64,000 nt of DNA, taken from assembly GCF_003947415.1 (NCBI RefSeq), contig NZ_QHKL01000001.1, forward strand, positions 558,001 to 622,000, written 5' to 3'. Shown piece after piece: positions 1 to 64,000 of this stretch (the first letter of the stretch is position 1; each line of letters starts with the position of its first letter). Below the pieces are notes generated by a model. That model searched no databases. It was given only the letters and a program-made list of their open reading frames with translations, and had not been told where the DNA came from. This DNA is from Amycolatopsis sp. WAC 01376 (GTDB lineage Bacteria; Actinomycetota; Actinomycetes; Mycobacteriales; Pseudonocardiaceae). Both the position numbers and the translations under genes were made by a program.

Positions 1-589
1 ACGACTCGGTGTCGAAGTTCGCGTCGGTGACCGGATAGAAGAGCACCTGCTGGCGGAAGGTGACGTCGCCGCGCTGCTTCGCCATGAGGGTGAGCGCGGC
101 GGTCATGTTGCCGCCGACGGAGTCACCGGCGATCGCGATCCGCGTGTTGTCGAGGCCGTTCTCGGCGCCGTGCTCGGCGACCCACTTGGCCACGGCGTAG
201 TTCTGCTCGATGGCGACCGGGTAACGCGCCTCCGGCGAGCGGTCGTACTCGGGGAAGACGACGGCCGCGCCCGCGCCGACGGCGAGCTCGCGGACCAGGC
301 GCTCGTGGGTGTGGAAGTTGCCGAAGACCCAGCCTGCGCCGTGGATGTAGACGATCACGGGCAGCGGACCGGTGACGCCCTCGGGGCGGACGATGCGGAC
401 CTCGACGCCGTCGACGTGCGTGGTTTCGACGTCCGCGGCGGGCAGCTCGACGTCACCGCCCTGCACCTCGTCGACGGCCTTGCGGCCCTCTTCCGGCGGC
501 AACTGGAAGAGGAAGGGCGGGTTGGCGGTGGCCTCGACGAAGGCCTGCGCGGCGGGTTCGAGGGCCAGGTTGTGCGGGTTGGCGGTCAT
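1..589 (-). CDS. alpha/beta hydrolase (HSL-type esterase), C-terminus outside window
   Basis: Reads right to left and runs off the left edge, so about 196 N-terminal residues are visible. The oxyanion-hole motif HGAGW lies near residue 83 and the nucleophile elbow GDSVGG puts the catalytic Ser near residue 157. This is the hormone-sensitive-lipase-like esterase family; the catalytic Asp and His must lie beyond the edge. The start is ATG at 589, with AGGAGG 5-6 nt upstream on the minus strand. It is divergent from an OhrR-like MarR regulator, with a 14-bp palindrome between them, so that regulator probably controls it. The substrate cannot be told from the sequence; a carboxylic ester is likely. 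Confidence 0.88.
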   Translation of the reverse strand, partial: MTANPHNLALEPAAQAFVEATANPPFLFQLPPEEGRKAVDEVQGGDVELPAADVETTHVDGVEVRIVRPEGVTGPLPVIVYIHGAGWVFGNFHTHERLVRELAVGAGAAVVFPEYDRSPEARYPVAIEQNYAVAKWVAEHGAENGLDNTRIAIAGDSVGGNMTAALTLMAKQRGDVTFRQQVLFYPVTDANFDTES

Positions 590-638
590 TTCTGCCTCCT
601 GGGAGCGAAGTCGATGAGTTGAAGGTAGCCCTCAATTC

Positions 639-652
639 AGTTGTGCACAACT
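639..652. promoter_or_regulatory. perfect 14-bp palindrome, candidate OhrR/MarR operator
   Basis: AGTTGTGCACAACT is a perfect inverted repeat in AT-richer DNA between the divergent hydrolase and OhrR-like genes. Known OhrR operators are AT-rich palindromes placed at ohrR promoters. Assignment to the adjacent regulator is inferred from position. Confidence 0.55.
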
Positions 653-731
653 TAAATGTGCCCAAGGAGATTTAGGCCACTCAAGTGGCGGGCTGAGGCA
701 TGATCGACGCACCATGGGACGAGGAGGACCG

Positions 732-1199
732 ATGCCAACGGACAACACAGGCTCGCTGTGCCTGGACGATCAGCTGTGCTTCGGGCTCTACGCGGCATCG
801 CGCGCCGTGACCGCGCTTTATCGCGTGGTGCTCGAAGACCTTGGCCTGACCTACCCGCAATACCTGGTGATGCTCGCGCTCTGGGAGGAGGACGAGCGGC
901 TGGTCAAGGAACTCGGCATCGTGCTGAACCTGGACTCCGGCACGCTGTCGCCCCTGCTCAAACGGCTGGAGAAGACCGGACTGGTCCGGCGTGACCGGCA
1001 GGCCGACGACGAACGGTCCGTTCGCGTCAGCCTGACCGAGGACGGCACCCGGCTCCGGGAGCGCGCGACCGGCATCCCGAAGATCATCGGCGACGCGATG
1101 GGCCTCGACGCGGCCGGTCTCGCCCGCACCCGCGCGGAACTCGATCGCTTGACAGAATCCGTGAACGCCTACCGCGAGGCCTACGTCCCGGCCGGTTAG
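732..1199 (+). CDS. MarR-family regulator, OhrR-like (organic peroxide sensor)
   Basis: A 155-residue winged-helix MarR protein. Near the N-terminus it has LDDQLCFGLY, the signature around the reactive Cys of OhrR (here Cys16), which is oxidised by organic hydroperoxides and releases DNA. The wing region DRQADDERSVRVSLT is typical of MarR. I chose ATG 732 over the upstream in-frame ATG 714 because GAGGAGG at 721-727 sits at good spacing. It is divergent from an alpha/beta hydrolase, not from a visible ohr gene, so its target may be the hydrolase. A second Cys (Cys10) lies close by, but no C-terminal resolving Cys is seen, which suggests the one-Cys type. Confidence 0.85.
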   Translation: MPTDNTGSLCLDDQLCFGLYAASRAVTALYRVVLEDLGLTYPQYLVMLALWEEDERLVKELGIVLNLDSGTLSPLLKRLEKTGLVRRDRQADDERSVRVSLTEDGTRLRERATGIPKIIGDAMGLDAAGLARTRAELDRLTESVNAYREAYVPAG

Positions 1200-1232
1200 C
1201 ATGGGATTTCCGGCGCGGACAAAGGGATGACG

Positions 1233-2075
1233 ATGATCGATCACGACGCGGCGCTCAAGGCCGTCGAGAACAGCTTGGACCGGCCGTCCGCGGCCCGCGT
1301 CTACGACTACTTCATCGGCGGCGACACGCACTACGCCATCGACCGCAATTTCGCCGAGAAGGTGCGCGAGCGCCTGCCGCTCATGGGCGACTACTGCAAG
1401 ACCAGCAGGCAGTTCCTCGGCCGGGCCGTGCGGCACTGCGCCGGACTGGGCATCCGTCAGTTCGTCGACATCGGCTCCGGCCTGCCGACGGCCGGCAATG
1501 TGCACGAGGTCGCCGACGAGGCGCGGCCGCAGGAGGACACGCACGTCCTCTACATCGACAACGAGCCGATCGCCCTCGCGCATTCGACGCTGCTGCTCGC
1601 CGACACCGCCGACCCGGACCGGCACCACGCGATCGCCGCGGACCTGTTCGACCCCGAGGGCCTGTGGGAACGGGTGATGGACTCCGGCATCATCGACGTC
1701 CGGGAGCCCGTCGCGCTGGTGATCAACGCGGTCATGCACTTCATCAAGGACGAACAGGATCCGGACGCGCTGCTGGACTTCTACCGCGACCGGCTCGCGC
1801 CGGGTTCGCTGCTGGTGCTCTCGCAGATGACCAACGAGAACCCGGCCAACGACGAGGAACGACAGGCGCTGCTCGACATCCTCGAGTACTACGAGACCAC
1901 CACGAACCCCGGTTTCCTGCGCACCATGGACGAGTTCCGGCGGTTCTTCGGCGGCTGGCCGCTGCTGGAACCGGGACTGGTCTACGCGCCGGCGTGGCAC
2001 CCGGACGAGAAGACGATCTTCGCCGCGACGCCTTCGGAGTCGCGCGTCATCGGCGGTATCGCCCGCAAGCCGTAG
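1233..2075 (+). CDS. SAM-dependent methyltransferase, family 19 (DUF574)
   Basis: About 280 residues, typical for Methyltransf_19, a family greatly expanded in Streptomyces and Amycolatopsis. The N-terminal PSAARVYDYFIGG block is diagnostic, and QFVDIGSGLPT near residue 75 is the SAM-binding motif I. The start is set at ATG 1233, which has AAAGGG at proper distance; the ATG at 1227 has no room for a ribosome site. It follows the OhrR-like gene by 33 bp and ends at a strong hairpin. Substrates of this family are largely unknown and none can be assigned here. Confidence 0.88.
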   Translation: MIDHDAALKAVENSLDRPSAARVYDYFIGGDTHYAIDRNFAEKVRERLPLMGDYCKTSRQFLGRAVRHCAGLGIRQFVDIGSGLPTAGNVHEVADEARPQEDTHVLYIDNEPIALAHSTLLLADTADPDRHHAIAADLFDPEGLWERVMDSGIIDVREPVALVINAVMHFIKDEQDPDALLDFYRDRLAPGSLLVLSQMTNENPANDEERQALLDILEYYETTTNPGFLRTMDEFRRFFGGWPLLEPGLVYAPAWHPDEKTIFAATPSESRVIGGIARKP

Positions 2076-2083
2076 CTTTTTCC

Positions 2084-2134
2084 GCGTGAAGGCCCCCTTC
2101 CCTTTGCTCAGCCGAGGGATGGGGGCCTTCACGC
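2084..2134. terminator. long hairpin, dispersed-repeat type terminator
   Basis: Arms 2084-2097 and 2121-2134 pair perfectly over 14 bp (GCGTGAAGGCCCCC and its complement), with a further imperfect inner stem around GCTCAGCCGAG. No T-run follows. The same GTGAAGGCCCCCTTCCCT text with GCTCAGCCGAG recurs at 17855-17903, so it belongs to a dispersed family. Confidence 0.7.
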
Positions 2135-2153
2135 GCTTGTGACCCACGTCGCC

Positions 2154-2190
2154 TTGCAGTGCAACTAGGTGCATATGAAACTAGGTGCAT
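2154..2190 (+). promoter_or_regulatory. candidate PadR operator: palindrome plus direct repeat over the start codon
   Basis: TTGCAGTGCAA (2154-2164) is an 11-bp palindrome. It overlaps the first copy of a 12-bp direct repeat AACTAGGTGCAT at 2163-2174; the second copy at 2179-2190 runs into the PadR start codon at 2189. This arrangement suits autorepression. It is a sequence observation with no proven binding. Confidence 0.4.
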
Positions 2191-2725
2191 GGCATTGGAG
2201 CACGCGATCCTCGTTTCGCTGTCCGAGCGGTCCGGCTCGGGCTACGAGCTGACGCGTCGCTTCGAGAAGTCCATCGGACTGTGGTGGAACGCCACCCACC
2301 AGCAGATCTACCGCGTCCTCAAGCGAATGGAGGAGGCGGGCTGGGTCGCCGTCGACCAGGTCGCGCAGTCCGGGAAACCCGACAAGAAGGTCTACACCGT
2401 CGGCGACGCGGGGCGGGCCGAACTGGCCCGCTGGCTCGCCGAACCCGATCCGTCGGCCACCGCCAGGGAACTCGCCGTGAAGATCCGCGGCGCGACACTC
2501 GGCGACCCGGTCGCCGTCGCCGCCGAGGTCACCCGGCATCGCGACGCGCACGCGGCACGGCTCGACGCGTACCTGCTGATCGAGAAGCACGACTTCCCCG
2601 ACCCCAGCGTCCTCAGTGGACAGTCGTTGCACCAGTTCCTCGTGCTGCGCGGAGGAATCCGAACCGAACAGGGCCATGTCGAATGGCTCGAAGAAGTCCT
2701 CCGGGCATTCCACCACGATGCGTAA
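2189..2725 (+). CDS. PadR-family transcriptional regulator
   Basis: A 178-residue protein with the PadR N-terminal winged helix (MALEHAILVSLSERSGSGYEL) and a C-terminal helical dimerisation domain, as in Vir/AphA-type PadR proteins. The start is ATG 2189 because the PadR fold begins there; the upstream ATG at 2177 is in another frame and the in-frame reading from 2159 would add unrelated residues. Only 9 bp separate it from the flavin oxidoreductase gene downstream, so the two are probably one operon and PadR likely senses a ligand related to that enzyme's substrate. The ligand is unknown. Confidence 0.88.
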   Translation: MALEHAILVSLSERSGSGYELTRRFEKSIGLWWNATHQQIYRVLKRMEEAGWVAVDQVAQSGKPDKKVYTVGDAGRAELARWLAEPDPSATARELAVKIRGATLGDPVAVAAEVTRHRDAHAARLDAYLLIEKHDFPDPSVLSGQSLHQFLVLRGGIRTEQGHVEWLEEVLRAFHHDA

Positions 2726-4747
<2,022 letters not shown>

Positions 4748-4780
4748 CGAGTGGCCTCGTAGATGGCAGGATGAACCCTT

Positions 4781-5749
4781 GTGCGGGACGTATGCGTGAT
4801 CGGGCTCGGGTTGATCGGTGGTTCGCTGCTGCGCGCGGCGCATTCGATCGGCCGTACCACGTTCGGGGCGACGACCTCCGAAGCTGACGCGGACGCCGCC
4901 AGCAGAGCGGGTTTCGACGTGACGACGCAGGTCGAAGCGGCGCTGAGCAAGGCGGCGGAGCGGGACGCGATGATCGTGCTCGCGGTGCCGCTGCCCGCCG
5001 TCGAAGAGGTGCTCCGGACCGTTTCGCGGGTCGCCGGGCACTGCGTGCTCACCGACGTGACCAGCGTGAAGGGCCCGGTGCTCGACTCGGTCCGCCGCCG
5101 CGCGCCGTACGCGAAGTTCGTCGGCGGGCATCCGATGGCCGGGACGGCGAACTCCGGCTGGAAGGCGAGCGATCCGGCGCTGTTCGATGGTGCCGCGTGG
5201 GTGCTGGGCGTCGAGCACGACACCGACCTGACGGCGTGGGCGGAGGTCGCCCGGCTGGTGCTGGACCTCGGCGCGCACGTCGTGCCGCTGCCCGCGGACT
5301 CGCACGACGAGACGGTCGCGCGGATCTCGCATCTGCCGCATATCTTCGCGGCCATCCTGGCCACGATCGGCGCGCAGGGCGGTCCGCTGGCGATGGCGCT
5401 GGCCGCCGGGTCCTACACGGACGGCACACGCGTGGCCGGTTCGAGTCCGGCGCTGGTGCGGGCGATGACCGAGGGCAACCGGGACGCGCTGCTGCCGATC
5501 GTCGACGAGGCGCTCGGACGGCTCGGTGCGGCGCGGGGTTCGCTGGCTTCGACCGGCGGCCTCGCGGTGACGGTCAACGCGGGCAACGAAGGGGCGCAAG
5601 CGTTCGCGGCCGCCAAGGACGCGGAGCGCGCGGGGGTGCGCGTCAGCCTGACCGCCCCGGACGCGCGCGACGGCCTGATCGCGCTCGGCGAGCGCGGCGG
5701 CCGGATCACCGCGATCGACGGCGACACCGCGATCGGCGACGTCTCCTGA
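4781..5749 (+). CDS. tyrA: prephenate dehydrogenase (tyrosine biosynthesis)
   Basis: 322 residues, starting with the NAD-binding motif GLGLIGGS. The substrate-binding block HPMAGTANSGW near residue 115 and HLPHIFAA near 187 are typical of prephenate/arogenate dehydrogenases. It oxidatively decarboxylates prephenate to 4-hydroxyphenylpyruvate in the cytoplasm. The C-terminal 60 residues are less conserved and do not read as a clear ACT domain. The GTG start at 4781 directly precedes the Rossmann strand. A HisC/Pat-type aminotransferase that could finish tyrosine synthesis lies far away at 48140. Confidence 0.88.
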   Translation: MRDVCVIGLGLIGGSLLRAAHSIGRTTFGATTSEADADAASRAGFDVTTQVEAALSKAAERDAMIVLAVPLPAVEEVLRTVSRVAGHCVLTDVTSVKGPVLDSVRRRAPYAKFVGGHPMAGTANSGWKASDPALFDGAAWVLGVEHDTDLTAWAEVARLVLDLGAHVVPLPADSHDETVARISHLPHIFAAILATIGAQGGPLAMALAAGSYTDGTRVAGSSPALVRAMTEGNRDALLPIVDEALGRLGAARGSLASTGGLAVTVNAGNEGAQAFAAAKDAERAGVRVSLTAPDARDGLIALGERGGRITAIDGDTAIGDVS

Positions 5750-5753
5750 CGCG

Positions 5754-5809
5754 TTTCGTCCTCTGAATGCGGTAGTTGCGCGTGCAAGAACCGCATTCAG
5801 AGGACGAAA
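5754..5809. terminator. 20-bp-arm inverted repeat downstream of tyrA
   Basis: Arms 5754-5773 and 5790-5809 are perfect complements (TTTCGTCCTCTGAATGCGGT reading in) with a 16-nt loop. The hairpin lies between convergent genes tyrA and the small MT0933-type gene, so it can end transcription from both sides. It resembles other long intergenic palindromes in this window in architecture, though not in sequence. Confidence 0.7.
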
Positions 5810-5818
5810 TGCCGGGGG

Positions 5819-6055
5819 TTACTGGCCCTGCGGCGGCTGCGGCCGGCCCTGCTGGGGCGGGTTGTCCGGGGTGTCGTCGAACTTGTTGATGAAGCCCTTC
5901 GCCTTGTCCACACCGGAGTCGATCTGCGAGTCGTGGCCGGAGAACTTCGACTTGGCGAAGTCCGCCGCCTTGTCCAGGCCGCCCTCGATCTTGTCGTTGT
6001 GCTCACGGAGAGCGTCGGTGGCCTTGTTCTTCAATTCATCGAAGTTGATGCCCAT
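5819..6055 (-). CDS. small MT0933-type antitoxin-family protein
   Basis: 78 residues with repeated KIDSGVDKA/KIEGGLDKAADFAKSKF blocks, the hallmark of the MT0933_antitox family (Rv0909-like), followed by a Pro/Gln-rich tail. The mycobacterial relative is paired with a toxin gene. No toxin partner is next to this copy, and solitary copies are common in actinobacteria, so an antitoxin role is not supported by context. The residues favour charged amphipathic helices. GAGG lies just upstream of the ATG. Confidence 0.72.
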   Translation of the reverse strand: MGINFDELKNKATDALREHNDKIEGGLDKAADFAKSKFSGHDSQIDSGVDKAKGFINKFDDTPDNPPQQGRPQPPQGQ

Positions 6056-6116
6056 GGCCTCATCGTCACACAGGTACCGGCGAACCCGCCCCGGCGATCA
6101 CCCGTCACGGGGACGC

Positions 6117-7049
6117 TCAGAACGGCCGGTCGCCCACGATGGCGACGCGTTCGACCACCCGCGAGTGCGGGTGGTAGTCGTTGAGGGCGTAATGCTGTGT
6201 GGCGCGGTTGTCCCAGAAGGCCACCGAACCGGGCCGCCAGGCGAAGCGCACCTGGAACTCCGGGGTGTGCGCGCGGCTGAACAGGTACCGCAGGAGCCGG
6301 TCGCTCTCGTCGCGGTCGATACCGACGATGTGGGTCGTGAAGGCCTGGTTGACGAAGAGGGTGCGCCGCCCGGTCTCCGGATGGGTGCGGACGACCGGAT
6401 GCTCGACCGGCGGGAAGGCGTCTTGGTGACGTAGCAACACTTCCGGGTCGGAAAAGCGGTCGAAGCCGGGGATGTAGTCGTGCACCGCGGTCAACCCGTC
6501 GATGCGTTCACGGATCTCTTCCGGCAGGTTGTCGTAGGCGGCGGCCATGTCGGCCCACATCGTGTCGCCGCCGACCGGCGGGACCTCGATCAGCCGCAGG
6601 ACCGAACCGAGCGCCGGCGCGGGCCGGAACGTGACGTCCACGTGCCAGATGTTCTCGAACGCGGGCATGCTCGCCGACCGGGCGAACCGGGTGGTGTCCT
6701 CGGTCTCGCCCTTCGGGATGAACGGGTTCGTCTCCAGTTCACCCCAGTTGGCGGCGAACGCGCGCTGATGCGCCGAAGTGATGTCCTGATCGCGGAAGAA
6801 CAGCACCTTCCACTCCAGCAGCGCGCGGTTCAGCTCCGCGTGGAGAGCGGGCGTCAGTGGCCGGGCGAGGTCGACGCCGCCGATCTCGGCACCGATCAGC
6901 CGTCCCAGCGGTCGCAGTGCGAAAAGTTCGTACGGGCGTTCTTCGACGCCCTCCGGCAGGCGCCGCAGCAGGCGCGGCCCTTCGAGGATCCCGCCGTCGG
7001 GGACGGTCGCGGGGCGGAGACGGACACGGTCGGGCAGTGCGATGGACAT
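6117..7049 (-). CDS. TauD/TfdA-family Fe(II)/2-oxoglutarate dioxygenase
   Basis: 310 residues. The iron-binding HxD (WHVDVTF, near residue 148) and the distal His in NRATQHYALNDYHPHSR near 290, with the 2-oxoglutarate-binding Arg, are all present. TauD releases sulfite from taurine; relatives act on alkylsulfates or 2,4-D. The N-terminal 40 residues extend beyond the usual core. GGGAG precedes ATG 7049 by a few bases. No sulfonate transporter is adjacent, so the substrate is open. The 200 bp upstream hold no recognisable gene. Confidence 0.87.
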   Translation of the reverse strand: MSIALPDRVRLRPATVPDGGILEGPRLLRRLPEGVEERPYELFALRPLGRLIGAEIGGVDLARPLTPALHAELNRALLEWKVLFFRDQDITSAHQRAFAANWGELETNPFIPKGETEDTTRFARSASMPAFENIWHVDVTFRPAPALGSVLRLIEVPPVGGDTMWADMAAAYDNLPEEIRERIDGLTAVHDYIPGFDRFSDPEVLLRHQDAFPPVEHPVVRTHPETGRRTLFVNQAFTTHIVGIDRDESDRLLRYLFSRAHTPEFQVRFAWRPGSVAFWDNRATQHYALNDYHPHSRVVERVAIVGDRPF

Positions 7050-7251
7050 ACTTGCTCCCTGGATTCACCGTCGGATGACTTGGCGAGTTGAGGAGCTAGG
7101 CGGGCGGAGAACCCAACCGTCCACGACGCAGGAGCAATGCGGCAACGCCTTCGCCGGCCGAACGTGTCGGCGCGGACTCCCAGGGGACGGACACGGGGCC
7201 ATCGTGGGCGCTTTTTGGCGTGCGGTCAACACCGTCCACGAAACGGGAAGA

Positions 7252-7590
7252 TCATCGCCTCCGCTCGGAGGGGTAACTACCCGACCAAGTGTTCCGTTCC
7301 TCGCGCGGCCGCAGCGCCTCGGCCAGCACCCATTGCGAATGCGTCGTACCGCCCCGGCCGACCGGACCCAGCTGGAAGGTGACCCAGCCGACCCAGTGCG
7401 CCGTCGTCGTCGCCCGCCACATCCCCAGCAGCCCGGGGACCGTGGCGGTCAGGTCCAGGCCGTCGGGCAGGCGGGTCTTCGCCGCGCCGACCGGGTACAC
7501 CAGCTTGAGATCGACCCAAACGGGCTGGTTGGGCCGGACCATGTGCAGGTGACGCGGCCCCGGCGGCAGCGTGTCACCAGTGTCGAGCAT
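7252..7590 (-). CDS. hypothetical protein under a LexA-type SOS box
   Basis: 112 residues; I do not recognise the family. It has beta-rich stretches (VWVDLKLVYPV, AHWVGWVTFQLG) and an Arg-rich C-terminus. Codon use matches the genome and the reading frame is open in GC-rich DNA. A CATAAT -10 box ends 6 nt before ATG 7590, implying a leaderless mRNA, and a perfect SOS box sits where the -35 would be. That makes DNA-damage induction likely. It is divergent from a TmrB-like gene. The existence of the gene rests on promoter and frame quality; its function is unknown. Confidence 0.62.
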   Translation of the reverse strand: MLDTGDTLPPGPRHLHMVRPNQPVWVDLKLVYPVGAAKTRLPDGLDLTATVPGLLGMWRATTTAHWVGWVTFQLGPVGRGGTTHSQWVLAEALRPREERNTWSGSYPSERRR

Positions 7591-7596
7591 GCGTCG

Positions 7597-7627
7597 ATTA
7601 TGCGTGAAAACTCGAACATTAGTTCGA
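7597..7627 (-). promoter_or_regulatory. SOS (LexA) box overlapping a leaderless promoter
   Basis: TCGAAC-ATTA-GTTCGA at 7612-7627 matches exactly the mycobacterial/Gram-positive LexA box TCGAAC-N4-GTTCGA. On the minus strand a CATAAT -10 element (7602-7597) follows, 6 nt before the ATG at 7590. LexA bound here would cover the -35 region. Confidence 0.75.
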
Positions 7628-7679
7628 GACGATGCTCACCCTCCCCCATCCGGGTGGTTGCGTCGCTAGGGTCGGCGCC

Positions 7680-8303
7680 ATGCTCGTCTGGATCAACGGC
7701 CCGTTCGGCGGCGGCAAGACGCAGACCGCGCACGAACTGCACCGGCGCTTGCCCGGCAGTGTCCTGTCCGATCCCGAGATCGCGGGTTTCGGCCTGCATC
7801 GGATGATGCCGCCGCGGCTGCGTACCGACTTCCAGGACCTGTCCGCGTGGCGTCAGGGCGTTTTCGAGGTACTCGACCTGGTACTCCGCGAGCAGGAAGG
7901 ACCGGTGGTCGTGCCGATGACGCTGGTGGAGCCGCGGTACTTCGAGGAGATCATCGGCGGGTTGCGGGAGCGCGGGCACGACGTCCGGCACTTCGCGCTG
8001 CTGGCCCGGCGCGAGACCGTGCTGCGACGGCTGAGCGAACGCGGCATCGTGCACTCCGTGCGGCGGAAGGGCGTCCCGCCGAAACGCGAGAGCTTCGCGG
8101 TGTCGAAGCTCGACCTCTGCTTGGACCGGCTGAGCGGCGTCGAGTTCGGCGAACACATCCCTACGGACACGCTCACCGTCGCGCAGGTCGCCGATCGGGT
8201 CGCCGCGTCGGCCGGGCTGACGCTCGCGCCGAACACGGACACCGCGCTGCGGGGCTTCGTCCGTCGCAAGTGGACGAGTGTCAAGCACATCCGGTTCGGC
8301 TGA
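7680..8303 (+). CDS. TmrB-like P-loop protein (tunicamycin-resistance family)
   Basis: 207 residues with Walker A GPFGGGKT at residues 7-14 and blocks that recall Bacillus TmrB: KTQTAHELHRRLPG, VVVPMTLVEP, and LGRF/TSVKHIR-like ends. TmrB is a membrane-associated ATP-binding protein giving tunicamycin resistance; actinobacterial homologues are often annotated only as AAA or kinase proteins. ATG 7680 begins the fold, and a TAGGGT -10 at 7667-7672 leaves 7 nt, suggesting a leaderless mRNA. The stop is 3 bp from the stop of the convergent FUSC gene. Resistance is a family inference. Confidence 0.75.
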   Translation: MLVWINGPFGGGKTQTAHELHRRLPGSVLSDPEIAGFGLHRMMPPRLRTDFQDLSAWRQGVFEVLDLVLREQEGPVVVPMTLVEPRYFEEIIGGLRERGHDVRHFALLARRETVLRRLSERGIVHSVRRKGVPPKRESFAVSKLDLCLDRLSGVEFGEHIPTDTLTVAQVADRVAASAGLTLAPNTDTALRGFVRRKWTSVKHIRFG

Positions 8304-8306
8304 CGC

Positions 8307-10271
8307 TCAGGCGCGGCGGTGGTACGGCAGGAATCGCCGGACCAGTCGCAGCGGCGCGCGTTCGACGAGGTCGGGGCCGCGCACGGCGTCGAAGGCCGCG
8401 CCGATCTGGTCGACGACGCCGGACAACTGCTCGCTTTCGGGCATCGGCATCTCCGCCGGGTCCCGTTCCTCGCGGACGGCGGCCGCGAGTTCGGTGAGGG
8501 CGGCCGTCAGGAGGGCGATGTCGGCGTCGGCCGGGGCGGGGGCGCCGCGGCCGAGGGTGACGCCGACCTCGGTGACGGCGTCCGCGACACGTTCGAGTCC
8601 GGCGATCACCGGCCACCAGGCGACGGCCTGCCGTCCGGCGGCGGAGGGTTCGACGACGACCTGCTGGAACGCGGTCCGCAGGTCGGCCAGCGCGCGGTAG
8701 GCGCGGCGGCGGGCGCGTGAGCGTTCCAATCGCGCTTCGCCCGACGGCGCGAGCACGAGGCCCTTGTCGACGTATTTCACCAGGCAGTCGAGGCTGTCGG
8801 CGAGCCGTCCGCCGACCTGCGGCCGTCGGCTGCCCGGCCAGAGCAGGTAGCCGAAGAGCAGGACGATCGCGCAGCCGAGCACGGTGTCGACGAGCCGCGC
8901 GAGCACGACGTCCCAGCTTCCGGTGCTGGCGAGGTCCATCTGCAGGATGATCAGCGGCGTCACGAAGGCGCTGAGGATGCCGTAGTTGCGGACCTTGCCG
9001 ACCGCGACGCCACCCGCGAACACGGCGATCAGCAGGACCAGCAGAAAGCCTTCGCCGCCCGCGGCGAGCACGGCCGCGCCGATGCCGACGCCGATCACCG
9101 TGCCGATGCCGCGCAGCACGGCGCGGCCGAAGACCGAGCCGAAGTCCGGTTTGAGGACGATGCCGACGGTGAGCGTGATCCAGTAGGAGCGTTCGAACGG
9201 GACGAGCAGCGCGACGACTTCGGCGATCGCGACGCACAACGTGAGGCGCAGCGCGGCGAACCAGGTGAGCGGACCGGAGACGAGCGAACCCGCCCAGCCG
9301 CGGAGGCGCTTGTGCCACGGCTGGACCTCGCGCCGTTTCCGGTTGTCGCCCTTGCCTATCCGGGCGAGTCCGGCGTAGAGCGCGGCGAGGACCGGGTCTG
9401 TGTCTTCTGGCGCTTCGGGAGGCTCCGGCAGTTCCTGGTTCGCGAGCACGGCGGCCGAGGTCGCGATGAAGTGGTCGATCACGTCTTCCGGGGCGCGGCG
9501 GCCGGCGTTGACCATCGCGACCGACGCCTCGACGGCCGGGGTGCTGGCCGAGAGCAGGTTGAGCAGCTGGCGGTAGGTGGCGTCGCGACCGGAGAGCCAG
9601 GATCGCGCGGTGAGAAGCCGGTCGTACGCGGTGTTCATCGCGGTCGTGAGCTGGTGGCGCGCGACGCGGGAAGTGGCTTCGTCGGTCGCGGACAGCATCG
9701 CGGCGAGTTCGACGTAGACGTGCGCGACGGCGCCGCGTTCGGGGCTGGTGGCGCGGAAGGTCCAGGTGGCGAGCGCGATCAGCAGGCTCCAGGCGGCGCC
9801 GGCGCAGAAGTAGCCGAGGAGGATTTCGACGCGCAGGCCGGTGACGTGCTGGCCGGTGCCGAGCACGCAGAAGACGAACATCTGCAATCCGGCGACCGAC
9901 GCGTTGCTGCCCGCCGCGCTGATCAGCGCGGACACCGCCGCGACCCCGACGACGACCGGGATGGAAGCGGCCGGGATGCCGCCGGTGATCAGCCCGGCGA
10001 AGTAGCCGAGTGCGGCGGCCGCGGTGGCGCCGCCGAGCCGACGGGCGCGGTAGCGGTACGGGCCGGCGGATTCGGAGAGGACGGTGGGCAGGGCGCCGGT
10101 GGAGATGAGCGCGCCGACGCCGATGTCGCCGAGTGCGTAGCCGACGGCGAGCGGTACGGCGAGGGCGAGGACGGCGCGGGCGACCATGTTCCACGGAATG
10201 GGAACCGGCGTGCTGCGGAGCAGCTGCACCAGCCAATGCGGTGCGGCGATCTCGCGGCGCGACGTGCTCAC
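8307..10271 (-). CDS. FUSC-family membrane transporter (aromatic acid/fusaric acid efflux type)
   Basis: 654 residues with two membrane halves of five to six helices each (about residues 30-165 and 335-475), each followed by a cytosolic helical region. This is the duplicated plan of FUSC/YccS/AaeB-type proteins. The second half carries SYWITLTVGIVLKPDFG, the conserved FUSC_2 block. The family is linked to efflux of aromatic acids and fusaric acid. GTG 10271 starts the frame. The gene is divergent from the SRPBCC gene and ends tail to tail with the TmrB-like gene. Confidence 0.85.
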   Translation of the reverse strand: MSTSRREIAAPHWLVQLLRSTPVPIPWNMVARAVLALAVPLAVGYALGDIGVGALISTGALPTVLSESAGPYRYRARRLGGATAAAALGYFAGLITGGIPAASIPVVVGVAAVSALISAAGSNASVAGLQMFVFCVLGTGQHVTGLRVEILLGYFCAGAAWSLLIALATWTFRATSPERGAVAHVYVELAAMLSATDEATSRVARHQLTTAMNTAYDRLLTARSWLSGRDATYRQLLNLLSASTPAVEASVAMVNAGRRAPEDVIDHFIATSAAVLANQELPEPPEAPEDTDPVLAALYAGLARIGKGDNRKRREVQPWHKRLRGWAGSLVSGPLTWFAALRLTLCVAIAEVVALLVPFERSYWITLTVGIVLKPDFGSVFGRAVLRGIGTVIGVGIGAAVLAAGGEGFLLVLLIAVFAGGVAVGKVRNYGILSAFVTPLIILQMDLASTGSWDVVLARLVDTVLGCAIVLLFGYLLWPGSRRPQVGGRLADSLDCLVKYVDKGLVLAPSGEARLERSRARRRAYRALADLRTAFQQVVVEPSAAGRQAVAWWPVIAGLERVADAVTEVGVTLGRGAPAPADADIALLTAALTELAAAVREERDPAEMPMPESEQLSGVVDQIGAAFDAVRGPDLVERAPLRLVRRFLPYHRRA

Positions 10272-10320
10272 GCCCCTATCTTGACTTATCCGTGGCGGCC
10301 GGAGCGGTTATCGTCGCCAC

Positions 10321-10761
10321 ATGGGCAAGACGTACTCCTTCGAGATCAACCGGACGAGCAGCGCCTCGCCCGCTTCCCTGTTCGCGCTGGAGGCCGACGG
10401 TTCCCGGTGGTCGGAATGGGCGAAGCCGGTGGTGTTCCACTCGCGCTGGGCGCGGGAACCGGATGCGGACGGGGTGGGCGCCGTCCGGGCCGTCGGCCTG
10501 TGGCCGGTGTATCTCCACGAAGAGACTCTTGAGTACGAACAGGACCGAAAGCACGTCTACGGCTTCGCGGGCCTCGCGCCGCTGAAGGACTACCGCGCCG
10601 AGGTCTCGTTCACGCCGAACGCTTCCGGCGGCACGGATCTGCGGTGGACGGGACGATTCACCGAACCGCTGCCCGGCACCGGCGCCGCCGTCCGCACCGC
10701 TCTGCGCACGGTGATCTCGATCCTGGCCACCCGCCTGGTGAAACACGCCGAACGCGCCTGA
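10321..10761 (+). CDS. SRPBCC-family protein (START-like fold)
   Basis: 146 residues. The N-terminal beta strand with ASPASLFALEADGSRWSEW, the central beta sheet and the C-terminal helix (TALRTVISILATRLVKHAE) are typical of polyketide cyclase/dehydrase SRPBCC proteins, which bind hydrophobic ligands. A TATCGT box (10309-10314) lies 6 nt before ATG 10321, so the mRNA is probably leaderless. The upstream neighbour is a divergent efflux-type transporter. No substrate can be assigned. Confidence 0.78.
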   Translation: MGKTYSFEINRTSSASPASLFALEADGSRWSEWAKPVVFHSRWAREPDADGVGAVRAVGLWPVYLHEETLEYEQDRKHVYGFAGLAPLKDYRAEVSFTPNASGGTDLRWTGRFTEPLPGTGAAVRTALRTVISILATRLVKHAERA

Positions 10762-10844
10762 CCCCACCCCCCGCCCTTCCCAAGGGGGGCGACCCCGAGT
10801 CCAGTCTACCGGCGATGGGCGCTGGGAAGGGCTGGTCGGCGGAG

Positions 10845-10874
10845 TTGTCCACAGGTGGCGATGGTTGTGGACAA
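10845..10874. promoter_or_regulatory. two facing DnaA-box-like 9-mers
   Basis: TTGTCCACA at 10845-10853 and its reverse complement TGTGGACAA at 10866-10874, 12 bp apart. TTGTCCACA is the preferred Streptomyces DnaA box. No other origin features (clusters of boxes, dnaA/dnaN genes) are nearby, so this is not oriC; an outlying DnaA site is possible. Confidence 0.5.
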
Positions 10875-10988
10875 GTCCTGTGGGGAACTGAAGGACGCCA
10901 TAGCCGCATCGGACGCGGCGAAGGGAGCTTTCGCCCCTTGGGTCTACGGTGGCGAGCCCAACGCCCGGGGTGGCGGGCGGCGCGAAGG

Positions 10989-11034
10989 CGTAACTCACGT
11001 GTTTGGAGACGTAACTCGCGTTGATCACGCGAGT
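10989..11034. repeat. TAACTCGCG-type inverted repeat
   Basis: CGTAACTCACGTG (10989-11001) is followed by CGTAACTCGCG and the inverted ACTCGCG/CGCGAGT pair (11014-11020 and 11028-11034). The same CGTAACTCGCGTG and CACGCGAGTTACG words recur at 52517-52586, so this is a dispersed family. Confidence 0.65.
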
Positions 11035-11115
11035 GCGGTGCCGCGTCACCCCAGGGTCACCTTCCCCTCAATAACCGTCCTTATCACTCACGAGGTCCAG
11101 CACCAGGGATGTCAC

Positions 11116-11299
11116 GTGACTGAACGGACGACACGCGTGATCCGGCGGACGACACACGTGACTGGACGAACGACACGCGTGATCCGGCGGACGACACACG
11201 TGACTGGACGAACGACACGCGTGATCCGGCGGACGACACGACCGCGGCCGAGGGTTCCGCAGCGAGTCGTCCGCCTGATCACGTGTGTCGTCCGTTCAG
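11116..11299. repeat. 42-bp tandem repeat (three units) plus one inverted unit
   Basis: Units start at 11116, 11158 and 11200, each beginning GTGACTG and containing ACGACACGCGTGATCCGGCG; the third is cut short near 11240. An inverted unit lies at 11267-11299. Each direct unit can therefore fold with the inverted one into a long hairpin. The region is between convergent genes. No repeat-associated genes are nearby, and the direct adjacency of the units excludes a CRISPR array. Confidence 0.8.
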
Positions 11300-11371
11300 G
11301 CACGCGAAAGCGCCATCCGTGCACCTGCAAGACACGGTTGGCCTAACCGTCCTTACCCACTTACGACATCT

Positions 11372-13999
11372 CTAGCCCGCGCCAAGGCAAAGGAAGGGCC
11401 GCCGCAGCGGGTCGGCGGCGGTCGCTTCGGCGAGTGCCAGGGCGGGCGCGGTCCCCGAGGCCAGCCGACGGTGCAGATCCGCCATCGCTTCGGCGGCGGC
11501 CTTGTCCCCGACCCGCGCGATCGCGCCGATGACCGTCCGCGATCCGCTGGCGAGCAGCGTCCCGGCGAAACCGAGCGCCTCCTCGCCGGGCCGGATGTGA
11601 CTCATCGCGAGTTCGCACGCGGCCAGCACCACCCGTTCCGGCGGCTTCGCGAGCCGCGCGGTTTCGTGCGCGTACAACGGGCCGTCGACGAGTTCCAGCC
11701 GCGAGAACAGCGCGTTCGCCGGTTCGTGCGCGCCGTGCGCGACCAGGTGTGCCATCCCGGAACCGTCCAAAGCGGACAGTACGGCTTCGCTGGTCGCGTC
11801 CTTACCGTCGACGAGCCTGGCGTGCGGGTACACCGTCCGCAGGTTCCGCACCTCACCGACCGAACCCGGCACACCGGGCCCGCCGGCGAGCAGGACCGGG
11901 CCGGAGTTCCGCCGTCCCGACGCGCTCACCCATGCGGTCGCGGACGGCGCGATCGACACCGGATGTCCGTGCAGTGACGGCAAAGCACCCCACGGCAACG
12001 CGTACAGCGAGCCGATCGGCACGATGATCAGCTCGCGGTTCTGCAGCGTTTTCGCCAGCGACGCCGAGATCAGTGTGTCCAGTTTGTCCGCCCGGCGCCG
12101 CGCGGAACCGGTGACGACCTCGACGAGCGGCGCGGGCAGGTTGTCCGGGGCCAGCGCGTCGAGGTCCGCGTGCAACTGCCGCGCGGTCTCGACGATCTCC
12201 GCGAGCGGCCCCAGCTTCAGCAGCCGGAACCGGCCGTGGTCGACGACCACCGCGTACAAGGTGTCGCGATACCCCATGAGGCTGACCAGCACGCGATCGC
12301 CGAGCCGCTCCACCACCTCTTCGGGTGTCGACACCGGCCGCGGACGACCCCATTGGCTGGTGTACCACCCGAGCCGGGTCGCCTCCTGCTGCAACCGGTC
12401 GTAGCGTTCCTCGAGCTTCCCGACCGGTTCGCCGGACAACCGCCGCGCCTGGATCGTCCCCTGCACGTGCCGCATTTCGTTGATGTGCCGGGCGAGCGCC
12501 GGATCTTCGATGACCGGGAGCGGTTCGTAGCGGTACACCTGCGCGCGCGTGCGTTCCAGCCACGCGAACAGGCTCTTCGCCCCGGCGCCGCTACGCCTCG
12601 CCTTCTTGAGCACCAGTGTGAGCGCGAGTTTGCCCAGTTCTTCGCCGTGCGCCGCCGTCCCGCAGACGAGGTCGAGCCCGCCCATGCGGTCGCGGATCTG
12701 CCCGAGTTCCGCCAACCCTGCGCGCGCCTGCGCGAGCGCCGAACGCGGCCGATGCGACGCCACCGCGAGTTCGGCCCGGCACAACCGCAGCTGCATCCGG
12801 TGGTCGATCGGCGTCGTCTGCCGCGGTTTCGGTACCTGCGCCAGGAGTTCCTGCGCGGCGACCGTCTCTTCGCGACGGATCAGCAACCGCACCGCGAACA
12901 TCCTGGCCGCGCCCGCTTCGTCGCGCAGACCGAGTCCGGCCAGCCGGATTGCGAGATCGGCCAGCCGCCCCGGCAGTTTCGCGGACGGCTTCTTCTCCCG
13001 GTCCGCCAGCACCTTCACCGCGTCCGCGCGGAGCCGGGTCAACGCGGCGATCTCCGCCCAGCGGCCCTTGCCACGCCGCAGGAAACTCCGCCGTGCCGAC
13101 GCCGCGAGCTTCTTCGCCAGCGGGTAGTCGCGTTCCAGGATGGCGGCACCGGCCCTGGCGACCTCCGCCTCCGCGACGAGGTGCACCGCGCCGTTGTGCC
13201 GCAGTTCCGGGATGGCGTCGTCGAGATGCCGCGCGGCCTCTTCGGCGAGGCCCGCGGTCAGCAGCGCCTTCGCCTGGTCGAGCCGGACGAGCGGCAGCGA
13301 GCCGGGGCCGTCGGTCACGAAGATCGCGGCCGCCTGCTCGTAGTGCCGGAGCGCTTCCGGGATGTCCCCGAGCAGCTGCGCGTGATCACCGAGGTTGTGC
13401 CGGATCTTCCCTTCCAGCAACCGATGGCCGTGCTCGACAGCGAGGTCCGACGCCTCGACGAGGTCGCGGTACGCCGCGTCCGGGTTGCTCATTTCCAGAT
13501 GCAGCCACGCGCGGTTCACCAGTGACCGGGTGAGCACCGCGCTGTACTTGCCCGCCTCGGCGGCGAGCCCGGGGAGGAAGGCGTTGTTGAGCGCGAGCGA
13601 CTCCTCCAGCCGTCCGGCTCGCATCAGGACGACGGCACGCTGGAGCCCGACGACGAAGCGCAGCTCGTGGCGGACATCGCCACCCGGCAGCAGGAGCCGG
13701 ATGCGTTCCGCCTCGTCCAGCCGGGCGAAACCGTCCTCTTGGGACACGAACTCCGCCTCGGCCGCCGCCAGGCTGATCAGGATCCGGACCCGGATCTCCA
13801 GCCGGGCGACCAGATCCGCGTCCACCGGACCGAGAAGTGCGAGCGCGCGCCGAAGCAGCCGTATCGGCCTGCTGAGCCCGTGATCCGAGGCGGCGGCCCT
13901 CGCCCGGCGATGGAGTTCGGCCGCTTCCTCGGCTACGGGATCGACGACAGGAGGAGACGGCGCGGGCACACGCACTATGGGAGCACACCCACGCCGCAT
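11372..13999 (-). CDS. TPR-CHAT protein (caspase-like protease with helical repeats)
   Basis: 875 residues. Residues about 20-480 are helical TPR-like repeats (ALRHYEQAAAIF, ARHLDDAIPEL and similar); residues about 560-875 form a CHAT domain, the caspase-HetF fold. The catalytic dyad is visible: His755 in HLVAHGAH and Cys795 in LAACELAMS, followed by the ALGFAGTLLASGSRTVIG block. CHAT proteases are often activated by the helical part sensing a signal. It lies 18 bp after a small beta-sandwich gene that is coupled to an ECF sigma gene, so all three are one operon. The likely role is signal-dependent cleavage of a partner; the nearest candidate is the middle protein (inference). Confidence 0.87.
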   Translation of the reverse strand: MRRGCAPIVRVPAPSPPVVDPVAEEAAELHRRARAAASDHGLSRPIRLLRRALALLGPVDADLVARLEIRVRILISLAAAEAEFVSQEDGFARLDEAERIRLLLPGGDVRHELRFVVGLQRAVVLMRAGRLEESLALNNAFLPGLAAEAGKYSAVLTRSLVNRAWLHLEMSNPDAAYRDLVEASDLAVEHGHRLLEGKIRHNLGDHAQLLGDIPEALRHYEQAAAIFVTDGPGSLPLVRLDQAKALLTAGLAEEAARHLDDAIPELRHNGAVHLVAEAEVARAGAAILERDYPLAKKLAASARRSFLRRGKGRWAEIAALTRLRADAVKVLADREKKPSAKLPGRLADLAIRLAGLGLRDEAGAARMFAVRLLIRREETVAAQELLAQVPKPRQTTPIDHRMQLRLCRAELAVASHRPRSALAQARAGLAELGQIRDRMGGLDLVCGTAAHGEELGKLALTLVLKKARRSGAGAKSLFAWLERTRAQVYRYEPLPVIEDPALARHINEMRHVQGTIQARRLSGEPVGKLEERYDRLQQEATRLGWYTSQWGRPRPVSTPEEVVERLGDRVLVSLMGYRDTLYAVVVDHGRFRLLKLGPLAEIVETARQLHADLDALAPDNLPAPLVEVVTGSARRRADKLDTLISASLAKTLQNRELIIVPIGSLYALPWGALPSLHGHPVSIAPSATAWVSASGRRNSGPVLLAGGPGVPGSVGEVRNLRTVYPHARLVDGKDATSEAVLSALDGSGMAHLVAHGAHEPANALFSRLELVDGPLYAHETARLAKPPERVVLAACELAMSHIRPGEEALGFAGTLLASGSRTVIGAIARVGDKAAAEAMADLHRRLASGTAPALALAEATAADPLRRPFLCLGAG

Positions 14000-14017
14000 A
14001 ACGGAACAGCCGTCCGG

Positions 14018-14497
14018 TTAGAGCACCACTGTGGGGGTCACGACGGTCCTGCGACAGGTCACGTCACCGAGGTGGATCACGATCTGGGTGGTGCCCTGGG
14101 GGACGTTGTCCAGCACGAATCGGCCTCCCTCGTCGGCGGTGGTGGAACTCGTGCCGTGCTCGGCCACGCGAACCTCCACTCCGTACTCGCCGGCGGGCAC
14201 GAGCCAGCCGTCGATCCGGTGTTTCTTGCCGATCTTGGTGAGGTTGATCATCACGGTCAGGTCGCTGACGGTGAAGGTGATCGTGCCGGTGTCGCTGCCA
14301 CGGACGCCTGCCGTGGCGTCCATCCGTTCCCAGCGGGCGACCTCGACGTCGAGGTTTTCGAGCGCGAGCGCGAACTGAACCCGCTGCACCAGATCTCCCG
14401 GCGGCGGGTCCAATTCGTCCATGAAGCGCCCGATATCGGCGAGCAGGTCCTCATCGCCCGGGGAGGTCATCTCCCCCGGCGTCCCGAGGTCGTTCAT
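14018..14497 (-). CDS. small protein with predicted beta-sandwich, between sigma factor and CHAT protease
   Basis: 159 residues. The N-terminal 50 residues are acidic and helical (DEDLLADIGRFMDELDPPP). The remainder is beta-rich and reads like a carboxypeptidase-regulatory/transthyretin-like sandwich (GWLVPAGEYGVEVRV, DEGGRFVLDNVPQGTTQIVIH). The start ATG 14497 overlaps the sigma stop as ATGA, with AAGGGGGAAG upstream, so translation is coupled. It has no zinc motif or membrane segment, unlike usual anti-sigma factors. Position suggests it either holds the sigma factor or is a substrate of the CHAT protease; neither is shown. Start at 14545 was rejected for lack of a ribosome site. Confidence 0.75.
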   Translation of the reverse strand: MNDLGTPGEMTSPGDEDLLADIGRFMDELDPPPGDLVQRVQFALALENLDVEVARWERMDATAGVRGSDTGTITFTVSDLTVMINLTKIGKKHRIDGWLVPAGEYGVEVRVAEHGTSSTTADEGGRFVLDNVPQGTTQIVIHLGDVTCRRTVVTPTVVL

Positions 14498-15099
14498 CGG
14501 CTTCCCCCTTCGTGGGCCAGCAGGTCGCGCATCGATTCGAGGCAACGGCCCCTGGTCGGGCCGACACTTCCGCGCGGCATACGGAGTGCTTCGGCGACCA
14601 GTTGGTATTCGGCCCGCCCGGCGAGCACGGTCAGCCGAAGGAGCTGCTGACAGCGGTGCGGCAGGCGGAGGAAGGCGCGCCAGACCCGGCGATCCCGGTC
14701 GGCGCGGACGGCTTCCTCCTCGGGAGCCGGATGGGTGCTCTCCATGCTTTCGGCCAGCTCGTCGGTCAGCGGGACGGGCTGGGCGCGGCGGCCGAAAGGA
14801 TGCTGTGCTTCACGTCTGGTGGTGGTGATCAACCAGGCGGCGAGCGCCTTGGGGTCACGAAGTTTGTCGAGCTGACTGAAGAGGGCGAGCCACACCGTCT
14901 GGACCACGTCCTCGGCGGTCAGGCGATCGAGCCCGTTCGCACGCGCGACATGCCACACGAGCGGGGTCAGCTCGTGCACAAGTCTGTCCATCGCCTGGCG
15001 GTCACCGGCGCGGGCCGCACGCATACAGGCGGCATGCAGGTCGGCACCGGTCAGTCCTTCCCATGGCGGGTCTACCTCGGTCGTTTGCACGTCGGTCAC
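14494..15099 (-). CDS. ECF-type RNA polymerase sigma factor
   Basis: About 201 residues from GTG 15099. Region 2 spans roughly residues 20-95, with LTAEDVVQTVWLALF and WLITTTRREA. Region 4 has LRLPHRCQQLLRLTVLAGRAEYQLVAEALRM, though the usual second half of the helix-turn-helix is unusual (RGSVGPTRGRCL, the typical pattern of this actinobacterial class). The frame stays open far upstream (to 15414), but the upstream residues are low-complexity and no sigma region starts earlier, so I place the start at GTG 15099; GTG 15090 is an alternative. First gene of the sigma, small-protein, CHAT operon. Confidence 0.82.
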   Translation of the reverse strand: MTDVQTTEVDPPWEGLTGADLHAACMRAARAGDRQAMDRLVHELTPLVWHVARANGLDRLTAEDVVQTVWLALFSQLDKLRDPKALAAWLITTTRREAQHPFGRRAQPVPLTDELAESMESTHPAPEEEAVRADRDRRVWRAFLRLPHRCQQLLRLTVLAGRAEYQLVAEALRMPRGSVGPTRGRCLESMRDLLAHEGGSR

Positions 15100-15428
15100 C
15101 GTATCTGCCCCACTTCGGACGTGTCTTCGTGTCGGCGCTGGCAGTATCGCGGGCCTTTCGGGGAAAAGGAGCGTGCAAGAGGCTCTGGGATACATCAAGT
15201 CACTAACTTTTTTGTCGGGTTTCCGGTCGTCCCCCTCGAGGTGGGCGAGGACAAAGGCACCGGCCGGCGCGAGTAGGTGTGGACTGCGCACCGGCCGGCC
15301 CTTTTTCCCTCCCCCCGGGCCCGCTCCCCAACGGGCCCGCGTCCGGGCGTCCCCCTCCCCCGAAGGAGCACCCGGAGGTGATGCCCGGAGGCCCCCTCGG
15401 CCTCCGGACATCACCTGTCTGTGTTAAT
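15100..15428. other. 329-bp intergenic region upstream of the sigma operon
   Basis: It contains the promoter region of the sigma gene, a GC-rich stem of the type GGCCGGCGC/GCG..CCGGCC followed by a T-run on the plus strand (about 15262-15307, no plus-strand gene upstream), C-rich sequence, and the hairpin at 15376-15416. No coding sequence is supported. Confidence 0.6.
15376..15416 (-). terminator. 18-bp hairpin downstream of the small Pro-rich gene
   Basis: Arms 15376-15393 and 15399-15416 pair with one mismatch (AGGTGATG, CCGGAGGCC and complements) around a 5-nt loop. It sits 12 bp after the stop of the minus-strand gene at 15429-15596. No T-run follows. Confidence 0.65.
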
Positions 15429-15596
15429 TCAGTTCACCGGCGGTTTGGTGCCGTGCGGGTCCCAGTTGCCGTCCGGGCTCGTACCGGGACGGGGCGGGAC
15501 CGGCGCCGTGATCGGGCCCGGCTTCGGGGTCTCTTCGAGGTCTTCGGTGGCCGTGGCCTCGTCGTCGACGGGCGCGGTGTTGGTCTCGGTCGTCAT
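15429..15596 (-). CDS. 55-residue acidic, proline-rich small protein
   Basis: The N-terminal half is acidic and Thr/Glu-rich and the C-terminal half is Pro-rich, ending DGNWDPHGTKPPVN. GAGGG lies 7 nt before ATG 15596, and a strong hairpin follows the stop, so it looks like a real single gene. It has no signal peptide or membrane segment. The composition recalls small Pro-rich actinobacterial proteins sometimes annotated as sigma-like proteins, but I cannot assign a family. A peptide precursor is conceivable, but no modification genes are adjacent. Confidence 0.55.
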   Translation of the reverse strand: MTTETNTAPVDDEATATEDLEETPKPGPITAPVPPRPGTSPDGNWDPHGTKPPVN

Positions 15597-15721
15597 CGGG
15601 TGTCCCTCATTTCCTCGACTGCTCCATAGGACGCAACGAGGCTGCCACCAGATACACGCAGAGCCAGCTTTTTCGCGGAAATTTCTCGTTCTGTGGCAGG
15701 AGAGTGACCTGATCAGCGGTT

Positions 15722-16438
15722 TTACCGGTGAAATGTGCCGCTGAGTAGCCGGTGGCTCACGTCCGCGAGTTGCCCGGCCCAGCGCCGGTACCCCTCCGGA
15801 CCGGGGTGGAAGCGGTCCTCGGCGAAGGTCGCCGGGTCCAGCATCGCGGCGGGCATCGGGACGTGGACGACGCCGGGCAGCGACGTCAGCCGCGCGGCCG
15901 CGGCGTCGAGGGCGGCCGACCGCGCGCCGAGGACGTCCCGCAGCGGACGCGGCAGCGCGGGGAACCGGCCCATCGGCGGCACGCCTGCCAGCACCACCGG
16001 GACCGGCCCGGCGCGGCGCCGCAGGGCGACGACGAGGTCGAGCAGGTCGCGCCGGTAGCGCGCGGCCGAATGCAGTTCGATCGTGTCGTTGACGCCCAGC
16101 GCGATCACCACGAGGTCGGCGGGTTCGAGCAGCGGCAGCAGCTCCTCGCGCGCCACCCGGGCGTTGGCCCCGGTCTTGCCGAGTGCCTGCCAGGCGACCG
16201 CGCGGCCGTCCCGCGCGAGTTCGTCCGCGAGCCGTCCGGTCAGTCCCTCGGCGTGCGTCGCCGCGCCGACGCCATCCACAGTGGACTCGCCGAGCACGGC
16301 GAGCCGCACCGGACGGCCGTCGCCCGGCACGAGGCCGGTGACCGGGCCCGCGGCGCCGGGCAGCCTCGGCGTCGTACGGCGCACCCGGACGGCTTGCGCG
16401 AGCAGGATCGGGGCGAGCACCACCGCACGGCTGATCAC
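15722..16438 (-). CDS. SGNH/GDSL hydrolase (lipase/esterase type)
   Basis: 238 residues beginning with a short hydrophobic segment that may be a membrane anchor. It carries the SGNH blocks: LGESTVDG (catalytic Ser), an oxyanion Gly (KTGANAR), GVND (Asn) and DRFHPGPEGY (Asp and His). The family hydrolyses lipid or sugar esters. GTG 16438 starts the frame. It follows the NAD(P)-binding gene by 20 bp on the same strand, so the TetR-controlled operon may include it. Confidence 0.85.
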   Translation of the reverse strand: MISRAVVLAPILLAQAVRVRRTTPRLPGAAGPVTGLVPGDGRPVRLAVLGESTVDGVGAATHAEGLTGRLADELARDGRAVAWQALGKTGANARVAREELLPLLEPADLVVIALGVNDTIELHSAARYRRDLLDLVVALRRRAGPVPVVLAGVPPMGRFPALPRPLRDVLGARSAALDAAAARLTSLPGVVHVPMPAAMLDPATFAEDRFHPGPEGYRRWAGQLADVSHRLLSGTFHR

Positions 16439-16458
16439 CCCGCGACTCTACTTCCGCC

Positions 16459-17091
16459 TCAGCCGTGGGCGATCGAGACGGTCTGTCGGACGAGCGAGTC
16501 GTCCGCGGCCGCGCGGAGCAGGTAATCGGCGACGTCGGCGCGGTTGATGCTGTAGCTGCCACGGACGTTGCCGTCGGTGCGCGCGGCGATGGCGCCGGTG
16601 TGCGGCCCGTTCAGCAGCCGCGGCGGGCGCACGATCGTCCAATCGAGGTCGCTCGCGCGCACGATCCGTTCGGCGGCGATCATGTCCGCGAAGGCATGCC
16701 GGAGGACCCTGCCCAGGATCGGCTTGACGACGTTCCTGGTGAAGAAGGTGTCGCCGTCGACGAACGGACCGCTGGCACTCACCAGGAGCAGCCGCCGGGT
16801 CCCCGCCGATCCGAGCGCGGCGACGGCGGCGTGCGCTCCGTCGGTGACGACGGTCGTCGGGGTCCGGTCACGGGCGCCGAGCGCCGAGATCACCACGTCA
16901 CGTCCGGACACCGCCTCGGTCAACGCGCCGTGCTCGGACAGTCCGGCGACGACGACCTCCAGCAGTTCACCCTCGACGTCGAGCCGGGACGGGTCGCGGA
17001 CGACGGCCGTGACGTGGTGCCCGGCGGCCAGCGCCTGCTTGACGATTTCCGAACCGACCCCGCCCGTGGCACCGAGAACAGTGAGCTTCAT
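16459..17091 (-). CDS. NAD(P)H-binding atypical SDR protein
   Basis: 210 residues starting MKLTVLGATGGVGSEIV, the GxxGxxG Rossmann motif of NmrA/atypical short-chain dehydrogenases. LDWTIVRPPRL near residue 150 is typical of NAD(P)H-binding family 13 proteins, often called flavin reductase BLVRB-like. AAAGGCG precedes ATG 17091, which I chose over 17127. It is divergent from a TetR gene with a perfect 13-bp-arm operator between, so it is very probably repressed by that TetR protein. The substrate is unknown. Confidence 0.83.
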   Translation of the reverse strand: MKLTVLGATGGVGSEIVKQALAAGHHVTAVVRDPSRLDVEGELLEVVVAGLSEHGALTEAVSGRDVVISALGARDRTPTTVVTDGAHAAVAALGSAGTRRLLLVSASGPFVDGDTFFTRNVVKPILGRVLRHAFADMIAAERIVRASDLDWTIVRPPRLLNGPHTGAIAARTDGNVRGSYSINRADVADYLLRAAADDSLVRQTVSIAHG

Positions 17092-17111
17092 GGTCACGCC
17101 TTTCTGGGTTA

Positions 17112-17143
17112 GTGAACACTCACCCACTATGGTGAGTGTTCAC
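17112..17143. promoter_or_regulatory. perfect TetR-type operator, 13-bp arms
   Basis: GTGAACACTCACC (17112-17124) and GGTGAGTGTTCAC (17131-17143) flank a 6-bp spacer. It lies 20 bp before the NAD(P)-binding gene start and 45 bp before the TetR start, so one site can control both divergent genes. Confidence 0.8.
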
Positions 17144-17187
17144 CCACCACTTGTCGAGCGAACGCTGAGAAGCCCTCAGGAGCGAAT

Positions 17188-17793
17188 ATGGGAAGCCGCG
17201 AGGAGATCGTCGCCGCGGCGGCGAAGGTGATGCGCGAGCAGGGCTACGCGCACGCCACGACCAAGGCCATCGCGCGGGCGGCGGGTTACTCGGAAGCGTT
17301 GCTGTACAAGCATTTCAAGGACAAGACCGAGATCTTCATGAGCGTGCTCACCGAGCGGCTTCCCGGGCTCGGGACGACCTTGGACGAGTTGATGAAGACC
17401 GCGGCTGACACCCCGCTCGCGGCGAACCTCGCCCGGCTGGCGCGGATCACGCTGTCGTTCTATCTGGAGAGCTTCCCGATCGCGGTGTCGCTGTTCTCCT
17501 CGCGGGAGCTGCTGGCGACCCATCGGGAACGGGTCATGAGCAGGGACGGCGGGCCGGACGTGCCGCTCGGACGCGTCATCGAGTACCTGGGCGAAGAGGC
17601 CCGGCTCGGCAGGATCCGCGAGGACGCGGATCTGGAGGCGTCGGCGTCCCTGCTGCTCGGCGCCTGTTTCCAGTACGCGTTCCTGTCGTCCTTCGAGGAC
17701 CGTGAGCCTCCCGCGGAGGAGCTGGACCGGTGGGCGGAGAGGCTGGCGGGCACGCTGGTGGTCGCGTTGGTCGTGAGTGGCGATTCGGGTTAG
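17188..17793 (+). CDS. TetR/AcrR-family regulator
   Basis: 201 residues. The N-terminal helix-turn-helix has GYAHATTKAIARAAGYSEALLYKHFKDK (split here as the usual TetR pattern); the rest is the helical ligand domain. AGGAG precedes ATG 17188. It is divergent from the NAD(P)-binding gene and next to a perfect operator. Oddly, the last seven codons (VVSGDSG) and the stop are provided by a 22-bp sequence (17772-17793) that recurs as one arm of the palindrome at 17985-18026, so a dispersed repeat appears to have replaced or formed the gene's 3' end. Confidence 0.87.
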   Translation: MGSREEIVAAAAKVMREQGYAHATTKAIARAAGYSEALLYKHFKDKTEIFMSVLTERLPGLGTTLDELMKTAADTPLAANLARLARITLSFYLESFPIAVSLFSSRELLATHRERVMSRDGGPDVPLGRVIEYLGEEARLGRIREDADLEASASLLLGACFQYAFLSSFEDREPPAEELDRWAERLAGTLVVALVVSGDSG

Positions 17794-18026
17794 GGCCAAG
17801 GGTGTCTTAGGGACCCACGCGGTTCCGGCTGCGGTTGGTGCCAGGCCCCGGTCCGTGAAGGCCCCCTTCCCTCGGCTCAGCCGAGGAAACTCGACCTTCA
17901 CACCTGCCCGAAGTACATGAAGGACCCCTTCCTGTACCTAGGCGCAAGGAAGGGGCCCTTCATGTACTCAGCCGAGCAAGCCCTCGTGAGTGGCGATTCG
18001 GGTTAGAACCCGAATCGCCACTCACG
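17772..18026. repeat. cluster of dispersed palindromic elements
   Basis: Four elements in 255 bp. (1) A half-site CGTGAGTGGCGATTCGGGTT at 17772, inside the TetR 3' end. (2) GTGAAGGCCCCCTTCCCT with CTCGGCTCAGCCGAG at 17855-17903, matching the 2084-2134 element. (3) A hairpin with GTACATGAAGG arms at 17913-17933 and 17946-17967. (4) A perfect 20-bp-arm palindrome at 17985-18004/18007-18026 whose arm repeats element 1. They lie between convergent TetR and GbsR genes. Confidence 0.8.
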
Positions 18027-18063
18027 ACCACCTCTACCGAACGGCCACCCGCGCCCGCGCGAC

Positions 18064-18567
18064 CTACTTGCCCTTTTCGGCCCGCATCTCGTGCCACTTC
18101 GCGTACATGTCGTTGAGCTCCTTGATCATGAAGCTCAGGAAGTCCCGCATCTCGGCGACCCGCTCGCCGGCAGGCGTGCCCTCGCCCAGCGCCGAAACGC
18201 CCTCGTCGGCGGCGTCGCGCCACATGGTGATCATGCGGTCGCGTTTCATGAAGGTGGCGTACCAGAGGTCGTCGAAGAGCCGGTAGTGGTCGCGGCGCGA
18301 GCCGGGCTCGCGTTCCTTGGCGACCAGGCCGATCTGTTCCAGGTACCGCACGGCCCCCGAGATCGCGGCGGGGCTCACCGAGAGCTGGTCGGCCAGTTCG
18401 GCCGCGGTGAGGCGGCCGGCGTCGGTGGTCATCAACGCGGCGAACACCCTGGCGGGCATCCGCTGCATCCCGATCTGGGAAAGCGTGAGGCCCAGGTGCT
18501 CCACGTAACGGCGGACGGCGTCCTCGTCTCTCTGGGTGCTCGAAGCACTCTCAGGCGTCGTCGTCAT
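18064..18567 (-). CDS. GbsR/MarR-type transcriptional repressor
   Basis: 167 residues with a winged helix (LTAAELADQLSVSPAAISGAVRYLEQIGLVAKEREPGSRRDHYRL) placed in the middle of the chain, as in GbsR-like proteins, and a C-terminal helical dimerisation part. GAGAGG lies upstream of ATG 18567, preferred over 18630. It is divergent from the two-gene ABC exporter, the usual arrangement of a substrate-sensing repressor and its drug exporter. An imperfect inverted repeat TTCAC-N6-GTGAA overlaps the exporter promoter. Confidence 0.85.
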   Translation of the reverse strand: MTTTPESASSTQRDEDAVRRYVEHLGLTLSQIGMQRMPARVFAALMTTDAGRLTAAELADQLSVSPAAISGAVRYLEQIGLVAKEREPGSRRDHYRLFDDLWYATFMKRDRMITMWRDAADEGVSALGEGTPAGERVAEMRDFLSFMIKELNDMYAKWHEMRAEKGK

Positions 18568-18625
18568 GGGCACATCCTCTCGTACTACCCCCAGAGTGAT
18601 CACACCATCCATACGTTTTCTTAAC

Positions 18626-18654
18626 TTCACAACTTCGTGAAATCACTGTACCTT
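18626..18654 (+). promoter_or_regulatory. exporter promoter with candidate operator
   Basis: TTCAC (18626-18630) and GTGAA (18637-18641) form an inverted repeat directly before TACCTT (18649-18654), a -10-like box 7 nt ahead of ATG 18662. The exporter mRNA would be leaderless and repressor binding would block the -35 region. Confidence 0.45.
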
Positions 18655-18661
18655 CAGATAC

Positions 18662-19558
18662 ATGGAAAACGCCATCTCCATCTCCGGCCTCCACAAATCC
18701 TTCGGCCGGACCAAGGCTTTGGACGGCCTTGACCTGCGGGTACCCGTTGGGGAGGTGCACGGTTTCCTCGGCCCGAACGGCGCGGGGAAGTCGACCACCG
18801 TCCGGGTCCTGCTCGGTCTGCGCCACGCGGACTCGGGCGACGTCCGCCTGCTCGGCGGCGACCCGTGGAAGGACGCGGCGAGCCTGCACCGGCGCCTCGC
18901 CTACGTCCCCGGCGACGTGAACCTCTGGCCCAACCTCTCCGGCGGCGAGGTGATCGATCTGCTGGGGCGGCTGCGGGGCGGGCTCGATCAGCGCCGCCGC
19001 AAGGACCTGATCGAACGGTTCGACCTCGACCCCAAGAAGAAGGGGCGCACCTACTCCAAGGGCAACCGGCAGAAGGTCGCGATCGTGGCGGCGCTGGCCT
19101 CGCACGTGGACCTGCTGATCCTCGACGAGCCGACCTCCGGCCTCGACCCGCTGATGGAGGCCACCTTCCAGTACGCGATCCAGGAAGAGCGCGAGCAGGG
19201 CCGCACGGTGCTGCTGTCGAGCCACATCCTGGCCGAGGTCGAGGCGCTCTGCGACAAGGTCAGCATCATCCGCAACGGGCACACCGTGGAGACCGGCACG
19301 CTGGCCGAGCTCCGGCATCTCACCAGGACGTCGATCTCCGCCGAACTCGCCGGCCCGCCGAACGGGCTGACGAAACTGGAGAACATCCACGACCTCAAGG
19401 TCGAAGGCAACCGAGTCCGGTTCGACGTCGAAACCCGTTCCCTCGACGACGCGCTGCGCCAGCTCACCCAGGTCGGCGTCCGCAGCCTGACCAGCCAGCC
19501 GCCGACGCTGGAAGAGCTCTTCCTCCGCCACTACACCACCGAAGCGAGCGCGAAATGA
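18662..19558 (+). CDS. ABC transporter ATP-binding protein
   Basis: 298 residues. Walker [10 protein letters not shown] near residue 39, an ABC signature in the variant form [11 protein letters not shown] near 133, Walker [14 protein letters not shown] near 155 and the switch His in SSHILAEVE. The C-terminal 70 residues form the regulatory extension of DrrA/CcmA-type exporters. It is coupled to the permease gene by an ATGA overlap. The ATPase powers export of an unknown, probably hydrophobic compound. Confidence 0.92.
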
Positions 19559-21192
19559 CCGCGACGCTGGACCGCCCGGTGACCGTCTCCGAACCGGCGC
19601 ACGGACTCGTCGGCACCTGGCAGCTGACCAGGCTGGCGCTGCGGCGGGACCGGATCGTCCTGCCGATCTGGGTCGTCCTGCTCGGGATCATGCCTTCGAC
19701 GTCGTCGGGGACGTTCGAAACGCTGTACCCGACGGCCGCCGAACGGGCCGGGCTCACCGCGAGCATGGGCGCGAACCCGTCGCTTTCGCTGATCTACGGC
19801 CCGGCCTTCGACCTCTCGACCGCGGGCGGGTTCACCGCGTGGCGGCTCGGCGGCTTCCTCGCACTGGTCGTCGCGCTGATGGCGGTCTTCACCGTCACCC
19901 GGCACACCAGGGCCGAGGAGGACTCCGGCCGCGCGGAACTGCTGGCCTCCGCGGTGGTCGGCCGGTACGCCCTGCTGACCGCGGGTGTGCTGGTGTCCGC
20001 CGGCGCGAGTGTCCTCATCGGACTCGTCGAGACCGGGCTGATGATCGGCGCGAAGCTGCCTGCCGACGGCGCGCTCGCGCTCGGCGCCGCGACCGCGGTG
20101 ACCGGGCTGGTCTTCACGGCCGTCGCGGCGGTCGCCGTCCAGGTGGCCGAGTACTCGAGGACGGCCAACGGGATCGGCGCCACCGCCGTCGGTGTCGCGT
20201 TCCTGTTGCGCGCGGTCGGCGACTCGACCTCGGACGCGACCTGGGTCTCCTGGCTGTCCCCGATCGGGTGGGCGCAGCAGATCCGGCCGTTCGCCGACGA
20301 GCGCTGGTGGGTCTTCCTGCTGCCGCTGGCCGCGACCGTGGTCGTCGGCGCCGTCGGCTACGCGCTGCTCCCGCGGCGCGACGTCGGCACCGGCATCATC
20401 CCGCCGCGGCCAGGCCCCGCCGAAGCGGCGGCGTCGCTGCGCAGCCCGTTCGCGCTGGCGTGGCGGCTGCACCGGGGCCCGTTGATCGGCTGGCTGATCG
20501 GCACGGCGGTGTGCGCCGCGGTGTTCGGCTCGGTCGCGAGCGGCATCGGTGACGTCGTCGGGGAAAGCCGGCAGGCGAAGGAGATCTTCCAGCGTCTCGG
20601 CGGTACGGACGGGCTGATCGACGCGTTCATGGCGGCGATGGCGGGCCTGTTCGCCATGGTCATCGCGCTGTACGGGGTGCAGGCCGCGTTGCGGATCCGC
20701 GCCGAGGAGACCGCGATCCGGGTCGAGCCGCTGCTCGCGACCGGCGTGGGCAGGCTGCGGGTGCTGGGGAGCCATCTCGTGTTCGCGTTCGGCGGCACGG
20801 CGCTGATGATGGTGGTCAGCGGTGTCCTCTTGGGACTGTCGAACGGGATGCGGGCGGGCGCTGTCTCCGGCTCGGTCGGGGACATGGTGGTCGCTTCGCT
20901 GGCGCAGCTTCCGGCGGTGTGGGTGATCGTCGGCCTCGCCGTGACGCTCTTCGGCCTGGCGCCGAAGCTGTCGACGGCGGGGTGGGCGATCGCCGGGCTG
21001 GCCTTGCTGCTCAGCCTGTTCGGCCCGGTGCTGGACCTGCCGCAGGTGCTGCTGGACGTCTCACCGTTCTCGCACGTTCCGAAACTGCCCGCCGCGGAGT
21101 TCACCGCGACACCGCTGGTCTGGCTGACCGGGGTCGCCGTGGTCGCGCTCGTGGCCGGGCTCATGGGCTGGCGGCGTCGCGACGTCGGCTAG
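19555..21192 (+). CDS. ABC transporter permease, polyketide-antibiotic exporter type
   Basis: 545 residues with about twelve hydrophobic segments in two halves, each beginning near [11 protein letters not shown] and [10 protein letters not shown]. This double-length plan matches the COG3559 (TnrB3-like) exporters of polyketide antibiotics. ATG 19555 overlaps the ATPase stop, so translation is coupled. With the divergent GbsR-type repressor it forms an inducible efflux module. No biosynthetic genes are nearby, so defence against an external compound is as likely as self-resistance. Confidence 0.88.
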
Positions 21193-21234
21193 CCACAGGG
21201 GATGACCGTGGAGGCCGTTCATCGGGGGCGGCCT

Positions 21235-21627
21235 TCACGGTCCTTGCCGTACTTCACCGCCGGGCGTCACGACCAGTTTCGCGCCCGGCACACCGCCTCC
21301 GCAGTCTTCGCCCGCGGGGTAGGCGATCACCGGAGTCACGTCGAGGACGTGGGGTTTCCCGTCGTCGAAGGTCACCGTGGTCCGGACCGGCGTGGTCGGC
21401 AAGCCCCTGGTCGGGATGAAAACGTGCTCGCCGCCGGGCGCGGACTCGGTCACACAGTCACCGGCCCAGCACAACTCCAGCGACACACGGGTGACGTCGG
21501 CAGCCACTTCCGGCGGGATGGCGAGGGAGATCCCCTCTGACAGGGCGATGGCCGGACAGGCCTTCTCGCCGGATTGGCACGCGGTCGAGGTCGCGAGCAG
21601 GAGCAAGAAAACGGGTAGCCGCCGCAT
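21235..21627 (-). CDS. putative lipoprotein, unknown function
   Basis: 130 residues with an N-terminal signal peptide (MRRLPVFLLLLATSTAC) whose lipobox ends at Cys17. The mature part contains five further Cys residues and a beta-rich sequence. It is probably anchored outside the membrane. No family is recognised. It is followed on the same strand by no close gene, and its 3' end faces the ABC exporter end. Confidence 0.7.
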   Translation of the reverse strand: MRRLPVFLLLLATSTACQSGEKACPAIALSEGISLAIPPEVAADVTRVSLELCWAGDCVTESAPGGEHVFIPTRGLPTTPVRTTVTFDDGKPHVLDVTPVIAYPAGEDCGGGVPGAKLVVTPGGEVRQGP

Positions 21628-21664
21628 ACCCGGACAGACGGCGCGAGGGACCGTCCGGGTTGCC

Positions 21665-21994
21665 TCAGTCTCTCCGGTATCCCGTGCCGGTCGTGCTGGG
21701 CGGGAGCACCGTCGACGAAGTGGTGGACGGCGTCACGGTCCTGGTCACCGTGCGCGGCGCCGGCGTGCTGGTGCGGGTGATGACGAGCGGTTCCGGCGCG
21801 CTTCCCGGCACGGTCACCGTGACCGGCCCGACCGAACGGGAGGTCGTCGTCGGGGAAGGGGTCGTGCCGACTTCGTGGACGCGGGGTTGTGGCTCGCGGC
21901 CTGCCACCAAAAGGGCGGCGACGAGCAGTCCGGTGGCGAGACCCGCGATGGCCGCGACCGTGACGGAACCGGTGGTGGGACCTTGACGGAACAT
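21665..21994 (-). CDS. small membrane-anchored Thr/Pro/Ser-rich protein
   Basis: 109 residues: a short cytosolic N-terminus, one membrane helix (VAAIAGLATGLLVAALLVAG), then a Thr/Ser/Pro-rich extracellular tail. GAGGGGG lies 7 nt before ATG 21994, so I prefer this to the ATG at 22012. Such low-complexity tails are often glycosylated or span the cell wall. It sits between a TetR gene and a lipoprotein gene on the same strand. Function unknown. Confidence 0.65.
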   Translation of the reverse strand: MFRQGPTTGSVTVAAIAGLATGLLVAALLVAGREPQPRVHEVGTTPSPTTTSRSVGPVTVTVPGSAPEPLVITRTSTPAPRTVTRTVTPSTTSSTVLPPSTTGTGYRRD

Positions 21995-22047
21995 CCGGCA
22001 CCCCCTCGCCATGCGAAGCGCAGGTACGAGGACTTCTCGCGTCGATC

Positions 22048-22605
22048 TTACGTTTTGTCACGCAACGTGCGCAAACCGTCGACAACGACCCGCACGAGGT
22101 GACGTTCCTCGAGCGAATACCGTTCCGCGGCGAGGCAACCGGCGATCAGGGCGCGCAGGTCGTCGCCATTGATGTCCTCGCGCACCGCGCCCGCGGCCTG
22201 TGCCCGCGTCAGCAGCGCCTGCGTCGCCGACCGGAAATCGTTGCCCGCGTTCGCTTTGAAACCCAGCCCGGTCGTCTCGGCGAGCGCGTCGCACACCGCC
22301 CGGTTGCGGGACGCCTGCTGGACGACGCGTTTGAAGAAGTCGAAGAACGCTTCACCGGGGTCTTCGGCGGTCAGCAGGTCGCGTGCTTCGCGCGCGAACT
22401 GTTCGAGCCGGTCGAGGACGACGGCCTGGAAGAGCGCTTCCTTGCTGGGGAAATGCCGGTACACCGTGCCCGCGCCGACACCGGCGATGCGGGCGATCTC
22501 GTCGAGGGGGACGGCGAGGCCGTTGACGGCGAAGGCCTCTTCGGCGGCTGCGAGCACCTTCGCTCGGTTGCGGCGCGCGTCGGCTCTCAGCACTGGCTTG
22601 TCCAC
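22048..22605 (-). CDS. TetR-family regulator
   Basis: 185 residues. The N-terminal DNA-binding domain contains VPLDEIARIAGVGAGTVYRHFPSKEALF; the C-terminal domain is of the SbtR-like type common in actinobacteria (EDPGEAFFDFFKRVVQQA, LIAGCLAAERY). GGAGGGGG lies upstream of GTG 22605. No divergent partner is present; its 5' side carries a large double hairpin. The target is unknown. Confidence 0.87.
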   Translation of the reverse strand: MDKPVLRADARRNRAKVLAAAEEAFAVNGLAVPLDEIARIAGVGAGTVYRHFPSKEALFQAVVLDRLEQFAREARDLLTAEDPGEAFFDFFKRVVQQASRNRAVCDALAETTGLGFKANAGNDFRSATQALLTRAQAAGAVREDINGDDLRALIAGCLAAERYSLEERHLVRVVVDGLRTLRDKT

Positions 22606-22690
22606 TGTTCCCCCTCCTCAACCGGGTCCGGCGTTCCGATTCAACGCCGGACCCGGCGAGGGCATTCCTCGGCAACGGCGAAAGGGCCGG

Positions 22691-22743
22691 GTTGCGAAAG
22701 CCACTTTCGCAACCTTCAACGTTGCGAAAGTGGCTTTCGCAAC
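22691..22743. repeat. double hairpin with 23-bp arms
   Basis: Arms 22691-22713 and 22721-22743 are perfect complements separated by 7 nt. Each arm is itself a small palindrome (GTTGCGAAAG...CTTTCGCAAC), so the sequence can fold either as one long stem or two short ones. It follows the 3' end of the membrane hydrolase gene (minus strand) and can act as its terminator. Confidence 0.75.
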
Positions 22744-22783
22744 GTCAGCGGAGGGAAGGCGAGCGGTCCGCCGAGGGCACAGC

Positions 22784-23572
22784 TCAGTGCACCGCGGTCT
22801 GCGTGCCTTCCGGCGTGAACAACCCCTGGACCGTGGTGAACAGGTACTCCCAGACGCCCGGGATCAGCAGCACCGCGGCGACCGCGAACACCGGGAAGAT
22901 CAGCCGGTTCTCCACGTTCTTGCCGGTGCGGAACCGCAGCGGCTTCGGCGGCCGGATCTCGTACCAGGTCTCGCCCGCGATGGGGATGGGGAACAGGAAC
23001 GGGCAGCCGGACTCGGTCAGCGCGTCGCCGAGGCAGTGCACGAAACACCCGGCCGCGACGGCGATGCCGAGCCAGCCGGAGATCTCCGCGAGTTGCGCCG
23101 CCTTGTCCGGCGGGGCGGTCCACACCCACCACGCGACCGCGGCGCCGCTGACCGGCAGCAGCCAGTCGCCGAGCGCGCCTTCCGCGAGCAGCACGCCGAG
23201 GACGACGACGCCGAACACCGCCCACGGTCCGCCTTCGGTGGTGCCCCAGGAGGTCAGGAAGCCGAGGCCGACGGCGAACAGCACGGTGTGCGAGAGATGA
23301 CGGTGTTTACCGGTGACCTTCTCGTCGCGAGGTCCCTTGGTCAGCGCGTAGAGAGCCGCGGAGACCCGGCGAAGCAGCCAGGAGATCGCGCCGGTGAACC
23401 AGCCGAGCAGCCTCGACGCGCGAGCGCCCGGGTGGTCGAGGTCGGGCAGGAGGGCGAACCCCGCGGTGGTCGCGGCGAACACGACCGCTTGGTGCACCGT
23501 GCCCGCGCCGACCACGGGTGCGAGCGCGAGCCCCGCGCACCAGCCGGTCAGGGCATGCGTCCGCCCCATCAT
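22784..23572 (-). CDS. YdjM-type membrane-bound metal-dependent hydrolase
   Basis: 262 residues with about five membrane helices. The N-terminal RTHALTGW, the DLDHPGARAS block near residue 45 and KHRHLSHTVLF near 90 supply the His/Asp residues conserved in the YdjM/LexA-inducible inner-membrane hydrolase family. The activity of this family is not established; it is predicted to bind metal. The single upstream promoter region is short (51 bp from the STAS gene stop). No SOS box is visible here. Confidence 0.85.
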   Translation of the reverse strand: MMGRTHALTGWCAGLALAPVVGAGTVHQAVVFAATTAGFALLPDLDHPGARASRLLGWFTGAISWLLRRVSAALYALTKGPRDEKVTGKHRHLSHTVLFAVGLGFLTSWGTTEGGPWAVFGVVVLGVLLAEGALGDWLLPVSGAAVAWWVWTAPPDKAAQLAEISGWLGIAVAAGCFVHCLGDALTESGCPFLFPIPIAGETWYEIRPPKPLRFRTGKNVENRLIFPVFAVAAVLLIPGVWEYLFTTVQGLFTPEGTQTAVH

Positions 23573-23623
23573 CGTGCAGCCCCCAGGCGTCGTGGATCAC
23601 GAGCCCACGACCGTAGCGGGGGA

Positions 23624-23977
23624 TCAGGCGGGAGGCTCCTCCGACACGCTGAGGTGCTCGGCGACGCCGGTGAGCTCGATCACTCGGCTCACCTGCGGAC
23701 TGGGCACCACTTCGAGCTCGACGGCCTTCTCGGCGGCCTGACGCTGTGCCTGGAGCACCACGTTCAACGCCGAGGAATCGAAAAAGGTCACACCGGTCAG
23801 GTCGGCGACCACCCGGCCCGACGGTTTGTCCGTGATCAGGGCCCCGAGGGTCTCCTGAAGCTGCGGGCTCGTCAGCAGGTCTAGCTCACCGGTGACCACC
23901 ACACGCGGTTCAGACGCGTCGGCGTCCAGCGTGATGCTGAAACCGGGCGGCGTGGTGTTCTGGTCCGCTGCGGGCAT
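23624..23977 (-). CDS. STAS-domain anti-sigma factor antagonist
   Basis: 117 residues. The SpoIIAA/RsbV fold includes VVTGELDLLTSPQLQ and, near residue 69, GVTFFDSSALNVVL, which carries the Ser phosphorylated by an RsbW-type kinase. Unphosphorylated protein binds the kinase and frees the sigma factor. AGGAG lies 7 nt before ATG 23977. Two RsbW-like kinases and a SigF-type sigma factor lie within 3 kb, so it probably belongs to that switch. Confidence 0.88.
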   Translation of the reverse strand: MPAADQNTTPPGFSITLDADASEPRVVVTGELDLLTSPQLQETLGALITDKPSGRVVADLTGVTFFDSSALNVVLQAQRQAAEKAVELEVVPSPQVSRVIELTGVAEHLSVSEEPPA

Positions 23978-24191
23978 GCACATTCTCCTCATCAGGTGAG
24001 AACCGACGCTCAGCGCCGGAACGCGCCTGTGGTCTCAAGCGACGGCCGCGCCCAGTCCGGACACGGACGCACGCTCTTTTTCGGCGGGTAGGCGTGGCTG
24101 TCCCCGCAACGACAGTCCCAACCCTAACCCAGTACGGACGGGGCGCCGCGATCGCCGTCGCGCGCGTCGCCGACCGGTGCCCGGGACGCGC

Positions 24192-24500
24192 TCAATGCGC
24201 GGTCAACGTCTTGCGCCCGGCGCGGCGTTCACGGAGGAACAGCTCGCGGCGCTCGATCTCGCCGAGACCACCCCAGATGCCGTAGGGCTCCTGCACCGCG
24301 AGCGCGTGCTTACGGCACTGCGCCAGCACGGGGCAGGTCTGGCAGATGGCCTTGGCCCGCGATTCGCGCCGCTCACGGGCCGAACCACGCTCGTTGTCCG
24401 TGTGGAAGAACAAGCTGCTGTCGGCGCCTCGGCACGACCCACGGAGCTGCCAGTCCCACTCTTCCGCCACCACGTTCGGCAGCCGGCTCACGTCAGCCAT
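24192..24500 (-). CDS. whiB3: WhiB-family iron-sulfur regulator, WhiB3/WhiD type
   Basis: 102 residues. The four cluster cysteines are visible in RGSCRGADSSLFF and ICQTCPVLAQC, followed by the GIWGG turn and a basic C-terminus for DNA contact. WDWQLRGSCRG and the H-x-ERG-x-AR segment match WhiB3 of mycobacteria and WhiD of Streptomyces better than WhiB1 or WhiB2. WhiB3 senses redox state through its 4Fe-4S cluster and binds SigA. ATG 24500 was chosen because WhiD-type proteins begin MADxSRLP. It is divergent from the rsbW-sigF pair. Confidence 0.9.
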   Translation of the reverse strand: MADVSRLPNVVAEEWDWQLRGSCRGADSSLFFHTDNERGSARERRESRAKAICQTCPVLAQCRKHALAVQEPYGIWGGLGEIERRELFLRERRAGRKTLTAH

Positions 24501-24643
24501 GTCGGTCCCCGCCTTCCCAGGAGATCGTTTGTCGCCGGTTACATGCCCGCCCCCTGCGCGCGTCAAACGTGGGTTTGGTTTGCTCACACCCAGGGAAGTG
24601 ATCCAGCACCGGACCGGCAGCGCTGCTCGAGAGAGGAACACAC

Positions 24644-25060
24644 GTGGTGGACAACACCCCGCCCGGCGGGGAGGGCGCTCAACTCATCGAGGTACGCACG
24701 GCCGCGGTACCGCATGTGGTGCCGACTCTCCGGACGATCGTCGCGGATATCGCGATGCGCCAGGACTTCGATCTGGACGCTGTCGAAGATCTCAGAATGG
24801 CGGTGGACGAAGCCTGCTCCATGCTGCTCCCGTCCGCCACCGACGGCCATCTGACCTGTGTTTTCTCGTGGAAGGACGGGCGGATCGAAGTGACCGTCTC
24901 CGTCCTTTCGGACTCTCCGGAACCCGACGACGAGACCGGGCTGTCCTGGCAGTTGCTCACCGCGCTGGCGACGTCCGCGCGGCGGAGTGTCGTCCCGGCC
25001 GACGGCGGCTACCTGTCCAGGGTGGAACTCATCCGGGAGAGCGAGGCGGCCCGGCCGTGA
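24644..25060 (+). CDS. RsbW-like anti-sigma factor (serine kinase)
   Basis: 138 residues with a GHKL ATPase fold. DLRMAVDEACSMLL near residue 48 contains the Asn-box position, here partly degenerate (E-A-C in place of E-A-x-N), and GLSWQLLTALATS stands at the usual G-box region. It overlaps the SigF-type gene by GTGA, the standard layout for an anti-sigma factor and its sigma. AGAGGA lies before GTG 24644. The degenerate N-box suggests binding of the sigma may matter more than kinase activity; that is inference. Confidence 0.85.
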   Translation: MVDNTPPGGEGAQLIEVRTAAVPHVVPTLRTIVADIAMRQDFDLDAVEDLRMAVDEACSMLLPSATDGHLTCVFSWKDGRIEVTVSVLSDSPEPDDETGLSWQLLTALATSARRSVVPADGGYLSRVELIRESEAARP

Positions 25061-25830
25061 CGGAACCCGTCGGGCAAGACGGCGCGGACGTTCCGGCCCT
25101 GTTCGAGCGTATGTGCGCGTTGCCACTGGACGCGCCAGAGCGTGAAGGGCTCCGAGACGAGCTCGTGCGCGCTCATCTGGAGCTCGCGCGCAATCTGGCG
25201 CGCAAGTTCCGCAACCGGGACGAGTCGATGGAGGATCTGGTCCAGATCGCGACGATCGGGCTGATCCACGCCGTCGACCGGTTCGATCCCGGCCAGGGCA
25301 GTGATTTCCTGGCGTTCGCGGTCCCGACCATCTCCGGCGAACTCCGGCATCACTTCCGCGACAACAGCTGGTCGGTCCGGGTGCCGCGGCGGCTCAAGGA
25401 GCTGAACGCGAACATCTCGGCCGTGCGCGAGGAGCTGACGGTCCGGCTTTCCCGCGCGCCGAAGCCCAGTGAGATCGCCGCCCATCTCGGCGTCCCGATC
25501 GACGAGGTCTACGAGGGCCTTCGCGCCGGTCAGGGCCGGTACGGGGCCTCGCTGGACAACCTCTTGGAGAACTCGGCGCACACCCGCTTCGGCGAGGCGG
25601 ACGCCAATTTGAGCCAGGCGGAGCTGCGCGAGGCGTTGCGGCCGATGCTGGAGCGGCTGCCCGACCGGGAGCGCAAGATCGTCGCGCTGCGGTTCGGGTC
25701 CGGGATGAGCCAGTCGGATATCGCGCGCCGAGTCGGGGTTTCCCAGATGCAGGTGTCACGTTTGCTGGCCTCCACGCTGAAGAAACTGCGCGAAGGATTG
25801 ACCGAGACGGAACTCACTGACGGGACCTGA
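25057..25830 (+). CDS. sigF: SigB/SigF/SigG-type RNA polymerase sigma factor
   Basis: 257 residues. Region 2 has DLVQIATIGLIHAVDRFDP, with the -10 recognition block SDFLAFAVPTISGELRHHFRD. Region 3 has VPRRLKELN, and region 4 ends in MSQSDIARRVGVSQMQVSRLLASTLKKLR. This order is diagnostic of the stress/sporulation SigF group. The GTG start at 25057 overlaps the RsbW stop. A candidate SigF promoter (GATT-N16-GGGTAT) lies just downstream, ahead of another HATPase gene, so the sigma may drive its own regulators. Confidence 0.92.
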   Translation: MTEPVGQDGADVPALFERMCALPLDAPEREGLRDELVRAHLELARNLARKFRNRDESMEDLVQIATIGLIHAVDRFDPGQGSDFLAFAVPTISGELRHHFRDNSWSVRVPRRLKELNANISAVREELTVRLSRAPKPSEIAAHLGVPIDEVYEGLRAGQGRYGASLDNLLENSAHTRFGEADANLSQAELREALRPMLERLPDRERKIVALRFGSGMSQSDIARRVGVSQMQVSRLLASTLKKLREGLTETELTDGT

Positions 25831-25854
25831 TTCGACCTCGGCTCTTGTGGGTAT
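25829..25854 (+). promoter_or_regulatory. candidate SigF-dependent promoter
   Basis: GATT at 25829-25832 and GGGTAT at 25849-25854 with a 16-bp spacer fit the SigB/SigF consensus GTTT-N14-17-GGGTAT, with one mismatch in the -35. It lies 54 bp before the HATPase gene start at 25908. Confidence 0.45.
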
Positions 25855-25907
25855 CAGGGAGGCGAACAGCGGATCTGAAAGTCTCTCGTGAGGGGAGGTG
25901 CGGAACC

Positions 25908-26333
25908 ATGACGATGTCCAAAACGCGATCGGAGGGCTCGTTGCCGGTGGCCTCCCTCCCCTTGCCGGTGGATGTGACGGCGCCCGCCGTCGCGCGGCAG
26001 GCGGTGCGGGCGACTCTGGTGGGCCTCGGCCTTCACGGCCCGGCTGTCGACGACGTCCTCTTGGCGACGTCCGAATTGGTCACGAACGCTTTCGAGCACG
26101 GCGAGAAGCCGGACAGGCTCGAGGTCGAGTACGCCGAGGGAAGGCTCACCCTGCGGGTCTTCGACTCCGGAACGAAGCGGCCGAGGCTGAAGGAACCGTC
26201 GCCGATGGCGGCGCGCAGCCGTGGTCTCCAGCTGGTGCACGCGTTGTCCGAGGACTGGGGACACGAGCTCTGCTCCGGCGGCAAGTACGTCTGGGCCGTC
26301 TTCAGGCTGGACCGGGTCGACGCCCCAGCCTGA
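25908..26333 (+). CDS. RsbW-type ATP-binding protein (HATPase_c_2)
   Basis: 141 residues. The N-box is intact (VLLATSELVTNAFEHG near residue 60), as is the G1 box (LRVFDSGTKRP), and GLQLVHALSEDWG forms the G2 region. This is a canonical actinobacterial RsbW-like kinase. Unlike the upstream protein it keeps the catalytic Asn, so it could phosphorylate the STAS protein. GGGGAGGTG precedes ATG 25908. Its 3' end overlaps the convergent MarR gene by 32 bp. Confidence 0.87.
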   Translation: MTMSKTRSEGSLPVASLPLPVDVTAPAVARQAVRATLVGLGLHGPAVDDVLLATSELVTNAFEHGEKPDRLEVEYAEGRLTLRVFDSGTKRPRLKEPSPMAARSRGLQLVHALSEDWGHELCSGGKYVWAVFRLDRVDAPA

Positions 26334-26805
26334 GCGCGGCGTCCGTTTCGGCGATGCGCTCCCGGAGCGATTTCCGCTCCAAGGCCTCGACGGCGGCGAC
26401 CAGTACTTCCCTGAGCGGATACGGCAGTTCGGCTTCCAACTGCTCGGCCGCGGCGCTGGTCGCGGCCCACTCGGCTTCGAGTGTCGGCATCAGGCGCCGC
26501 GTCTTCTCGGTCAGCGAAACGATCCTCTGCCGGGCGTCCGTCCCCGGCCGGAGCGACACGAGGTCCTGGCGCGCCATCTGCGCGATGGTCTGGCTGGCCG
26601 CGGAATGCGTCACGCCGACTTCGACGGCGAGATCGCGGATGGGCAGCGGCCCGTGCGTGACGATGGCGCGGACGAACGGCGTGAACCGCGGACGGTAGTC
26701 CCCCAGCCCGATGTCTTCGAAGAACGCGGAGACGTCCGCCTCGGTCAATTCGAGGACATGGCGCAACAAGGTCCCCATCCCTCGTTCGCGCGGCGGCCTC
26801 CCCAC
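26302..26805 (-). CDS. MarR-family regulator
   Basis: About 167 residues. The winged helix runs through PLPIRDLAVEVGVTHSAASQTIAQMARQDLV, with the wing GTDARQRIVSLTEK. The start is not certain: a TATGAT -10 (minus strand, 26817-26812) leaves 6 nt to GTG 26805, which suggests a leaderless start there; ATG 26778 is the alternative but has no well-spaced ribosome site. It is divergent from a nitroreductase gene, with the two -10 boxes only 4 bp apart, so repressor binding would close both promoters. Confidence 0.82.
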   Translation of the reverse strand: MGRPPRERGMGTLLRHVLELTEADVSAFFEDIGLGDYRPRFTPFVRAIVTHGPLPIRDLAVEVGVTHSAASQTIAQMARQDLVSLRPGTDARQRIVSLTEKTRRLMPTLEAEWAATSAAAEQLEAELPYPLREVLVAAVEALERKSLRERIAETDAALRLGRRPGPA

Positions 26806-26811
26806 CAGCGG

Positions 26812-26827
26812 ATCATAACGACATAAT
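26812..26827. promoter_or_regulatory. back-to-back leaderless promoters of marR and nitroreductase
   Basis: TATGAT on the minus strand (26817-26812) and CATAAT on the plus strand (26822-26827) are separated by 4 bp; each lies 6 nt from a start codon (GTG 26805 and ATG 26834). The sequence TTATG-TCG-TTATG across this site (minus strand) is a direct repeat that may be the MarR site. Confidence 0.55.
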
Positions 26828-26833
26828 CTCCGG

Positions 26834-27469
26834 ATGACGCCCGAAGAGCTGCTGACGACCACTCGAACCGTCCGCAAACGACTGGACCTGACCCGGCCGG
26901 TCCCCCTCGAACTGGTGAAACACGCCCTGCAGACCGCGTTGCAGGCGCCGAGCGGGTCGAACACCCAGCGCTGGCACTGGCTCGTGATCACCGATCCCGG
27001 GCAGCGGGCCGAACTCGGGAAGCTCTATCAGCGGGCGTGCCGCGAGTACCTGGATTCCCCGAACGCGGCCGGGAAACTGTTCGCGGACGATCCCGAACGG
27101 TCGAAGGTGCAGAAGCGCGTCGGCTCCAGCGTCGAGTACCTCGCCGACAAGATGGGCGAGGTGCCCGTGCACGTCATCCCGTGCCTGGAGACGAACAGCG
27201 CCGAACTGCCCGCCGGCAACCAGGCCCCGCTGTGGGGGAACCTGCTGCCGGCGGTGTGGAGCTACATGCTCGCGGCGCGGGCGGTCACGCTCGGCACGGC
27301 GTGGACGACGCTGCACCTCGCGTACGAGAAGGAGGCCGCGGAGATCCTCGGCCTGCCGGAGAACGTGCACCAGGCCGCGCTCATCCCGACGGCGTTCTAC
27401 ACCGGCGCCACCTTCAAGCCCGCCGCGCGTCAGCCGCTCGAAGAGGTCATGCGGCTGGACCGCTGGTGA
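26834..27469 (+). CDS. nitroreductase-family flavoenzyme
   Basis: 211 residues. TTRTVRKRLDLTRPV near the N-terminus and LQAPSGSNTQRWHW near residue 38 form the FMN-binding site of nitroreductases; LGTAWTTLHLAYEKEAAEILG is the usual C-terminal block. These enzymes use NAD(P)H to reduce nitro compounds or quinones. A divergent MarR gene probably controls it. The last 23 bp overlap the convergent alpha/beta hydrolase gene. Confidence 0.88.
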   Translation: MTPEELLTTTRTVRKRLDLTRPVPLELVKHALQTALQAPSGSNTQRWHWLVITDPGQRAELGKLYQRACREYLDSPNAAGKLFADDPERSKVQKRVGSSVEYLADKMGEVPVHVIPCLETNSAELPAGNQAPLWGNLLPAVWSYMLAARAVTLGTAWTTLHLAYEKEAAEILGLPENVHQAALIPTAFYTGATFKPAARQPLEEVMRLDRW

Positions 27470-28103
27470 GATAGGAGTCCAGTCGGTCCGCCAGTTCCTT
27501 CGGGTGGCTCAAGGGCACGGAGTGCGAGCCGTCGATCTCGTCCGGCGCGAACCCGAGCCTGTCCTGGACGACCCGGCGTTGGAAGTCGGGCGTGAAGAAG
27601 TGGTCTTCGCGCGCGATGAGGACCTTCGTCGGGACGTCCGGCCACTTTTCCAGCGGCCACGGCTGTCCCCATTCGGCGCTGACCTGGTTCCGGCCGTGCG
27701 AGCCCGCGTCCGCGACGATGGACGCGGGGACGCCGTTGTAGAACTTCTCCTCGTCGCTGAGGTCCTCGGCGTCCTCGAAACCCGTGTTGCCCCACCAGTC
27801 CCCCGGTGTCTCGCCCGGCTTCGGGATCATCGGGGTCAGCATCACGAGCAGCCGCGCCGAAACCTCGCCGGCCACGATCGGCGCGGTGAAACCGCCGTAG
27901 GAATGGCCGAGCACCACGAGATCGCGGCGGTCTCCGATCGCCTTCACGACGGCATCGACGTGCTCCGGGAAACCCGCCTTCTCGTCCTCGATCGGCAGGT
28001 TCACCGCGACGACGTCGTGGCCGCGGCCCGCCAGTTCCGCCTCGAGGAGGTGGAAGTCCCAGGCGCTGCCGCCACCGCCGTGGATCAGTACGAAGGTCGT
28101 CAT
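27447..28103 (-). CDS. alpha/beta hydrolase
   Basis: 218 residues from ATG 28103. It has the oxyanion loop HGGGGSAWDFH, the nucleophile elbow GHSYGG (Ser near residue 86) and a final GSHSVPLSHP with the catalytic His. Proteins of this type (EstC/salicylate esterase-like, hydroxynitrile-lyase-like) have varied substrates. The in-frame TTG 12 bp upstream lacks a clear ribosome site. It is convergent with the nitroreductase. Confidence 0.85.
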   Translation of the reverse strand: MTTFVLIHGGGGSAWDFHLLEAELAGRGHDVVAVNLPIEDEKAGFPEHVDAVVKAIGDRRDLVVLGHSYGGFTAPIVAGEVSARLLVMLTPMIPKPGETPGDWWGNTGFEDAEDLSDEEKFYNGVPASIVADAGSHGRNQVSAEWGQPWPLEKWPDVPTKVLIAREDHFFTPDFQRRVVQDRLGFAPDEIDGSHSVPLSHPKELADRLDSYLTSGPAA

Positions 28104-28131
28104 GCGCCCAGCCAACCCGAAGCCGGGCTGA

Positions 28132-28800
28132 TCAGCAACGACCGAGCATGTCGCCGAGCGCGCTCTTCTCCGCGGTGGTGACCGTGAGGCCGTAGTAGTG
28201 CTTCACGGTGATCCAGTCGGTGGCGTAGGTGCACCAGAACGAGACGAGCGGCGGCTTCCACTGGTCCGGCGCCTTGTCGCTCTTCTCCTGGTTGACGTTG
28301 TCGGTGACGGCGAACAGCTGCGGCCGCGTCAGGTCGTTCGCGAACTGGCGACGCTTCTCCTCGGTCCACGACTTCGCGCCGCTGACCCAGCTCTGCGCGA
28401 GCGGGACCATGTGGTCGATGTCGACGTCGGTCGGCTTGGTCCAGGTCTCGCCGTCGTAGATGCTCGTCCAGCTGCCGGAGGTCGGGGCGCAGTCGGAACC
28501 GGCCTTGACGTCCTTGCCGTCACGCTTGAGCACGAACTCGCGCGTGTTGCAGTTGTTGCCCTGGTTGTCCCAATGCGGGTACTTCTTGCGGTCGTAGCCG
28601 TCCATCGAACCGCGCGGCGCGACGGTGAGCTCGTCCAGCTGCTTGCGCGCGTCGACGGCGCTCGCGGGGTTGGCGGGCTTCGGCTGCAACGCGTCGCCCT
28701 TGCCGCTCACGAACCAGAAGACCGCGAGGACGACGGCGGCGAGGGTGATCAACAGGAGCAGCCGCTGAGCCGTGGTCATCTGGCTGGTACGCGTGGCCAC
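28132..28800 (-). CDS. membrane-anchored/exported HNH endonuclease (DUF1524-type)
   Basis: 222 residues from GTG 28800, which has GAGAGGA 8 nt upstream. One N-terminal membrane helix (LLLLITLAAVVLAVFWFV) is followed by an external domain with DVDIDHMVPLAQSWVSGA, the HNH motif of the DUF1524/GmrSD C-terminal-type nucleases, plus paired cysteines that fit an oxidising environment. Such proteins are widespread in actinomycetes; a nutritional or DNA-scavenging nuclease role is suspected but not proven. It stands alone, 17 bp after the alpha/beta hydrolase start on the same strand. Confidence 0.82.
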   Translation of the reverse strand: MATRTSQMTTAQRLLLLITLAAVVLAVFWFVSGKGDALQPKPANPASAVDARKQLDELTVAPRGSMDGYDRKKYPHWDNQGNNCNTREFVLKRDGKDVKAGSDCAPTSGSWTSIYDGETWTKPTDVDIDHMVPLAQSWVSGAKSWTEEKRRQFANDLTRPQLFAVTDNVNQEKSDKAPDQWKPPLVSFWCTYATDWITVKHYYGLTVTTAEKSALGDMLGRC

Positions 28801-28955
28801 CGCGCGATTCCTCTCGACGGGGATGGGGAGCGCCAAGTATCGCCGCGACGGGTGCGGAAACCGGGTGCGACACGGCGATGACACCCGGTAGTTGTTGTCA
28901 CATCCGGGCCCTGAGCAGCGACTACCCCAGGGACGCTGCCGGAAGGAGCGGGCTT

Positions 28956-29948
28956 GTGGGCGCCGAAAAACGTAAATGGAACACCCGGGTCGACGACTAT
29001 CTGAACCGGAAGGCCGCGGAACGCGGACATGTGATCGCCATGGCACGTATGGGATCCACCGCGTTGGAGCGCGGCGATCTCGACGAGGCCGAGGTGTGGT
29101 TCCGGAAGGCCGCCGAGGGCGGGGACAGGGTCGCGATGGGCAACCTGGCGCACCTCCTCGCCGAACGCGGCGTACCGGAGAAGGCCGAACGTTGGTACCG
29201 CGAAGCCGCGACCGCCGGTGATTCGCATGCCATGTCGCATCTGGGAAATCTCTGTGCGCAACGAGGTGACGTCGCCGCCGCCGAGGACTGGTGGCGGCGC
29301 GCGGCCACCGAGGGCCGGGTCGAGGCGATGGCGGAACTGGCGCGGACGCTGCATCGGCGCGGCGAGCTCGACGAGGCCGCGTACTGGGCGGGCGAGGCCG
29401 CGGAGGCGGGCAACGTCGAAGGGATGATCACGCTCGGCGCCGTGCTCTGCGACACCGGCCGGACGGCCGAAGCGGAACCCTGGTGGCGCAAGGCGGGGGA
29501 AGAGGCCGACGCTTCCGCGCTGTGCAAGCTCGGCCACCAGGCCCAGCAACGGAACGATCTCGCGCGCGCCGAAAGCTGCTACCACGCGGCCGCGGCCGCC
29601 GGCGCCCCCGAAGCCGCTGTCCGGCTGGGCCTGGTGCTGCACCGCCGCGGCGAACTCGACGCCGCCGAACACTGGTATCTCAAGGCCGCCAAACGGGGCG
29701 ACGCCGCCGCGATGACGAACCTGGGTGTGCTGGCCAACGACCGGAACGACCCCGGCGAGGCCACCGCCTGGTACCGGAAGGCCGCGGAACTCGGCAGCGT
29801 CCCCGCGTACACCAACCTCGGCAGGCTGGCCGCCGACCACGGGAACTTCCAAGAGGCCGAGCACTGGTTCCGCGCGGCCGCCGACACCGGCGACCAGGCC
29901 GGGCAACGGGATCTGGAGGAGCTGTACCGCAACCGTCAGCGGTTCTAG
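28956..29948 (+). CDS. Sel1/TPR-like repeat protein
   Basis: 330 residues made almost entirely of nine 32-residue helical repeats of the pattern AExWyRkAAexGdxxAmxxLgxLlaxrG, from about residue 43 to the end. This solenoid serves as a protein-binding scaffold. There is no signal peptide or membrane segment, so it is cytosolic. AAGGAG lies 8 nt before GTG 28956. The stop codon TAG overlaps the stop of the convergent SWIM gene through a CTAG palindrome. The partner is unknown. Confidence 0.85.
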   Translation: MGAEKRKWNTRVDDYLNRKAAERGHVIAMARMGSTALERGDLDEAEVWFRKAAEGGDRVAMGNLAHLLAERGVPEKAERWYREAATAGDSHAMSHLGNLCAQRGDVAAAEDWWRRAATEGRVEAMAELARTLHRRGELDEAAYWAGEAAEAGNVEGMITLGAVLCDTGRTAEAEPWWRKAGEEADASALCKLGHQAQQRNDLARAESCYHAAAAAGAPEAAVRLGLVLHRRGELDAAEHWYLKAAKRGDAAAMTNLGVLANDRNDPGEATAWYRKAAELGSVPAYTNLGRLAADHGNFQEAEHWFRAAADTGDQAGQRDLEELYRNRQRF

Positions 29949-30838
29949 GCTCGCCAGTTCCGCATCGCCGCGAACCCTTCGCGAAGCCGTTGGAGTTTGC
30001 GGCTGCGGTACGGGTCCTCGCCGTCGTCGAGCCGCCACCGCTCCTCGACGCCTGCCCGGAACACCGCGAGCCCCTCGAAACCGAGGCCCGCGGTGAAGTC
30101 CGCGATGTTCACGTCGACGCGGCCAGAACCGTCGAGATCCAGCCGTAGCAACCACTCCGCGAGCTCCTTGGGCTCCGGCGGCGAGTCCGCGCAAGCCTCC
30201 GCGTACAACGCGAGCGCGCCCGCCACCTCGGAGCCGAGCGCGCCGAAGGAGTCCTCGACGAAGTCCAGCGCCTCCACCACCAACTCGATGACGCGGCACA
30301 ACAGCGGCCCGTCCATGAGTTCCCTGGCGGTGGCGAGCACCTCGCGCACCTTCTCGGTGTACGCGACCGTGCCCTGGAAACCGACGAAACCGCGCAACCG
30401 CAACGTTCCCTCGACATGCCGCCGCAACGCGCCGAGGTCCTCGCGGCCCGCCATGAGCGAAAGCTTGCGGAAGAGAGCGGGGTCCTCGTTCGCGTGCCCG
30501 ACGAGCAGCTCGACCAGCTCGGCGTGCGCGAGGGTTTCGACGTACCCGCGGATGTCGGCCGCGCCACCGTCCGCCACCCCCTCCAGGACCAGCAACCCGA
30601 CGGCCACGCAGTGCTTGCAGAAGAAGCCGTCCGCCGCGTGCGGGCAGGAGCACTCGCCGACCAGTTCGCCGTCGACATTGCGCAACCGGACCGTGTACCG
30701 GTCGGTGCCGCTGACCACCGCCGCGACCCCGCCCGCGACGTCGTCCAGCGTCTCGACCGACTCCAGGTACTTGGCCCCGCGCGCGAAGGAGACGTCACCG
30801 GCCTGCCTGCGGAGCTCGTCCTCGCTGAACCACGTCAC
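29945..30838 (-). CDS. SWIM zinc-finger protein
   Basis: 297 residues. The SWIM motif CxC-x(8)-CxH is visible near residues 62-75 (ECSCPHAADGFFCKHCVAV). The rest is helical, with a C-terminal region resembling DUF6880-type repeats. SWIM domains bind DNA or proteins. GTG 30838 starts 4 bp after the SDR stop, so the two form an operon behind the TetR-controlled promoter. A functional link to the SDR is not evident. Confidence 0.83.
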   Translation of the reverse strand: MTWFSEDELRRQAGDVSFARGAKYLESVETLDDVAGGVAAVVSGTDRYTVRLRNVDGELVGECSCPHAADGFFCKHCVAVGLLVLEGVADGGAADIRGYVETLAHAELVELLVGHANEDPALFRKLSLMAGREDLGALRRHVEGTLRLRGFVGFQGTVAYTEKVREVLATARELMDGPLLCRVIELVVEALDFVEDSFGALGSEVAGALALYAEACADSPPEPKELAEWLLRLDLDGSGRVDVNIADFTAGLGFEGLAVFRAGVEERWRLDDGEDPYRSRKLQRLREGFAAMRNWRA

Positions 30839-30842
30839 CGCC

Positions 30843-31511
30843 CTATTCTGCGCCTTGGCCCGGCGGCCCGAGGAACAACCCGCCGCTCGCGTCGAGGACC
30901 TGCCCCGTCACCCACCGGGCGTCGTCGGAGGCGAGGAACGCGACGACGTCCGCTATGTCCTCCGCGGTGCCGAGCCTCCGGTGCGCGGTGAGGGTTTTGA
31001 TGGCGGCCTCCAGCTCCGGCGTGAAGATCTCGCCGTTGTCCGCGGTCCTGGTGGCGCCGGGCGCGACGACGTTGACCGTGATCCCGCGGGGTCCGAGCTG
31101 GTGGGCGAGGGTGCGGCTCATCGTCTCGAGCGCGCCCTTGGTCATCGCGAACGACGTCTGCGCCGGGTTGGCCATCCTGGTGGCGACCGACGAGACGTTG
31201 ATGATGCGGCCGCCGTCGTTCAGCGGTGCCCGCTGGATGAGGAAGTACGGCGCCTTCACGTTCACCGCCATCAGGTGATCGAAGCCCTCGGGCGTGTCCG
31301 TCTCGATCGGCCCTCGCGGCGCGGCTGCCGCGTTGTTGACCAGGATGTCCAGGCCGTCGATGCCCTCCAAGGCCTTGTCGACACCTTCCATCGTCGACAA
31401 GTCGGCCTGACTGCTGTCTTGCTTCAGGACGGTTATGCCGTCCTTCTCGAGCCTTCGCGCGATCGCCGCCCCGATCCCCCGCGATGCTCCCGTCACCAAT
31501 GCCGTCTTCAT
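30843..31511 (-). CDS. SDR-family oxidoreductase lacking the catalytic Tyr
   Basis: 222 residues. It has the cofactor motif TGASRGIG near the N-terminus, NNAA near residue 60 and IINVSSVA with the catalytic Ser near 107. At the YxxxK position the sequence reads FAMTK (codon TTC), so the general-base Tyr is Phe. The rest of the classical SDR fold, including VAPGATRT, is intact. It may be an inactive binder or use another residue. GGGG lies just before ATG 31511. It is divergent from a TetR gene with a palindromic operator between. Confidence 0.86.
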   Translation of the reverse strand: MKTALVTGASRGIGAAIARRLEKDGITVLKQDSSQADLSTMEGVDKALEGIDGLDILVNNAAAAPRGPIETDTPEGFDHLMAVNVKAPYFLIQRAPLNDGGRIINVSSVATRMANPAQTSFAMTKGALETMSRTLAHQLGPRGITVNVVAPGATRTADNGEIFTPELEAAIKTLTAHRRLGTAEDIADVVAFLASDDARWVTGQVLDASGGLFLGPPGQGAE

Positions 31512-31523
31512 ACGCACCCCAGA

Positions 31524-31550
31524 TGTTAGTGACTAACACTTTGATAGTGT
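31524..31550. promoter_or_regulatory. TetR operator and leaderless promoter
   Basis: TGTTAGT-G-ACTAACA (31524-31538) is a perfect odd palindrome centred between the divergent SDR and TetR genes. TAGTGT (31545-31550) is a -10 box 7 nt before GTG 31558. Confidence 0.7.
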
Positions 31551-31557
31551 CTACCAC

Positions 31558-32121
31558 GTGAGCCTCCGAGACCGCCAGCGCGCCGAAACCCGGCTTCTTC
31601 TGCAGGAGCACGCGATCCACCTCTTCACCGACGTCGGCTACGACTCCACCACCGTCGCCGACGTCGCCGCGGCAGCCGGCGTCTCGGCGATGACGGTCTA
31701 CCGGCACTTCCCGACGAAGGAAGACCTGGTCCTCTACGACGAATACGACCCCGTGACCGCTTCGGCCGTCGCCGCGCAGCCCGCCGGCCCTTTGCCTCGG
31801 CGGATCGGGCGGGCGCTGGAGTCGACCGCCGCTTTGGGGTCTTCGCAGGAGAAGGCGTTCCTGCTGGCGCGGCTACGGCTGATGATCTCGGTGCCGGCGC
31901 TGCGGGCGCGACATCTGGACAGCCAGTACGCGACAGCGGATGCGATCGTTGCCGCCCTCGACTGCTCGTCGCCCGATGCGGAGTTTCGGGCGCGAGCCAC
32001 GACTATGGCTTGCCTGGGGGCGGCGCATGTGGCGCTTGTGCGCTGGGCGGAGACGGACGGGGAGGCGGATCTCGCGGGGTTGATCCGGCAGGCGTTGACC
32101 AGCGTGTTCGACGTCTACTAG
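31558..32121 (+). CDS. TetR-family regulator
   Basis: 187 residues. The helix-turn-helix is DSTTVADVAAAAGVSAMTVYRHF; the C-terminal half is the ligand domain. GTG 31558 directly follows a -10 box, implying a leaderless mRNA. It faces the SDR-SWIM operon and a perfect 15-bp palindrome, so it probably represses both. It marks the right edge of ordinary chromosome before the restriction island. Confidence 0.87.
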   Translation: MSLRDRQRAETRLLLQEHAIHLFTDVGYDSTTVADVAAAAGVSAMTVYRHFPTKEDLVLYDEYDPVTASAVAAQPAGPLPRRIGRALESTAALGSSQEKAFLLARLRLMISVPALRARHLDSQYATADAIVAALDCSSPDAEFRARATTMACLGAAHVALVRWAETDGEADLAGLIRQALTSVFDVY

Positions 32122-32176
32122 TCCACGCCCACGATCAACTGGCGGGCATCCAGCCGCCGTGTCATACCGGGTTTTG

Positions 32177-32665
32177 TCAGCCTTCACTAGTACTGTCGAA
32201 CCCGTGTTCGAGGACATCTGTCACCGCGGCTACCGCAGTCTCCAGGGACACGTGTTCCCAAATGCGAACCACACGCCAGCCGGCGCACTCCAGAGCGGAC
32301 GTAACCAGACGGTCGCGTTCAACGTTGCGGCGAAGCTTCGGCGTCCAGTACCACTCATTCGACGTCGGCTGTCTTCCGTGTTCAGGGCACACGTGCCAAA
32401 AGCAACCGTCCACGAACACCGCTACCTTGCGAGCCGTGAAGACAACATCCGGGCGAACCTTCACGCCATCGTCCAACGTCAGGCGAAGATCCTTGCGATA
32501 CCGATACCCAAGGTGATGCAGAGCCTTACGGAGCGCGACTTCCGGCTTAGTGTCAGCGCGCCGGTTGGCCTGCATGTTCCGAGACCGACCGGCATCCTTC
32601 GGCGCCGGGTAGAGCCCCTTCGCATGCGCCCGGGCACGAGCCTCGCTGCGATCACCTTGAACCAC
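32177..32665 (-). CDS. vsr: very short patch repair (Vsr) endonuclease
   Basis: 162 residues. It contains RSRNMQANRRADTKPEVALR, the N-terminal Vsr block, then RPDVVF with the catalytic Asp, and VDGCFWHVCPEHG and WYWTPKLRRNVERD, which carry the metal and zinc ligands. Vsr nicks next to T:G mismatches left by deamination of 5-methylcytosine. It is divergent from a C5 cytosine methyltransferase, the usual pairing. GTG 32665 is used; the first 30 residues are not conserved in the family. Confidence 0.92.
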   Translation of the reverse strand: MVQGDRSEARARAHAKGLYPAPKDAGRSRNMQANRRADTKPEVALRKALHHLGYRYRKDLRLTLDDGVKVRPDVVFTARKVAVFVDGCFWHVCPEHGRQPTSNEWYWTPKLRRNVERDRLVTSALECAGWRVVRIWEHVSLETAVAAVTDVLEHGFDSTSEG

Positions 32666-32760
32666 GCCTGCCGAACCTCTTCATCCGATCACGGACACAT
32701 GAGGCAAGATACCTCGCTAGGCCCCTCGCCAGCCGTACCACCTTGGAAGGTTAAGTAACC

Positions 32761-34029
32761 ATGAAGCTCAACGCCGTCGAGATTTGCGCTGGCGCTGGCG
32801 GCCAAGCCCTGGGCCTGCACAACGCTGGCTTCCATCACACGCTTGCGGTCGAGCTAGACGAGAACGCCTCCAAGACTCTCCAAACCAACAGCGACCGCAA
32901 GAACAGCGGCTTCACCTTGGACAAGATCAAGACGGGTGACGTGGCGGACCCGGAGATCTGGAAGCCCCACGACTACAAGGGGATCGACCTGCTCGCGGGC
33001 GGCGTACCCTGCCCTCCGTTTACGATCGCAGGTAAGCAACTTGGAGCCAACGACGAGCGGGACCTCTTCGCCTGGACTATCGAGCAAGTTGCGACAGTGG
33101 AACCACGTGCCTTGCTGCTTGAGAACGTCCGAGGCCTGAGCATGCCACGGTTCTCCGGATACCGGCAGCATGTGCTAGATCGCCTAACATCCTTCGGCTA
33201 CGTCGCCGAGTGGCGCCTTATCCATGCTTCCGACTTCAACGTTCCACAGCTGCGACCGCGATTTGTCCTGGTAGCGCTTCAAGAGGAATACGCCGACTAT
33301 TTCAAGTGGCCCAAGCCGCTCCTCAACGCCCCGACAGTCGGCGAATCCCTCAAGGACCTCATGGGAACACGAGGCTGGGGTCAAATCGACGAATGGGTGG
33401 AACGCGCCAACAAGATCGCTCCCACAATCGTGGGCGGCTCAAAGAAGCACGGCGGCGCCGACCTTGGACCCACACGAGCCAAGCGGGCCTGGCATGAACT
33501 CTGGGTCGACGCTCATGGTGTTGCCAACGACGTTCCAGGCCCGAAGGATGAGTACTCTCTCGATGGCCGCGGTCCCAAGTTGACCAATGAAATGGTCGCA
33601 CGACTTCAAGGGTTCCCCGACGAGGGTAAATGGACTTTCGAGGGACCCAAGACATCCAAGTACAGGCAGATCGGCAACGCCTTCCCGCCGCCGGTCGCAG
33701 AAGCCGTCGGAAAGTCCATCAAGAACGCACTCGGCAAAAAAGGGAAGAAAGTCGTGCGCGAGCCAGTCGAACACGATCCAATCTACAAGATGCTTAAAGA
33801 GGTGGGAGACTTTGTCAAGGTCGAACATCTTCAAAATTCCGGCGAGAAGCCAGTTGACATTCCAGAAGTTGAGCTCAGCATCGCCAGACTGAAGAAAGAT
33901 TTCGTCGTAGAAACCATCTCCGATAACGGCACAACAAAGCACAAGATCGGGGACTTCAAAGCTTTTATGGGACAGGACGACCACGACCGGCACGCCGTGT
34001 TCCTGAAGAGTCGAGCAAAGATCAGCTAG
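32761..34029 (+). CDS. DNA (cytosine-5)-methyltransferase
   Basis: 422 residues. Motif I EICAGAGGQALGL, motif IV GGVPCPPFTIAG with the catalytic Cys near residue 84, motif VI LLLENVRGL, motif VIII QLRPRF, and motif X YRQIGNAFPPPVAEA near 305 are in the standard order. The extra C-terminal 100 residues are not part of the catalytic fold. A NaeI-type endonuclease in the same island makes GCCGGC a likely target, since I recall strong similarity to the NaeI methylase, but this is not proven. Base composition drops along the gene toward the 3' end. Convergent with the helicase gene, 9 bp apart. Confidence 0.93.
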   Translation: MKLNAVEICAGAGGQALGLHNAGFHHTLAVELDENASKTLQTNSDRKNSGFTLDKIKTGDVADPEIWKPHDYKGIDLLAGGVPCPPFTIAGKQLGANDERDLFAWTIEQVATVEPRALLLENVRGLSMPRFSGYRQHVLDRLTSFGYVAEWRLIHASDFNVPQLRPRFVLVALQEEYADYFKWPKPLLNAPTVGESLKDLMGTRGWGQIDEWVERANKIAPTIVGGSKKHGGADLGPTRAKRAWHELWVDAHGVANDVPGPKDEYSLDGRGPKLTNEMVARLQGFPDEGKWTFEGPKTSKYRQIGNAFPPPVAEAVGKSIKNALGKKGKKVVREPVEHDPIYKMLKEVGDFVKVEHLQNSGEKPVDIPEVELSIARLKKDFVVETISDNGTTKHKIGDFKAFMGQDDHDRHAVFLKSRAKIS

Positions 34030-34038
34030 TCATCTAAT

Positions 34039-35862
34039 CTACGGACGGATTGCGCCAACTCGGCCAATGATGGCCTGTATGTCTGCCGCATCCAGGCCAC
34101 CCGCGAGCGCAATCTCATCCTCAGGGTCGCCCAGCTTCCGGACTGAGGGATCGTCCAAGATTTGTCCCATGAACTCCAGCTTCTCTTTCAATCGCAGTGC
34201 CACGATCTCATCAATACTGCCTTGAGCCTCGAGTATTGTTACTCTAGTTTCAGTGTCGCGTGCAAGACCCAGCCGATGAATACGATCCAGGCTCTGCAAG
34301 AATCGACCTGCCTGAAAATCTCGGTCCACATAGATTGCGTCATGACACACTTGATGCAAACTAACCCCCTCGCCCAGGGTAGCCGGATTCGAAACAAGTA
34401 CCGCGCATGCTGGATCTTCGCGAAATATACGAAGTTGCTCGGCTCTGTCCACAGTGCCCCCGTGCACCACAGCCGGACTGAAGTCTTTAAAGAGCACTTC
34501 TAAAGATTTAATGCTCCGCACAAAACTAGCCCAAACCAGCGTCTTTAGACCCTTTCTCGCATTATCTGCGACAATAGCTAAAGCTTCTTGATACTTAGGA
34601 GGGATTTCATACTTTGACAAATCTCTAAGCAAGACATAGAGCGGCTCGCCTTCATGCACTTCCAAAGGCGGGATCTGAAAAGAAAGCGGCTCGTACTTTG
34701 TCGCTCCCTCCACAAGAAGGGCGGGACTGGTAGCCGCCATCAATAGCCGGAGAACTGCCCTGCCCAATGATTCGAAGTCGTTGCGGTTTCGCTCCGCACG
34801 AGCAGTGAACTGGCCAACCATCGCATCGTATATCTCGCGATGCAGAGGTGACATTTCAACCTTCCGAACACGTGTTGAAACAGGAGGCAAGCCCAGCTCT
34901 TGTTTTGTCGTTCGCGTGTAGAGCGGCCTCAGTTTGCTACTCGCATAGCCAAGATCTCCCCCACCAACCGCCTGCCGGACGACCCGGCGACCACGGCCTG
35001 GCCATACGAATGCCAAGAGGCTTTCAAGATCTTTAGGGCCATTAGGCGCCGGAGTACCACTAAGAATCATCCGGACTCGACTTAATGGGCCAAGCGCCAT
35101 ACAGGCAGACCCATAGACCCCAGCAGCGCCCAATTTCATCCTATGAGCTTCATCTAGGATCATCATTCCGGGAGATTCTTGCAACCACTTAGCAAACCCA
35201 GCGAGAGAAGGGTTTAAACGTTCATAATTTACTAGAAGCAGATCTGCTGCACCTGGCAGGCGATTGGTTACGATTTTTACTTCGAGTGGCCGCTTAAAAC
35301 AGACCCTGGCCTCGTAAAGCCACGCTTCGTAAGCAGCCTTTGGGCCAACCACTAGCAGACGATCGACTTTCCCTTTCTCACGCATCGCCGCGAAGACCGC
35401 CAGCGCCACCCGCGTCTTACCTGCGCCAGGAACACTGAAATTCGCACTATGCCCAAGTGATATCAAGCGGGCTACATCCCGACGCTGAAAGTCGGTCAGC
35501 TCACCGCACCAGCTTGGCCCGAGAAGTTCATCAACTTCACTAGCATCAATTTCGGTTTGCTCGTCACCGCGAAGTCGCCTATCAGCGTCTTCAGCGTCAT
35601 CAAGCATCTCCTCGACAGTTGCTTGAAACGTTGCATCCCAGACCACTGTTTCTGGTTCGGGCCAAACAGCTAATGCCTCAAGGCCAATAAGAAATTCATC
35701 GACAGGAACGACCGCAGCCGTCTTGTCCGAGAACCGCCCGGCCGGAAAACGCTCGAGCAGCCGCCCCAAAGCGGGAACAAAATCTAACCGTGCACGCAGC
35801 AAGGCTTGAGTGCGAGTTACATCAAAGCCAATAAATAGGCTCGCCTCCGAGTCCATAACCAT
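34039..35862 (-). CDS. SNF2/DEAH-type helicase (restriction-associated)
   Basis: 607 residues. Walker A is SVPGAGKTRVAL near residue 142, motif II is DEAHRMK near 237, motif III LSGTPAPNGPKD near 267, and motifs V-VI lie in the second RecA domain (ATLGEGVSLHQVCHDAIYVD, QSLDRIHRLG). The first 110 residues are an N-terminal domain I do not recognise. Its start overlaps the stop of the ParB-like gene by one base (TAATG), so the two are coupled. Codon use and GC are lower than the flanking chromosome. SNF2-type translocases occur in several ATP-dependent restriction systems, which fits its position. Confidence 0.88.
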   Translation of the reverse strand: MVMDSEASLFIGFDVTRTQALLRARLDFVPALGRLLERFPAGRFSDKTAAVVPVDEFLIGLEALAVWPEPETVVWDATFQATVEEMLDDAEDADRRLRGDEQTEIDASEVDELLGPSWCGELTDFQRRDVARLISLGHSANFSVPGAGKTRVALAVFAAMREKGKVDRLLVVGPKAAYEAWLYEARVCFKRPLEVKIVTNRLPGAADLLLVNYERLNPSLAGFAKWLQESPGMMILDEAHRMKLGAAGVYGSACMALGPLSRVRMILSGTPAPNGPKDLESLLAFVWPGRGRRVVRQAVGGGDLGYASSKLRPLYTRTTKQELGLPPVSTRVRKVEMSPLHREIYDAMVGQFTARAERNRNDFESLGRAVLRLLMAATSPALLVEGATKYEPLSFQIPPLEVHEGEPLYVLLRDLSKYEIPPKYQEALAIVADNARKGLKTLVWASFVRSIKSLEVLFKDFSPAVVHGGTVDRAEQLRIFREDPACAVLVSNPATLGEGVSLHQVCHDAIYVDRDFQAGRFLQSLDRIHRLGLARDTETRVTILEAQGSIDEIVALRLKEKLEFMGQILDDPSVRKLGDPEDEIALAGGLDAADIQAIIGRVGAIRP

Positions 35863-37280
35863 TAAGACCCTGAATAGAAGGCCGCGGTGAGCCAGTCCAC
35901 TCCATCACCGGGAACGGAAACTGTACGTCGAGTTTCCAACGCAAGCCGCTCCAGACTCTTCCTAAGCTTGAGGACCGCCTCGTCAAAAGATTCTTCATCT
36001 AGACTTCTAGAACCCCGAGACATAACCAGGTCAGTGACACATTGATCGATATCTTGGCAAGCATCCAGAAGCCTTGTTGGGGCCGCCTGCTTCCGCTTTC
36101 GTATCCGAGCATCCTTGCCCGCCGGCACCAGGGCCTTCTCCATTGCCTTACGAAGTTCCTCTCCAGCCTGCGCTGCTTCGGCTGCGGCAGGATCCCGGAG
36201 GACGGGGTCAGATGCTTCGGCAGCCTTTGCCCGCAAAGCTGTATCAGTTAGCTTTCTGACAGAAGCCAAGGCATTTGACGCACCCTTAACCTTCCGATTT
36301 AACCCCGGGATAGCAACTGATTCATGACCGGCGTCTTGTTCTTTCAGCATCTCAGGAAGGTGTTTAGACAGATAACGCTGTTGAAAATCATCTTCAATCA
36401 ACCGCACATCGGTCTTCGAAAAGTCAAGAGTGATAGCGGCCAGACGATACTCCTTTACCAACTCTGCCATTTCCGGGTCAACAGTGATGTCTTTTTGGTA
36501 TCGCCGATATAGTTCTTTAAGCTTCTCAGCTTTATCTTCGAACGCAAAGATTGGCAGGAGCGCACCCTGCGCCTTGCTGCGTTCGACTAGTGATTCGATA
36601 CACCTGAGCACCCACAAGTCTTGTTCGCACGCAGCTGCCGTAGTGCGAAAAGTTGTCGCGATCACACTAGTCGGCATTCCCTGTTTGGTAAGTTCATCAA
36701 TAGCTAGTAGCCGGTTGACATAGGAGTACTCTCGATGATGCGTCTTTCGGAGCTGCAAAGACAGCTCGACGTCGCTTATATCAGCCCAACTACATGACTC
36801 AGGAAGAACCGCGACACGCATGCCTTGCCCCGGCCCGCCAATCTGAAGCAGAGCCGCACGCCTCGTATTACCGTTTACAAGCACACCGTCGCGGGTGATT
36901 AGCCCCGGGTCAGTTTGTTTATATTCGTTCAGACTCTCTGCCAACCCAGTGAAAACTGGATCAACTTTCGAAAGATCCGATGGCAAGGCTTTGAGCAAGA
37001 AGTCCAGGTACTCTTGACTTCCCTGGCTCCAGGGGTCCTGTTCGAGCAAGTCACTTCGCGAGCTGTCGTGACTGCGTTGAGCGCGAATCCTGTGAGTAGC
37101 TGGGTTGTAGTACAGGTCACCTACCGACATCTCGATAACATCGAGATGCGTTGGCCGGCCACGCCAGTCAATAGTTACAGTCTCGTGCACCCCTGCGCCG
37201 GCAGCAACTTCTGCCAGTCGACTCTCGATCAGCGCGCGGTTCTCTTCAGCTCGTGGCGGCCGACCGTAGTCTTTAGTCAC
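35862..37280 (-). CDS. ParB-like protein of the restriction island
   Basis: 472 residues. DGVLVNGNTRRAALLQIG near residue 135 matches the ParB/Srx-type box (nucleotide-binding) used in ParB and in DndB-like proteins. The C-terminal half is helical and charged with no known domain. GTG 37280 has GGGAGAG upstream. It is in an operon between an HNH nuclease gene and the helicase gene. ParB-fold proteins can bind CTP or DNA and sometimes act as nucleases. The protein probably works with the helicase; its role is inferred. Confidence 0.72.
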   Translation of the reverse strand: MTKDYGRPPRAEENRALIESRLAEVAAGAGVHETVTIDWRGRPTHLDVIEMSVGDLYYNPATHRIRAQRSHDSSRSDLLEQDPWSQGSQEYLDFLLKALPSDLSKVDPVFTGLAESLNEYKQTDPGLITRDGVLVNGNTRRAALLQIGGPGQGMRVAVLPESCSWADISDVELSLQLRKTHHREYSYVNRLLAIDELTKQGMPTSVIATTFRTTAAACEQDLWVLRCIESLVERSKAQGALLPIFAFEDKAEKLKELYRRYQKDITVDPEMAELVKEYRLAAITLDFSKTDVRLIEDDFQQRYLSKHLPEMLKEQDAGHESVAIPGLNRKVKGASNALASVRKLTDTALRAKAAEASDPVLRDPAAAEAAQAGEELRKAMEKALVPAGKDARIRKRKQAAPTRLLDACQDIDQCVTDLVMSRGSRSLDEESFDEAVLKLRKSLERLALETRRTVSVPGDGVDWLTAAFYSGS

Positions 37281-37349
37281 TACTCTCTCCCGATACGAAG
37301 TCGCTCTGGTTCAGCAGTGCAGCCTGCCGAAGTGATAGCTTAGTACGGT

Positions 37350-37991
37350 CTAGCCAAGGCCTAGCGCTTCCTGGACTTTAGACCGTGCTTCAGCCGGCAA
37401 GGACCGGTAGTCGCCCCACAGCTCCTCAATCCGGCTGAAGTCTCTGCTATCTGCTTTAACCCAGCTGGTTAGCAGACGGCGTTCGATAGCCCCAAGGGCA
37501 GACAGGTCCCGCAGTACGGCATCCAGGCTGGCCTCGATGCCCCGTCCGCCGACCCTGCACCTCTTACACTCGGTGACTAGCTGTACCTCGACACCCGTGG
37601 GCGTGACCACGTGCCGGCGAGCGATGTCAAGCTGAGCCATCTCATGTGTGCCGACGTAGGGGTGACCAGGTGTAATGCCGCACGACCGGCACATGTTGCC
37701 ATCGGCCGCGAGTACCTCTCTGCGCAAGGCGGCGCCTATAGCAGCATTTGCTCGTTGACTAAGCGCAACACCTCGCTCCCAGACGGGGAGGCCAGCTTTG
37801 ACGAAGCAATGCTCGTGAGGATCAAGGGTTAGGTCTTCACGGTTGGTGTCGATCTGCCATTCATACTTTCGAAGATCCCGCATCCTTCTGTCAATCTGGG
37901 ACACACCCGGAAAATCTTTTCTTAGCTTCTCCTTTGTAAATTTATTTCCCTCGCCGACTTCCGCGAGCAGCCACAGGGCGACTCGCTTCAT
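37350..37991 (-). CDS. HNH-type nuclease with winged-helix-like N-terminus
   Basis: 213 residues from ATG 37991. The N-terminal part (KLRKDFPGVSQIDRRMRDLRKYEWQI) looks like a winged helix often fused to restriction-type HNH nucleases. The C-terminal part has MCRSCG, a central HEMAQLDIARRH and TECKRCR, giving two CxxC pairs and the His of a zinc-finger HNH fold. First gene of the HNH, ParB, helicase operon (69 bp to the ParB start). It is a plausible nuclease for that system. Upstream in-frame residues (to 38138) look non-coding and were left out. Confidence 0.75.
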   Translation of the reverse strand: MKRVALWLLAEVGEGNKFTKEKLRKDFPGVSQIDRRMRDLRKYEWQIDTNREDLTLDPHEHCFVKAGLPVWERGVALSQRANAAIGAALRREVLAADGNMCRSCGITPGHPYVGTHEMAQLDIARRHVVTPTGVEVQLVTECKRCRVGGRGIEASLDAVLRDLSALGAIERRLLTSWVKADSRDFSRIEELWGDYRSLPAEARSKVQEALGLG

Positions 37992-38398
37992 CGTTCCAAG
38001 CTCATGATCTTGCCACGACGGGAGCACGCATAAAGCCCTTCTGTGCCGACTTCGCTGACAGGTCACACTGCGAACCAGCAGACCATGACAGCTGAACTTC
38101 CTTTGTAACACAGAAGGTTCACCGAGCCCACCGCGCAAGCATCCCTACATTTTTTGTAATTACTACACCGATTGTACGGACCAGCAACGCTATCCGACAT
38201 ATTGCGATGTATTGCGATATATCGAATAGCGGACGGGCTGCGGACAGATTTTTGTTGCCGCAAGAAAAATTGAGATTTTTGAGCCAGTCGCTGCCACCTG
38301 AATGACGTCGATGCCCTACAGTCGCGTACATGTCCTTCGCGCCTTCACGCGCCGAAGGGCTGTACGCAACTCTTCAAGGAAGGGGTTGAGCGAGGGGG
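37992..38398. other. 407-bp AT-rich intergenic region with short direct repeats
   Basis: Much lower GC than the chromosome. TATTGCGAT occurs at 38200-38208 and again at 38210-38218, followed by TATATCGAA, giving a 10-bp-period array. It separates the HNH operon (minus) from the HTH regulator (plus), so it carries both promoters and is a likely binding site for that regulator. No gene is seen in it. Confidence 0.6.
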
Positions 38399-39109
38399 AT
38401 GCCACCGATAGGACGCGTGGGCGGCAGATACCCGGACGGGACTACGCCCATGGCCGCGGCTTTCGCCGAGGCTCTCACTGACCTGCACAAATGCTTCCAC
38501 TCAAGCACTATCGCCGCGGTGAGTAAGCGACTTGGAGTCTCAGACGCATCACTCTCGCACTACTACAACGCGCGGCGGCTACCAGCGATCGCAACTTTGA
38601 TCTTGATGTACGAGGAGGCGGCACAGGACGTTGCAAAGCATGGCGTGCTCACCACAATGCCGTTCACCCTTGAGCACCTTCTCGAACTCCGAGCCGCTGC
38701 CAAGGTGGGGTTGTGCCCTAGCTGCCATCGTGCGCTCACGGAAGTGCCGCCCGATTCGGTGGACGCTCACCAAGCAACGGACCGGCGCAACAGCACGCCG
38801 CCCCACGTCGACCGGCGCAACGCGACGAGCGCACCCACGCCGCCACCAGGACTCGATGAGGTCTTGGCCTACATCGAGAGCGAACGCCTGCATGACGTTT
38901 CCAGTGTTCTCTGGGCGACTGCTTCCGAAGTAACCGCTGAGGAAGTGGCCGGTGCTGTGTCGTTCTTCGTTGAAGCTGGCCACCCTGATGCTGCGGATGT
39001 GCTCCTGCGTGGCGCACAGAGCCGCAGCCCACAAGATCGACTGGCCATCATCGGAGAGCTCCTCAGTGCCGGACTGGCCGACAACGCACTCGTACTTTTG
39101 GAAAGGTAG
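38399..39109 (+). CDS. helix-turn-helix regulator with CxxC motif
   Basis: 236 residues. The N-terminal part holds an XRE-like helix-turn-helix (TIAAVSKRLGVSDASLSHYYNARRLPA). CPSCH near residue 104 is half of a possible zinc site. The C-terminal third has two helical repeats (VAGAVSFFVEAGHPDAADVLLRGA and similar). Proteins of this plan are common in Streptomyces accessory regions. It sits beside the defence operon and could regulate it, binding the repeats at 38200-38218; this is inference. Confidence 0.72.
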   Translation: MPPIGRVGGRYPDGTTPMAAAFAEALTDLHKCFHSSTIAAVSKRLGVSDASLSHYYNARRLPAIATLILMYEEAAQDVAKHGVLTTMPFTLEHLLELRAAAKVGLCPSCHRALTEVPPDSVDAHQATDRRNSTPPHVDRRNATSAPTPPPGLDEVLAYIESERLHDVSSVLWATASEVTAEEVAGAVSFFVEAGHPDAADVLLRGAQSRSPQDRLAIIGELLSAGLADNALVLLER

Positions 39110-39400
39110 GTGACCCTGTCCGGAACGTCGTCCTTGCTACCGGAGGCGGCGGGAGCGAACTGGCTTGACGCCGCTACGTCCCGCTCTGACCTGCCTCCCG
39201 TCGCGCGAGGTCCTCCTTCGCGCAATCCATCAGTAACTCGCAGTGTTGTGATCAACAATACGTAGTTGAGGTAGAGCGATATGTATTCACGAAGACCGAG
39301 ATATCGAAGGAAGACCCGACCGGCAGGCCTAGGAACCAAGGCCGGCCGGGCCCTCCCCCTTCAGAACCCCTGCCAACCTCCGCGGACAAGGAGTCCCTAC

Positions 39401-39619
39401 ATGAATAGTAAACGTCGCCGCTCTTCTTCGGGTGGCCGTCCGGCCCGAGTCACACGGTCGGGAAGGCTGGTTCCCGGTAAACCTGCTGGTGGGAACAGGC
39501 ACCCTGAGCCCACCGGATGGCGCCGGTGGTGGCAGCTTGCCTGCACGCACTTCGTCAAGGGCCTTGCCTACGCCGCCGGATCGGCGCTCGTAGGCTTGAT
39601 CATCTGGCTGCTGAGTTAG
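39401..39619 (+). CDS. 72-residue basic protein with C-terminal membrane helix
   Basis: The first 45 residues are Arg/Lys/Gly-rich (KRRRSSSGGRPARVTRSGR) and the last 22 form one hydrophobic helix (GLAYAAGSALVGLIIWLL), so it is tail-anchored. AAGGAG lies 7 nt before ATG 39401 and a strong terminator follows, supporting a real gene. No homologue is recognised. In a defence island such small membrane proteins can be effectors or toxins, but nothing here proves it. Confidence 0.6.
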   Translation: MNSKRRRSSSGGRPARVTRSGRLVPGKPAGGNRHPEPTGWRRWWQLACTHFVKGLAYAAGSALVGLIIWLLS

Positions 39620-39650
39620 CCGGCCCTGTGTCGTATTACTGCTGATTTCA

Positions 39651-39702
39651 CTCCCGCTGGCCTGGCTAATCGATACAGCTCGGGTAGCCAGGCCAGCGGG
39701 AG
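39651..39702. terminator. 18-bp hairpin between convergent island genes
   Basis: CTCCCGCTGGCCTGGCTA (39651-39668) and its complement (39685-39702) form a perfect stem with a 16-nt loop. It lies after the 72-residue gene (plus) and after the NaeI-type gene (minus), so it can stop both. Confidence 0.8.
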
Positions 39703-39732
39703 CCGTTAGCGCCGATCACCTAACACCGCAAC

Positions 39733-40683
39733 CTAGCTACGAGGAACAACCGGGGCCGGGTGCGGAGGATCATCTCGTGTTGCCTTCCGCCAGAGCTGGC
39801 CTTGTATCGAGGCCACAGGCATGCCTTCATCGTTTCCCGCGGGAACAACCCGGGTGACTACGAACTGCCCCTTCTGCGGAACCGGGAGTCCTAACGCGGA
39901 CGCAACTCCAGGATCATTGTCCTGGTGCCCAAGAACAAGCAAGCCTTCGGGACGAAGCGCATCGCGGGCACCGCCATTGCTGCGCATCCGTTTTAACGGA
40001 TCATCCAGGCCCCAGCCCACTGTTTCAACGGTGGCCCGGGTGATTATCTGATTGTGAACGTCTCGGCACAGTTGAAACAACCGTGCTTGCGCATGTCGAT
40101 CGCCACGTCTTGCGCAGGCGTTCATGATCCGCTCCCGCTTCAGCGGATCAAGGTGCAACAGGACGTTCGGAGCGAGATCGCCGTGCGACGACCAGAGCCA
40201 TCTGATCTCGGTGACGCCGCGCTCCGTCAGGCGACGCTTCGCATCTCGATTTGCAGTCAGTCGCAACCGATCTTGCCTGGCCCGGACAAGGCCGGCGCGC
40301 CACCTGCTTTCCAGGTCACTTGCCCAGATCACCAAGCACAGCTGGTCGACCATCTCGGGCCCCATCTCCCAGCCTCCGATCCGCTGGGAAAACTTGCAGT
40401 CCACATCATGGCCGGCGATCCGATAGTCGGTAGCCACTCCATCTGCGAAATTAAATTCACGGTGCAGGTTGATCTCAACCAACGTGCCCATGTGGGTCTT
40501 TTCGGTCTTGTGAAGCTGTACGTAATCCCACCGGCCGCTTCGGCGCCCGTCAAGAAGCTGGTCAATTGTTTCTCTAAGTACCTTGGCGACACGGTCGCCG
40601 GACGGATCATGCTCATAAAGCCGGTCGGTTACAGCGTCGAGTTCAGGGTCATCTCCACGTCCAGGCGGACCCTCTAGAACCAT
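39733..40683 (-). CDS. NaeI-family type II restriction endonuclease
   Basis: 316 residues, the same size as R.NaeI. KTEKTHMGTLVEINLHREF and HDVDCKFSQ carry the catalytic Glu/Asp-x-Lys pattern, and the C-terminal domain (GARDALRPEGLLVLGHQDNDP) matches the second, topoisomerase-like DNA-binding domain of NaeI, which needs two copies of GCCGGC. The start is uncertain: ATG 40683 gives the NaeI length; TTG 40692 has GAGGGG at good spacing; GTG 40713 is the longest. The probable methylase lies 5.7 kb away, an unusual separation. It is next to a tRNA gene at the island edge. Confidence 0.9.
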   Translation of the reverse strand: MVLEGPPGRGDDPELDAVTDRLYEHDPSGDRVAKVLRETIDQLLDGRRSGRWDYVQLHKTEKTHMGTLVEINLHREFNFADGVATDYRIAGHDVDCKFSQRIGGWEMGPEMVDQLCLVIWASDLESRWRAGLVRARQDRLRLTANRDAKRRLTERGVTEIRWLWSSHGDLAPNVLLHLDPLKRERIMNACARRGDRHAQARLFQLCRDVHNQIITRATVETVGWGLDDPLKRMRSNGGARDALRPEGLLVLGHQDNDPGVASALGLPVPQKGQFVVTRVVPAGNDEGMPVASIQGQLWRKATRDDPPHPAPVVPRS

Positions 40684-40830
40684 GTCGAACAAGCCGGCGT
40701 CCCCTCGCTGCACTCAAAGTGCTCAACTTCATACCGATGCCGGCACAGCGGCGGAAGCACGCCTGGCTGGCACTGAACACATGCTGCCCCAGTCGCGCGT
40801 GTCCGGTCCAGCAGTTAACGGACAGACAAA

Positions 40831-40858
40831 AAGGCCCTCCCGCGAACGGGAGGGCCTT
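40831..40858 (-). terminator. Rho-independent terminator of the tRNA transcript
   Basis: AAGGCCCTCCCG (40831-40842) and CGGGAGGGCCTT (40847-40858) form a perfect 12-bp stem with a CGAA loop; on the minus strand TTTTT follows. It lies 20 bp past the 3' end of tRNA-Arg. Confidence 0.9.
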
Positions 40859-40878
40859 AGTGCTGTCTCAACCAGACG

Positions 40879-40952
40879 TGCGCCCGAAGGGATTCGAACC
40901 CCTGACCTTCTGATCCGTAGTCAGATGCTCTATCCAGCTGAGCTACGGGCGC
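40879..40952 (-). tRNA. tRNA-Arg (anticodon ACG)
   Basis: 74-nt cloverleaf on the minus strand. The 7-bp acceptor stem is GCGCCCG with CGGGCGC, the D arm GCTCAGCTGGATAGAGC, the anticodon loop CTACGGA with ACG, and the T arm GGGGTTCGAATCCC (last bases pair). CCA is not encoded. ACG (read as ICG) decodes CGU/CGC/CGA. Its 3' end points toward the restriction island. Confidence 0.97.
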
Positions 40953-40994
40953 TTGTTCAGTTATCAATCTAGCACCTGCCGGAACAGGCACCAG

Positions 40995-41084
40995 CGGAGG
41001 CTCCGGGATTTGAACCCGGGAGGGGGGGTTACCCCCAACCGCATTAGCAGTGCGGCGCCATAGACCAGACTAGGCGAAGCCTCC
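40995..41084 (-). tRNA. tRNA-Ser (anticodon GCT)
   Basis: 90-nt class II tRNA on the minus strand with acceptor GGAGGCT/AGCCTCC, anticodon loop CTGCTAA (GCT) and a long variable arm (TTGGGGGTAACCCCC region), as serine tRNAs require. It decodes AGC/AGU. It is followed 42 bp later by tRNA-Arg; both are probably one transcript ended at 40831. Confidence 0.97.
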
Positions 41085-41149
41085 CAGGCCCAACGACCAC
41101 TGCTCAAATAGGTTACACACCCCGCGGACCCCCTTGGAAGGGGGCCCCC

Positions 41150-42817
41150 TTAGACGCGTTGCAGGGCTCTGAGCAGGCCGGATGGGCGGCCGCCGAGGCC
41201 TTCGGCTTCGAAGACGGCGACGCCGACTCGGGGTAGGTCGCGGGCCGCGGGGTAGGCCAGGTAGCGCGGGACCCAGCGCGGCTGGAACTTCGCGTTGAAG
41301 CGGTAGAGGGTCTCGATCTGGATCCAGCGTGAGAAGAATCGCAATGTCCGGGCGGACAGGCGGGCGACGGGGCCGGCGCCGATGCGTTGGCCTTGCTCCA
41401 GCACCGCGCGGAAGGCGGCGAAGTTCAGGGAGACGTGCCGTGCGGGGGTCGTGAGGAGGAGTTCGGAGATCATCAGTTCGTTGACGCCGTTGTCGGCGGT
41501 CCGGTCGCGGCGCATGACGTCCAGCGAGAGGCCCTTTTCGCCCCATGGGACGAACTGGAGGAGGCCGCGCACCCGGCCGTCGTGCTCGGCGGTGACCAGG
41601 ACCGAGCCCGGGTCGCCCATGCGGCCGAGTGCCATCGAGAAGCCGCGTTCCGTGTCTGTGCCGCGCCAGGTGGCGGCGAGGGTGCGGAGTTCGTTCAATT
41701 CGGCGAGAGACAGGTCTTCGGCCTTGCGGACGCGGACGGTGTAGCCGGCGCGCTTCGTGCGTGAGACGGCTTGGCGGACTCCGCGCATGACGCGGCCTTC
41801 GAGGGTGAAGGTCTCCGTATCCACGACGGCCTCGTCGCCGATCTCCAGCACCTCCAGCCCGAAGCGCGCCCAGACGGTCGCGCCCAGTTCCGAGCAGCCC
41901 ATGGCCGCCGGGGTCCAGGCGTACCGGCGGCAGACGTCCAGGTACTCCTCGATCGCGCCGGGCCACGCTTCCGGGTCACCGAGCGGGTCCGCCGAGCACA
42001 GCGCGACACCGGCGATCACGCGATAGGTCACCGCGGCCTTCCCCGACTTCGAGAAGACCACGAACTTGTCCCGGCGCAGCGCGAAGTAGCCCAGCGAGTC
42101 CCGTTCACCCAGCAGCGCCCTGAGCCGCTCGACCTCGTCGTCGGTCAGCTCCGGCGCGGGTTCGGCCGAGCGGAGCAGGAAGTACGCCGCCAGCAGCACA
42201 GCCCCGATGCCGAACAGGAGGCCGACGGCGGCCGACAGGTCCTCCAGCCACAGCGCGGGGAACACCACCGGACCGCTCACGCCGATCAGGGCCAGCATCG
42301 ACTGCGCCAGGCGGTCGACGGCACTCGCGGCGACGGGCGCGACCGAGAGCAGGACGAAGTTGATCGCGACGCCGGCCGCCGTCAGCTCCAGGAAGACCCG
42401 GATCGCGCGCCATCGGCCGGTCACCGGATCGGGGAGCGCGATGAAGTGGCGCCGTGTCGCGATCAGGGCGATCAGCAACGCGAGCGACACGAGACCGGCG
42501 CCCGCCGCGTGCCGCAGCCCGAGGTGCGACACGGTCAGCAGCGCGGCGGTGGCGACCGCCAGTTGCCAGGCCCGGCGCTTGCGCCGCTTGAGGCCGGTGG
42601 CGAGCAGCATCAGCAGCACCCCGGTCACCAGCGCGACCGTGACGGCGCCGACCGTGGCCTCGTGCGGCAGTTCCAGCCATTCGGCGACGCGTCCGCGCAG
42701 GGTGCGCCGTCCGGCCGGGACCAGCACCGAGACCAGGGCCAGCAGTCCGGCCAGCCGCGTCACCCAGGTGATCACCGCCACCGAGGTGGCACCCGCCACC
42801 CGCCAAGCGCCCGCCAA
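41150..42817 (-). CDS. MprF/LysX-like lysylphosphatidylglycerol synthase
   Basis: 555 residues. Six or seven membrane helices fill residues about 10-215, and the C-terminal DUF2156 domain (GYFALRRDKFVVFSKSGKAAVTYRV, WRGTDTERGFSMALGRMGD, LQFVPWGEKGLSLDVMRRD) is the double-GNAT fold that transfers lysine from Lys-tRNA to phosphatidylglycerol at the membrane. In mycobacteria it is fused to a LysRS domain (LysX), which is absent here, so it uses ordinary Lys-tRNA. The product raises resistance to cationic peptides. TTG 42817 has GGAG upstream; the start is less certain. Confidence 0.86.
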   Translation of the reverse strand: MAGAWRVAGATSVAVITWVTRLAGLLALVSVLVPAGRRTLRGRVAEWLELPHEATVGAVTVALVTGVLLMLLATGLKRRKRRAWQLAVATAALLTVSHLGLRHAAGAGLVSLALLIALIATRRHFIALPDPVTGRWRAIRVFLELTAAGVAINFVLLSVAPVAASAVDRLAQSMLALIGVSGPVVFPALWLEDLSAAVGLLFGIGAVLLAAYFLLRSAEPAPELTDDEVERLRALLGERDSLGYFALRRDKFVVFSKSGKAAVTYRVIAGVALCSADPLGDPEAWPGAIEEYLDVCRRYAWTPAAMGCSELGATVWARFGLEVLEIGDEAVVDTETFTLEGRVMRGVRQAVSRTKRAGYTVRVRKAEDLSLAELNELRTLAATWRGTDTERGFSMALGRMGDPGSVLVTAEHDGRVRGLLQFVPWGEKGLSLDVMRRDRTADNGVNELMISELLLTTPARHVSLNFAAFRAVLEQGQRIGAGPVARLSARTLRFFSRWIQIETLYRFNAKFQPRWVPRYLAYPAARDLPRVGVAVFEAEGLGGRPSGLLRALQRV

Positions 42818-42838
42818 ATCCCGCTCCCGTCAGGTCGT

Positions 42839-42987
42839 GTCCTGTGAGCCCGTTCGATGGGCTTCGTGATCCAGGTGGTTCCTGACGGTGCGGGCGGTTC
42901 GGCCTCGTACCGGGTTGTACTCGGCTGGACCGCCCGTGCCGTCAGGGGCCGCCTGGGCGCGAAGACCATCGAACGGGCTCACAGGAC
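42839..42987. repeat. 149-bp imperfect palindrome with 28-bp outer arms
   Basis: Outer arms 42839-42866 and 42960-42987 (GTCCTGTGAGCCCGTTCGAT... and complement) pair with one mismatch; an inner pair CTGACGG-GCGGGCGGT and its complement nests inside. The element lies between the acetoacetyl-CoA synthetase 3' end and the MprF-like 5' end, both on the minus strand. Size and form resemble a small non-autonomous palindromic element, but no target-site duplication is clear. Confidence 0.7.
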
Positions 42988-42992
42988 GCGGC

Positions 42993-44969
42993 CTAGCTCC
43001 TTGCCAGCTCCACGAACGGTACAAGGGCGTCGGGGTTCAGCAGGGCATCCCGGCTGACGGCGCGGTCAGGTGAAACCCCCGAAAGGATCTTCTTGACCGG
43101 AACCTCGCATTTCTTGCCGTTGAGCGTCCGGGGTACTTCGCTCACCTGGACGAACCGGTCGGGCACGTGCCGCGGCGAGAGGGCCCCACGCAGCTCCTTG
43201 CGCAGTGCGGGCTCCACCTCGTCGAGCGACGCGCCCTCGGCCAGCACGAGGAAGCACAGCAGCTGCCCGTCCTCGTTTCCCGCCGCCGACGTGTCGATCA
43301 CCAGCGAATCCGCGACCTGGTCGAACGACTCGACGACGCGGTAGAACTCGGCCGTGCCCATCCGGACGCCGCCGCGGTTGAGCGTCGAATCGCTGCGCCC
43401 GTAGATGACCGCGGAGCCGCGGCCGGTGATCCGGATCCAGTCGCCGTGCCGCCAGATCCCGGGGTACATCTCGAAGTACGCCTCGCGCAGCCGTGAGCCG
43501 TCCGGGTCGTTCCAGAAGTACACCGGCATCGACGGCATCGGCTCGGTGATCACCAGTTCGCCGACCGTCTCCACGACGGGCTTCCCCTGCTCGTCGAACG
43601 CGGCGACGGCGGCGCCGAGCGCGCGGACGGAAAGCTCGCCGAGCCAGACCGGGACGTCCGGGGCGCAGGCGACGAACGCCGCGCACAGGTCCGTGCCGCC
43701 GGAGACCGAGCAGATCTGGACGCGTTTGCCGACCTCGTCGACGATCCACCGGAAGCCTTCGACGCTCAGCGGCGCGCCGGTGGATCCCAAGGCGCGCAAC
43801 GCGGTGAGGTCGTACCGTTCGGCCGGTTTGATGCCGGCCTTCAAGCAGCTTTGGATGTACGGCGCCGACGTGCCGAAGTAGGTGACGCGGTGCTGTTCGG
43901 CCAAGTGCCACAACACGTTCAGGTCCGGATGTCCCGGGCTGCCGTCGAAGAGCACGATCGTGGTTCCGGTCAGCAGGCCGGAGATGAGGAAGTTCCACAT
44001 CATCCAGCCGGTGGTGGTGAACCAGAAGAACCGATCGCCCGGGCCGAGATCGCTTTGCAGGGCAAGGGCTTTGAGGTGTTCGAGGGTGATGCCGCCGTGG
44101 CCGTGGACGATGCCCTTCGGCAGGCCGGTGGTCCCCGAGGAGTACAGGACCCACAGCGGGTGACCGAATTCGACGGGTTCGAAGGCCAGTTCCGCGCCGG
44201 CGTTGTCGGCGAGCAGCGTGTCCCAGTCGAGCGTCCCGTCGAGGCGGCCACCCGCGTAGTCGATGAGCACCGTCGCTTCGAGCGTGGAGATCTCGTCGCG
44301 CAGGGCGTTCACCGTCGACCGGCTGTCGAACCACCGTCCATTGTAGACATAGCCGTTGACGGCGAGCAGCACCTTCGGCTCGATCTGCGCGAACCGGTCG
44401 GTGATCGCGCGGACGCCGAAGTCCGGCGAGCACGACGACCAGATCGCGCCGAGGCTGGCGGTGGCGAGGAAGGCGATCAGCGTCTGCGGGCAGTTCGGCG
44501 CCAGCGCGACGACCCTGTCCCCTTTGGACACTCCCAGCTTCCGCAGCCCTTCCCGCGCGGAGGCGACGGCGGACCGCAGGGCGCCGAAGGTCAGCTGCGA
44601 CGAGAGGCCGTCTTCGCGATGGAAGATCACGGCGACCTCGTCGTCGGCCTTCGCGGCGCCCGCGACACCGGGCATGAGCGAGTGCTCGGCGTAGTTCAGC
44701 GTGCCGCCTTCGAACCATCGCGCGTTCGGCATCTCGCCGGTGAGCACCGCGCCGGGCTCGTCGTGCCAGCGCAGGCCGAGGAAGTCGGCGACGGCGGACC
44801 AGAACTCCGGTCCGCGCTGGACGGAGAACTCCCACAGCGCGTTGTAGTCGTCGACTTCCACGCCGCGTTCGGTGCGCAGCCACTGGCGGAACGCGTCGAT
44901 CTTGGTGTCGGACAGGCGGCTCGGCTCAGGGCGCCAGAGCACTTCTGGGGCGTCGGCGGTGTGCGTCAC
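42993..44969 (-). CDS. acetoacetate--CoA ligase
   Basis: 658 residues, the usual length of AacS. The AMP-binding core shows VLYSSGTTGLPKGIVH near residue 278, SVSGGTDLCAAF near 430, the hinge region RSDSTLNRGGVRMGTAEFY near 555 and the catalytic Lys in GKKCEVPVKKIL near 628. The N-terminal extension LWEFSVQRGPEFWSAVADF is typical of acetoacetyl-CoA synthetases and separates it from acetyl-CoA synthetase. It activates acetoacetate in the cytosol for lipid synthesis or ketone use. GTG 44969 follows a -10 box by 6 nt. Confidence 0.92.
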   Translation of the reverse strand: MTHTADAPEVLWRPEPSRLSDTKIDAFRQWLRTERGVEVDDYNALWEFSVQRGPEFWSAVADFLGLRWHDEPGAVLTGEMPNARWFEGGTLNYAEHSLMPGVAGAAKADDEVAVIFHREDGLSSQLTFGALRSAVASAREGLRKLGVSKGDRVVALAPNCPQTLIAFLATASLGAIWSSCSPDFGVRAITDRFAQIEPKVLLAVNGYVYNGRWFDSRSTVNALRDEISTLEATVLIDYAGGRLDGTLDWDTLLADNAGAELAFEPVEFGHPLWVLYSSGTTGLPKGIVHGHGGITLEHLKALALQSDLGPGDRFFWFTTTGWMMWNFLISGLLTGTTIVLFDGSPGHPDLNVLWHLAEQHRVTYFGTSAPYIQSCLKAGIKPAERYDLTALRALGSTGAPLSVEGFRWIVDEVGKRVQICSVSGGTDLCAAFVACAPDVPVWLGELSVRALGAAVAAFDEQGKPVVETVGELVITEPMPSMPVYFWNDPDGSRLREAYFEMYPGIWRHGDWIRITGRGSAVIYGRSDSTLNRGGVRMGTAEFYRVVESFDQVADSLVIDTSAAGNEDGQLLCFLVLAEGASLDEVEPALRKELRGALSPRHVPDRFVQVSEVPRTLNGKKCEVPVKKILSGVSPDRAVSRDALLNPDALVPFVELARS

Positions 44970-44975
44970 CCCGCG

Positions 44976-44993
44976 ATGTTAACCCTCGTTAAC
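44976..44993 (-). promoter_or_regulatory. GTTAAC repeat overlapping a leaderless promoter
   Basis: GTTAAC occurs twice (44978-44983 and 44988-44993) with a 4-bp spacer, making a 16-bp inverted repeat. TAACAT on the minus strand (44981-44976) is the -10 box, 6 nt before GTG 44969. The left GTTAAC overlaps it, so a bound regulator would block the acetoacetyl-CoA synthetase promoter. The EspG stop codon lies in the right copy. Confidence 0.5.
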
Positions 44994-45750
44994 CGAACTG
45001 GCGAGCCCCCGTGAACAGCTCGTACGCCATCGTCTTGAGCCGCGCCGCGTCGAGCGGGGTGATGGTCAGCCAGCCCCGGTCGCGACGAAGCCCATAGCGG
45101 CCGTCGGGGGTGTCCACCCAGGTCAACGTGCCCTCGCCGCGCACCCAGCGGCCCTCCCACGACTTCCTGGTCGCGCCGAGCCGCCCGCTGCCGATCCGCT
45201 GTGTCGCGATCCGCACCATCACGATGACCTCGGGTTCACGCAGCCCGGCGTCACGAAGGACGTCGGAGAACGCCGGCTGCCCGCCGCGCTCCCCCGCCTC
45301 GCACGCGGCCGTGTAGTCGTCGACGCGCAGGTTGACCGAGAGGCCTCGCCCCTGGTCGCACGGCGGCAACGCCTGCAGCAAGGTCGCGGCGACGAGCGGT
45401 TCCCGCAGCGCCGACAGCTCGACGTCGGTGCCCGAGACGCCGATCGCGACCGCGCCGCGATCGGATACGCAGCCGACGGCCCGGTACGCCGGATCCCCGT
45501 CGAGCCGCAGGTCGAGCGTCAGTTCGCTGTTCGCGACGGTGTGCAGCAGCCCGACCAGCTCGGGCGAAGGCGCCTCCACCGTGCCGAGGCCGCGTTCCGA
45601 GAGCGTCCCGTTCGCCGTGGCCACCAGTTCCGCGCGGAACTCCGGGGTCCGCCCGACGTGCGGGACCTCCAGTACCGCGGGCAGTTCGTCGCGTCCGTGC
45701 GCCGACCAGAGCAGGAACAGTTCGCCGATGTGCAACCGGATCCAGTCCAT
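44989..45750 (-). CDS. EspG-family ESX secretion-associated protein
   Basis: 253 residues with the EspG pattern: ELFLLWSAHGRDELP near the N-terminus, alternating strands such as ELTLDLRLDGDPAYRAVGC, and a C-terminal LTITPLDAARLKTMAYEL. EspG acts as a chaperone for PE/PPE proteins in type VII secretion. It is coupled to the upstream PPE gene by a TGATG overlap, and the three-gene order small helical protein, PPE, EspG fits a chaperone-substrate operon. Confidence 0.85.
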   Translation of the reverse strand: MDWIRLHIGELFLLWSAHGRDELPAVLEVPHVGRTPEFRAELVATANGTLSERGLGTVEAPSPELVGLLHTVANSELTLDLRLDGDPAYRAVGCVSDRGAVAIGVSGTDVELSALREPLVAATLLQALPPCDQGRGLSVNLRVDDYTAACEAGERGGQPAFSDVLRDAGLREPEVIVMVRIATQRIGSGRLGATRKSWEGRWVRGEGTLTWVDTPDGRYGLRRDRGWLTITPLDAARLKTMAYELFTGARQFG

Positions 45751-46892
45751 CAGCGACCGCTCCTCGGGTCTTCGCCGATGACCGGCGGGGTCACGTGCCC
45801 GCTGAGGCCCCAGATGTCGGAATCCTCGACGAGGTAGTCCGGCGCCTTGTGGTCCTCTTCGCCCTGCCGTCCTTGCGAGGGCGCCATCCCCATCGGCATC
45901 CCGCCGAAGCCGCCCATACCCCCGGCCGCCGCGGCGCGTGTCCCGGCGGGTTGACCGGGCTGCTGTCCCGACGGCCCGAAGCCGCCGGCACCGGATCGGC
46001 CGCCCTGCCCGAGCTGCTCGTGGGTTCCCCCGGAGGTACCGGACGACGGCGGCGGCACGTAGGCCCCGCTGCTCGCGCCGGGCGCGCGCGGCGTCTCGAC
46101 CGGCTCCCGGACCTGAATCGGGGCGGCGTCGCCGGCGCCGCTGCCGCGCGTGGAGTCGTCCGGCGGCGGCACCGGTTCCGGCGTCGGTTCGGGTTTCGGT
46201 TTCGGCTCCGGCTCTTCGGGCGTCTTGAGGATATTCGGCTGCTTGCCGTACGAGGTGAAGGTCGGAACGTTCTCGTAGACCTCGCCGGAGCTCCGCTGCA
46301 TCCGCGTCATCACGTCGGCCGCCTGCCGATGCAGATCCTGCGAACTCTCGTCGGTGGGTTCGGCGACGATCCGCCCCGCCTCGGCGAAGCCGGATTCCGA
46401 CGGCGCCGACGTCGACATCGCCTGCGTCGAATCATCGGAGACCGGGATCGGACGGCGTTTCGGCGGCTCCGGCATCTTGGGCCGCGGCGCGTGTCCGGGC
46501 GGCTCGGGCATCGTGCGCCGCGCGGTGTCGGCGATGTCCGCCTGGCGGCGCACGCAGTTCGCGACGTTCTCCGCACGCCAGCCCGTGTCGCCCGCCCAGT
46601 CGACGAGCTTGATCGCGGCGTCACGGGCCCTGTCCGCGCCCTCGCCCGTCCAGCCATCGGCGGTGGCGACGAGCGCCGCCCTGAGTTCGGAACCCACCCT
46701 GTCGAGGAACGCGCTGATCTTCGTCCACTGCGCGGCGACGGCCTCCGCGCTCGCGAGGTCCAGCTCGTTGTGGACCATCTCGTAGAGCTCTCGATGCGAG
46801 TAGCTCATCCAGTCGATGTCGGCGTTGAGGTGATCGGGGCCGGGCTGCGGTTCGGGCTCCCGCGGCGGCCACGGCATGGGAAGGATGCGCAT
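45750..46892 (-). CDS. PPE-domain protein with long Pro/Gly-rich tail
   Basis: 380 residues. The first 120 form a PPE/WXG-like helical hairpin (LYEMVHNELDLASAEAVAAQWTKI, TADGWTGEGADRARDAAIKLV), with the WxG turn. Residues 130-340 are Pro, Gly, Ser and Glu-rich, and the last 30 are charged (DYLVEDSDIWGLSGHVTPP). It is a likely type VII secretion substrate for the EspG encoded next. The start overlaps the stop of the upstream gene by TGATG. Confidence 0.85.
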   Translation of the reverse strand: MRILPMPWPPREPEPQPGPDHLNADIDWMSYSHRELYEMVHNELDLASAEAVAAQWTKISAFLDRVGSELRAALVATADGWTGEGADRARDAAIKLVDWAGDTGWRAENVANCVRRQADIADTARRTMPEPPGHAPRPKMPEPPKRRPIPVSDDSTQAMSTSAPSESGFAEAGRIVAEPTDESSQDLHRQAADVMTRMQRSSGEVYENVPTFTSYGKQPNILKTPEEPEPKPKPEPTPEPVPPPDDSTRGSGAGDAAPIQVREPVETPRAPGASSGAYVPPPSSGTSGGTHEQLGQGGRSGAGGFGPSGQQPGQPAGTRAAAAGGMGGFGGMPMGMAPSQGRQGEEDHKAPDYLVEDSDIWGLSGHVTPPVIGEDPRSGR

Positions 46893-47371
46893 CAGTGCTC
46901 GTCCTTCCGCTCGTGCTCGACGATGTCCTCCATGTCGAACCGGCGGGCGACCCGTTCGAGCTGCTCCTGGCCTTCTTCGTCCGCGGCGACGTACATCTTC
47001 CGCGCCGCCATCACGGTGAGCTGGAAGTCCTTGAGCACCACGGCGAAGTCCTTGAGAACGGGTACGGCCGCTTCGGTCCCCTTGTTCGCGGCGCCCTGGA
47101 AGCGTTCGCTCATCGTGTGACCGACGAAGTTGTCGCCCAGCTTCAACGGCGCGTTGAACTCCGTCGAGTCCTTGATCAGCGCGTTGAGCTCATGGCGTGC
47201 CTTCAGCAGCGCGTCGACGAGCTTCTTGGCGGCGTCCTCGGAGACCTTGACGGTCCCCTTCTTGGCATCGGTCTTGGCATCCCGGATCTGACCCGCCACC
47301 GGAGCCAGCGCCGGAGCCGAAGCTCCGAACGCGGCTTGTGGCGTCGCAGGTACCTTGGGTGACTGTGCCAT
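46892..47371 (-). CDS. helical ESX-associated protein (PE-like position)
   Basis: 158 residues, mostly helical and Ala/Lys-rich (KKLVDALLKARHELNALIKD, VLKDFAVVLKDFQLTVMAARKMY). No WxG motif is clear, but its place as first gene of a PPE-EspG operon is where the PE/Esx partner normally stands. GGGGAGGG lies just upstream of ATG 47371, preferred to 47389. A secreted partner of the PPE protein is the best guess. Confidence 0.7.
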   Translation of the reverse strand: MAQSPKVPATPQAAFGASAPALAPVAGQIRDAKTDAKKGTVKVSEDAAKKLVDALLKARHELNALIKDSTEFNAPLKLGDNFVGHTMSERFQGAANKGTEAAVPVLKDFAVVLKDFQLTVMAARKMYVAADEEGQEQLERVARRFDMEDIVEHERKDEH

Positions 47372-47418
47372 TCGACCCTCCCCTGTCACATCTCAGGGGA
47401 ATGCTAGCGCGAATGGCG

Positions 47419-48042
47419 TCAGCGCAGGTGGGCGTCGAACCAATTCAACGTGCGCTGCCAGGCCTCCGCGGCCGCGTCCGGGTCGGCGTCGAAGCGGTGG
47501 TTGGCGCCCGGGTAGTGGACGACGTTCGTCGCGACGTCCGCCGTCGCCGCCGCGTCACGCAGCTGCTCGACCTCGGCGCCTCCGGCCTCGTCCCCCGCGT
47601 CGCCGTACATGCCGAGCCACGGGCTGGTGAGCCGTCCCGCGATCTCGACGAGCACCGGCAGCCCGGTGACGCCCTGCCCGCCGACGCTCACCGCCGCGCC
47701 CAGCCTGCGGTTCGACGCCACGACCAGCGCGGCGGTCCCGCCGAGGTCGAAACCGACGACGCCGACGAGATCCGCCTGGATACCGCGCTCGCCGAGCCAC
47801 GAAAGCGTCGCGTCGGTGGCTTCGAGCAGATCCTGCTGCGTGAGGTCGTCCCGGTCGAGATGCGGGGTGACGGTGAGCCAGCCTTCGCCGGCGAGCCCGG
47901 CCAGCAGCAGATCCAGACCCTCTTCGGCCTCCCCATGCAGCACCACGAGCCCACCGCGGACGACACCGTCCGGTTCGGCGAAGGTCAGGCGCAGCGTGTG
48001 GCCGTCGGCGTGCTGGTGTTCCACGGTGGTCGTGAGGGTCAT
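47419..48042 (-). CDS. dienelactone hydrolase-like protein with Asp at the nucleophile position
   Basis: 207 residues with the alpha/beta fold of the DLH family (GLVVLHGEAEEGLD, VVGFDLGGTAALV, PGANHRFDAD). At the nucleophile elbow, where DLH has GxCxGG or GxSxGG, it reads GFDLGG (codon GAC), so Cys/Ser is replaced by Asp. The His of ANHRF and an acidic residue in MYGDAGDE remain. An Asp nucleophile occurs in dehalogenases and epoxide hydrolases, so chemistry may differ, or it may be inactive. GGAGG lies unusually close to the ATG. Confidence 0.8.
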   Translation of the reverse strand: MTLTTTVEHQHADGHTLRLTFAEPDGVVRGGLVVLHGEAEEGLDLLLAGLAGEGWLTVTPHLDRDDLTQQDLLEATDATLSWLGERGIQADLVGVVGFDLGGTAALVVASNRRLGAAVSVGGQGVTGLPVLVEIAGRLTSPWLGMYGDAGDEAGGAEVEQLRDAAATADVATNVVHYPGANHRFDADPDAAAEAWQRTLNWFDAHLR

Positions 48043-48139
48043 TCCTCCATCAGACCACTCTTAGGTAAATATTCGGAGCTTGCCTTCGCGCGGGAGGATA
48101 CGGTGTCGGAGCCGTCCCCCAGACGTAGGAGCGCCGAAG

Positions 48140-49195
48140 ATGTCCCCTGTTTCGCCGCGTGCGGATCTCGAATCGTTGCCGAAGTACGTCCCTGGCCGGA
48201 CAATCCAGGGCGCGATCAAGCTGGCGAGCAATGAGGTGCCCGGCGGGCCGCTGCCGAGTGTGGCGCAGGCCATAGCCGAGACGGCACAGGGCATCAACCG
48301 GTACCCGGACATCACGGCTTCCGGGCTCGTCGAGCGGCTTGCCCGCGAACTGGACGAGCCGGTCGAGCGGATCGCCGTCGGCTGCGGTTCGGTTTCCCTT
48401 TGCCAGCAGATGATCCAGGCCCTGTGCGGACCGGGCGACGAGGTCGTCTTCCCGTGGCGTTCGTTCGAGGCGTACCCGATCGTCACGCAGGTGGCGAACG
48501 CCGTCAGCGTGAAGGTGCCGCTGACGGCCGGGCACGGGCTGGATCTGGACCGGATGCTCGCCGCGATCACCCCCAAGACGCGGCTGGTCTTCGTGTGCAA
48601 CCCCAACAACCCGACCGGGACCGTCGTGCGGCGCGCGGAGCTGGAGCGCTTCCTCGACGCCGTGCCGTCGGGCGTCCTCGTGGTGCTCGACGAGGCGTAC
48701 AAGGAGTTCGTGACCGACGCCGAGGTGCCGGACGGCGTCGAACTGGCGCGTGGCAGGGACAACGTCGCGGTGCTTCGGACGTTCTCGAAGGCATACGGCC
48801 TCGCCGGCCTTCGCGTGGGTTACGCGGTGGCGCCGGAAGCGATCACCGTCGCGCTGAAGCAGGTCTACGTCGCGTTCTCGGTCAACATGATCGCCCAGGC
48901 GGCGGCCATCGCCTCCCTCGACGCGGCCGGCGAACTGCTCGAACGCTGCAAGGAGATCGTCTCGGAACGCACCCGCGTCCGGGATGCCTTGGTGGCCAAG
49001 GGTTACGAAGTCCCGGAGACGCAGGCGAACTTCGTCTGGCTGCCGCTGGGCGAGCGGACGACCGAGTTCGCGGAGCACGCACTCGAGCGCAAGCTGATCG
49101 TGCGTCCCTTCGCGGGCGAAGGCGCGCGAGTGACCATCGGGACGCCCGAGGAGAACGACCTCTTCCTCGAAGCGGCCGGGGATTTCCCGCGCTGA
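48140..49195 (+). CDS. HisC/Pat-type aminotransferase (histidinol-phosphate/aromatic)
   Basis: 351 residues of fold-type I PLP enzyme. CNPNNPTGT near residue 154 and [16 protein letters not shown] near 213 (Schiff-base Lys) are typical of the HisC family. In actinobacteria the paralogue Pat transaminates phenylpyruvate and hydroxyphenylpyruvate, and this solitary gene outside a his operon fits Pat. AGGAG lies 8 nt before ATG 48140. A hairpin terminator follows. Confidence 0.86.
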
Positions 49196-49208
49196 CAAGG
49201 CTTCGCGG

Positions 49209-49240
49209 CGGCCCGCACTTCGTGGACGGAGTGCGGGCCG
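49209..49240 (+). terminator. hairpin after the aminotransferase gene
   Basis: CGGCCCGCACT (49209-49219) and AGTGCGGGCCG (49230-49240) form a perfect 11-bp stem, followed by TTTCC. It lies 14 bp after the stop and before the stop of the convergent TauE gene. Confidence 0.8.
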
Positions 49241-49244
49241 TTTC

Positions 49245-50006
49245 CTATTTGAGGAGCAGCTGCACCATCGCGGCGAGGCCGATCACGACGATCACGCCGC
49301 GCAGCACCTTCGGCGAAAGCTTGCGGCCGATCTTCGCGCCGATCTGGCCGCCGATCGTGGACCCGACCGCGAGCAGCGCGACCACGGGCCAGCTGACCGG
49401 CGCGATGAAGGCGTAGATCGCGCCGGCGACGATGTTCACGACCGCGGAGAGCGCGTTCTTGACGCCGTTGAGCCGTTGCAGCGACTCCGACATCAGCATC
49501 CCCATCACGGCCATCATCATCACGCCCTGCGCGGCCGTGAAGTATCCGCCGTAGATGCCGATCAGGAAGATCAGGAACAGCAGGAGCGGCCCGATCTTGT
49601 GGACCGTCCCGTTCTCCTCGCGACGCTTCGCCACCCAGGCGCCCACGCGCGGCTGGACGATCACCAGCACCACCGCGAGCCCGACCAGCGCGGGTACGAC
49701 GGTCTCGAAAGCGTCCTTCGGCAACGAGAGCAACAGGATCGTCCCGCAGATCGCGCCGAAGAACGACGCCACGGCGAGTTTGGCGACCTGGGGCCAGTAG
49801 CCCTTGAGCTCCTCGCGGTAGCCGATCGCCCCGCTGACCGTGCCGGGGGCGAGGCCGATCGCGTTGGACGTCGTCGCCGTCAGCGGCGAGTAGCCGAGCG
49901 CGACCAGAACCGGGAAGGTCACCAGCGTGCCCGAGCCGACGACCGTGTTGATGGTGCCCGCCCAGAGCCCCGCGACGAAGATCACGACCGCGTGCCACCA
50001 CGTCAT
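49245..50006 (-). CDS. TauE/SafE-family sulfite/anion exporter
   Basis: 253 residues with seven or eight membrane helices and the duplicated TauE/SafE plan: GTINTVVGSGTLVTFPVL near residue 17 and GIYGGYFTAAQGVMMMAVMG near 147 are the conserved repeats. The family exports sulfite or organosulfur anions. The start ATG 50006 has no ribosome site of its own at normal spacing; instead a tiny leader ORF with a near-perfect Shine-Dalgarno lies just upstream, suggesting translational coupling. Confidence 0.88.
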   Translation of the reverse strand: MTWWHAVVIFVAGLWAGTINTVVGSGTLVTFPVLVALGYSPLTATTSNAIGLAPGTVSGAIGYREELKGYWPQVAKLAVASFFGAICGTILLLSLPKDAFETVVPALVGLAVVLVIVQPRVGAWVAKRREENGTVHKIGPLLLFLIFLIGIYGGYFTAAQGVMMMAVMGMLMSESLQRLNGVKNALSAVVNIVAGAIYAFIAPVSWPVVALLAVGSTIGGQIGAKIGRKLSPKVLRGVIVVIGLAAMVQLLLK

Positions 50007-50013
50007 AAAGCAC

Positions 50014-50047
50014 TCACGTCCGCACCCTAAGCACCGTTACCTCCTTT
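50014..50047 (-). promoter_or_regulatory. six-codon leader ORF with near-perfect Shine-Dalgarno before tauE
   Basis: On the minus strand AAAGGAGGT (50047-50039) is followed after 4 nt by GTG (50034) and five codons encoding LRVRT, then TGA (50016-50014), 7 bp before the TauE ATG at 50006. It is too short to encode a functional protein; an upstream leader peptide that feeds ribosomes to, or regulates, the exporter gene is likely. Short leader ORFs precede several sulfur genes in actinobacteria. Confidence 0.55.
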
Positions 50048-50125
50048 CGCGCTGTGGATGTGTCTAGTCGAACATTCAACGAGCCCGTTATGTCTCGTTC
50101 GGGGTGAAGACGCGGAACTCGTTGC

Positions 50126-50800
50126 CTAGCGGGCCGTGTCCGGCCGGATCCTCGATCGCGACCGGCCGCTCTCCTCCGGCAGATGAGCCGCGGTGATCTC
50201 CGCGGCGACCGTCCAGCCGAGCGCGAGGTACAGCGCCCGTCCTTCTTCCGTCGCGACCAGGACGGCACGCTCCGCCCCGGCCGCGACCGCCACCTCGTCG
50301 AGCCGTCGCATGACGAATCTGCCCAGCCCTCGCCGCTGGTGCTCGGGCTCCGTCACGACCTGGTCGATCACCGCCGTGCCACCGGCGATCGCGACCCGGC
50401 CGGTGGCCGCGCGCGAGCCGTCGGGCGCGCGCACCACCACGTCGGTGACCACGCCGTCGCCGACCAGTTCCGCCCGGTACGGCTCGGGCGCGGCCATGAC
50501 CGGCCGCAGCGCGAGCTCGGCGCTCATCAGGTACTCCGGCGGGCCGACCTCCCACTCCGGCGGCACCGTCTTCGCCACCTCGTCCCGCGACCCGCTCACC
50601 TTGAGCCACGTGCCCGGCTCCGTCAGCGAACGGGCCCGGCGCCCGGCCGACCCGGCGTCCGCCAGCACATATCTCACGCGATGCCCGGGACGCCCGACGT
50701 CGAGCCGGTAGCCGTCCGGTTCGGCCACCGGGATCCCGACGCCGCGGGAGAGCGCCCAGCCGTGCACCCATGCCTTGATCAGCCCTGCCACCCCAGTCAT
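50126..50800 (-). CDS. GNAT-family N-acetyltransferase
   Basis: 224 residues. The acetyl-CoA-binding motif is VVTEPEHQRRGLGRFVMRRL near residue 148, followed by VLVATEEGRALYLALGW near 181, the C-terminal GNAT block. The N-terminal 90 residues differ from the core and may bind the substrate. It is divergent from a FadR-type regulator, 65 bp apart. Substrate unknown. Confidence 0.82.
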   Translation of the reverse strand: MTGVAGLIKAWVHGWALSRGVGIPVAEPDGYRLDVGRPGHRVRYVLADAGSAGRRARSLTEPGTWLKVSGSRDEVAKTVPPEWEVGPPEYLMSAELALRPVMAAPEPYRAELVGDGVVTDVVVRAPDGSRAATGRVAIAGGTAVIDQVVTEPEHQRRGLGRFVMRRLDEVAVAAGAERAVLVATEEGRALYLALGWTVAAEITAAHLPEESGRSRSRIRPDTAR

Positions 50801-50865
50801 CGTTCGATGATGGCATCGGCCACCGACAGTCCCGGGCGAGCGGGCGAACCTGCGAGGATGACGCC

Positions 50866-51558
50866 GTGGCCGACGACGAGCGCGAACAGGTGTGGAGTGC
50901 GACCGTCGATCATCTGCGCACGATGATCGATTCGGGCAGGCTCCCCGCCGGGTCGAGGCTGCCCGCCGAACGCACGCTCTGCGAACAGCTCGGGATCAGC
51001 CGTGGTTCGCTGCGGCAGGCGCTGCGGGTGCTGGATTCCATCGGCTACGTACAGGTGCGGCCGGGTTCTGGCACGTATGTCCGCGAGAAGATCGACGAAC
51101 AACCGCTGCGCGGCTGGTTCTCCGAGCATGAGCAACTGGTCGAGAAGCTGTTCGACCTGCGCACCACCGTCGAGCCGACGCTGGCCGAGCGGCTCGCGCT
51201 CGACCACACGCCGCGGGTGCTCGCCCGGCTGGAAAGCACCGTCGACGAGATGGACCAGGCCGCGGCCGACGGCGACATGCTGCGCGTGATCGCGGCCGAC
51301 GCCGAATTCCACCGGGTGATCGCGGGCAACGCCGGCAACGACGACGTCACCGATCTACTGCGTTCGGTGCTCTCGCTGGTCGGCGAGGAGCGGCGAGCGG
51401 CGCTCCGGCTGCCGGGGCAGATCAGGAAGGCCGTCGACGAGCATCGCGCGATCCTCGAAGCGATCCGCCGGTCGGACGCGGCGGCGGCGCGGGAGATCAC
51501 CCTGCGGCATCTGCTCGACGCCAAGACCTACGTCCACGACTACACGGCCAGGGATTGA
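50866..51558 (+). CDS. FadR-subfamily GntR regulator
   Basis: 230 residues. The GntR winged helix is present near the N-terminus (LPAERTLCEQLGISRGSLRQALRVL, VRPGSGTYV), and the C-terminal all-helical FCD domain has D-x-x-FHRVIA and H metal ligands (AEFHRVIAGNAGN, DEHRAILEAI). FadR-type regulators sense small carboxylates or acyl compounds. GAGGA lies 7 nt before GTG 50866. The next gene is a methyltransferase 77 bp downstream; the divergent GNAT gene is another possible target. Confidence 0.88.
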   Translation: MADDEREQVWSATVDHLRTMIDSGRLPAGSRLPAERTLCEQLGISRGSLRQALRVLDSIGYVQVRPGSGTYVREKIDEQPLRGWFSEHEQLVEKLFDLRTTVEPTLAERLALDHTPRVLARLESTVDEMDQAAADGDMLRVIAADAEFHRVIAGNAGNDDVTDLLRSVLSLVGEERRAALRLPGQIRKAVDEHRAILEAIRRSDAAAAREITLRHLLDAKTYVHDYTARD

Positions 51559-51635
51559 CGTTTCCTTGATGGCGCTCGCGGATCCGCACGAGTAGAGTTT
51601 TCAGAAGGTTGTGAAACTTCTGACGGGGGTGTGCG

Positions 51636-52451
51636 GTGGAGAAGGTCCGGTTCACCGAAGAGAAGGCGACGATGCTGGCCACGCTGTACGGCCGGGCGCT
51701 CGACGCCCGCGGCGACCGGCCGATCCTCGGCGACAAGGCCGCCGACGAGGCCGTCAAGCAGATCGACTACGACTTCGGCTCGTTGGGCGTCACCGCCGAC
51801 ATGGGCTTGACCGTCGCGATGCGGGCCAAGCCGATGGACGACTGGGCCTCGGAATTCCTCCGGAAACATCCGGACGCGACCGTCGTCCAGCTCGGCTGCG
51901 GCATGGACAGCCGCGTGTACCGCGTCGACCCGCCGCCCTCGGTGCGCTGGTTCGACGTCGACTACCCCGAGGTCGTCGACCTGCGCGCCCGCATCTACCC
52001 CGAGCGGGACGGGTACCGGACCATCGGCTCGTCCGTGACGGACTTCGCCTGGATCGACGAGATCCCGTCGGACAAACCCGGTCTGGTGATCGCGGAGGGG
52101 CTGACGATGTACCTGCGGCCGTCCGAAGGCGAGGAATTGCTGCGGCGGCTGATCGCGCATTTCCCCCAGGGCGGCGAAATGGTCTTCGACACGTTCAGCA
52201 GGCTCGGGATCAAACTGCAGAAACTGAATCCCGTGGTCCGCAAGGCCAAGGCGACGCTGTACTGGGGCATCGACGAGATTTCGGAACTGGAGCGGCTCGG
52301 TCTGACGCTGGTTTCGGGACTCGACTCGACGGATTACGCGACGCCCGAGGTGAAGAACCGGATTTCGGGGTCGATGCGGGCGCAGTTGTGGATCGCGGGA
52401 CTGTTCCCGGCGTTCAAGAAGATGGGGCGGATCCTCCGCTTCCGGTTCTGA
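51636..52451 (+). CDS. class I SAM-dependent methyltransferase (LCM/TcmP family)
   Basis: 271 residues. VVQLGCGMDSRVYRVD near residue 84 is motif I of leucine carboxyl methyltransferase-like enzymes; WFDVDYPEVVDLR and VIAEGLTMYLRPSEGEELL are the following family blocks. Such proteins O-methylate polyketides or other acids in actinomycetes. No polyketide genes are near. GTG 51636 has GGGGGTG upstream. Directly downstream is a dispersed repeat cluster. Confidence 0.87.
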   Translation: MEKVRFTEEKATMLATLYGRALDARGDRPILGDKAADEAVKQIDYDFGSLGVTADMGLTVAMRAKPMDDWASEFLRKHPDATVVQLGCGMDSRVYRVDPPPSVRWFDVDYPEVVDLRARIYPERDGYRTIGSSVTDFAWIDEIPSDKPGLVIAEGLTMYLRPSEGEELLRRLIAHFPQGGEMVFDTFSRLGIKLQKLNPVVRKAKATLYWGIDEISELERLGLTLVSGLDSTDYATPEVKNRISGSMRAQLWIAGLFPAFKKMGRILRFRF

Positions 52452-52499
52452 GGGACGGTGCGGTTCGGATTCCGGGTGTTGCGCGATCGGGCGGGCATG

Positions 52500-52586
52500 A
52501 CTCGCGTGATTGAGCACGTAACTCGCGTGCTGGGAGGCGATCCGTCTCTGATCACGCGAGTTACGTCTCTGATCACGCGAGTTACG
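52500..52586. repeat. repeat cluster with 21-bp tandem units and inverted copies
   Basis: TCTCTGATCACGCGAGTTACG occurs twice in tandem as 21-bp units (52545-52565 and 52566-52586). ACTCGCGTGAT (52500-52510) and CGTAACTCGCGTG (52517-52529) are inverted relative to them, giving alternative hairpins. The same words occur at 10989-11034. It lies between convergent methyltransferase and FBP genes. Confidence 0.78.
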
Positions 52587-52631
52587 CCGACACTCGGGAG
52601 GCAAACCGGCGGCAACGCGTGTCACGAGGCG

Positions 52632-53132
52632 TCAGCGTGACTCGAGTACCCGCTCGACGAACCGGTGCAGCTTGTCCTCCAGCCGGGACACCCGCTCCTC
52701 CAGCGTCAGGGACTCGAACGGCTGCGGCACGTCCGGCTTCAACTCGCCTCGGATGTACTGGCTGCACGCGAGATTCGCGCACGCGTAGATGCCGAGCGTG
52801 TTCCCTTCGCGCCCGAGCTTCCCGGCGCGGCGGCCGGAGAACAGCGCGATGTCGGACAGCGGATGTGTCGTCGTGCACAGGCCGCACATGTTGCTCAGCA
52901 GGACACGGCCCTTCGGCCGGGGCGCGGCGCGAAGGGACAGTCCGACGGTTTCCCCGCCGTACGGCAGCACGAGATACGCCCGGGAGACGGCCTTCGGATC
53001 ACGCCAGCCGAGGAATTCCCTGTTCTCCCAAGGGATTTCCTCGGGCCGGGCGGGCAGCGTGACCCCCTTGGCCTCGCCACGCGTGCAGTTCACGAAGGAC
53101 GCCCTGATCGCGTCCTGGCCCAGCGGTTCCAT
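52632..53132 (-). CDS. FBP-domain protein (FusB-like zinc-binding, EF-G-interacting family)
   Basis: 166 residues. CGLCTTTH near residue 83 and CANLACSQYIRG near 118 give the four-Cys zinc site of the C-terminal treble-clef domain found in FusB/FusC and FBP proteins, which bind elongation factor G and rescue it from fusidic acid. The N-terminal part is helical, beginning AIRASFVNCTRGEAK as in that family. No resistance has been shown for such actinobacterial members. ATG 53132. Confidence 0.84.
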   Translation of the reverse strand: MEPLGQDAIRASFVNCTRGEAKGVTLPARPEEIPWENREFLGWRDPKAVSRAYLVLPYGGETVGLSLRAAPRPKGRVLLSNMCGLCTTTHPLSDIALFSGRRAGKLGREGNTLGIYACANLACSQYIRGELKPDVPQPFESLTLEERVSRLEDKLHRFVERVLESR

Positions 53133-53201
53133 ACCGGCACGGTAGCCAGCGCACGCGAGAACTGGCGAACCGTTTTCCGCCGGAGGTCATACGATCACCG
53201 G

Positions 53202-54701
53202 GTGCGCGGGAAGACGATGTCGAGCCGGTTCCGGCTGGTGCTCAGGACCAGTCTGGGGTTCGCCGCGCTCGGCGTCGGGTCCAGTGTGTGCGGTGCCGGT
53301 GTCGTGGCGTTACTCCTGCTGTTGCAGGGCCTGCCGAGCGAGGTCGGCGACCGTGGCTGGATCCTCGGGGTCACCGCGGCCGGCATCGTGGCGCTGTCGC
53401 TGGTGGTCGGTACCGCGTGGACGGCGTGGCTTCAGCGGCGCACGGCGGTCTGGTTCGTCTTCGGCCGCCCGCCGACGAGGGCCGAGGCCGAGCGGGCGCT
53501 GCGGCTCCCGGTCGACATGGGGATCGTGAGCGGGACGCTCTGGCTGATCGGCACGATCGTGCTCGGCGCGCTCGCGCGGGTGCTCGGGTCCTGGCTGGAC
53601 GCGCTCGGGATGGCGCTGGTCATCGGGCTCGGCGGGCTGACCACGGTCGGCCTCACCTATCTCGCCGCGGAATGGGTCGCCCGTCCGGTGATGACGATCG
53701 CGCTCAAGGTGACCCCGCCGAAGGGGACGCTCCGGGTCACCGTGCGGACCAGGGTGGTCGTCACCTGGGCGCTGGCGAGCGGCGTGCCGTTCCTCGGTGT
53801 GCTGCTGGTGGCCGCCCCGCCGGATCTCGGCCAGGGTGACCACGTCGCGAGCCTGATCATGCTTTCGGCGATCGGGCTCGGCGTCGGCGCGATCGGGACG
53901 GTGCTGCTCGCGAAGGCCGTCGCGACGCCGTTGCACCGGCTGCGGGTGGCGCTCGACGAGATCGCGCGCGGCAACAAGGAGATCGTGGTCGACGTCGACG
54001 ACTCCAGCGAGATCGGCCTGCTGCAGTCCTCGGTCAACGACCTGGCCGCCGGGCTCCGCGAGCAGGAGCGGATGCGGGATCTGTTCGGCAGGCATGTCGG
54101 GGACGAGGTCGCGCGGCACGCGCTCGAGTACGGCGCCTCCCTCTCGGGTGACGTGCGCGAGGTGACGGCCTTGTTCGTCGACGTCGTCGATTCGACGGCC
54201 TTGGCGAGCCGAACCCCGCCGGAAGACCTGGTCAAGACGCTCAACCGGTTCTTCACCAGCGTGGTGAACGCGGTCGGCGCGCGGGGCGGGCTGGTCAACA
54301 AGTTCCAGGGTGACGCCGCGCTCTGCGTCTTCGGCGCCCCGACGCGGCTCGCGGACGCGCCGACGGCGGCGCTTTCGGCCGCGCGGGTGATCCGGGACGC
54401 CGTCCAGGAGACCGGCGAGCTGGACCTCGGCATCGGCGTCGCGAGCGGGCGGGTCTTCGCCGGTCAGCTCGGGACCAGCAGCCGGTTCGAGTACACCGTC
54501 ATCGGCGACGCCGTGAACGAGGCCGCGCGCCTGACCGAGTACGCGAAATCCGCCGACGGCCGGATCCTGGCGAGCGAGGCGGTGCTCAAGGCCGCGTTGG
54601 AAAGCGAGCGCTCGCACTGGGAGCCGTACGCGGAACTCGAACTGCGCGGGCGCCAGGAACCGACGCACGCCTGGGAAGCGAGCGCGCTCAGCCCGGAATG
54701 A
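53202..54701 (+). CDS. membrane class III adenylate/guanylate cyclase with HAMP domain
   Basis: 499 residues. Six membrane helices fill residues about 8-240, followed by a HAMP segment (PLHRLRVALDEIARGNKEIVVDVDD) and the cyclase domain from about 310. Catalytic residues are visible: metal Asp in ALFVDVVDST and NKFQGDAALCVFGAP, and the transition-state Asn/Arg region in VIGDAVNEAARL. The plan matches the mycobacterial Rv1318c-Rv1320c/Rv3645 cyclases, which make cAMP. A TACGAT box lies 6 nt before GTG 53202, suggesting a leaderless mRNA. Confidence 0.9.
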   Translation: MRGKTMSSRFRLVLRTSLGFAALGVGSSVCGAGVVALLLLLQGLPSEVGDRGWILGVTAAGIVALSLVVGTAWTAWLQRRTAVWFVFGRPPTRAEAERALRLPVDMGIVSGTLWLIGTIVLGALARVLGSWLDALGMALVIGLGGLTTVGLTYLAAEWVARPVMTIALKVTPPKGTLRVTVRTRVVVTWALASGVPFLGVLLVAAPPDLGQGDHVASLIMLSAIGLGVGAIGTVLLAKAVATPLHRLRVALDEIARGNKEIVVDVDDSSEIGLLQSSVNDLAAGLREQERMRDLFGRHVGDEVARHALEYGASLSGDVREVTALFVDVVDSTALASRTPPEDLVKTLNRFFTSVVNAVGARGGLVNKFQGDAALCVFGAPTRLADAPTAALSAARVIRDAVQETGELDLGIGVASGRVFAGQLGTSSRFEYTVIGDAVNEAARLTEYAKSADGRILASEAVLKAALESERSHWEPYAELELRGRQEPTHAWEASALSPE

Positions 54702-55686
54702 CGTCCGGCCAGCGCAGCAGCGTCGAACCCCAGGTGAGCCCGGCGCCGAAGGCCCCCATCACGACGCGGTGCCCCGGCTGGAGCGCGCCTTCCTTGGCGG
54801 CGTCGGCCAGCGCGATCGGGATCGACGCGGCGCTCGTGTTGCCCACCTTCTCGATGTTCGAGTACATCACGTCCTCCGCGAGCCCGAGCTGCTTCGCGCA
54901 GGTCTGTAGGATGCGGATGTTCGCCTGGTGCCCGATGAACCGGTCGATGTCGCCGACCGCCCAGCCCGCGGACGCCAGCACGGCGCGCGCCGATTCGGCC
55001 ATCCGGGCGCAGGCGTGCCGGAAGACGGTCTGGCCCCGCATCACCAGATAGTGGTCGGCCGGGTCGTCCGAGCGGCGGTTCTTCGCGCCACCCGCTTCGA
55101 CCCAGAGCAGCTCCGCGAGCTCGCCTTCGCTGTGCAGGTCGAACGGGCCGAGGGCGCCGAGTTCGTCGGCGTCACCCGCGCGAAGCAGGACGGCGCCCGC
55201 GCCGTCGCCGAAGATCGGCACCGTGCCGCGGTCTTCGGGGTCGACGAGCGAGGTGAAGACGTCGGCGCCGATCACCAGCACGCGCCGCGCGATGCCGGCG
55301 GCGATCAGGCCGGCGCCGGTGGCGAGCCCGTAGATGAACCCGCTGCACACGGCGTTGACGTCGAAGGCGGCGACGCCGTTCAGCCCGAGCTTGGTCGCGA
55401 CCTGCGGCGCGCTGGCCGGGCACAGCTGATCGGCCGTGGACGTCGCGAGCACGACCGCGTCCGCGCCGCCCTCGCCCGCCGAGGCCAGCGCCCGGCGCCC
55501 CGCCTCGACCGCGAGGTCCACAGTGGACGTTCCGGGGTCGACGACCCGGCGTTCGGCGATGCCGGTCCGCGAGCGGATCCACTCATCGGAGGTGTCCAGC
55601 CGCTGGGCGATCTCCTCGTTGCCCACCACGCGCGGAGGCAGCCAAGAGCCGAGACCGGCGAGAACGGCCGCCTGAGATGAGGGCAC
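54688..55686 (-). CDS. fabH: 3-oxoacyl-ACP synthase III (FabH family)
   Basis: 332 residues from GTG 55686, the usual FabH size. The catalytic triad is present: Cys in NAVCSGFIYG near residue 108, His in IGHQANIRI near 255 and Asn in KVGNTSAASIPIA near 285. FabH condenses an acyl-CoA starter with malonyl-ACP. AAGGA lies 7 nt before GTG 55686, better than the upstream ATG 55725. No fabD or acpP cluster is adjacent, so it may be a secondary copy. It overlaps the cyclase 3' end by 14 bp. Confidence 0.87.
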   Translation of the reverse strand: MPSSQAAVLAGLGSWLPPRVVGNEEIAQRLDTSDEWIRSRTGIAERRVVDPGTSTVDLAVEAGRRALASAGEGGADAVVLATSTADQLCPASAPQVATKLGLNGVAAFDVNAVCSGFIYGLATGAGLIAAGIARRVLVIGADVFTSLVDPEDRGTVPIFGDGAGAVLLRAGDADELGALGPFDLHSEGELAELLWVEAGGAKNRRSDDPADHYLVMRGQTVFRHACARMAESARAVLASAGWAVGDIDRFIGHQANIRILQTCAKQLGLAEDVMYSNIEKVGNTSAASIPIALADAAKEGALQPGHRVVMGAFGAGLTWGSTLLRWPDVIPG

Positions 55687-56025
55687 CAAGGAATCCTTCC
55701 GCGGGGGAAATGAGAGGTCTGCCATTCACTTGTAAGCGCTACCATTCAGTAGACCCGTCAGTTGTGTTCCGGGTCACATTTCAAAGAATTCTCAGCTTTT
55801 CCCGCCGCGCCGTGCCCGACCTGGCTCGACTGCAACCGAGCAGGCAGGAAGGGTGACCGGACACACGAGCGCCTCGGCACCCGACCGGGCGAATCCGGCG
55901 CCGCGAACGCCACGGGCCGTGGCCGCCGAACCCTTGAACGCACCCTCCGGGGGCGTGATCCACACCGCGCGCCGCCACGGCTGGAGATCAGGCGCCCGGA
56001 AGAGCCCTCCGGTTAGCCTGACCTG
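55687..56025. other. 339-bp intergenic region, promoters only
   Basis: It separates divergent fabH (minus) and lrp (plus). The left part is AT-rich and holds a likely fabH promoter (TTTGAAA and TACTGA elements on the minus strand); at the right end TAGCCT (56014-56019) is a -10 box 6 nt before GTG 56026. No coding sequence or RNA gene is recognised. Confidence 0.55.
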
Positions 56026-56499
56026 GTGCACACACCCGACCTCGACAGCCTGGACGTCGCCATCCTCGCCTGCTTGCAGTCCGATGCCCGCACGATCGCC
56101 GAGACCATCGGCGCGAAGGTGGGCCTGTCGGCGGCCGCCGTGCAGCGGCGGATCAAACGGCTGCGCGAGGCCGGGGTGATCGAACGCGAGGTGGCGGTGC
56201 TGTCGCCGCGGGCGCTCGGGCTGTCGATGACGTTCGTGGTGATGGTCGAGATGGAACGGGAGAGCCTCGCGGTGCTCGACGGGTTCCGGCGGCAGGTGCT
56301 CTCGGACGACAACGTCCAGCAGTGTTACTACGTCACCGGCAACGCGGACTTCGTGCTCGTGGTGACCTGCCGGGACATGGCGGATTTCGAGGCGTTCACG
56401 CGGCGGATGTTCTTCGACAACCCGAACGTCCGGCACTTCACGACGTCGGTGGCGATGGACCGGGTCAAAACGGGACTGTCCTTGCCGCTGGAGCCGTGA
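56026..56499 (+). CDS. Lrp/AsnC-family regulator
   Basis: 157 residues. The helix-turn-helix is TIAETIGAKVGLSAAAVQRRIKRLREAGVI, starting near residue 20, followed by the ligand-binding RAM domain (VVMVEMERESLAVL, CYYVTGNADFVLVVTCRDMADF). Lrp proteins sense amino acids. GTG 56026 follows a -10 box, suggesting leaderless mRNA. It is divergent from fabH, so its target is not obvious. Confidence 0.9.
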   Translation: MHTPDLDSLDVAILACLQSDARTIAETIGAKVGLSAAAVQRRIKRLREAGVIEREVAVLSPRALGLSMTFVVMVEMERESLAVLDGFRRQVLSDDNVQQCYYVTGNADFVLVVTCRDMADFEAFTRRMFFDNPNVRHFTTSVAMDRVKTGLSLPLEP

Positions 56500-56709
56500 G
56501 CTCCCTCGTCCAATTAGGACTCCACGGCCTCGTCACCACGGGTATCCGGCCGAACGCAAGGGGTCTGTGCCCGGCGTTACACCACTATGGACAGATGCAG
56601 CCGATAGCGTGAACGTCGTCGCAGTGGCGTCATCCGGCGTCCGCCCGGGCATCTCCTCCCCGAGACGCAAAGTTCGCGCCGCGCGAACCACGAGCACCGA
56701 GGAGTGGCC

Positions 56710-57114
56710 GTGCACACCGACGCAATTCACCAGAGCCAGTTCGTTCTGCTGAACAACAGCAGCACGCCCGTTCTCTCCCGCCTGTCCTTCCACGCCGGCG
56801 AGCCGTTCGCGGTCACCGTGTCGTTCCGGACCGAGCGCGGCCGGTGGGTCGAGTGGACCTTCGCGCGGGAACTGCTCGTCACCGGCCTGACCGACCCCTC
56901 CGGGCTCGGTGACGTCCGCGTCCGCCCCGACCTCTCCGAGGACGAGGCGCTGCTGACGCTCGAAATCGAGTCACCGGACGGCTATGCGTCGTTCGAGCTG
57001 GAACGTGAGGACGTCGAGACGTTCCTCGAGTCCACTTACGAGCTGGTCCCGCTCGGCTCCGAGAGCGAGCACTTCGACGTCGAAGCGCTGATCGAGGAGA
57101 TCAGCAACGTCTAG
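56710..57114 (+). CDS. SsgA-like sporulation/cell-division protein (SALP)
   Basis: 134 residues with the SALP fold: LSFHAGEPFAVTVSF, then WTFARELLVTGL near residue 50, GDVRVRPD and ESPDGYASFELEREDVETFLEST. SsgB-type members recruit FtsZ to septa in sporulating actinomycetes. GAGGAG is better spaced to GTG 56710 than to GTG 56704. Amycolatopsis and relatives carry one or few SALPs, so this could be the SsgB orthologue; the exact subgroup is not certain. A strong terminator follows. Confidence 0.87.
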   Translation: MHTDAIHQSQFVLLNNSSTPVLSRLSFHAGEPFAVTVSFRTERGRWVEWTFARELLVTGLTDPSGLGDVRVRPDLSEDEALLTLEIESPDGYASFELEREDVETFLESTYELVPLGSESEHFDVEALIEEISNV

Positions 57115-57134
57115 AACTTTCCCGCGGCACGAAG

Positions 57135-57181
57135 ACGAAGGGCGGCCCGAGTGCGCTGGAGGCACTCGGTCCGCCCTTCGT
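57135..57181. terminator. 20-bp hairpin between ssgA-like and protease genes
   Basis: Arms 57135-57154 and 57162-57181 (ACGAAGGGCGG... and complement) pair with one mismatch around a 7-nt loop. It lies after the SsgA-like gene (plus) and after the S1 protease gene (minus), so it works for both. Confidence 0.8.
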
Positions 57182-57200
57182 CCTGTCACGGTCCCCTAGG

Positions 57201-58295
57201 TCAGCCGAGCACCAGGGAGGTCCCGGTCGCGGACAACGCCGGCCGGACCGGGAAGAAGTACGTCACCGAGCTGTTACCGCCGGACAGCATGCCCTGGGCC
57301 TGGTTGCCGGAGATGAACGAGCCGCCGGAGTCGCCTGCCTGCGAGCGCACGTTGGTGGCGGTCATGCCGTAGACCGTGCCCTCGGCGTAGCGGACGGTCT
57401 GGTTCTTGGCGCCGATGGTGCCGCAGGTCCAGCCGGTGGTCGAACCCGACTTGCAGGTCGAGGCGCCGGTGGCCGCCACGGTCGAGCCGCTCACGCGGGT
57501 GCCGTTGTTGATGATGCCGCGCGGCACCCAGTTGCTGTTGACCCGGACGTGGCCGTAGTCGTTGGTCGGGAAGCTGACGCGGGCGAACGAGCCCATCGCG
57601 ACCCGATTGGAGCCGGTCACCGTGCCCGGGCCGCAGTGCCCGGCGGTGAGGAAGCCACCGTTGACCGAGAAACCGATCGAGCAGCGCGAAGAACTGTTGA
57701 TGTAGTAGGCGTCACCGCCGCGGACGTCGTACTTCAGGGTCGGCACCGCCGCGGTCTCGACCACCGCGACGGCGGTCTTGTCCACCTTGGTCTTCTCCAG
57801 ATACGAGTCGACGACGCCGCTCTTGCCCGGCAGGACGTTCACCGTCACGCGGTTGGTCTTGGTGTCGACGCCCCAGCCGGTGATCGCGCCGTCCGCCGCG
57901 CGCTCACCCGCGTTCAGTTTGTCCACAGTGGAATCCAGCTGGGCGGCGGAGAAGCGCACGAGTTCCGCTTCCGCGCCACTGGCGAGGACCTGTCCCAGCT
58001 TCGCCGCGTCCGTGACGCCGACGCGGAGTTTGCCGGTGGCCTCGTTGTAGCTGGCGCCGCCGAAGCTGCCGGCGAGCGCCGAGGCGAGCGACTGTTCGAG
58101 CGTGCCGGCGGCGGTCTCGCTCTGGATCCTGGCGAGTGCCTGTCCGGCGGTCAGGCCGAGGTCCCGTTGCAGGGCGGGAACCATCTCGGCGTTGAGCAGG
58201 GTGTCCGAGGACGCTGCCGCGGGGGTACCCGTGACGAGCGCGCCGGTGGCCAGTGCTGCCGTGGCGGCCACACCGAGGAGCTTTCTGATCTTCAT
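57201..58295 (-). CDS. secreted S1 serine protease, streptogrisin-like, with propeptide
   Basis: 364 residues. A signal peptide (residues 1-28, ending AAASS) and an alpha-lytic-type propeptide (to about residue 190) precede the mature trypsin-fold domain. Catalytic residues: His in TAGHCGPG, Asp in TNDYGHV and Ser in QAGDSGGSF. Paired Cys residues flank the His and occur later (STCKSGSTTGWTCG), as in streptogrisins. It is exported and self-activating. A long regulatory region lies upstream. Confidence 0.93.
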   Translation of the reverse strand: MKIRKLLGVAATAALATGALVTGTPAAASSDTLLNAEMVPALQRDLGLTAGQALARIQSETAAGTLEQSLASALAGSFGGASYNEATGKLRVGVTDAAKLGQVLASGAEAELVRFSAAQLDSTVDKLNAGERAADGAITGWGVDTKTNRVTVNVLPGKSGVVDSYLEKTKVDKTAVAVVETAAVPTLKYDVRGGDAYYINSSSRCSIGFSVNGGFLTAGHCGPGTVTGSNRVAMGSFARVSFPTNDYGHVRVNSNWVPRGIINNGTRVSGSTVAATGASTCKSGSTTGWTCGTIGAKNQTVRYAEGTVYGMTATNVRSQAGDSGGSFISGNQAQGMLSGGNSSVTYFFPVRPALSATGTSLVLG

Positions 58296-58767
58296 GCTTC
58301 TCCCTCGTCATCACGCACGGCTCCGGTTCGCCATGCGATGTCCCTCCCCCGATGGGTGAGAGTTCTGGACTCCGACGAAGGCCGCAATCCGGGTCGGCAC
58401 GGGATAGGTATACCCATTCTTCGGAACCCGTATCCCCTGCTCCACGAGCGGCCACCTAGAGCGGGCACCCGGACGGACACGTCCGTAAGTAGGGTTTCGA
58501 GCGAATACCTTGTGTAGTCGTCGCCACCCCCGGAACGTGGGATGACTCGCCGAATCGGGTTTATCGCCGATGTTTCGGGTGCCTGGTGATTTTCCAACCG
58601 ACGATCCGTCAGCCAACCGGTGACGGTGTGTCCGCGAACGGCCTCACAGGGTGCCCTTGGTGTCCGTGTTGGGTGGTTTACGACCAGGTAGGCAGTGCTT
58701 AGGCTCCGCAGGACAACGCACAAGATCGTGTCGGGCTCAGCGGGAACTCCCCACCGAGGAGCGCATG
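58296..58767. other. 472-bp divergent regulatory region
   Basis: It separates the protease gene (minus) and the LAL regulator gene (plus). It includes GGTATACC, a short palindrome, and AT-richer patches that may be promoters, but no strong, clear -10/-35 pair, repeat or RNA gene. No coding frame is convincing. The size suits complex control of the protease, possibly by the LAL regulator. Confidence 0.5.
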
Positions 58768-61725
58768 ATGTGGCTTGCCACCCCTCGCCCGACCTCGGTT
58801 TCGGTCCGCGCCGGATCGACGGCACTCGTGGGCCGGGACGTCGAGGTCTCGGCGATAGTGAAGATCTTGCTGCGCCGTCCCGCCGCCGTGCTGATCGAAG
58901 GCGAACCCGGGATGGGCCGCAGCAGGTTGCTCGAAGAGCTGGCCGGACGCCGCGAGTTCGCGCCCGGCCGGGTGCTTTCGGGCGCCTGCCAGCCGATGCG
59001 CGAACCGTTCCCGTTCGGACCGCTGCTGGAAGCACTGCGTTCGGTGGGAGACCGGCCGCTCGGCCCGCTCAGCCCGGTCGCCGGGGTGCTGAGACCCTTG
59101 CTGCCCGAACTCGCGGAAAGCCTTCCTCCCCGGCCGGAACCACTCGCCGACCCGTGCGCCGAACGGCACCGCCAGTTCCGCGCGGTCCGGGAACTCCTGA
59201 TCGCCTGCGGGCCCGCGCTCGTCCTGATCGACGACCTCCAGTGGGCCGATGAGGACACCCGTGACCTCATGCGGTTCCTCACCGCGGCCATGCCCGCCGA
59301 ACTGGCCGTCGTCGCGGCGTACCGGACCGGCTCGCCGTCCGCGCACGGAAGCGCCGGCATCCCGTTCCGCACGAGGGCGAACGTCCAGACCGCCCGCGTG
59401 ACGCTGGGCCCGCTCGACGTCGAGGCGGTCGGGAAACTGGCGGAAGAACTGCTGGACCTGCCCAGGGTTTCGGCGCCGTTCACCGCGAAACTCCACGAAA
59501 GCACCGCCGGGATCCCGTTCGTGGTCGAGGAGACCCTGCGGGCGCTGCGGGACGCCGCCGGACGGCTGCCGATCGGCGAGGTGCTCTCGGACCGGCTGCT
59601 GGAAAGCCTCGAAGTCCCGATTTCTTTGCGCGAAGCCATCACCGAACGGCTCGACGCGCTCCCCGAACCCGCGGTCCGGCTGGCCTGCGCGGCGGCGGTG
59701 CTCGCCGTCCCGTCCGAACCGGCGGTGATCGGCGAACTCGCCTGCCTCGACGGCGACGCGCTCCGCTCGGCGCTCTTGTCCACTTTGGACGGCGGTGTCC
59801 TCGGTGAACTCGGCGGCGACCGCTACGGCTTCCGGCATCCGTTGGCCCGCAAGGCCGTCTACGACACGATAAGCGGTCCGGAACGGACGCTGCTGCACTC
59901 GCGCGCGATCCAGGTGCTCGCCGGTCAACCGGTCCCGCCGCTGACCCTGCTGGCGAACCACTCGCGCGCGGCGGGGCGGACAGAACAATGGCGCCACTAC
60001 GCCGAAGCCGCCGCCGACGAGGCCATCGCCCACGGCGACACGTCACGCGCGATCGACCTGCTCCAGTCCGTGCTGGCCGAGGCGAGCCTCGGCGAGGACG
60101 ACATCGCCCGGCTGGCCACGAAACTCAGCCAGGTCGCGCTGCGCGGCTTCCGCCCGGACGTCATCGAGACACTGGAACGGATCCTCGAAGACCTCACCGA
60201 CCTGCGGCCCAGCGTGCGCGGGACGATCCGGCTCAGCCTCGGGATGCTGCTCGTCCGCACGATCGGACGGCTCGGCCGGGGCCGGGTCGAGGTGGAGAAG
60301 GCGATCACCGAACTGGTCGACGAGCCGGAACTGGCCGCCCGCGGGATCAACCTGCTCGCCCAGCCGATCGACGGGCTGACCCCGTTGTCCTGGCACGAGG
60401 TCTGGATGAACCGCGCCCGCGAGGTCTTCGACCGGATCGAAGACCCGGAACTGCGGCTCGCGCTCCTCGGCGACCGGATCTCCACCCAGGCGCATATCGG
60501 TGACGGATCGGCCTGGACCGAGTTCACCGAACTGCCGGACCAGGGCAGCGGTGTGGCCGAACGAGTCCAGCTGGCGCGGTTGTGGTGCAACCTCGCCGAC
60601 GCGCAGTCCTGGGCCGGACATCTGGCCAGGGCGGAAAAGCTGGTCACGGAAGGGATCCGGCGCGCGACCGACGCCGGGGCGCTCTACGCCGCCGGGCTCG
60701 CGCAGGGCACCCGGGTCCGGCTCGACTGGGTGCGCGGCGACTGGTCCGGGCTCGCGGAGACCACCGAACAGCTCCGCGACACCTATCCCGACCTCGGCCC
60801 GATCGTCATGGAGTGCTCGCTGGTCCTCGGCGGACTGGCCGCCGTCCGCGGGGAATTCGCCGCCGCGCAACGACATCTGACCGCGGCGAGCGTGCACGCC
60901 CCGGAACACGGGCCGATCCCCGTCGTCCTTTCGGCGGCCGGGGTCCTCATCCGCGTGCTCCTCGCGACGGACGACGTCGACGGCGCCTGCGCGGCGGCCG
61001 ACAACGCCGTCACGGCGGCCCGGCGCAAGGGGGTCTGGGTGTGGGCGGCGGCGCTGGTGCCCGCCGCGGCCGAGGCCTACACGCGGGCCGGACGCTGGTC
61101 CGAGGCGGACGCCGTGGTCGAGGAATTCGCTCGCGGCATCGACGGCAAGGACTCGCCGGTCTCCCGGGTCGCGCTGCTCGCGGGCCAGGCGATCCTGCTC
61201 GACGCGCGCGGCAAACATCCCGCCGCGGCAACGGTTTTCGACGAGGCGGCGGCGGGCTACGAGGCGCTGCCGATGCCGTACCAGGCCATCTGCGCCCGGG
61301 AACGGGCGGCGCTGTGCCGTCTCAACGCGGGCCGTCTCACCGCAGGTCAGCTCACCTCCGGTCAACCGACCGCGGGCGACCGCAAGGCGATCGAGGAGCT
61401 CACCGCGGCCGCGGAGGCCTACGAGCGGCTCGGCGCGACCAGGGACGCCGGCCGCTGCCGCCACCAGCTGCGGGAACACGGCGCGTGGGCGCCCTCGCAG
61501 CGCGGACGGCGTGGCTACGGCCAGGAACTGTCGCCCCGCGAACTCGAGGTCGCGCGCATGCTTTCCGACGGGCGCACGAACCGGGAAATAGCGGACGGTT
61601 TGTTCCTTTCGCCGCGTACTGTGGAACAGCACGTCGCCAAGGTGCTGCGGAAACTCGGGGCCCGTTCCCGGACGGATGTGGCCCGCCGGATGACGACTTA
61701 CGCACCCGCGACCGCCGACCGCTGA
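58768..61725 (+). CDS. large ATP-binding LuxR-family regulator (LAL), Walker A Lys replaced
   Basis: 985 residues. The N-terminal P-loop reads GEPGMGRS near residues 54-61, with Arg in place of the Lys of GKS/T (codon CGC). Walker B is ALVLIDDLQWADED near residue 160. A TPR-like helical middle follows, then the C-terminal LuxR helix-turn-helix LSPRELEVARMLSDGRTNREIADGLF with SPRTVEQHVAKVLRKLGA. LAL proteins control secondary metabolism or uptake genes. GAGGAG is better spaced to ATG 58768 than 58765. ATP binding may be impaired by the Arg. It is divergent from the protease. Confidence 0.9.
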   Translation: MWLATPRPTSVSVRAGSTALVGRDVEVSAIVKILLRRPAAVLIEGEPGMGRSRLLEELAGRREFAPGRVLSGACQPMREPFPFGPLLEALRSVGDRPLGPLSPVAGVLRPLLPELAESLPPRPEPLADPCAERHRQFRAVRELLIACGPALVLIDDLQWADEDTRDLMRFLTAAMPAELAVVAAYRTGSPSAHGSAGIPFRTRANVQTARVTLGPLDVEAVGKLAEELLDLPRVSAPFTAKLHESTAGIPFVVEETLRALRDAAGRLPIGEVLSDRLLESLEVPISLREAITERLDALPEPAVRLACAAAVLAVPSEPAVIGELACLDGDALRSALLSTLDGGVLGELGGDRYGFRHPLARKAVYDTISGPERTLLHSRAIQVLAGQPVPPLTLLANHSRAAGRTEQWRHYAEAAADEAIAHGDTSRAIDLLQSVLAEASLGEDDIARLATKLSQVALRGFRPDVIETLERILEDLTDLRPSVRGTIRLSLGMLLVRTIGRLGRGRVEVEKAITELVDEPELAARGINLLAQPIDGLTPLSWHEVWMNRAREVFDRIEDPELRLALLGDRISTQAHIGDGSAWTEFTELPDQGSGVAERVQLARLWCNLADAQSWAGHLARAEKLVTEGIRRATDAGALYAAGLAQGTRVRLDWVRGDWSGLAETTEQLRDTYPDLGPIVMECSLVLGGLAAVRGEFAAAQRHLTAASVHAPEHGPIPVVLSAAGVLIRVLLATDDVDGACAAADNAVTAARRKGVWVWAAALVPAAAEAYTRAGRWSEADAVVEEFARGIDGKDSPVSRVALLAGQAILLDARGKHPAAATVFDEAAAGYEALPMPYQAICARERAALCRLNAGRLTAGQLTSGQPTAGDRKAIEELTAAAEAYERLGATRDAGRCRHQLREHGAWAPSQRGRRGYGQELSPRELEVARMLSDGRTNREIADGLFLSPRTVEQHVAKVLRKLGARSRTDVARRMTTYAPATADR

Positions 61726-61896
61726 CTTCGGCCGTTATTCCTTTAGGGGCAAGAAAAGTGCCCGATCGGGCACTGTGATCCATTCCATCGGGTCCACCGG
61801 TGTTCGTATGGTTCCGTACAGTCATGCGCTGTGCTAGTTTGTTTTCGCCATTAACAAAGTCGGGGCCCGGCGCCCGTGAGGGAGTAGCGCAAAAGC

Positions 61897-62748
61897 ATGG
61901 CTGAACGAGCCGATTTCGCGCTGGGGACGGTAGAGGCGACCGTGGTCGGACAGGCGCTCGGCGTCGACGTCCGCTTGTTTCCCTTGCGCGTCCGCAACAC
62001 TTCGATCGACCCGGAGCGCTACGCCGCCGTCATCCGGAAGGTCTACGCAGACCTCGAACAGCGCCGCCTGTCGATCAACGGCGAGCTGAACCAGGCCATC
62101 CGCACCGCGTTCGCGCTGCTCTCGAACCACCGGATCACCATCTCGGTCAACGGGATCGACGGCATCGGCCAGGACATCGCCGTCCTCACCCTCACCGACG
62201 GCAGGCAGGCGCTCGGCATCACCCAGGCCCACGGGGAAGACCTCCTGCAGTTCGCGCTGTTCGCGGACGAAGAGCTGGTCGAGGTCCTCGCCGGGGTCCT
62301 GCCGCGGATGCGGCCCGCGTCGACCGGCCGCCGGACCCTCGTGCAGCAGGAAGAGCGCGCCGTCTCCGCGATGGCCGCGCGCCGTCAGGCGGAAGCGGAA
62401 TTCGACGAGGAGGAGACCGACGCGTTCGGCAACCTCCAGTTCACCGGCGTCGTCCGCGCCCGGCCGGAAACCGCTTCCCCGCGCAACGACGAGAGCGACG
62501 TCGCCGTCCTGGAGCAGGTGCTGTCCGGCACCCGCCTCGGCGGCGGGCACATCATCGTGAGCGGGATCGGCCGCCGCGGCGAGCGGCTCCGCTCGACGCC
62601 GCTGAGCTGGCTCGACACAGAGGACGGCCGGTACCTGGTCTGGACAGAGACCGACGAAGCCTCCGGCGCCGTGATCGGTCACTACGACCCGGCGAGTCAG
62701 TCGGGCGTGGCGAACGCGATCCGCGCGGCCATCGCTGACATCTACTGA
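61897..62748 (+). CDS. EspG-family ESX secretion-associated protein
   Basis: 283 residues starting with the long strand VEATVVGQALGVDVRLFPLRV and containing SINGELNQAIRTAFALL and DGRYLVWTETDEASGAVIG, a layout typical of EspG chaperones of Amycolatopsis and relatives. The next genes are a small helical protein (30 bp away) and a PPE-like protein, so it forms an EspG-led operon, the reverse order to the locus at 44989-47371. Confidence 0.82.
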   Translation: MAERADFALGTVEATVVGQALGVDVRLFPLRVRNTSIDPERYAAVIRKVYADLEQRRLSINGELNQAIRTAFALLSNHRITISVNGIDGIGQDIAVLTLTDGRQALGITQAHGEDLLQFALFADEELVEVLAGVLPRMRPASTGRRTLVQQEERAVSAMAARRQAEAEFDEEETDAFGNLQFTGVVRARPETASPRNDESDVAVLEQVLSGTRLGGGHIIVSGIGRRGERLRSTPLSWLDTEDGRYLVWTETDEASGAVIGHYDPASQSGVANAIRAAIADIY

Positions 62749-62778
62749 CCCTCCTGAACCCGGCGAGAGGATCCTCCG

Positions 62779-63186
62779 TTGACCGAGGAAGCACAACAAC
62801 TGCAGCCGATGATGGCGGTCCGGGGCAAGCTCGCGGGCACGGAGCTGAAGGCCCTGGCGAAGCAGGGCCGTTTCGCCGTCGACGAGAGCACCGGTGAAGA
62901 GATGATCCGATCGCTCCAGGGAGTGATCGACAGTCTCGAAGAGCGCTGGAGCGCGCTGACCAAGCTGCGGAACACGCCGCCGATGAGCTCCACCGCGACC
63001 GCGCGCTGGGTGTCCGAGCACATGCACGGCACCGCGACGGACGCGCAGGGCCTGCTCACCCAGCTCGAAGCCGCCCGCGCCGAATTCCCGACCTACGTCG
63101 AGGCGATCGAACTCGCCAAGCGGAACTACCGGGAACGCGACGACGAGAACCAGCGCACCCTGACGCGGATCGACACCGAGATCTAA
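62779..63186 (+). CDS. helical ESX-associated protein
   Basis: 135 residues, mostly helical (GEEMIRSLQGVIDSLEERWSALTKL, EAIELAKRNYRERDDENQRT). Its TTG start (62779) has GAGAGGA 7 nt upstream. No WxG is clear; position between EspG and PPE-like genes suggests a secreted partner, comparable to the 46892 gene. The family is common but poorly named in actinobacteria. Confidence 0.7.
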   Translation: MTEEAQQLQPMMAVRGKLAGTELKALAKQGRFAVDESTGEEMIRSLQGVIDSLEERWSALTKLRNTPPMSSTATARWVSEHMHGTATDAQGLLTQLEAARAEFPTYVEAIELAKRNYRERDDENQRTLTRIDTEI

Positions 63187-63198
63187 GAGGAGAGACCC

Positions 63199-64000
63199 GT
63201 GACCGAAGCCGCGGAGAAGACCACGAAGGTCTCCGACCCCCAGTCCGAGGACTACAACCCGGACGACCCGTTCTACGACATCACGGCCGACTCATCGTCC
63301 CCGTACTACGTCGGGCCGCTGGCCGACGAGGCCGCCTCCGGTGACGAGATCCGGGCCGGGGCCGCCGCCGGGACCGACCTGCTGTTCAACATCCTCGGCT
63401 GGGGTGACACGGCGCTCAACGGCTTCAAGGACATCTTCACGCAGAAGATGTACGAGGGGCAGCTGGACAAGGCGCGCGAGGGTCTCGACAAGGACCTGGA
63501 CATCCGCAAGCCCGGCGAGCCGCCGTCCACGGTCTGGGCCAACGCCACCCACGAGCAGATGCAGGCCGCGATCGCGGACAACGCGGATCCGGCCGCGGTG
63601 GGCGAGACCTCCGAAGAGTGGATCCGGGCGGGCAACGACCTGGCCACACACCAGCGCAACCTGGCGAAGGCGATCAACGCGAGCACGGCCAACTGGGAGG
63701 GCGAAGGCGGCGACGCGGCCCGCGAGCACCTCGCCGGTGTCGGCAAGTGGCTCGGCGCGACCGCGAACGGCGCGACACTGGCCGGGCGGCAGCAGCAGAT
63801 CCACTCGCAGACCCTCAACGAGACGCAGAAGCTGATGGCGGCGAACCCGCCGGTCGCGTTCAGCGTGCAGGAGGCCAACGCCAACCTGCAGACGATCACC
63901 GACCCGCACCTGTACATGGCGCAGCTCGGGAAGGACCTCTCGACCTTCAAGAAGCAGCAGGACGCGCGGGATCAGGCCGCGAAGGTGATGACCGACTTCG
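63199..64000 (+). CDS. PPE-like ESX protein, cut by the window end
   Basis: At least 267 residues, open to the right edge. GTG 63199 has AGAGGAG upstream and follows the helical gene by 12 bp. The first 50 residues are acidic and Pro-rich (NPDDPFYDITAD). Residues about 50-250 are helical with an NWEGEGGDAAREHL turn near 166, the WxG of PPE/WXG proteins. With the two genes upstream it forms an EspG, helical protein, PPE operon. The C-terminus is outside the window. Confidence 0.8.
   Translation, partial: MTEAAEKTTKVSDPQSEDYNPDDPFYDITADSSSPYYVGPLADEAASGDEIRAGAAAGTDLLFNILGWGDTALNGFKDIFTQKMYEGQLDKAREGLDKDLDIRKPGEPPSTVWANATHEQMQAAIADNADPAAVGETSEEWIRAGNDLATHQRNLAKAINASTANWEGEGGDAAREHLAGVGKWLGATANGATLAGRQQQIHSQTLNETQKLMAANPPVAFSVQEANANLQTITDPHLYMAQLGKDLSTFKKQQDARDQAAKVMTDF

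Follow-up and report, generated by a model that had tools for sequence, protein, structure and literature searches.

The window, which is the whole 64,000-nucleotide stretch of the soil bacterium Amycolatopsis sp. WAC 01376 analysed here, encodes on its reverse strand an ECF sigma factor, a middle protein that we call MID, and a TPR-CHAT protein, with all three reading frames open. The features of the locus, in window coordinates, are as follows.

15189..15207, reverse strand: conserved block upstream of the sigma gene, GTTAGTGACTTGATGTATC, seen when 30 orthologous loci of the genus are aligned
14494..15099, reverse strand: ECF sigma factor gene, 201 aa, GTG start, identified by Pfam, NCBIfam and profile matches
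14494..14497, reverse strand: ATGA overlap of the sigma stop and the MID start
14018..14497, reverse strand: gene for MID, the middle protein, 159 aa, modelled as two helices (13-29, 36-49), a loop and a beta-sandwich; suggested to act as a soluble anti-sigma factor and to be cut by the protease
14300..14302, reverse strand: codon of MID Arg66, a residue of the loop that joins the helices to the beta-sandwich; putative cleavage site
11372..13999, reverse strand: TPR-CHAT protein gene, 875 aa, with TPR-like helices at about 21-470 and the protease domain at about 471-875
11735..11737, reverse strand: codon of the catalytic His755 of the CHAT protein, from the dyad alignment
11615..11617, reverse strand: codon of the catalytic Cys795 of the CHAT protein, from the dyad alignment

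The first-pass annotation had described three genes on one strand, coupled by ATGA and then separated by 18 bp, and this layout is confirmed, with the CHAT start 18 bp past the MID stop. A start codon at an equal 4-nt overlap of sigma and MID is found in 61 of 93 homologous pairs.

The first gene product belongs to the ECF sigma factors by its matches to Pfam Sigma70_r2 (E = 5.8e-11) and NCBIfam sigma70-ECF (E = 1.2e-19). Its profile matches SigH and SigE structures, and Cys150 and Cys186 are invariant in 20 aligned relatives. The block upstream of the gene is clear in most of the 30 orthologous genus loci, not in L027 to L029, and its conservation suggests that it is perhaps the promoter or operator of the operon. 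One exact copy of the block, one with 2 mismatches and ten with 3 are found in the genome, where a reversed control pattern has zero copies. Of these 12 copies, 9 overlap called genes; the operon's own copy aside, two are located 56 and 201 bp ahead of a gene (L132, L133). A regulon drawn from this motif was considered and rejected, and we keep the motif as a lead.

MID had been annotated as a small beta-sandwich. The sandwich is there, but it does not stand alone, as two helices come first in the model, and we describe the protein for the first time here as a predicted helical segment and beta-sandwich joined by a loop. Domain searches find no peptidase domain or family in MID; its Pfam matches are all below cutoff, the best being CarboxypepD_reg at E = 0.0019. 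Foldseek gives the MID model 780 PDB matches at E = 10 and zero at E = 0.001, with a metal-binding protein and Ig/FN3-like chains at the top of that subthreshold set. The residue of most interest is Arg66, which is R in 231 of 235 rows and in all 96 rows of alignment A2, followed by G, S or A in 220/235, and its loop is the lowest-confidence internal block of the model. One close relative has His at this position with the CHAT dyad intact.

Similarity to anti-sigma factors is distributed unevenly over the family. At E = 0.1 an anti-sigma model matches 0/96 short MIDs, the window's among them, and 16 of the 19 long, remote MIDs, in their N-terminal domain; three scores of the long MIDs, at 13.7, 15.9 and 23.3 bits, are far under the 100-bit cutoff. 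Against the PDB, the long MIDs score best to NOMO2 (E = 1.4e-6) over the sandwich part, and they match the anti-sigma factor RskA at E = 0.53. Because the anti-sigma-like part sits mostly ahead of the region aligned with the window's MID, this part may have been lost in the short form. Covariation over 202 sigma-MID pairs (effective number 123) gives no clear signal: the N-terminal part, with 46 of 134 columns, holds 24 of the 50 strongest couplings. A natural sigma-MID fusion occurs, among 24 genomes of its family, in the starting genome alone. At L124 the MID frame includes a portion of sigma, possibly through a frameshift. Alignment A6, which combines the natural fusion with rows of separate sigma and MID proteins, was considered for a model of the fusion, but its sigma rows fell on the MID half and it was therefore not folded.

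The CHAT protein matches Pfam CHAT (E = 4.4e-26) and TPR_2 (E = 1.1e-6), no anti-sigma family is found in it by Pfam or NCBIfam, and its 875-aa model consists of TPR-like helices and a CHAT domain. The His755/Cys795 dyad proposed at the outset is present in the window's gene, invariant in alignment A7 (60 rows), and complete in 81/85 CHAT rows, the other 4 being 3 ORFs truncated by contig ends and 1 split ORF. DdvA and Csx29 have His and Cys at the aligned positions. Structures similar to the model are those of Csx29, the anti-sigma factor DdvA, separase and gingipain R; Csx29 and other clan-CD proteases are its nearest matches, with 16 percent identity to separase and 9 percent to gingipain R, both of them Arg-specific members of that clan. 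Separase cleaves with arginine specificity. For gingipain R, the same specificity is given by the title of PDB entry 1cvr. A further CHAT relative, a 1589-aa AAA-TPR-CHAT protein (L245), is encoded in the same genome.

Co-occurrence of the three families, the check suggested with the first-pass annotation, was run at 100 MID loci of other genomes and bears out the grouping: a sigma gene of the same family lies on the same strand within 1.5 kb of MID at 95, and a related CHAT gene is found at 81. A subtilase is found at 75. The gene set is widespread in Actinomycetota, and the subtilase is a regular fourth part of it elsewhere; none is encoded in the window, and a genome search at E = 1e-25 that scored 51 of 135 candidates returned none. 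MID is found in 36/36 genomes of the genus. CHAT is absent beside MID in 9 of the 30 orthologous genus loci and from the fetched stretch in 34/80 named MID loci, and MID stands next to sigma with neither a CHAT nor a subtilase-family protease nearby in 14/100 loci (8/79 with full flanks). The families are co-inherited; their correlated distances, uncorrected for the species tree, in part reflect it.

Flanking genes encode FUSC, polyketide cyclase, GDSL, NAD-binding, TetR, MarR and ABC proteins. PADLOC, applied to 10 flanking ORFs, 3 of which lack Pfam matches and could be wrong frames rather than genes, matches a single one, the ABC ATPase, whose matches to mad3, AriA and others are generic ATPase matches. 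Applied to sigma, MID and CHAT, it returns one weak match of CHAT to BovA (E = 0.057). No cas genes are found among the identifiable neighbours in those 10 ORFs, in agreement with the earlier statement that the three roles sit together without Cas genes. The defence role floated with that statement is unsupported because MID occurs in all 36 genomes of the genus and the neighbours that can be identified are unremarkable. A defence island was dropped as a candidate, the ABC ATPase being the sole match among the 10 flanking ORFs.

We give about an even chance to the reading that the locus is a reduced ECF54-type sigma switch, stand-alone and soluble, which lacks the customary subtilase and in which CHAT frees the sigma factor by cutting MID. 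MID would bind and restrain the ECF sigma factor; the TPR part would sense a signal and so activate the CHAT protease; CHAT would then cut the loop that separates the sigma-facing helices of MID from its beta-sandwich, with the position just after Arg66 the most plausible site, and the freed sigma factor would switch on its regulon. In many lineages the subtilase would also take part. We infer that MID is most likely a soluble anti-sigma factor clipped by CHAT, perhaps at Arg66. The first-pass annotation had already proposed a protease-to-sigma switch acting through the middle protein. That interpretation is partly supported: it is the best reading because the unit is conserved, the CHAT model lies near Csx29 and other clan-CD proteases, and the remote MIDs have an anti-sigma-like domain, but its defence role is unsupported, it is not new in outline, and the subtilase, the genus loci without CHAT beside MID and the precedent of DdvA fall outside it. 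A broader version is tentative: MIDs across Actinomycetota may form a family of soluble anti-sigma factors, open to cleavage, that has so far gone unrecognised; TPR-CHAT may be an arginine-specific separase-like protease cutting at the near-invariant loop Arg, Craspase an RNA-guided offshoot of wider CHAT-to-sigma signalling, and the subtilase an amplifier in many lineages.

The alternative that survives best, although we consider it unlikely, is that the proteases act on sigma itself, as published for ECF54, with MID an adaptor or cofactor presenting sigma to CHAT or the subtilase. The accessible part of PMC8999054 (section 3.3, Table 2) classes ECF54 under proteolysis without an anti-sigma factor, and the lack of anti-sigma similarity in the short MIDs fits this, whereas the anti-sigma-like domain of the remote MIDs and the placement of a near-invariant Arg in the least confident internal loop do not. 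Somewhat less probable again is that cutting of MID is unneeded and TPR-CHAT binds MID-sigma and serves as a scaffold under ligand control, a role that the corresponding region of DdvA may also have. DdvA, whose TPR-CHAT region has the aligned His and Cys, gives the CHAT profile its best sequence match in the PDB (E = 3.3e-10); retention of the dyad in every CHAT row other than the cut or split ORFs argues instead for catalysis, and a second protease family, the subtilase, travels with the module. We think it improbable that the proteases are the output, with sigma running cell-death or defence proteolysis and MID inhibiting CHAT or the subtilase: CHAT relatives do occur in other settings, such as the AAA-TPR-CHAT protein of the same genome, but MID also stands beside sigma where no protease of either family is near, the 10 flanking ORFs show no defence neighbours, and MID is in every genus genome. 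Chance adjacency has next to no probability, being refuted by the counts at the 100 MID loci and the genome profile, with nothing counted in its favour.

The preferred reading, release of sigma by cleavage of MID, can be compared with related published systems. For ECF54 sigma factors, the accessible text of PMC8999054 reports a gene context of carboxypeptidase, subtilase and CHAT proteins and puts forward proteolysis as the means of control. By gene context the present locus is like the ECF54 loci in its sigma factor and CHAT protein and unlike them in having no subtilase, and the ECF54 "carboxypeptidase" is probably MID, whose below-cutoff matches are all to regulatory-like domains. The context matches that account, and a protease-controlled sigma factor has therefore already been proposed, so the idea is not new in outline; the accessible literature, in which the ECF review, the Craspase papers and the eLife 2021 study were the relevant hits, yielded no tested mechanism for the sigma, CHAT and subtilase sets. 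Caspase-type protease, TPR and ECF sigma factor are also encoded together in systems for which a transcriptional output was proposed (eLife 2021), with the difference that their domains are EACC2 and DUF1822, and the accessible part of that paper mentions no MID-like protein. DdvA is a transmembrane protein that, according to PDB entries 8rot and 8rw5, goes by the names anti-sigma factor and CHAT protein in a single chain, whereas MID and CHAT are separate here. Because this anti-sigma factor carries a TPR-CHAT region, Csx29, which had been offered as the precedent and does resemble the CHAT model, is not the only one. In type III-E CRISPR, Csx29 cuts Csx30, a sigma inhibitor, according to the accessible part of PMC10028731, and a TPR-CHAT protease, a middle protein and an ECF sigma factor are common to that system and the locus. 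The CHAT protein falls outside the Csx29 family, scoring 19 on NF041237 against a cutoff of 300, and the 159-aa MID finds no Csx30 by sequence in the PDB. If MID is the substrate, one point mutant suffices to probe the cutting site, the ECF54 "carboxypeptidase" is really a cleavable anti-sigma factor, and the Csx29-Csx30-sigma logic of CRISPR gains a widespread RNA-independent counterpart.

MID, the 159-aa protein encoded between an ECF sigma factor gene (sigma) and a TPR-CHAT protease gene (CHAT), lies with them as the first-pass annotation described, including the ATGA overlap, the 18-bp gap, and the His755/Cys795 dyad of the CHAT protein.

14494-15099, minus strand: sigma, GTG start
14018-14497, minus strand: MID, open reading frame
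11372-13999, minus strand: CHAT, open reading frame

The only matches of MID are weak ones to carboxypeptidase regulatory-like domains, all under the Pfam cutoff. The window sigma shares 99.5 percent identity with the A. keratiniphila protein, so the genus is most likely Amycolatopsis. Cys150 and Cys186 in the C-terminal half of this sigma are invariant across the sigma family (20 of 20 rows of alignment A3). In the gap that separates the CHAT stop from the next gene, 11113-11239 holds about 3 tandem copies of a 42-bp unit composed of 21-bp halves. Near copies of the block upstream of sigma precede two other genes in the same genome, and these genes are possible members of the same regulon.

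C3:124695 (locus L132, site 1501-1519): 2 mismatches, 56 bp before a gene
C11:635784 (locus L133, site 1501-1519): 3 mismatches, 201 bp before a gene

MID is found in 36 of 36 genomes searched in the genus, the window's own among them. Across the class, a 17-row alignment as query with 9 candidates scored per genome finds it in at least 122 of 394, a lower bound; across the phylum, a 96-row alignment with 12 candidates scored finds it in 28 of 296, 20 of the 28 being outside the class.

The co-occurrence of the three families across genomes is borne out at 100 MID loci sampled across genera, 20 from the genus search and 80 from the class search. Sigma is on the same strand no more than 1.5 kb from MID at 95 of them, and within 6 kb a CHAT of the family is present at 81 and a subtilase at 75 (10 of 10 tested neighbours of 389-588 aa are Peptidase_S8 by Pfam). 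All four genes are present at 71 loci, and sigma and MID without CHAT or subtilase at 14. Some of the stretches end early at contig ends; where the flanks reach 5 kb in both directions (79 loci), sigma is present at 75, CHAT at 68, and subtilase at 63. The commonest gene orders are subtilase-sigma-MID-CHAT (24) and subtilase-sigma-MID with a divergent CHAT (18). Twenty loci from the phylum search have sigma at 18, CHAT at 13, and subtilase at 12. When sigma is the starting point, 80 named loci have MID at 75, CHAT at 46, and subtilase at 23, so that this sampling speaks less for CHAT than the MID-based one does; at many Lentzea, Actinokineospora, and Saccharothrix loci the sigma-MID pair stands alone.

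Within the genus, CHAT is within 1.5 kb of MID at 21 of 30 orthologous loci. Two of the 9 loci without it, L246 and L247, have none across the 14-15 kb examined, and four named relatives without an adjoining CHAT (L157, L158, L161, L171) have the same outer neighbours as the window, GDSL and FUSC. All 32 MID-positive genomes examined, the ones with no local CHAT among them, have a CHAT match at E 1e-60. A match at E 1e-30 was found in 3 of 33 genomes that were MID-negative in earlier searches, and in those 3, sigma and MID directly adjoin CHAT. Because these exceptions turned out to carry MID, the combined profile is CHAT in 35 of 35 MID genomes versus 0 of 30 others, many of the 30 coming from one family and being counted as MID-negative on the earlier searches alone. 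Pairwise distances of the four families give r 0.74-0.82 over 56 loci with the species tree not subtracted.

In 14 genomes with a CHAT-less MID locus, we examined the CHAT locus elsewhere, and a subtilase adjoins the distant CHAT in 11 (L235-L242, L249, L252, L253); none was found beside it in L243, which starts at a contig end, L250, or L251. Three CHATs of the family are encoded in the window's genome, where no subtilase of the module type was found at E 1e-25 among the candidates scored (51 of 135), nor was one in 7 further genomes of the 32; the window thus carries a pared-down form of the four-part system. A second CHAT relative in this genome is inside a 1589-aa AAA_16-TPR-CHAT protein (L245:5740-10506, contig C22), and the small proteins adjoining it resemble effector-associated domains.

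Ahead of the catalytic domain, module subtilases have short, lineage-specific tandem peptide repeats, mostly of 6-7 aa, such as NPHGRT, APFTRG (8 copies), and GYGDGV (7 copies); bearers are at L033, L098, L100, L107, L114, L124, L072, L073, L080, L031, and L113. A strict repeat test is passed by 11 of 77 subtilases versus 2 of 84 CHAT open reading frames. A looser one, passed by 30 of 77 subtilases versus 7 of 77 shuffled sequences, says little because 79 of 84 CHAT open reading frames also pass. The repeats are possibly processing sites or peptide precursors.

The MID model (mean pLDDT 87.4, pTM 0.67) places two helices (13-29 and 36-49) ahead of a loop at 61-69 and a beta-sandwich, and Foldseek finds no match to solved structures at E 0.001. 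Arg66 and Phe127 are invariant in the 96-row alignment. In a larger set, position 66 is Arg in 231 of 235 rows (217 unique), the other four being one His and three gaps, two of which come from indels and the third from a broken frame, and the next residue is Gly, Ser, or Ala in 220 of 235. The His is a natural variant in a close relative, L300 (MID at 2033-2509), with its CHAT dyad intact. A near-invariant basic residue followed by a small one, in a loop that joins two parts of the protein and is in the internal block of lowest confidence (64), resembles a cleavage site, although Arg66 may instead have a role in structure or in binding. MID is most likely a soluble anti-sigma factor or a descendant of one, and CHAT would open it within this loop.

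Some MIDs in other classes are longer, at 204-216 aa (L259, L260, and L277, with relatives from one family). The first 75 or so residues match an NCBIfam anti-sigma factor model at E ≤ 0.1 in 16 of 19 (best 6.5e-7) and PRK13920 anti-sigmaE in 4 of 19, with printed scores far under cutoff; none of 96 short MIDs matches the anti-sigma models at E 0.1. Against PDB, the long MID aligns its sandwich part to NOMO2 (E = 1.4e-6) and reaches only E = 0.53 with the anti-sigma factor RskA. The long and short families align by hhalign (probability 98.0, E = 1.6e-13) across the PP-L helix, loop Arg, and sandwich. One genome has sigma and MID naturally fused in a single frame (L046:7947-8867), and the region-4 part of that sigma appears degenerate.

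No support was found for the defence role suggested in the first-pass annotation. Elsewhere, Csx30 of type III-E CRISPR is described as a sigma factor inhibitor cut by the TPR-CHAT protease Csx29 (PMC10028731), and eLife 2021 (PMC8195603) notes a different type of neighbourhood that joins caspase, ECF, and TPR genes. The closest known context is that of the ECF54 sigma factors, which in the review's account of the group (PMC8999054) have no anti-sigma factor and are themselves acted on by proteases, whereas we propose that MID is what is cut. The window shares the CHAT protein of that context and probably has a counterpart of its carboxypeptidase-labelled protein, but is without the subtilase, though 75 of 100 homologous loci have one. 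Hence, on gene context, we take the locus to be of a known kind, probably ECF54-type. To the known ECF54 account are added a reading of what MID does, its loop Arg, the placement of CHAT in cis or in trans, and the genome profile, together with links of CHAT to separase and to DdvA, a transmembrane anti-sigma factor with a CHAT domain.
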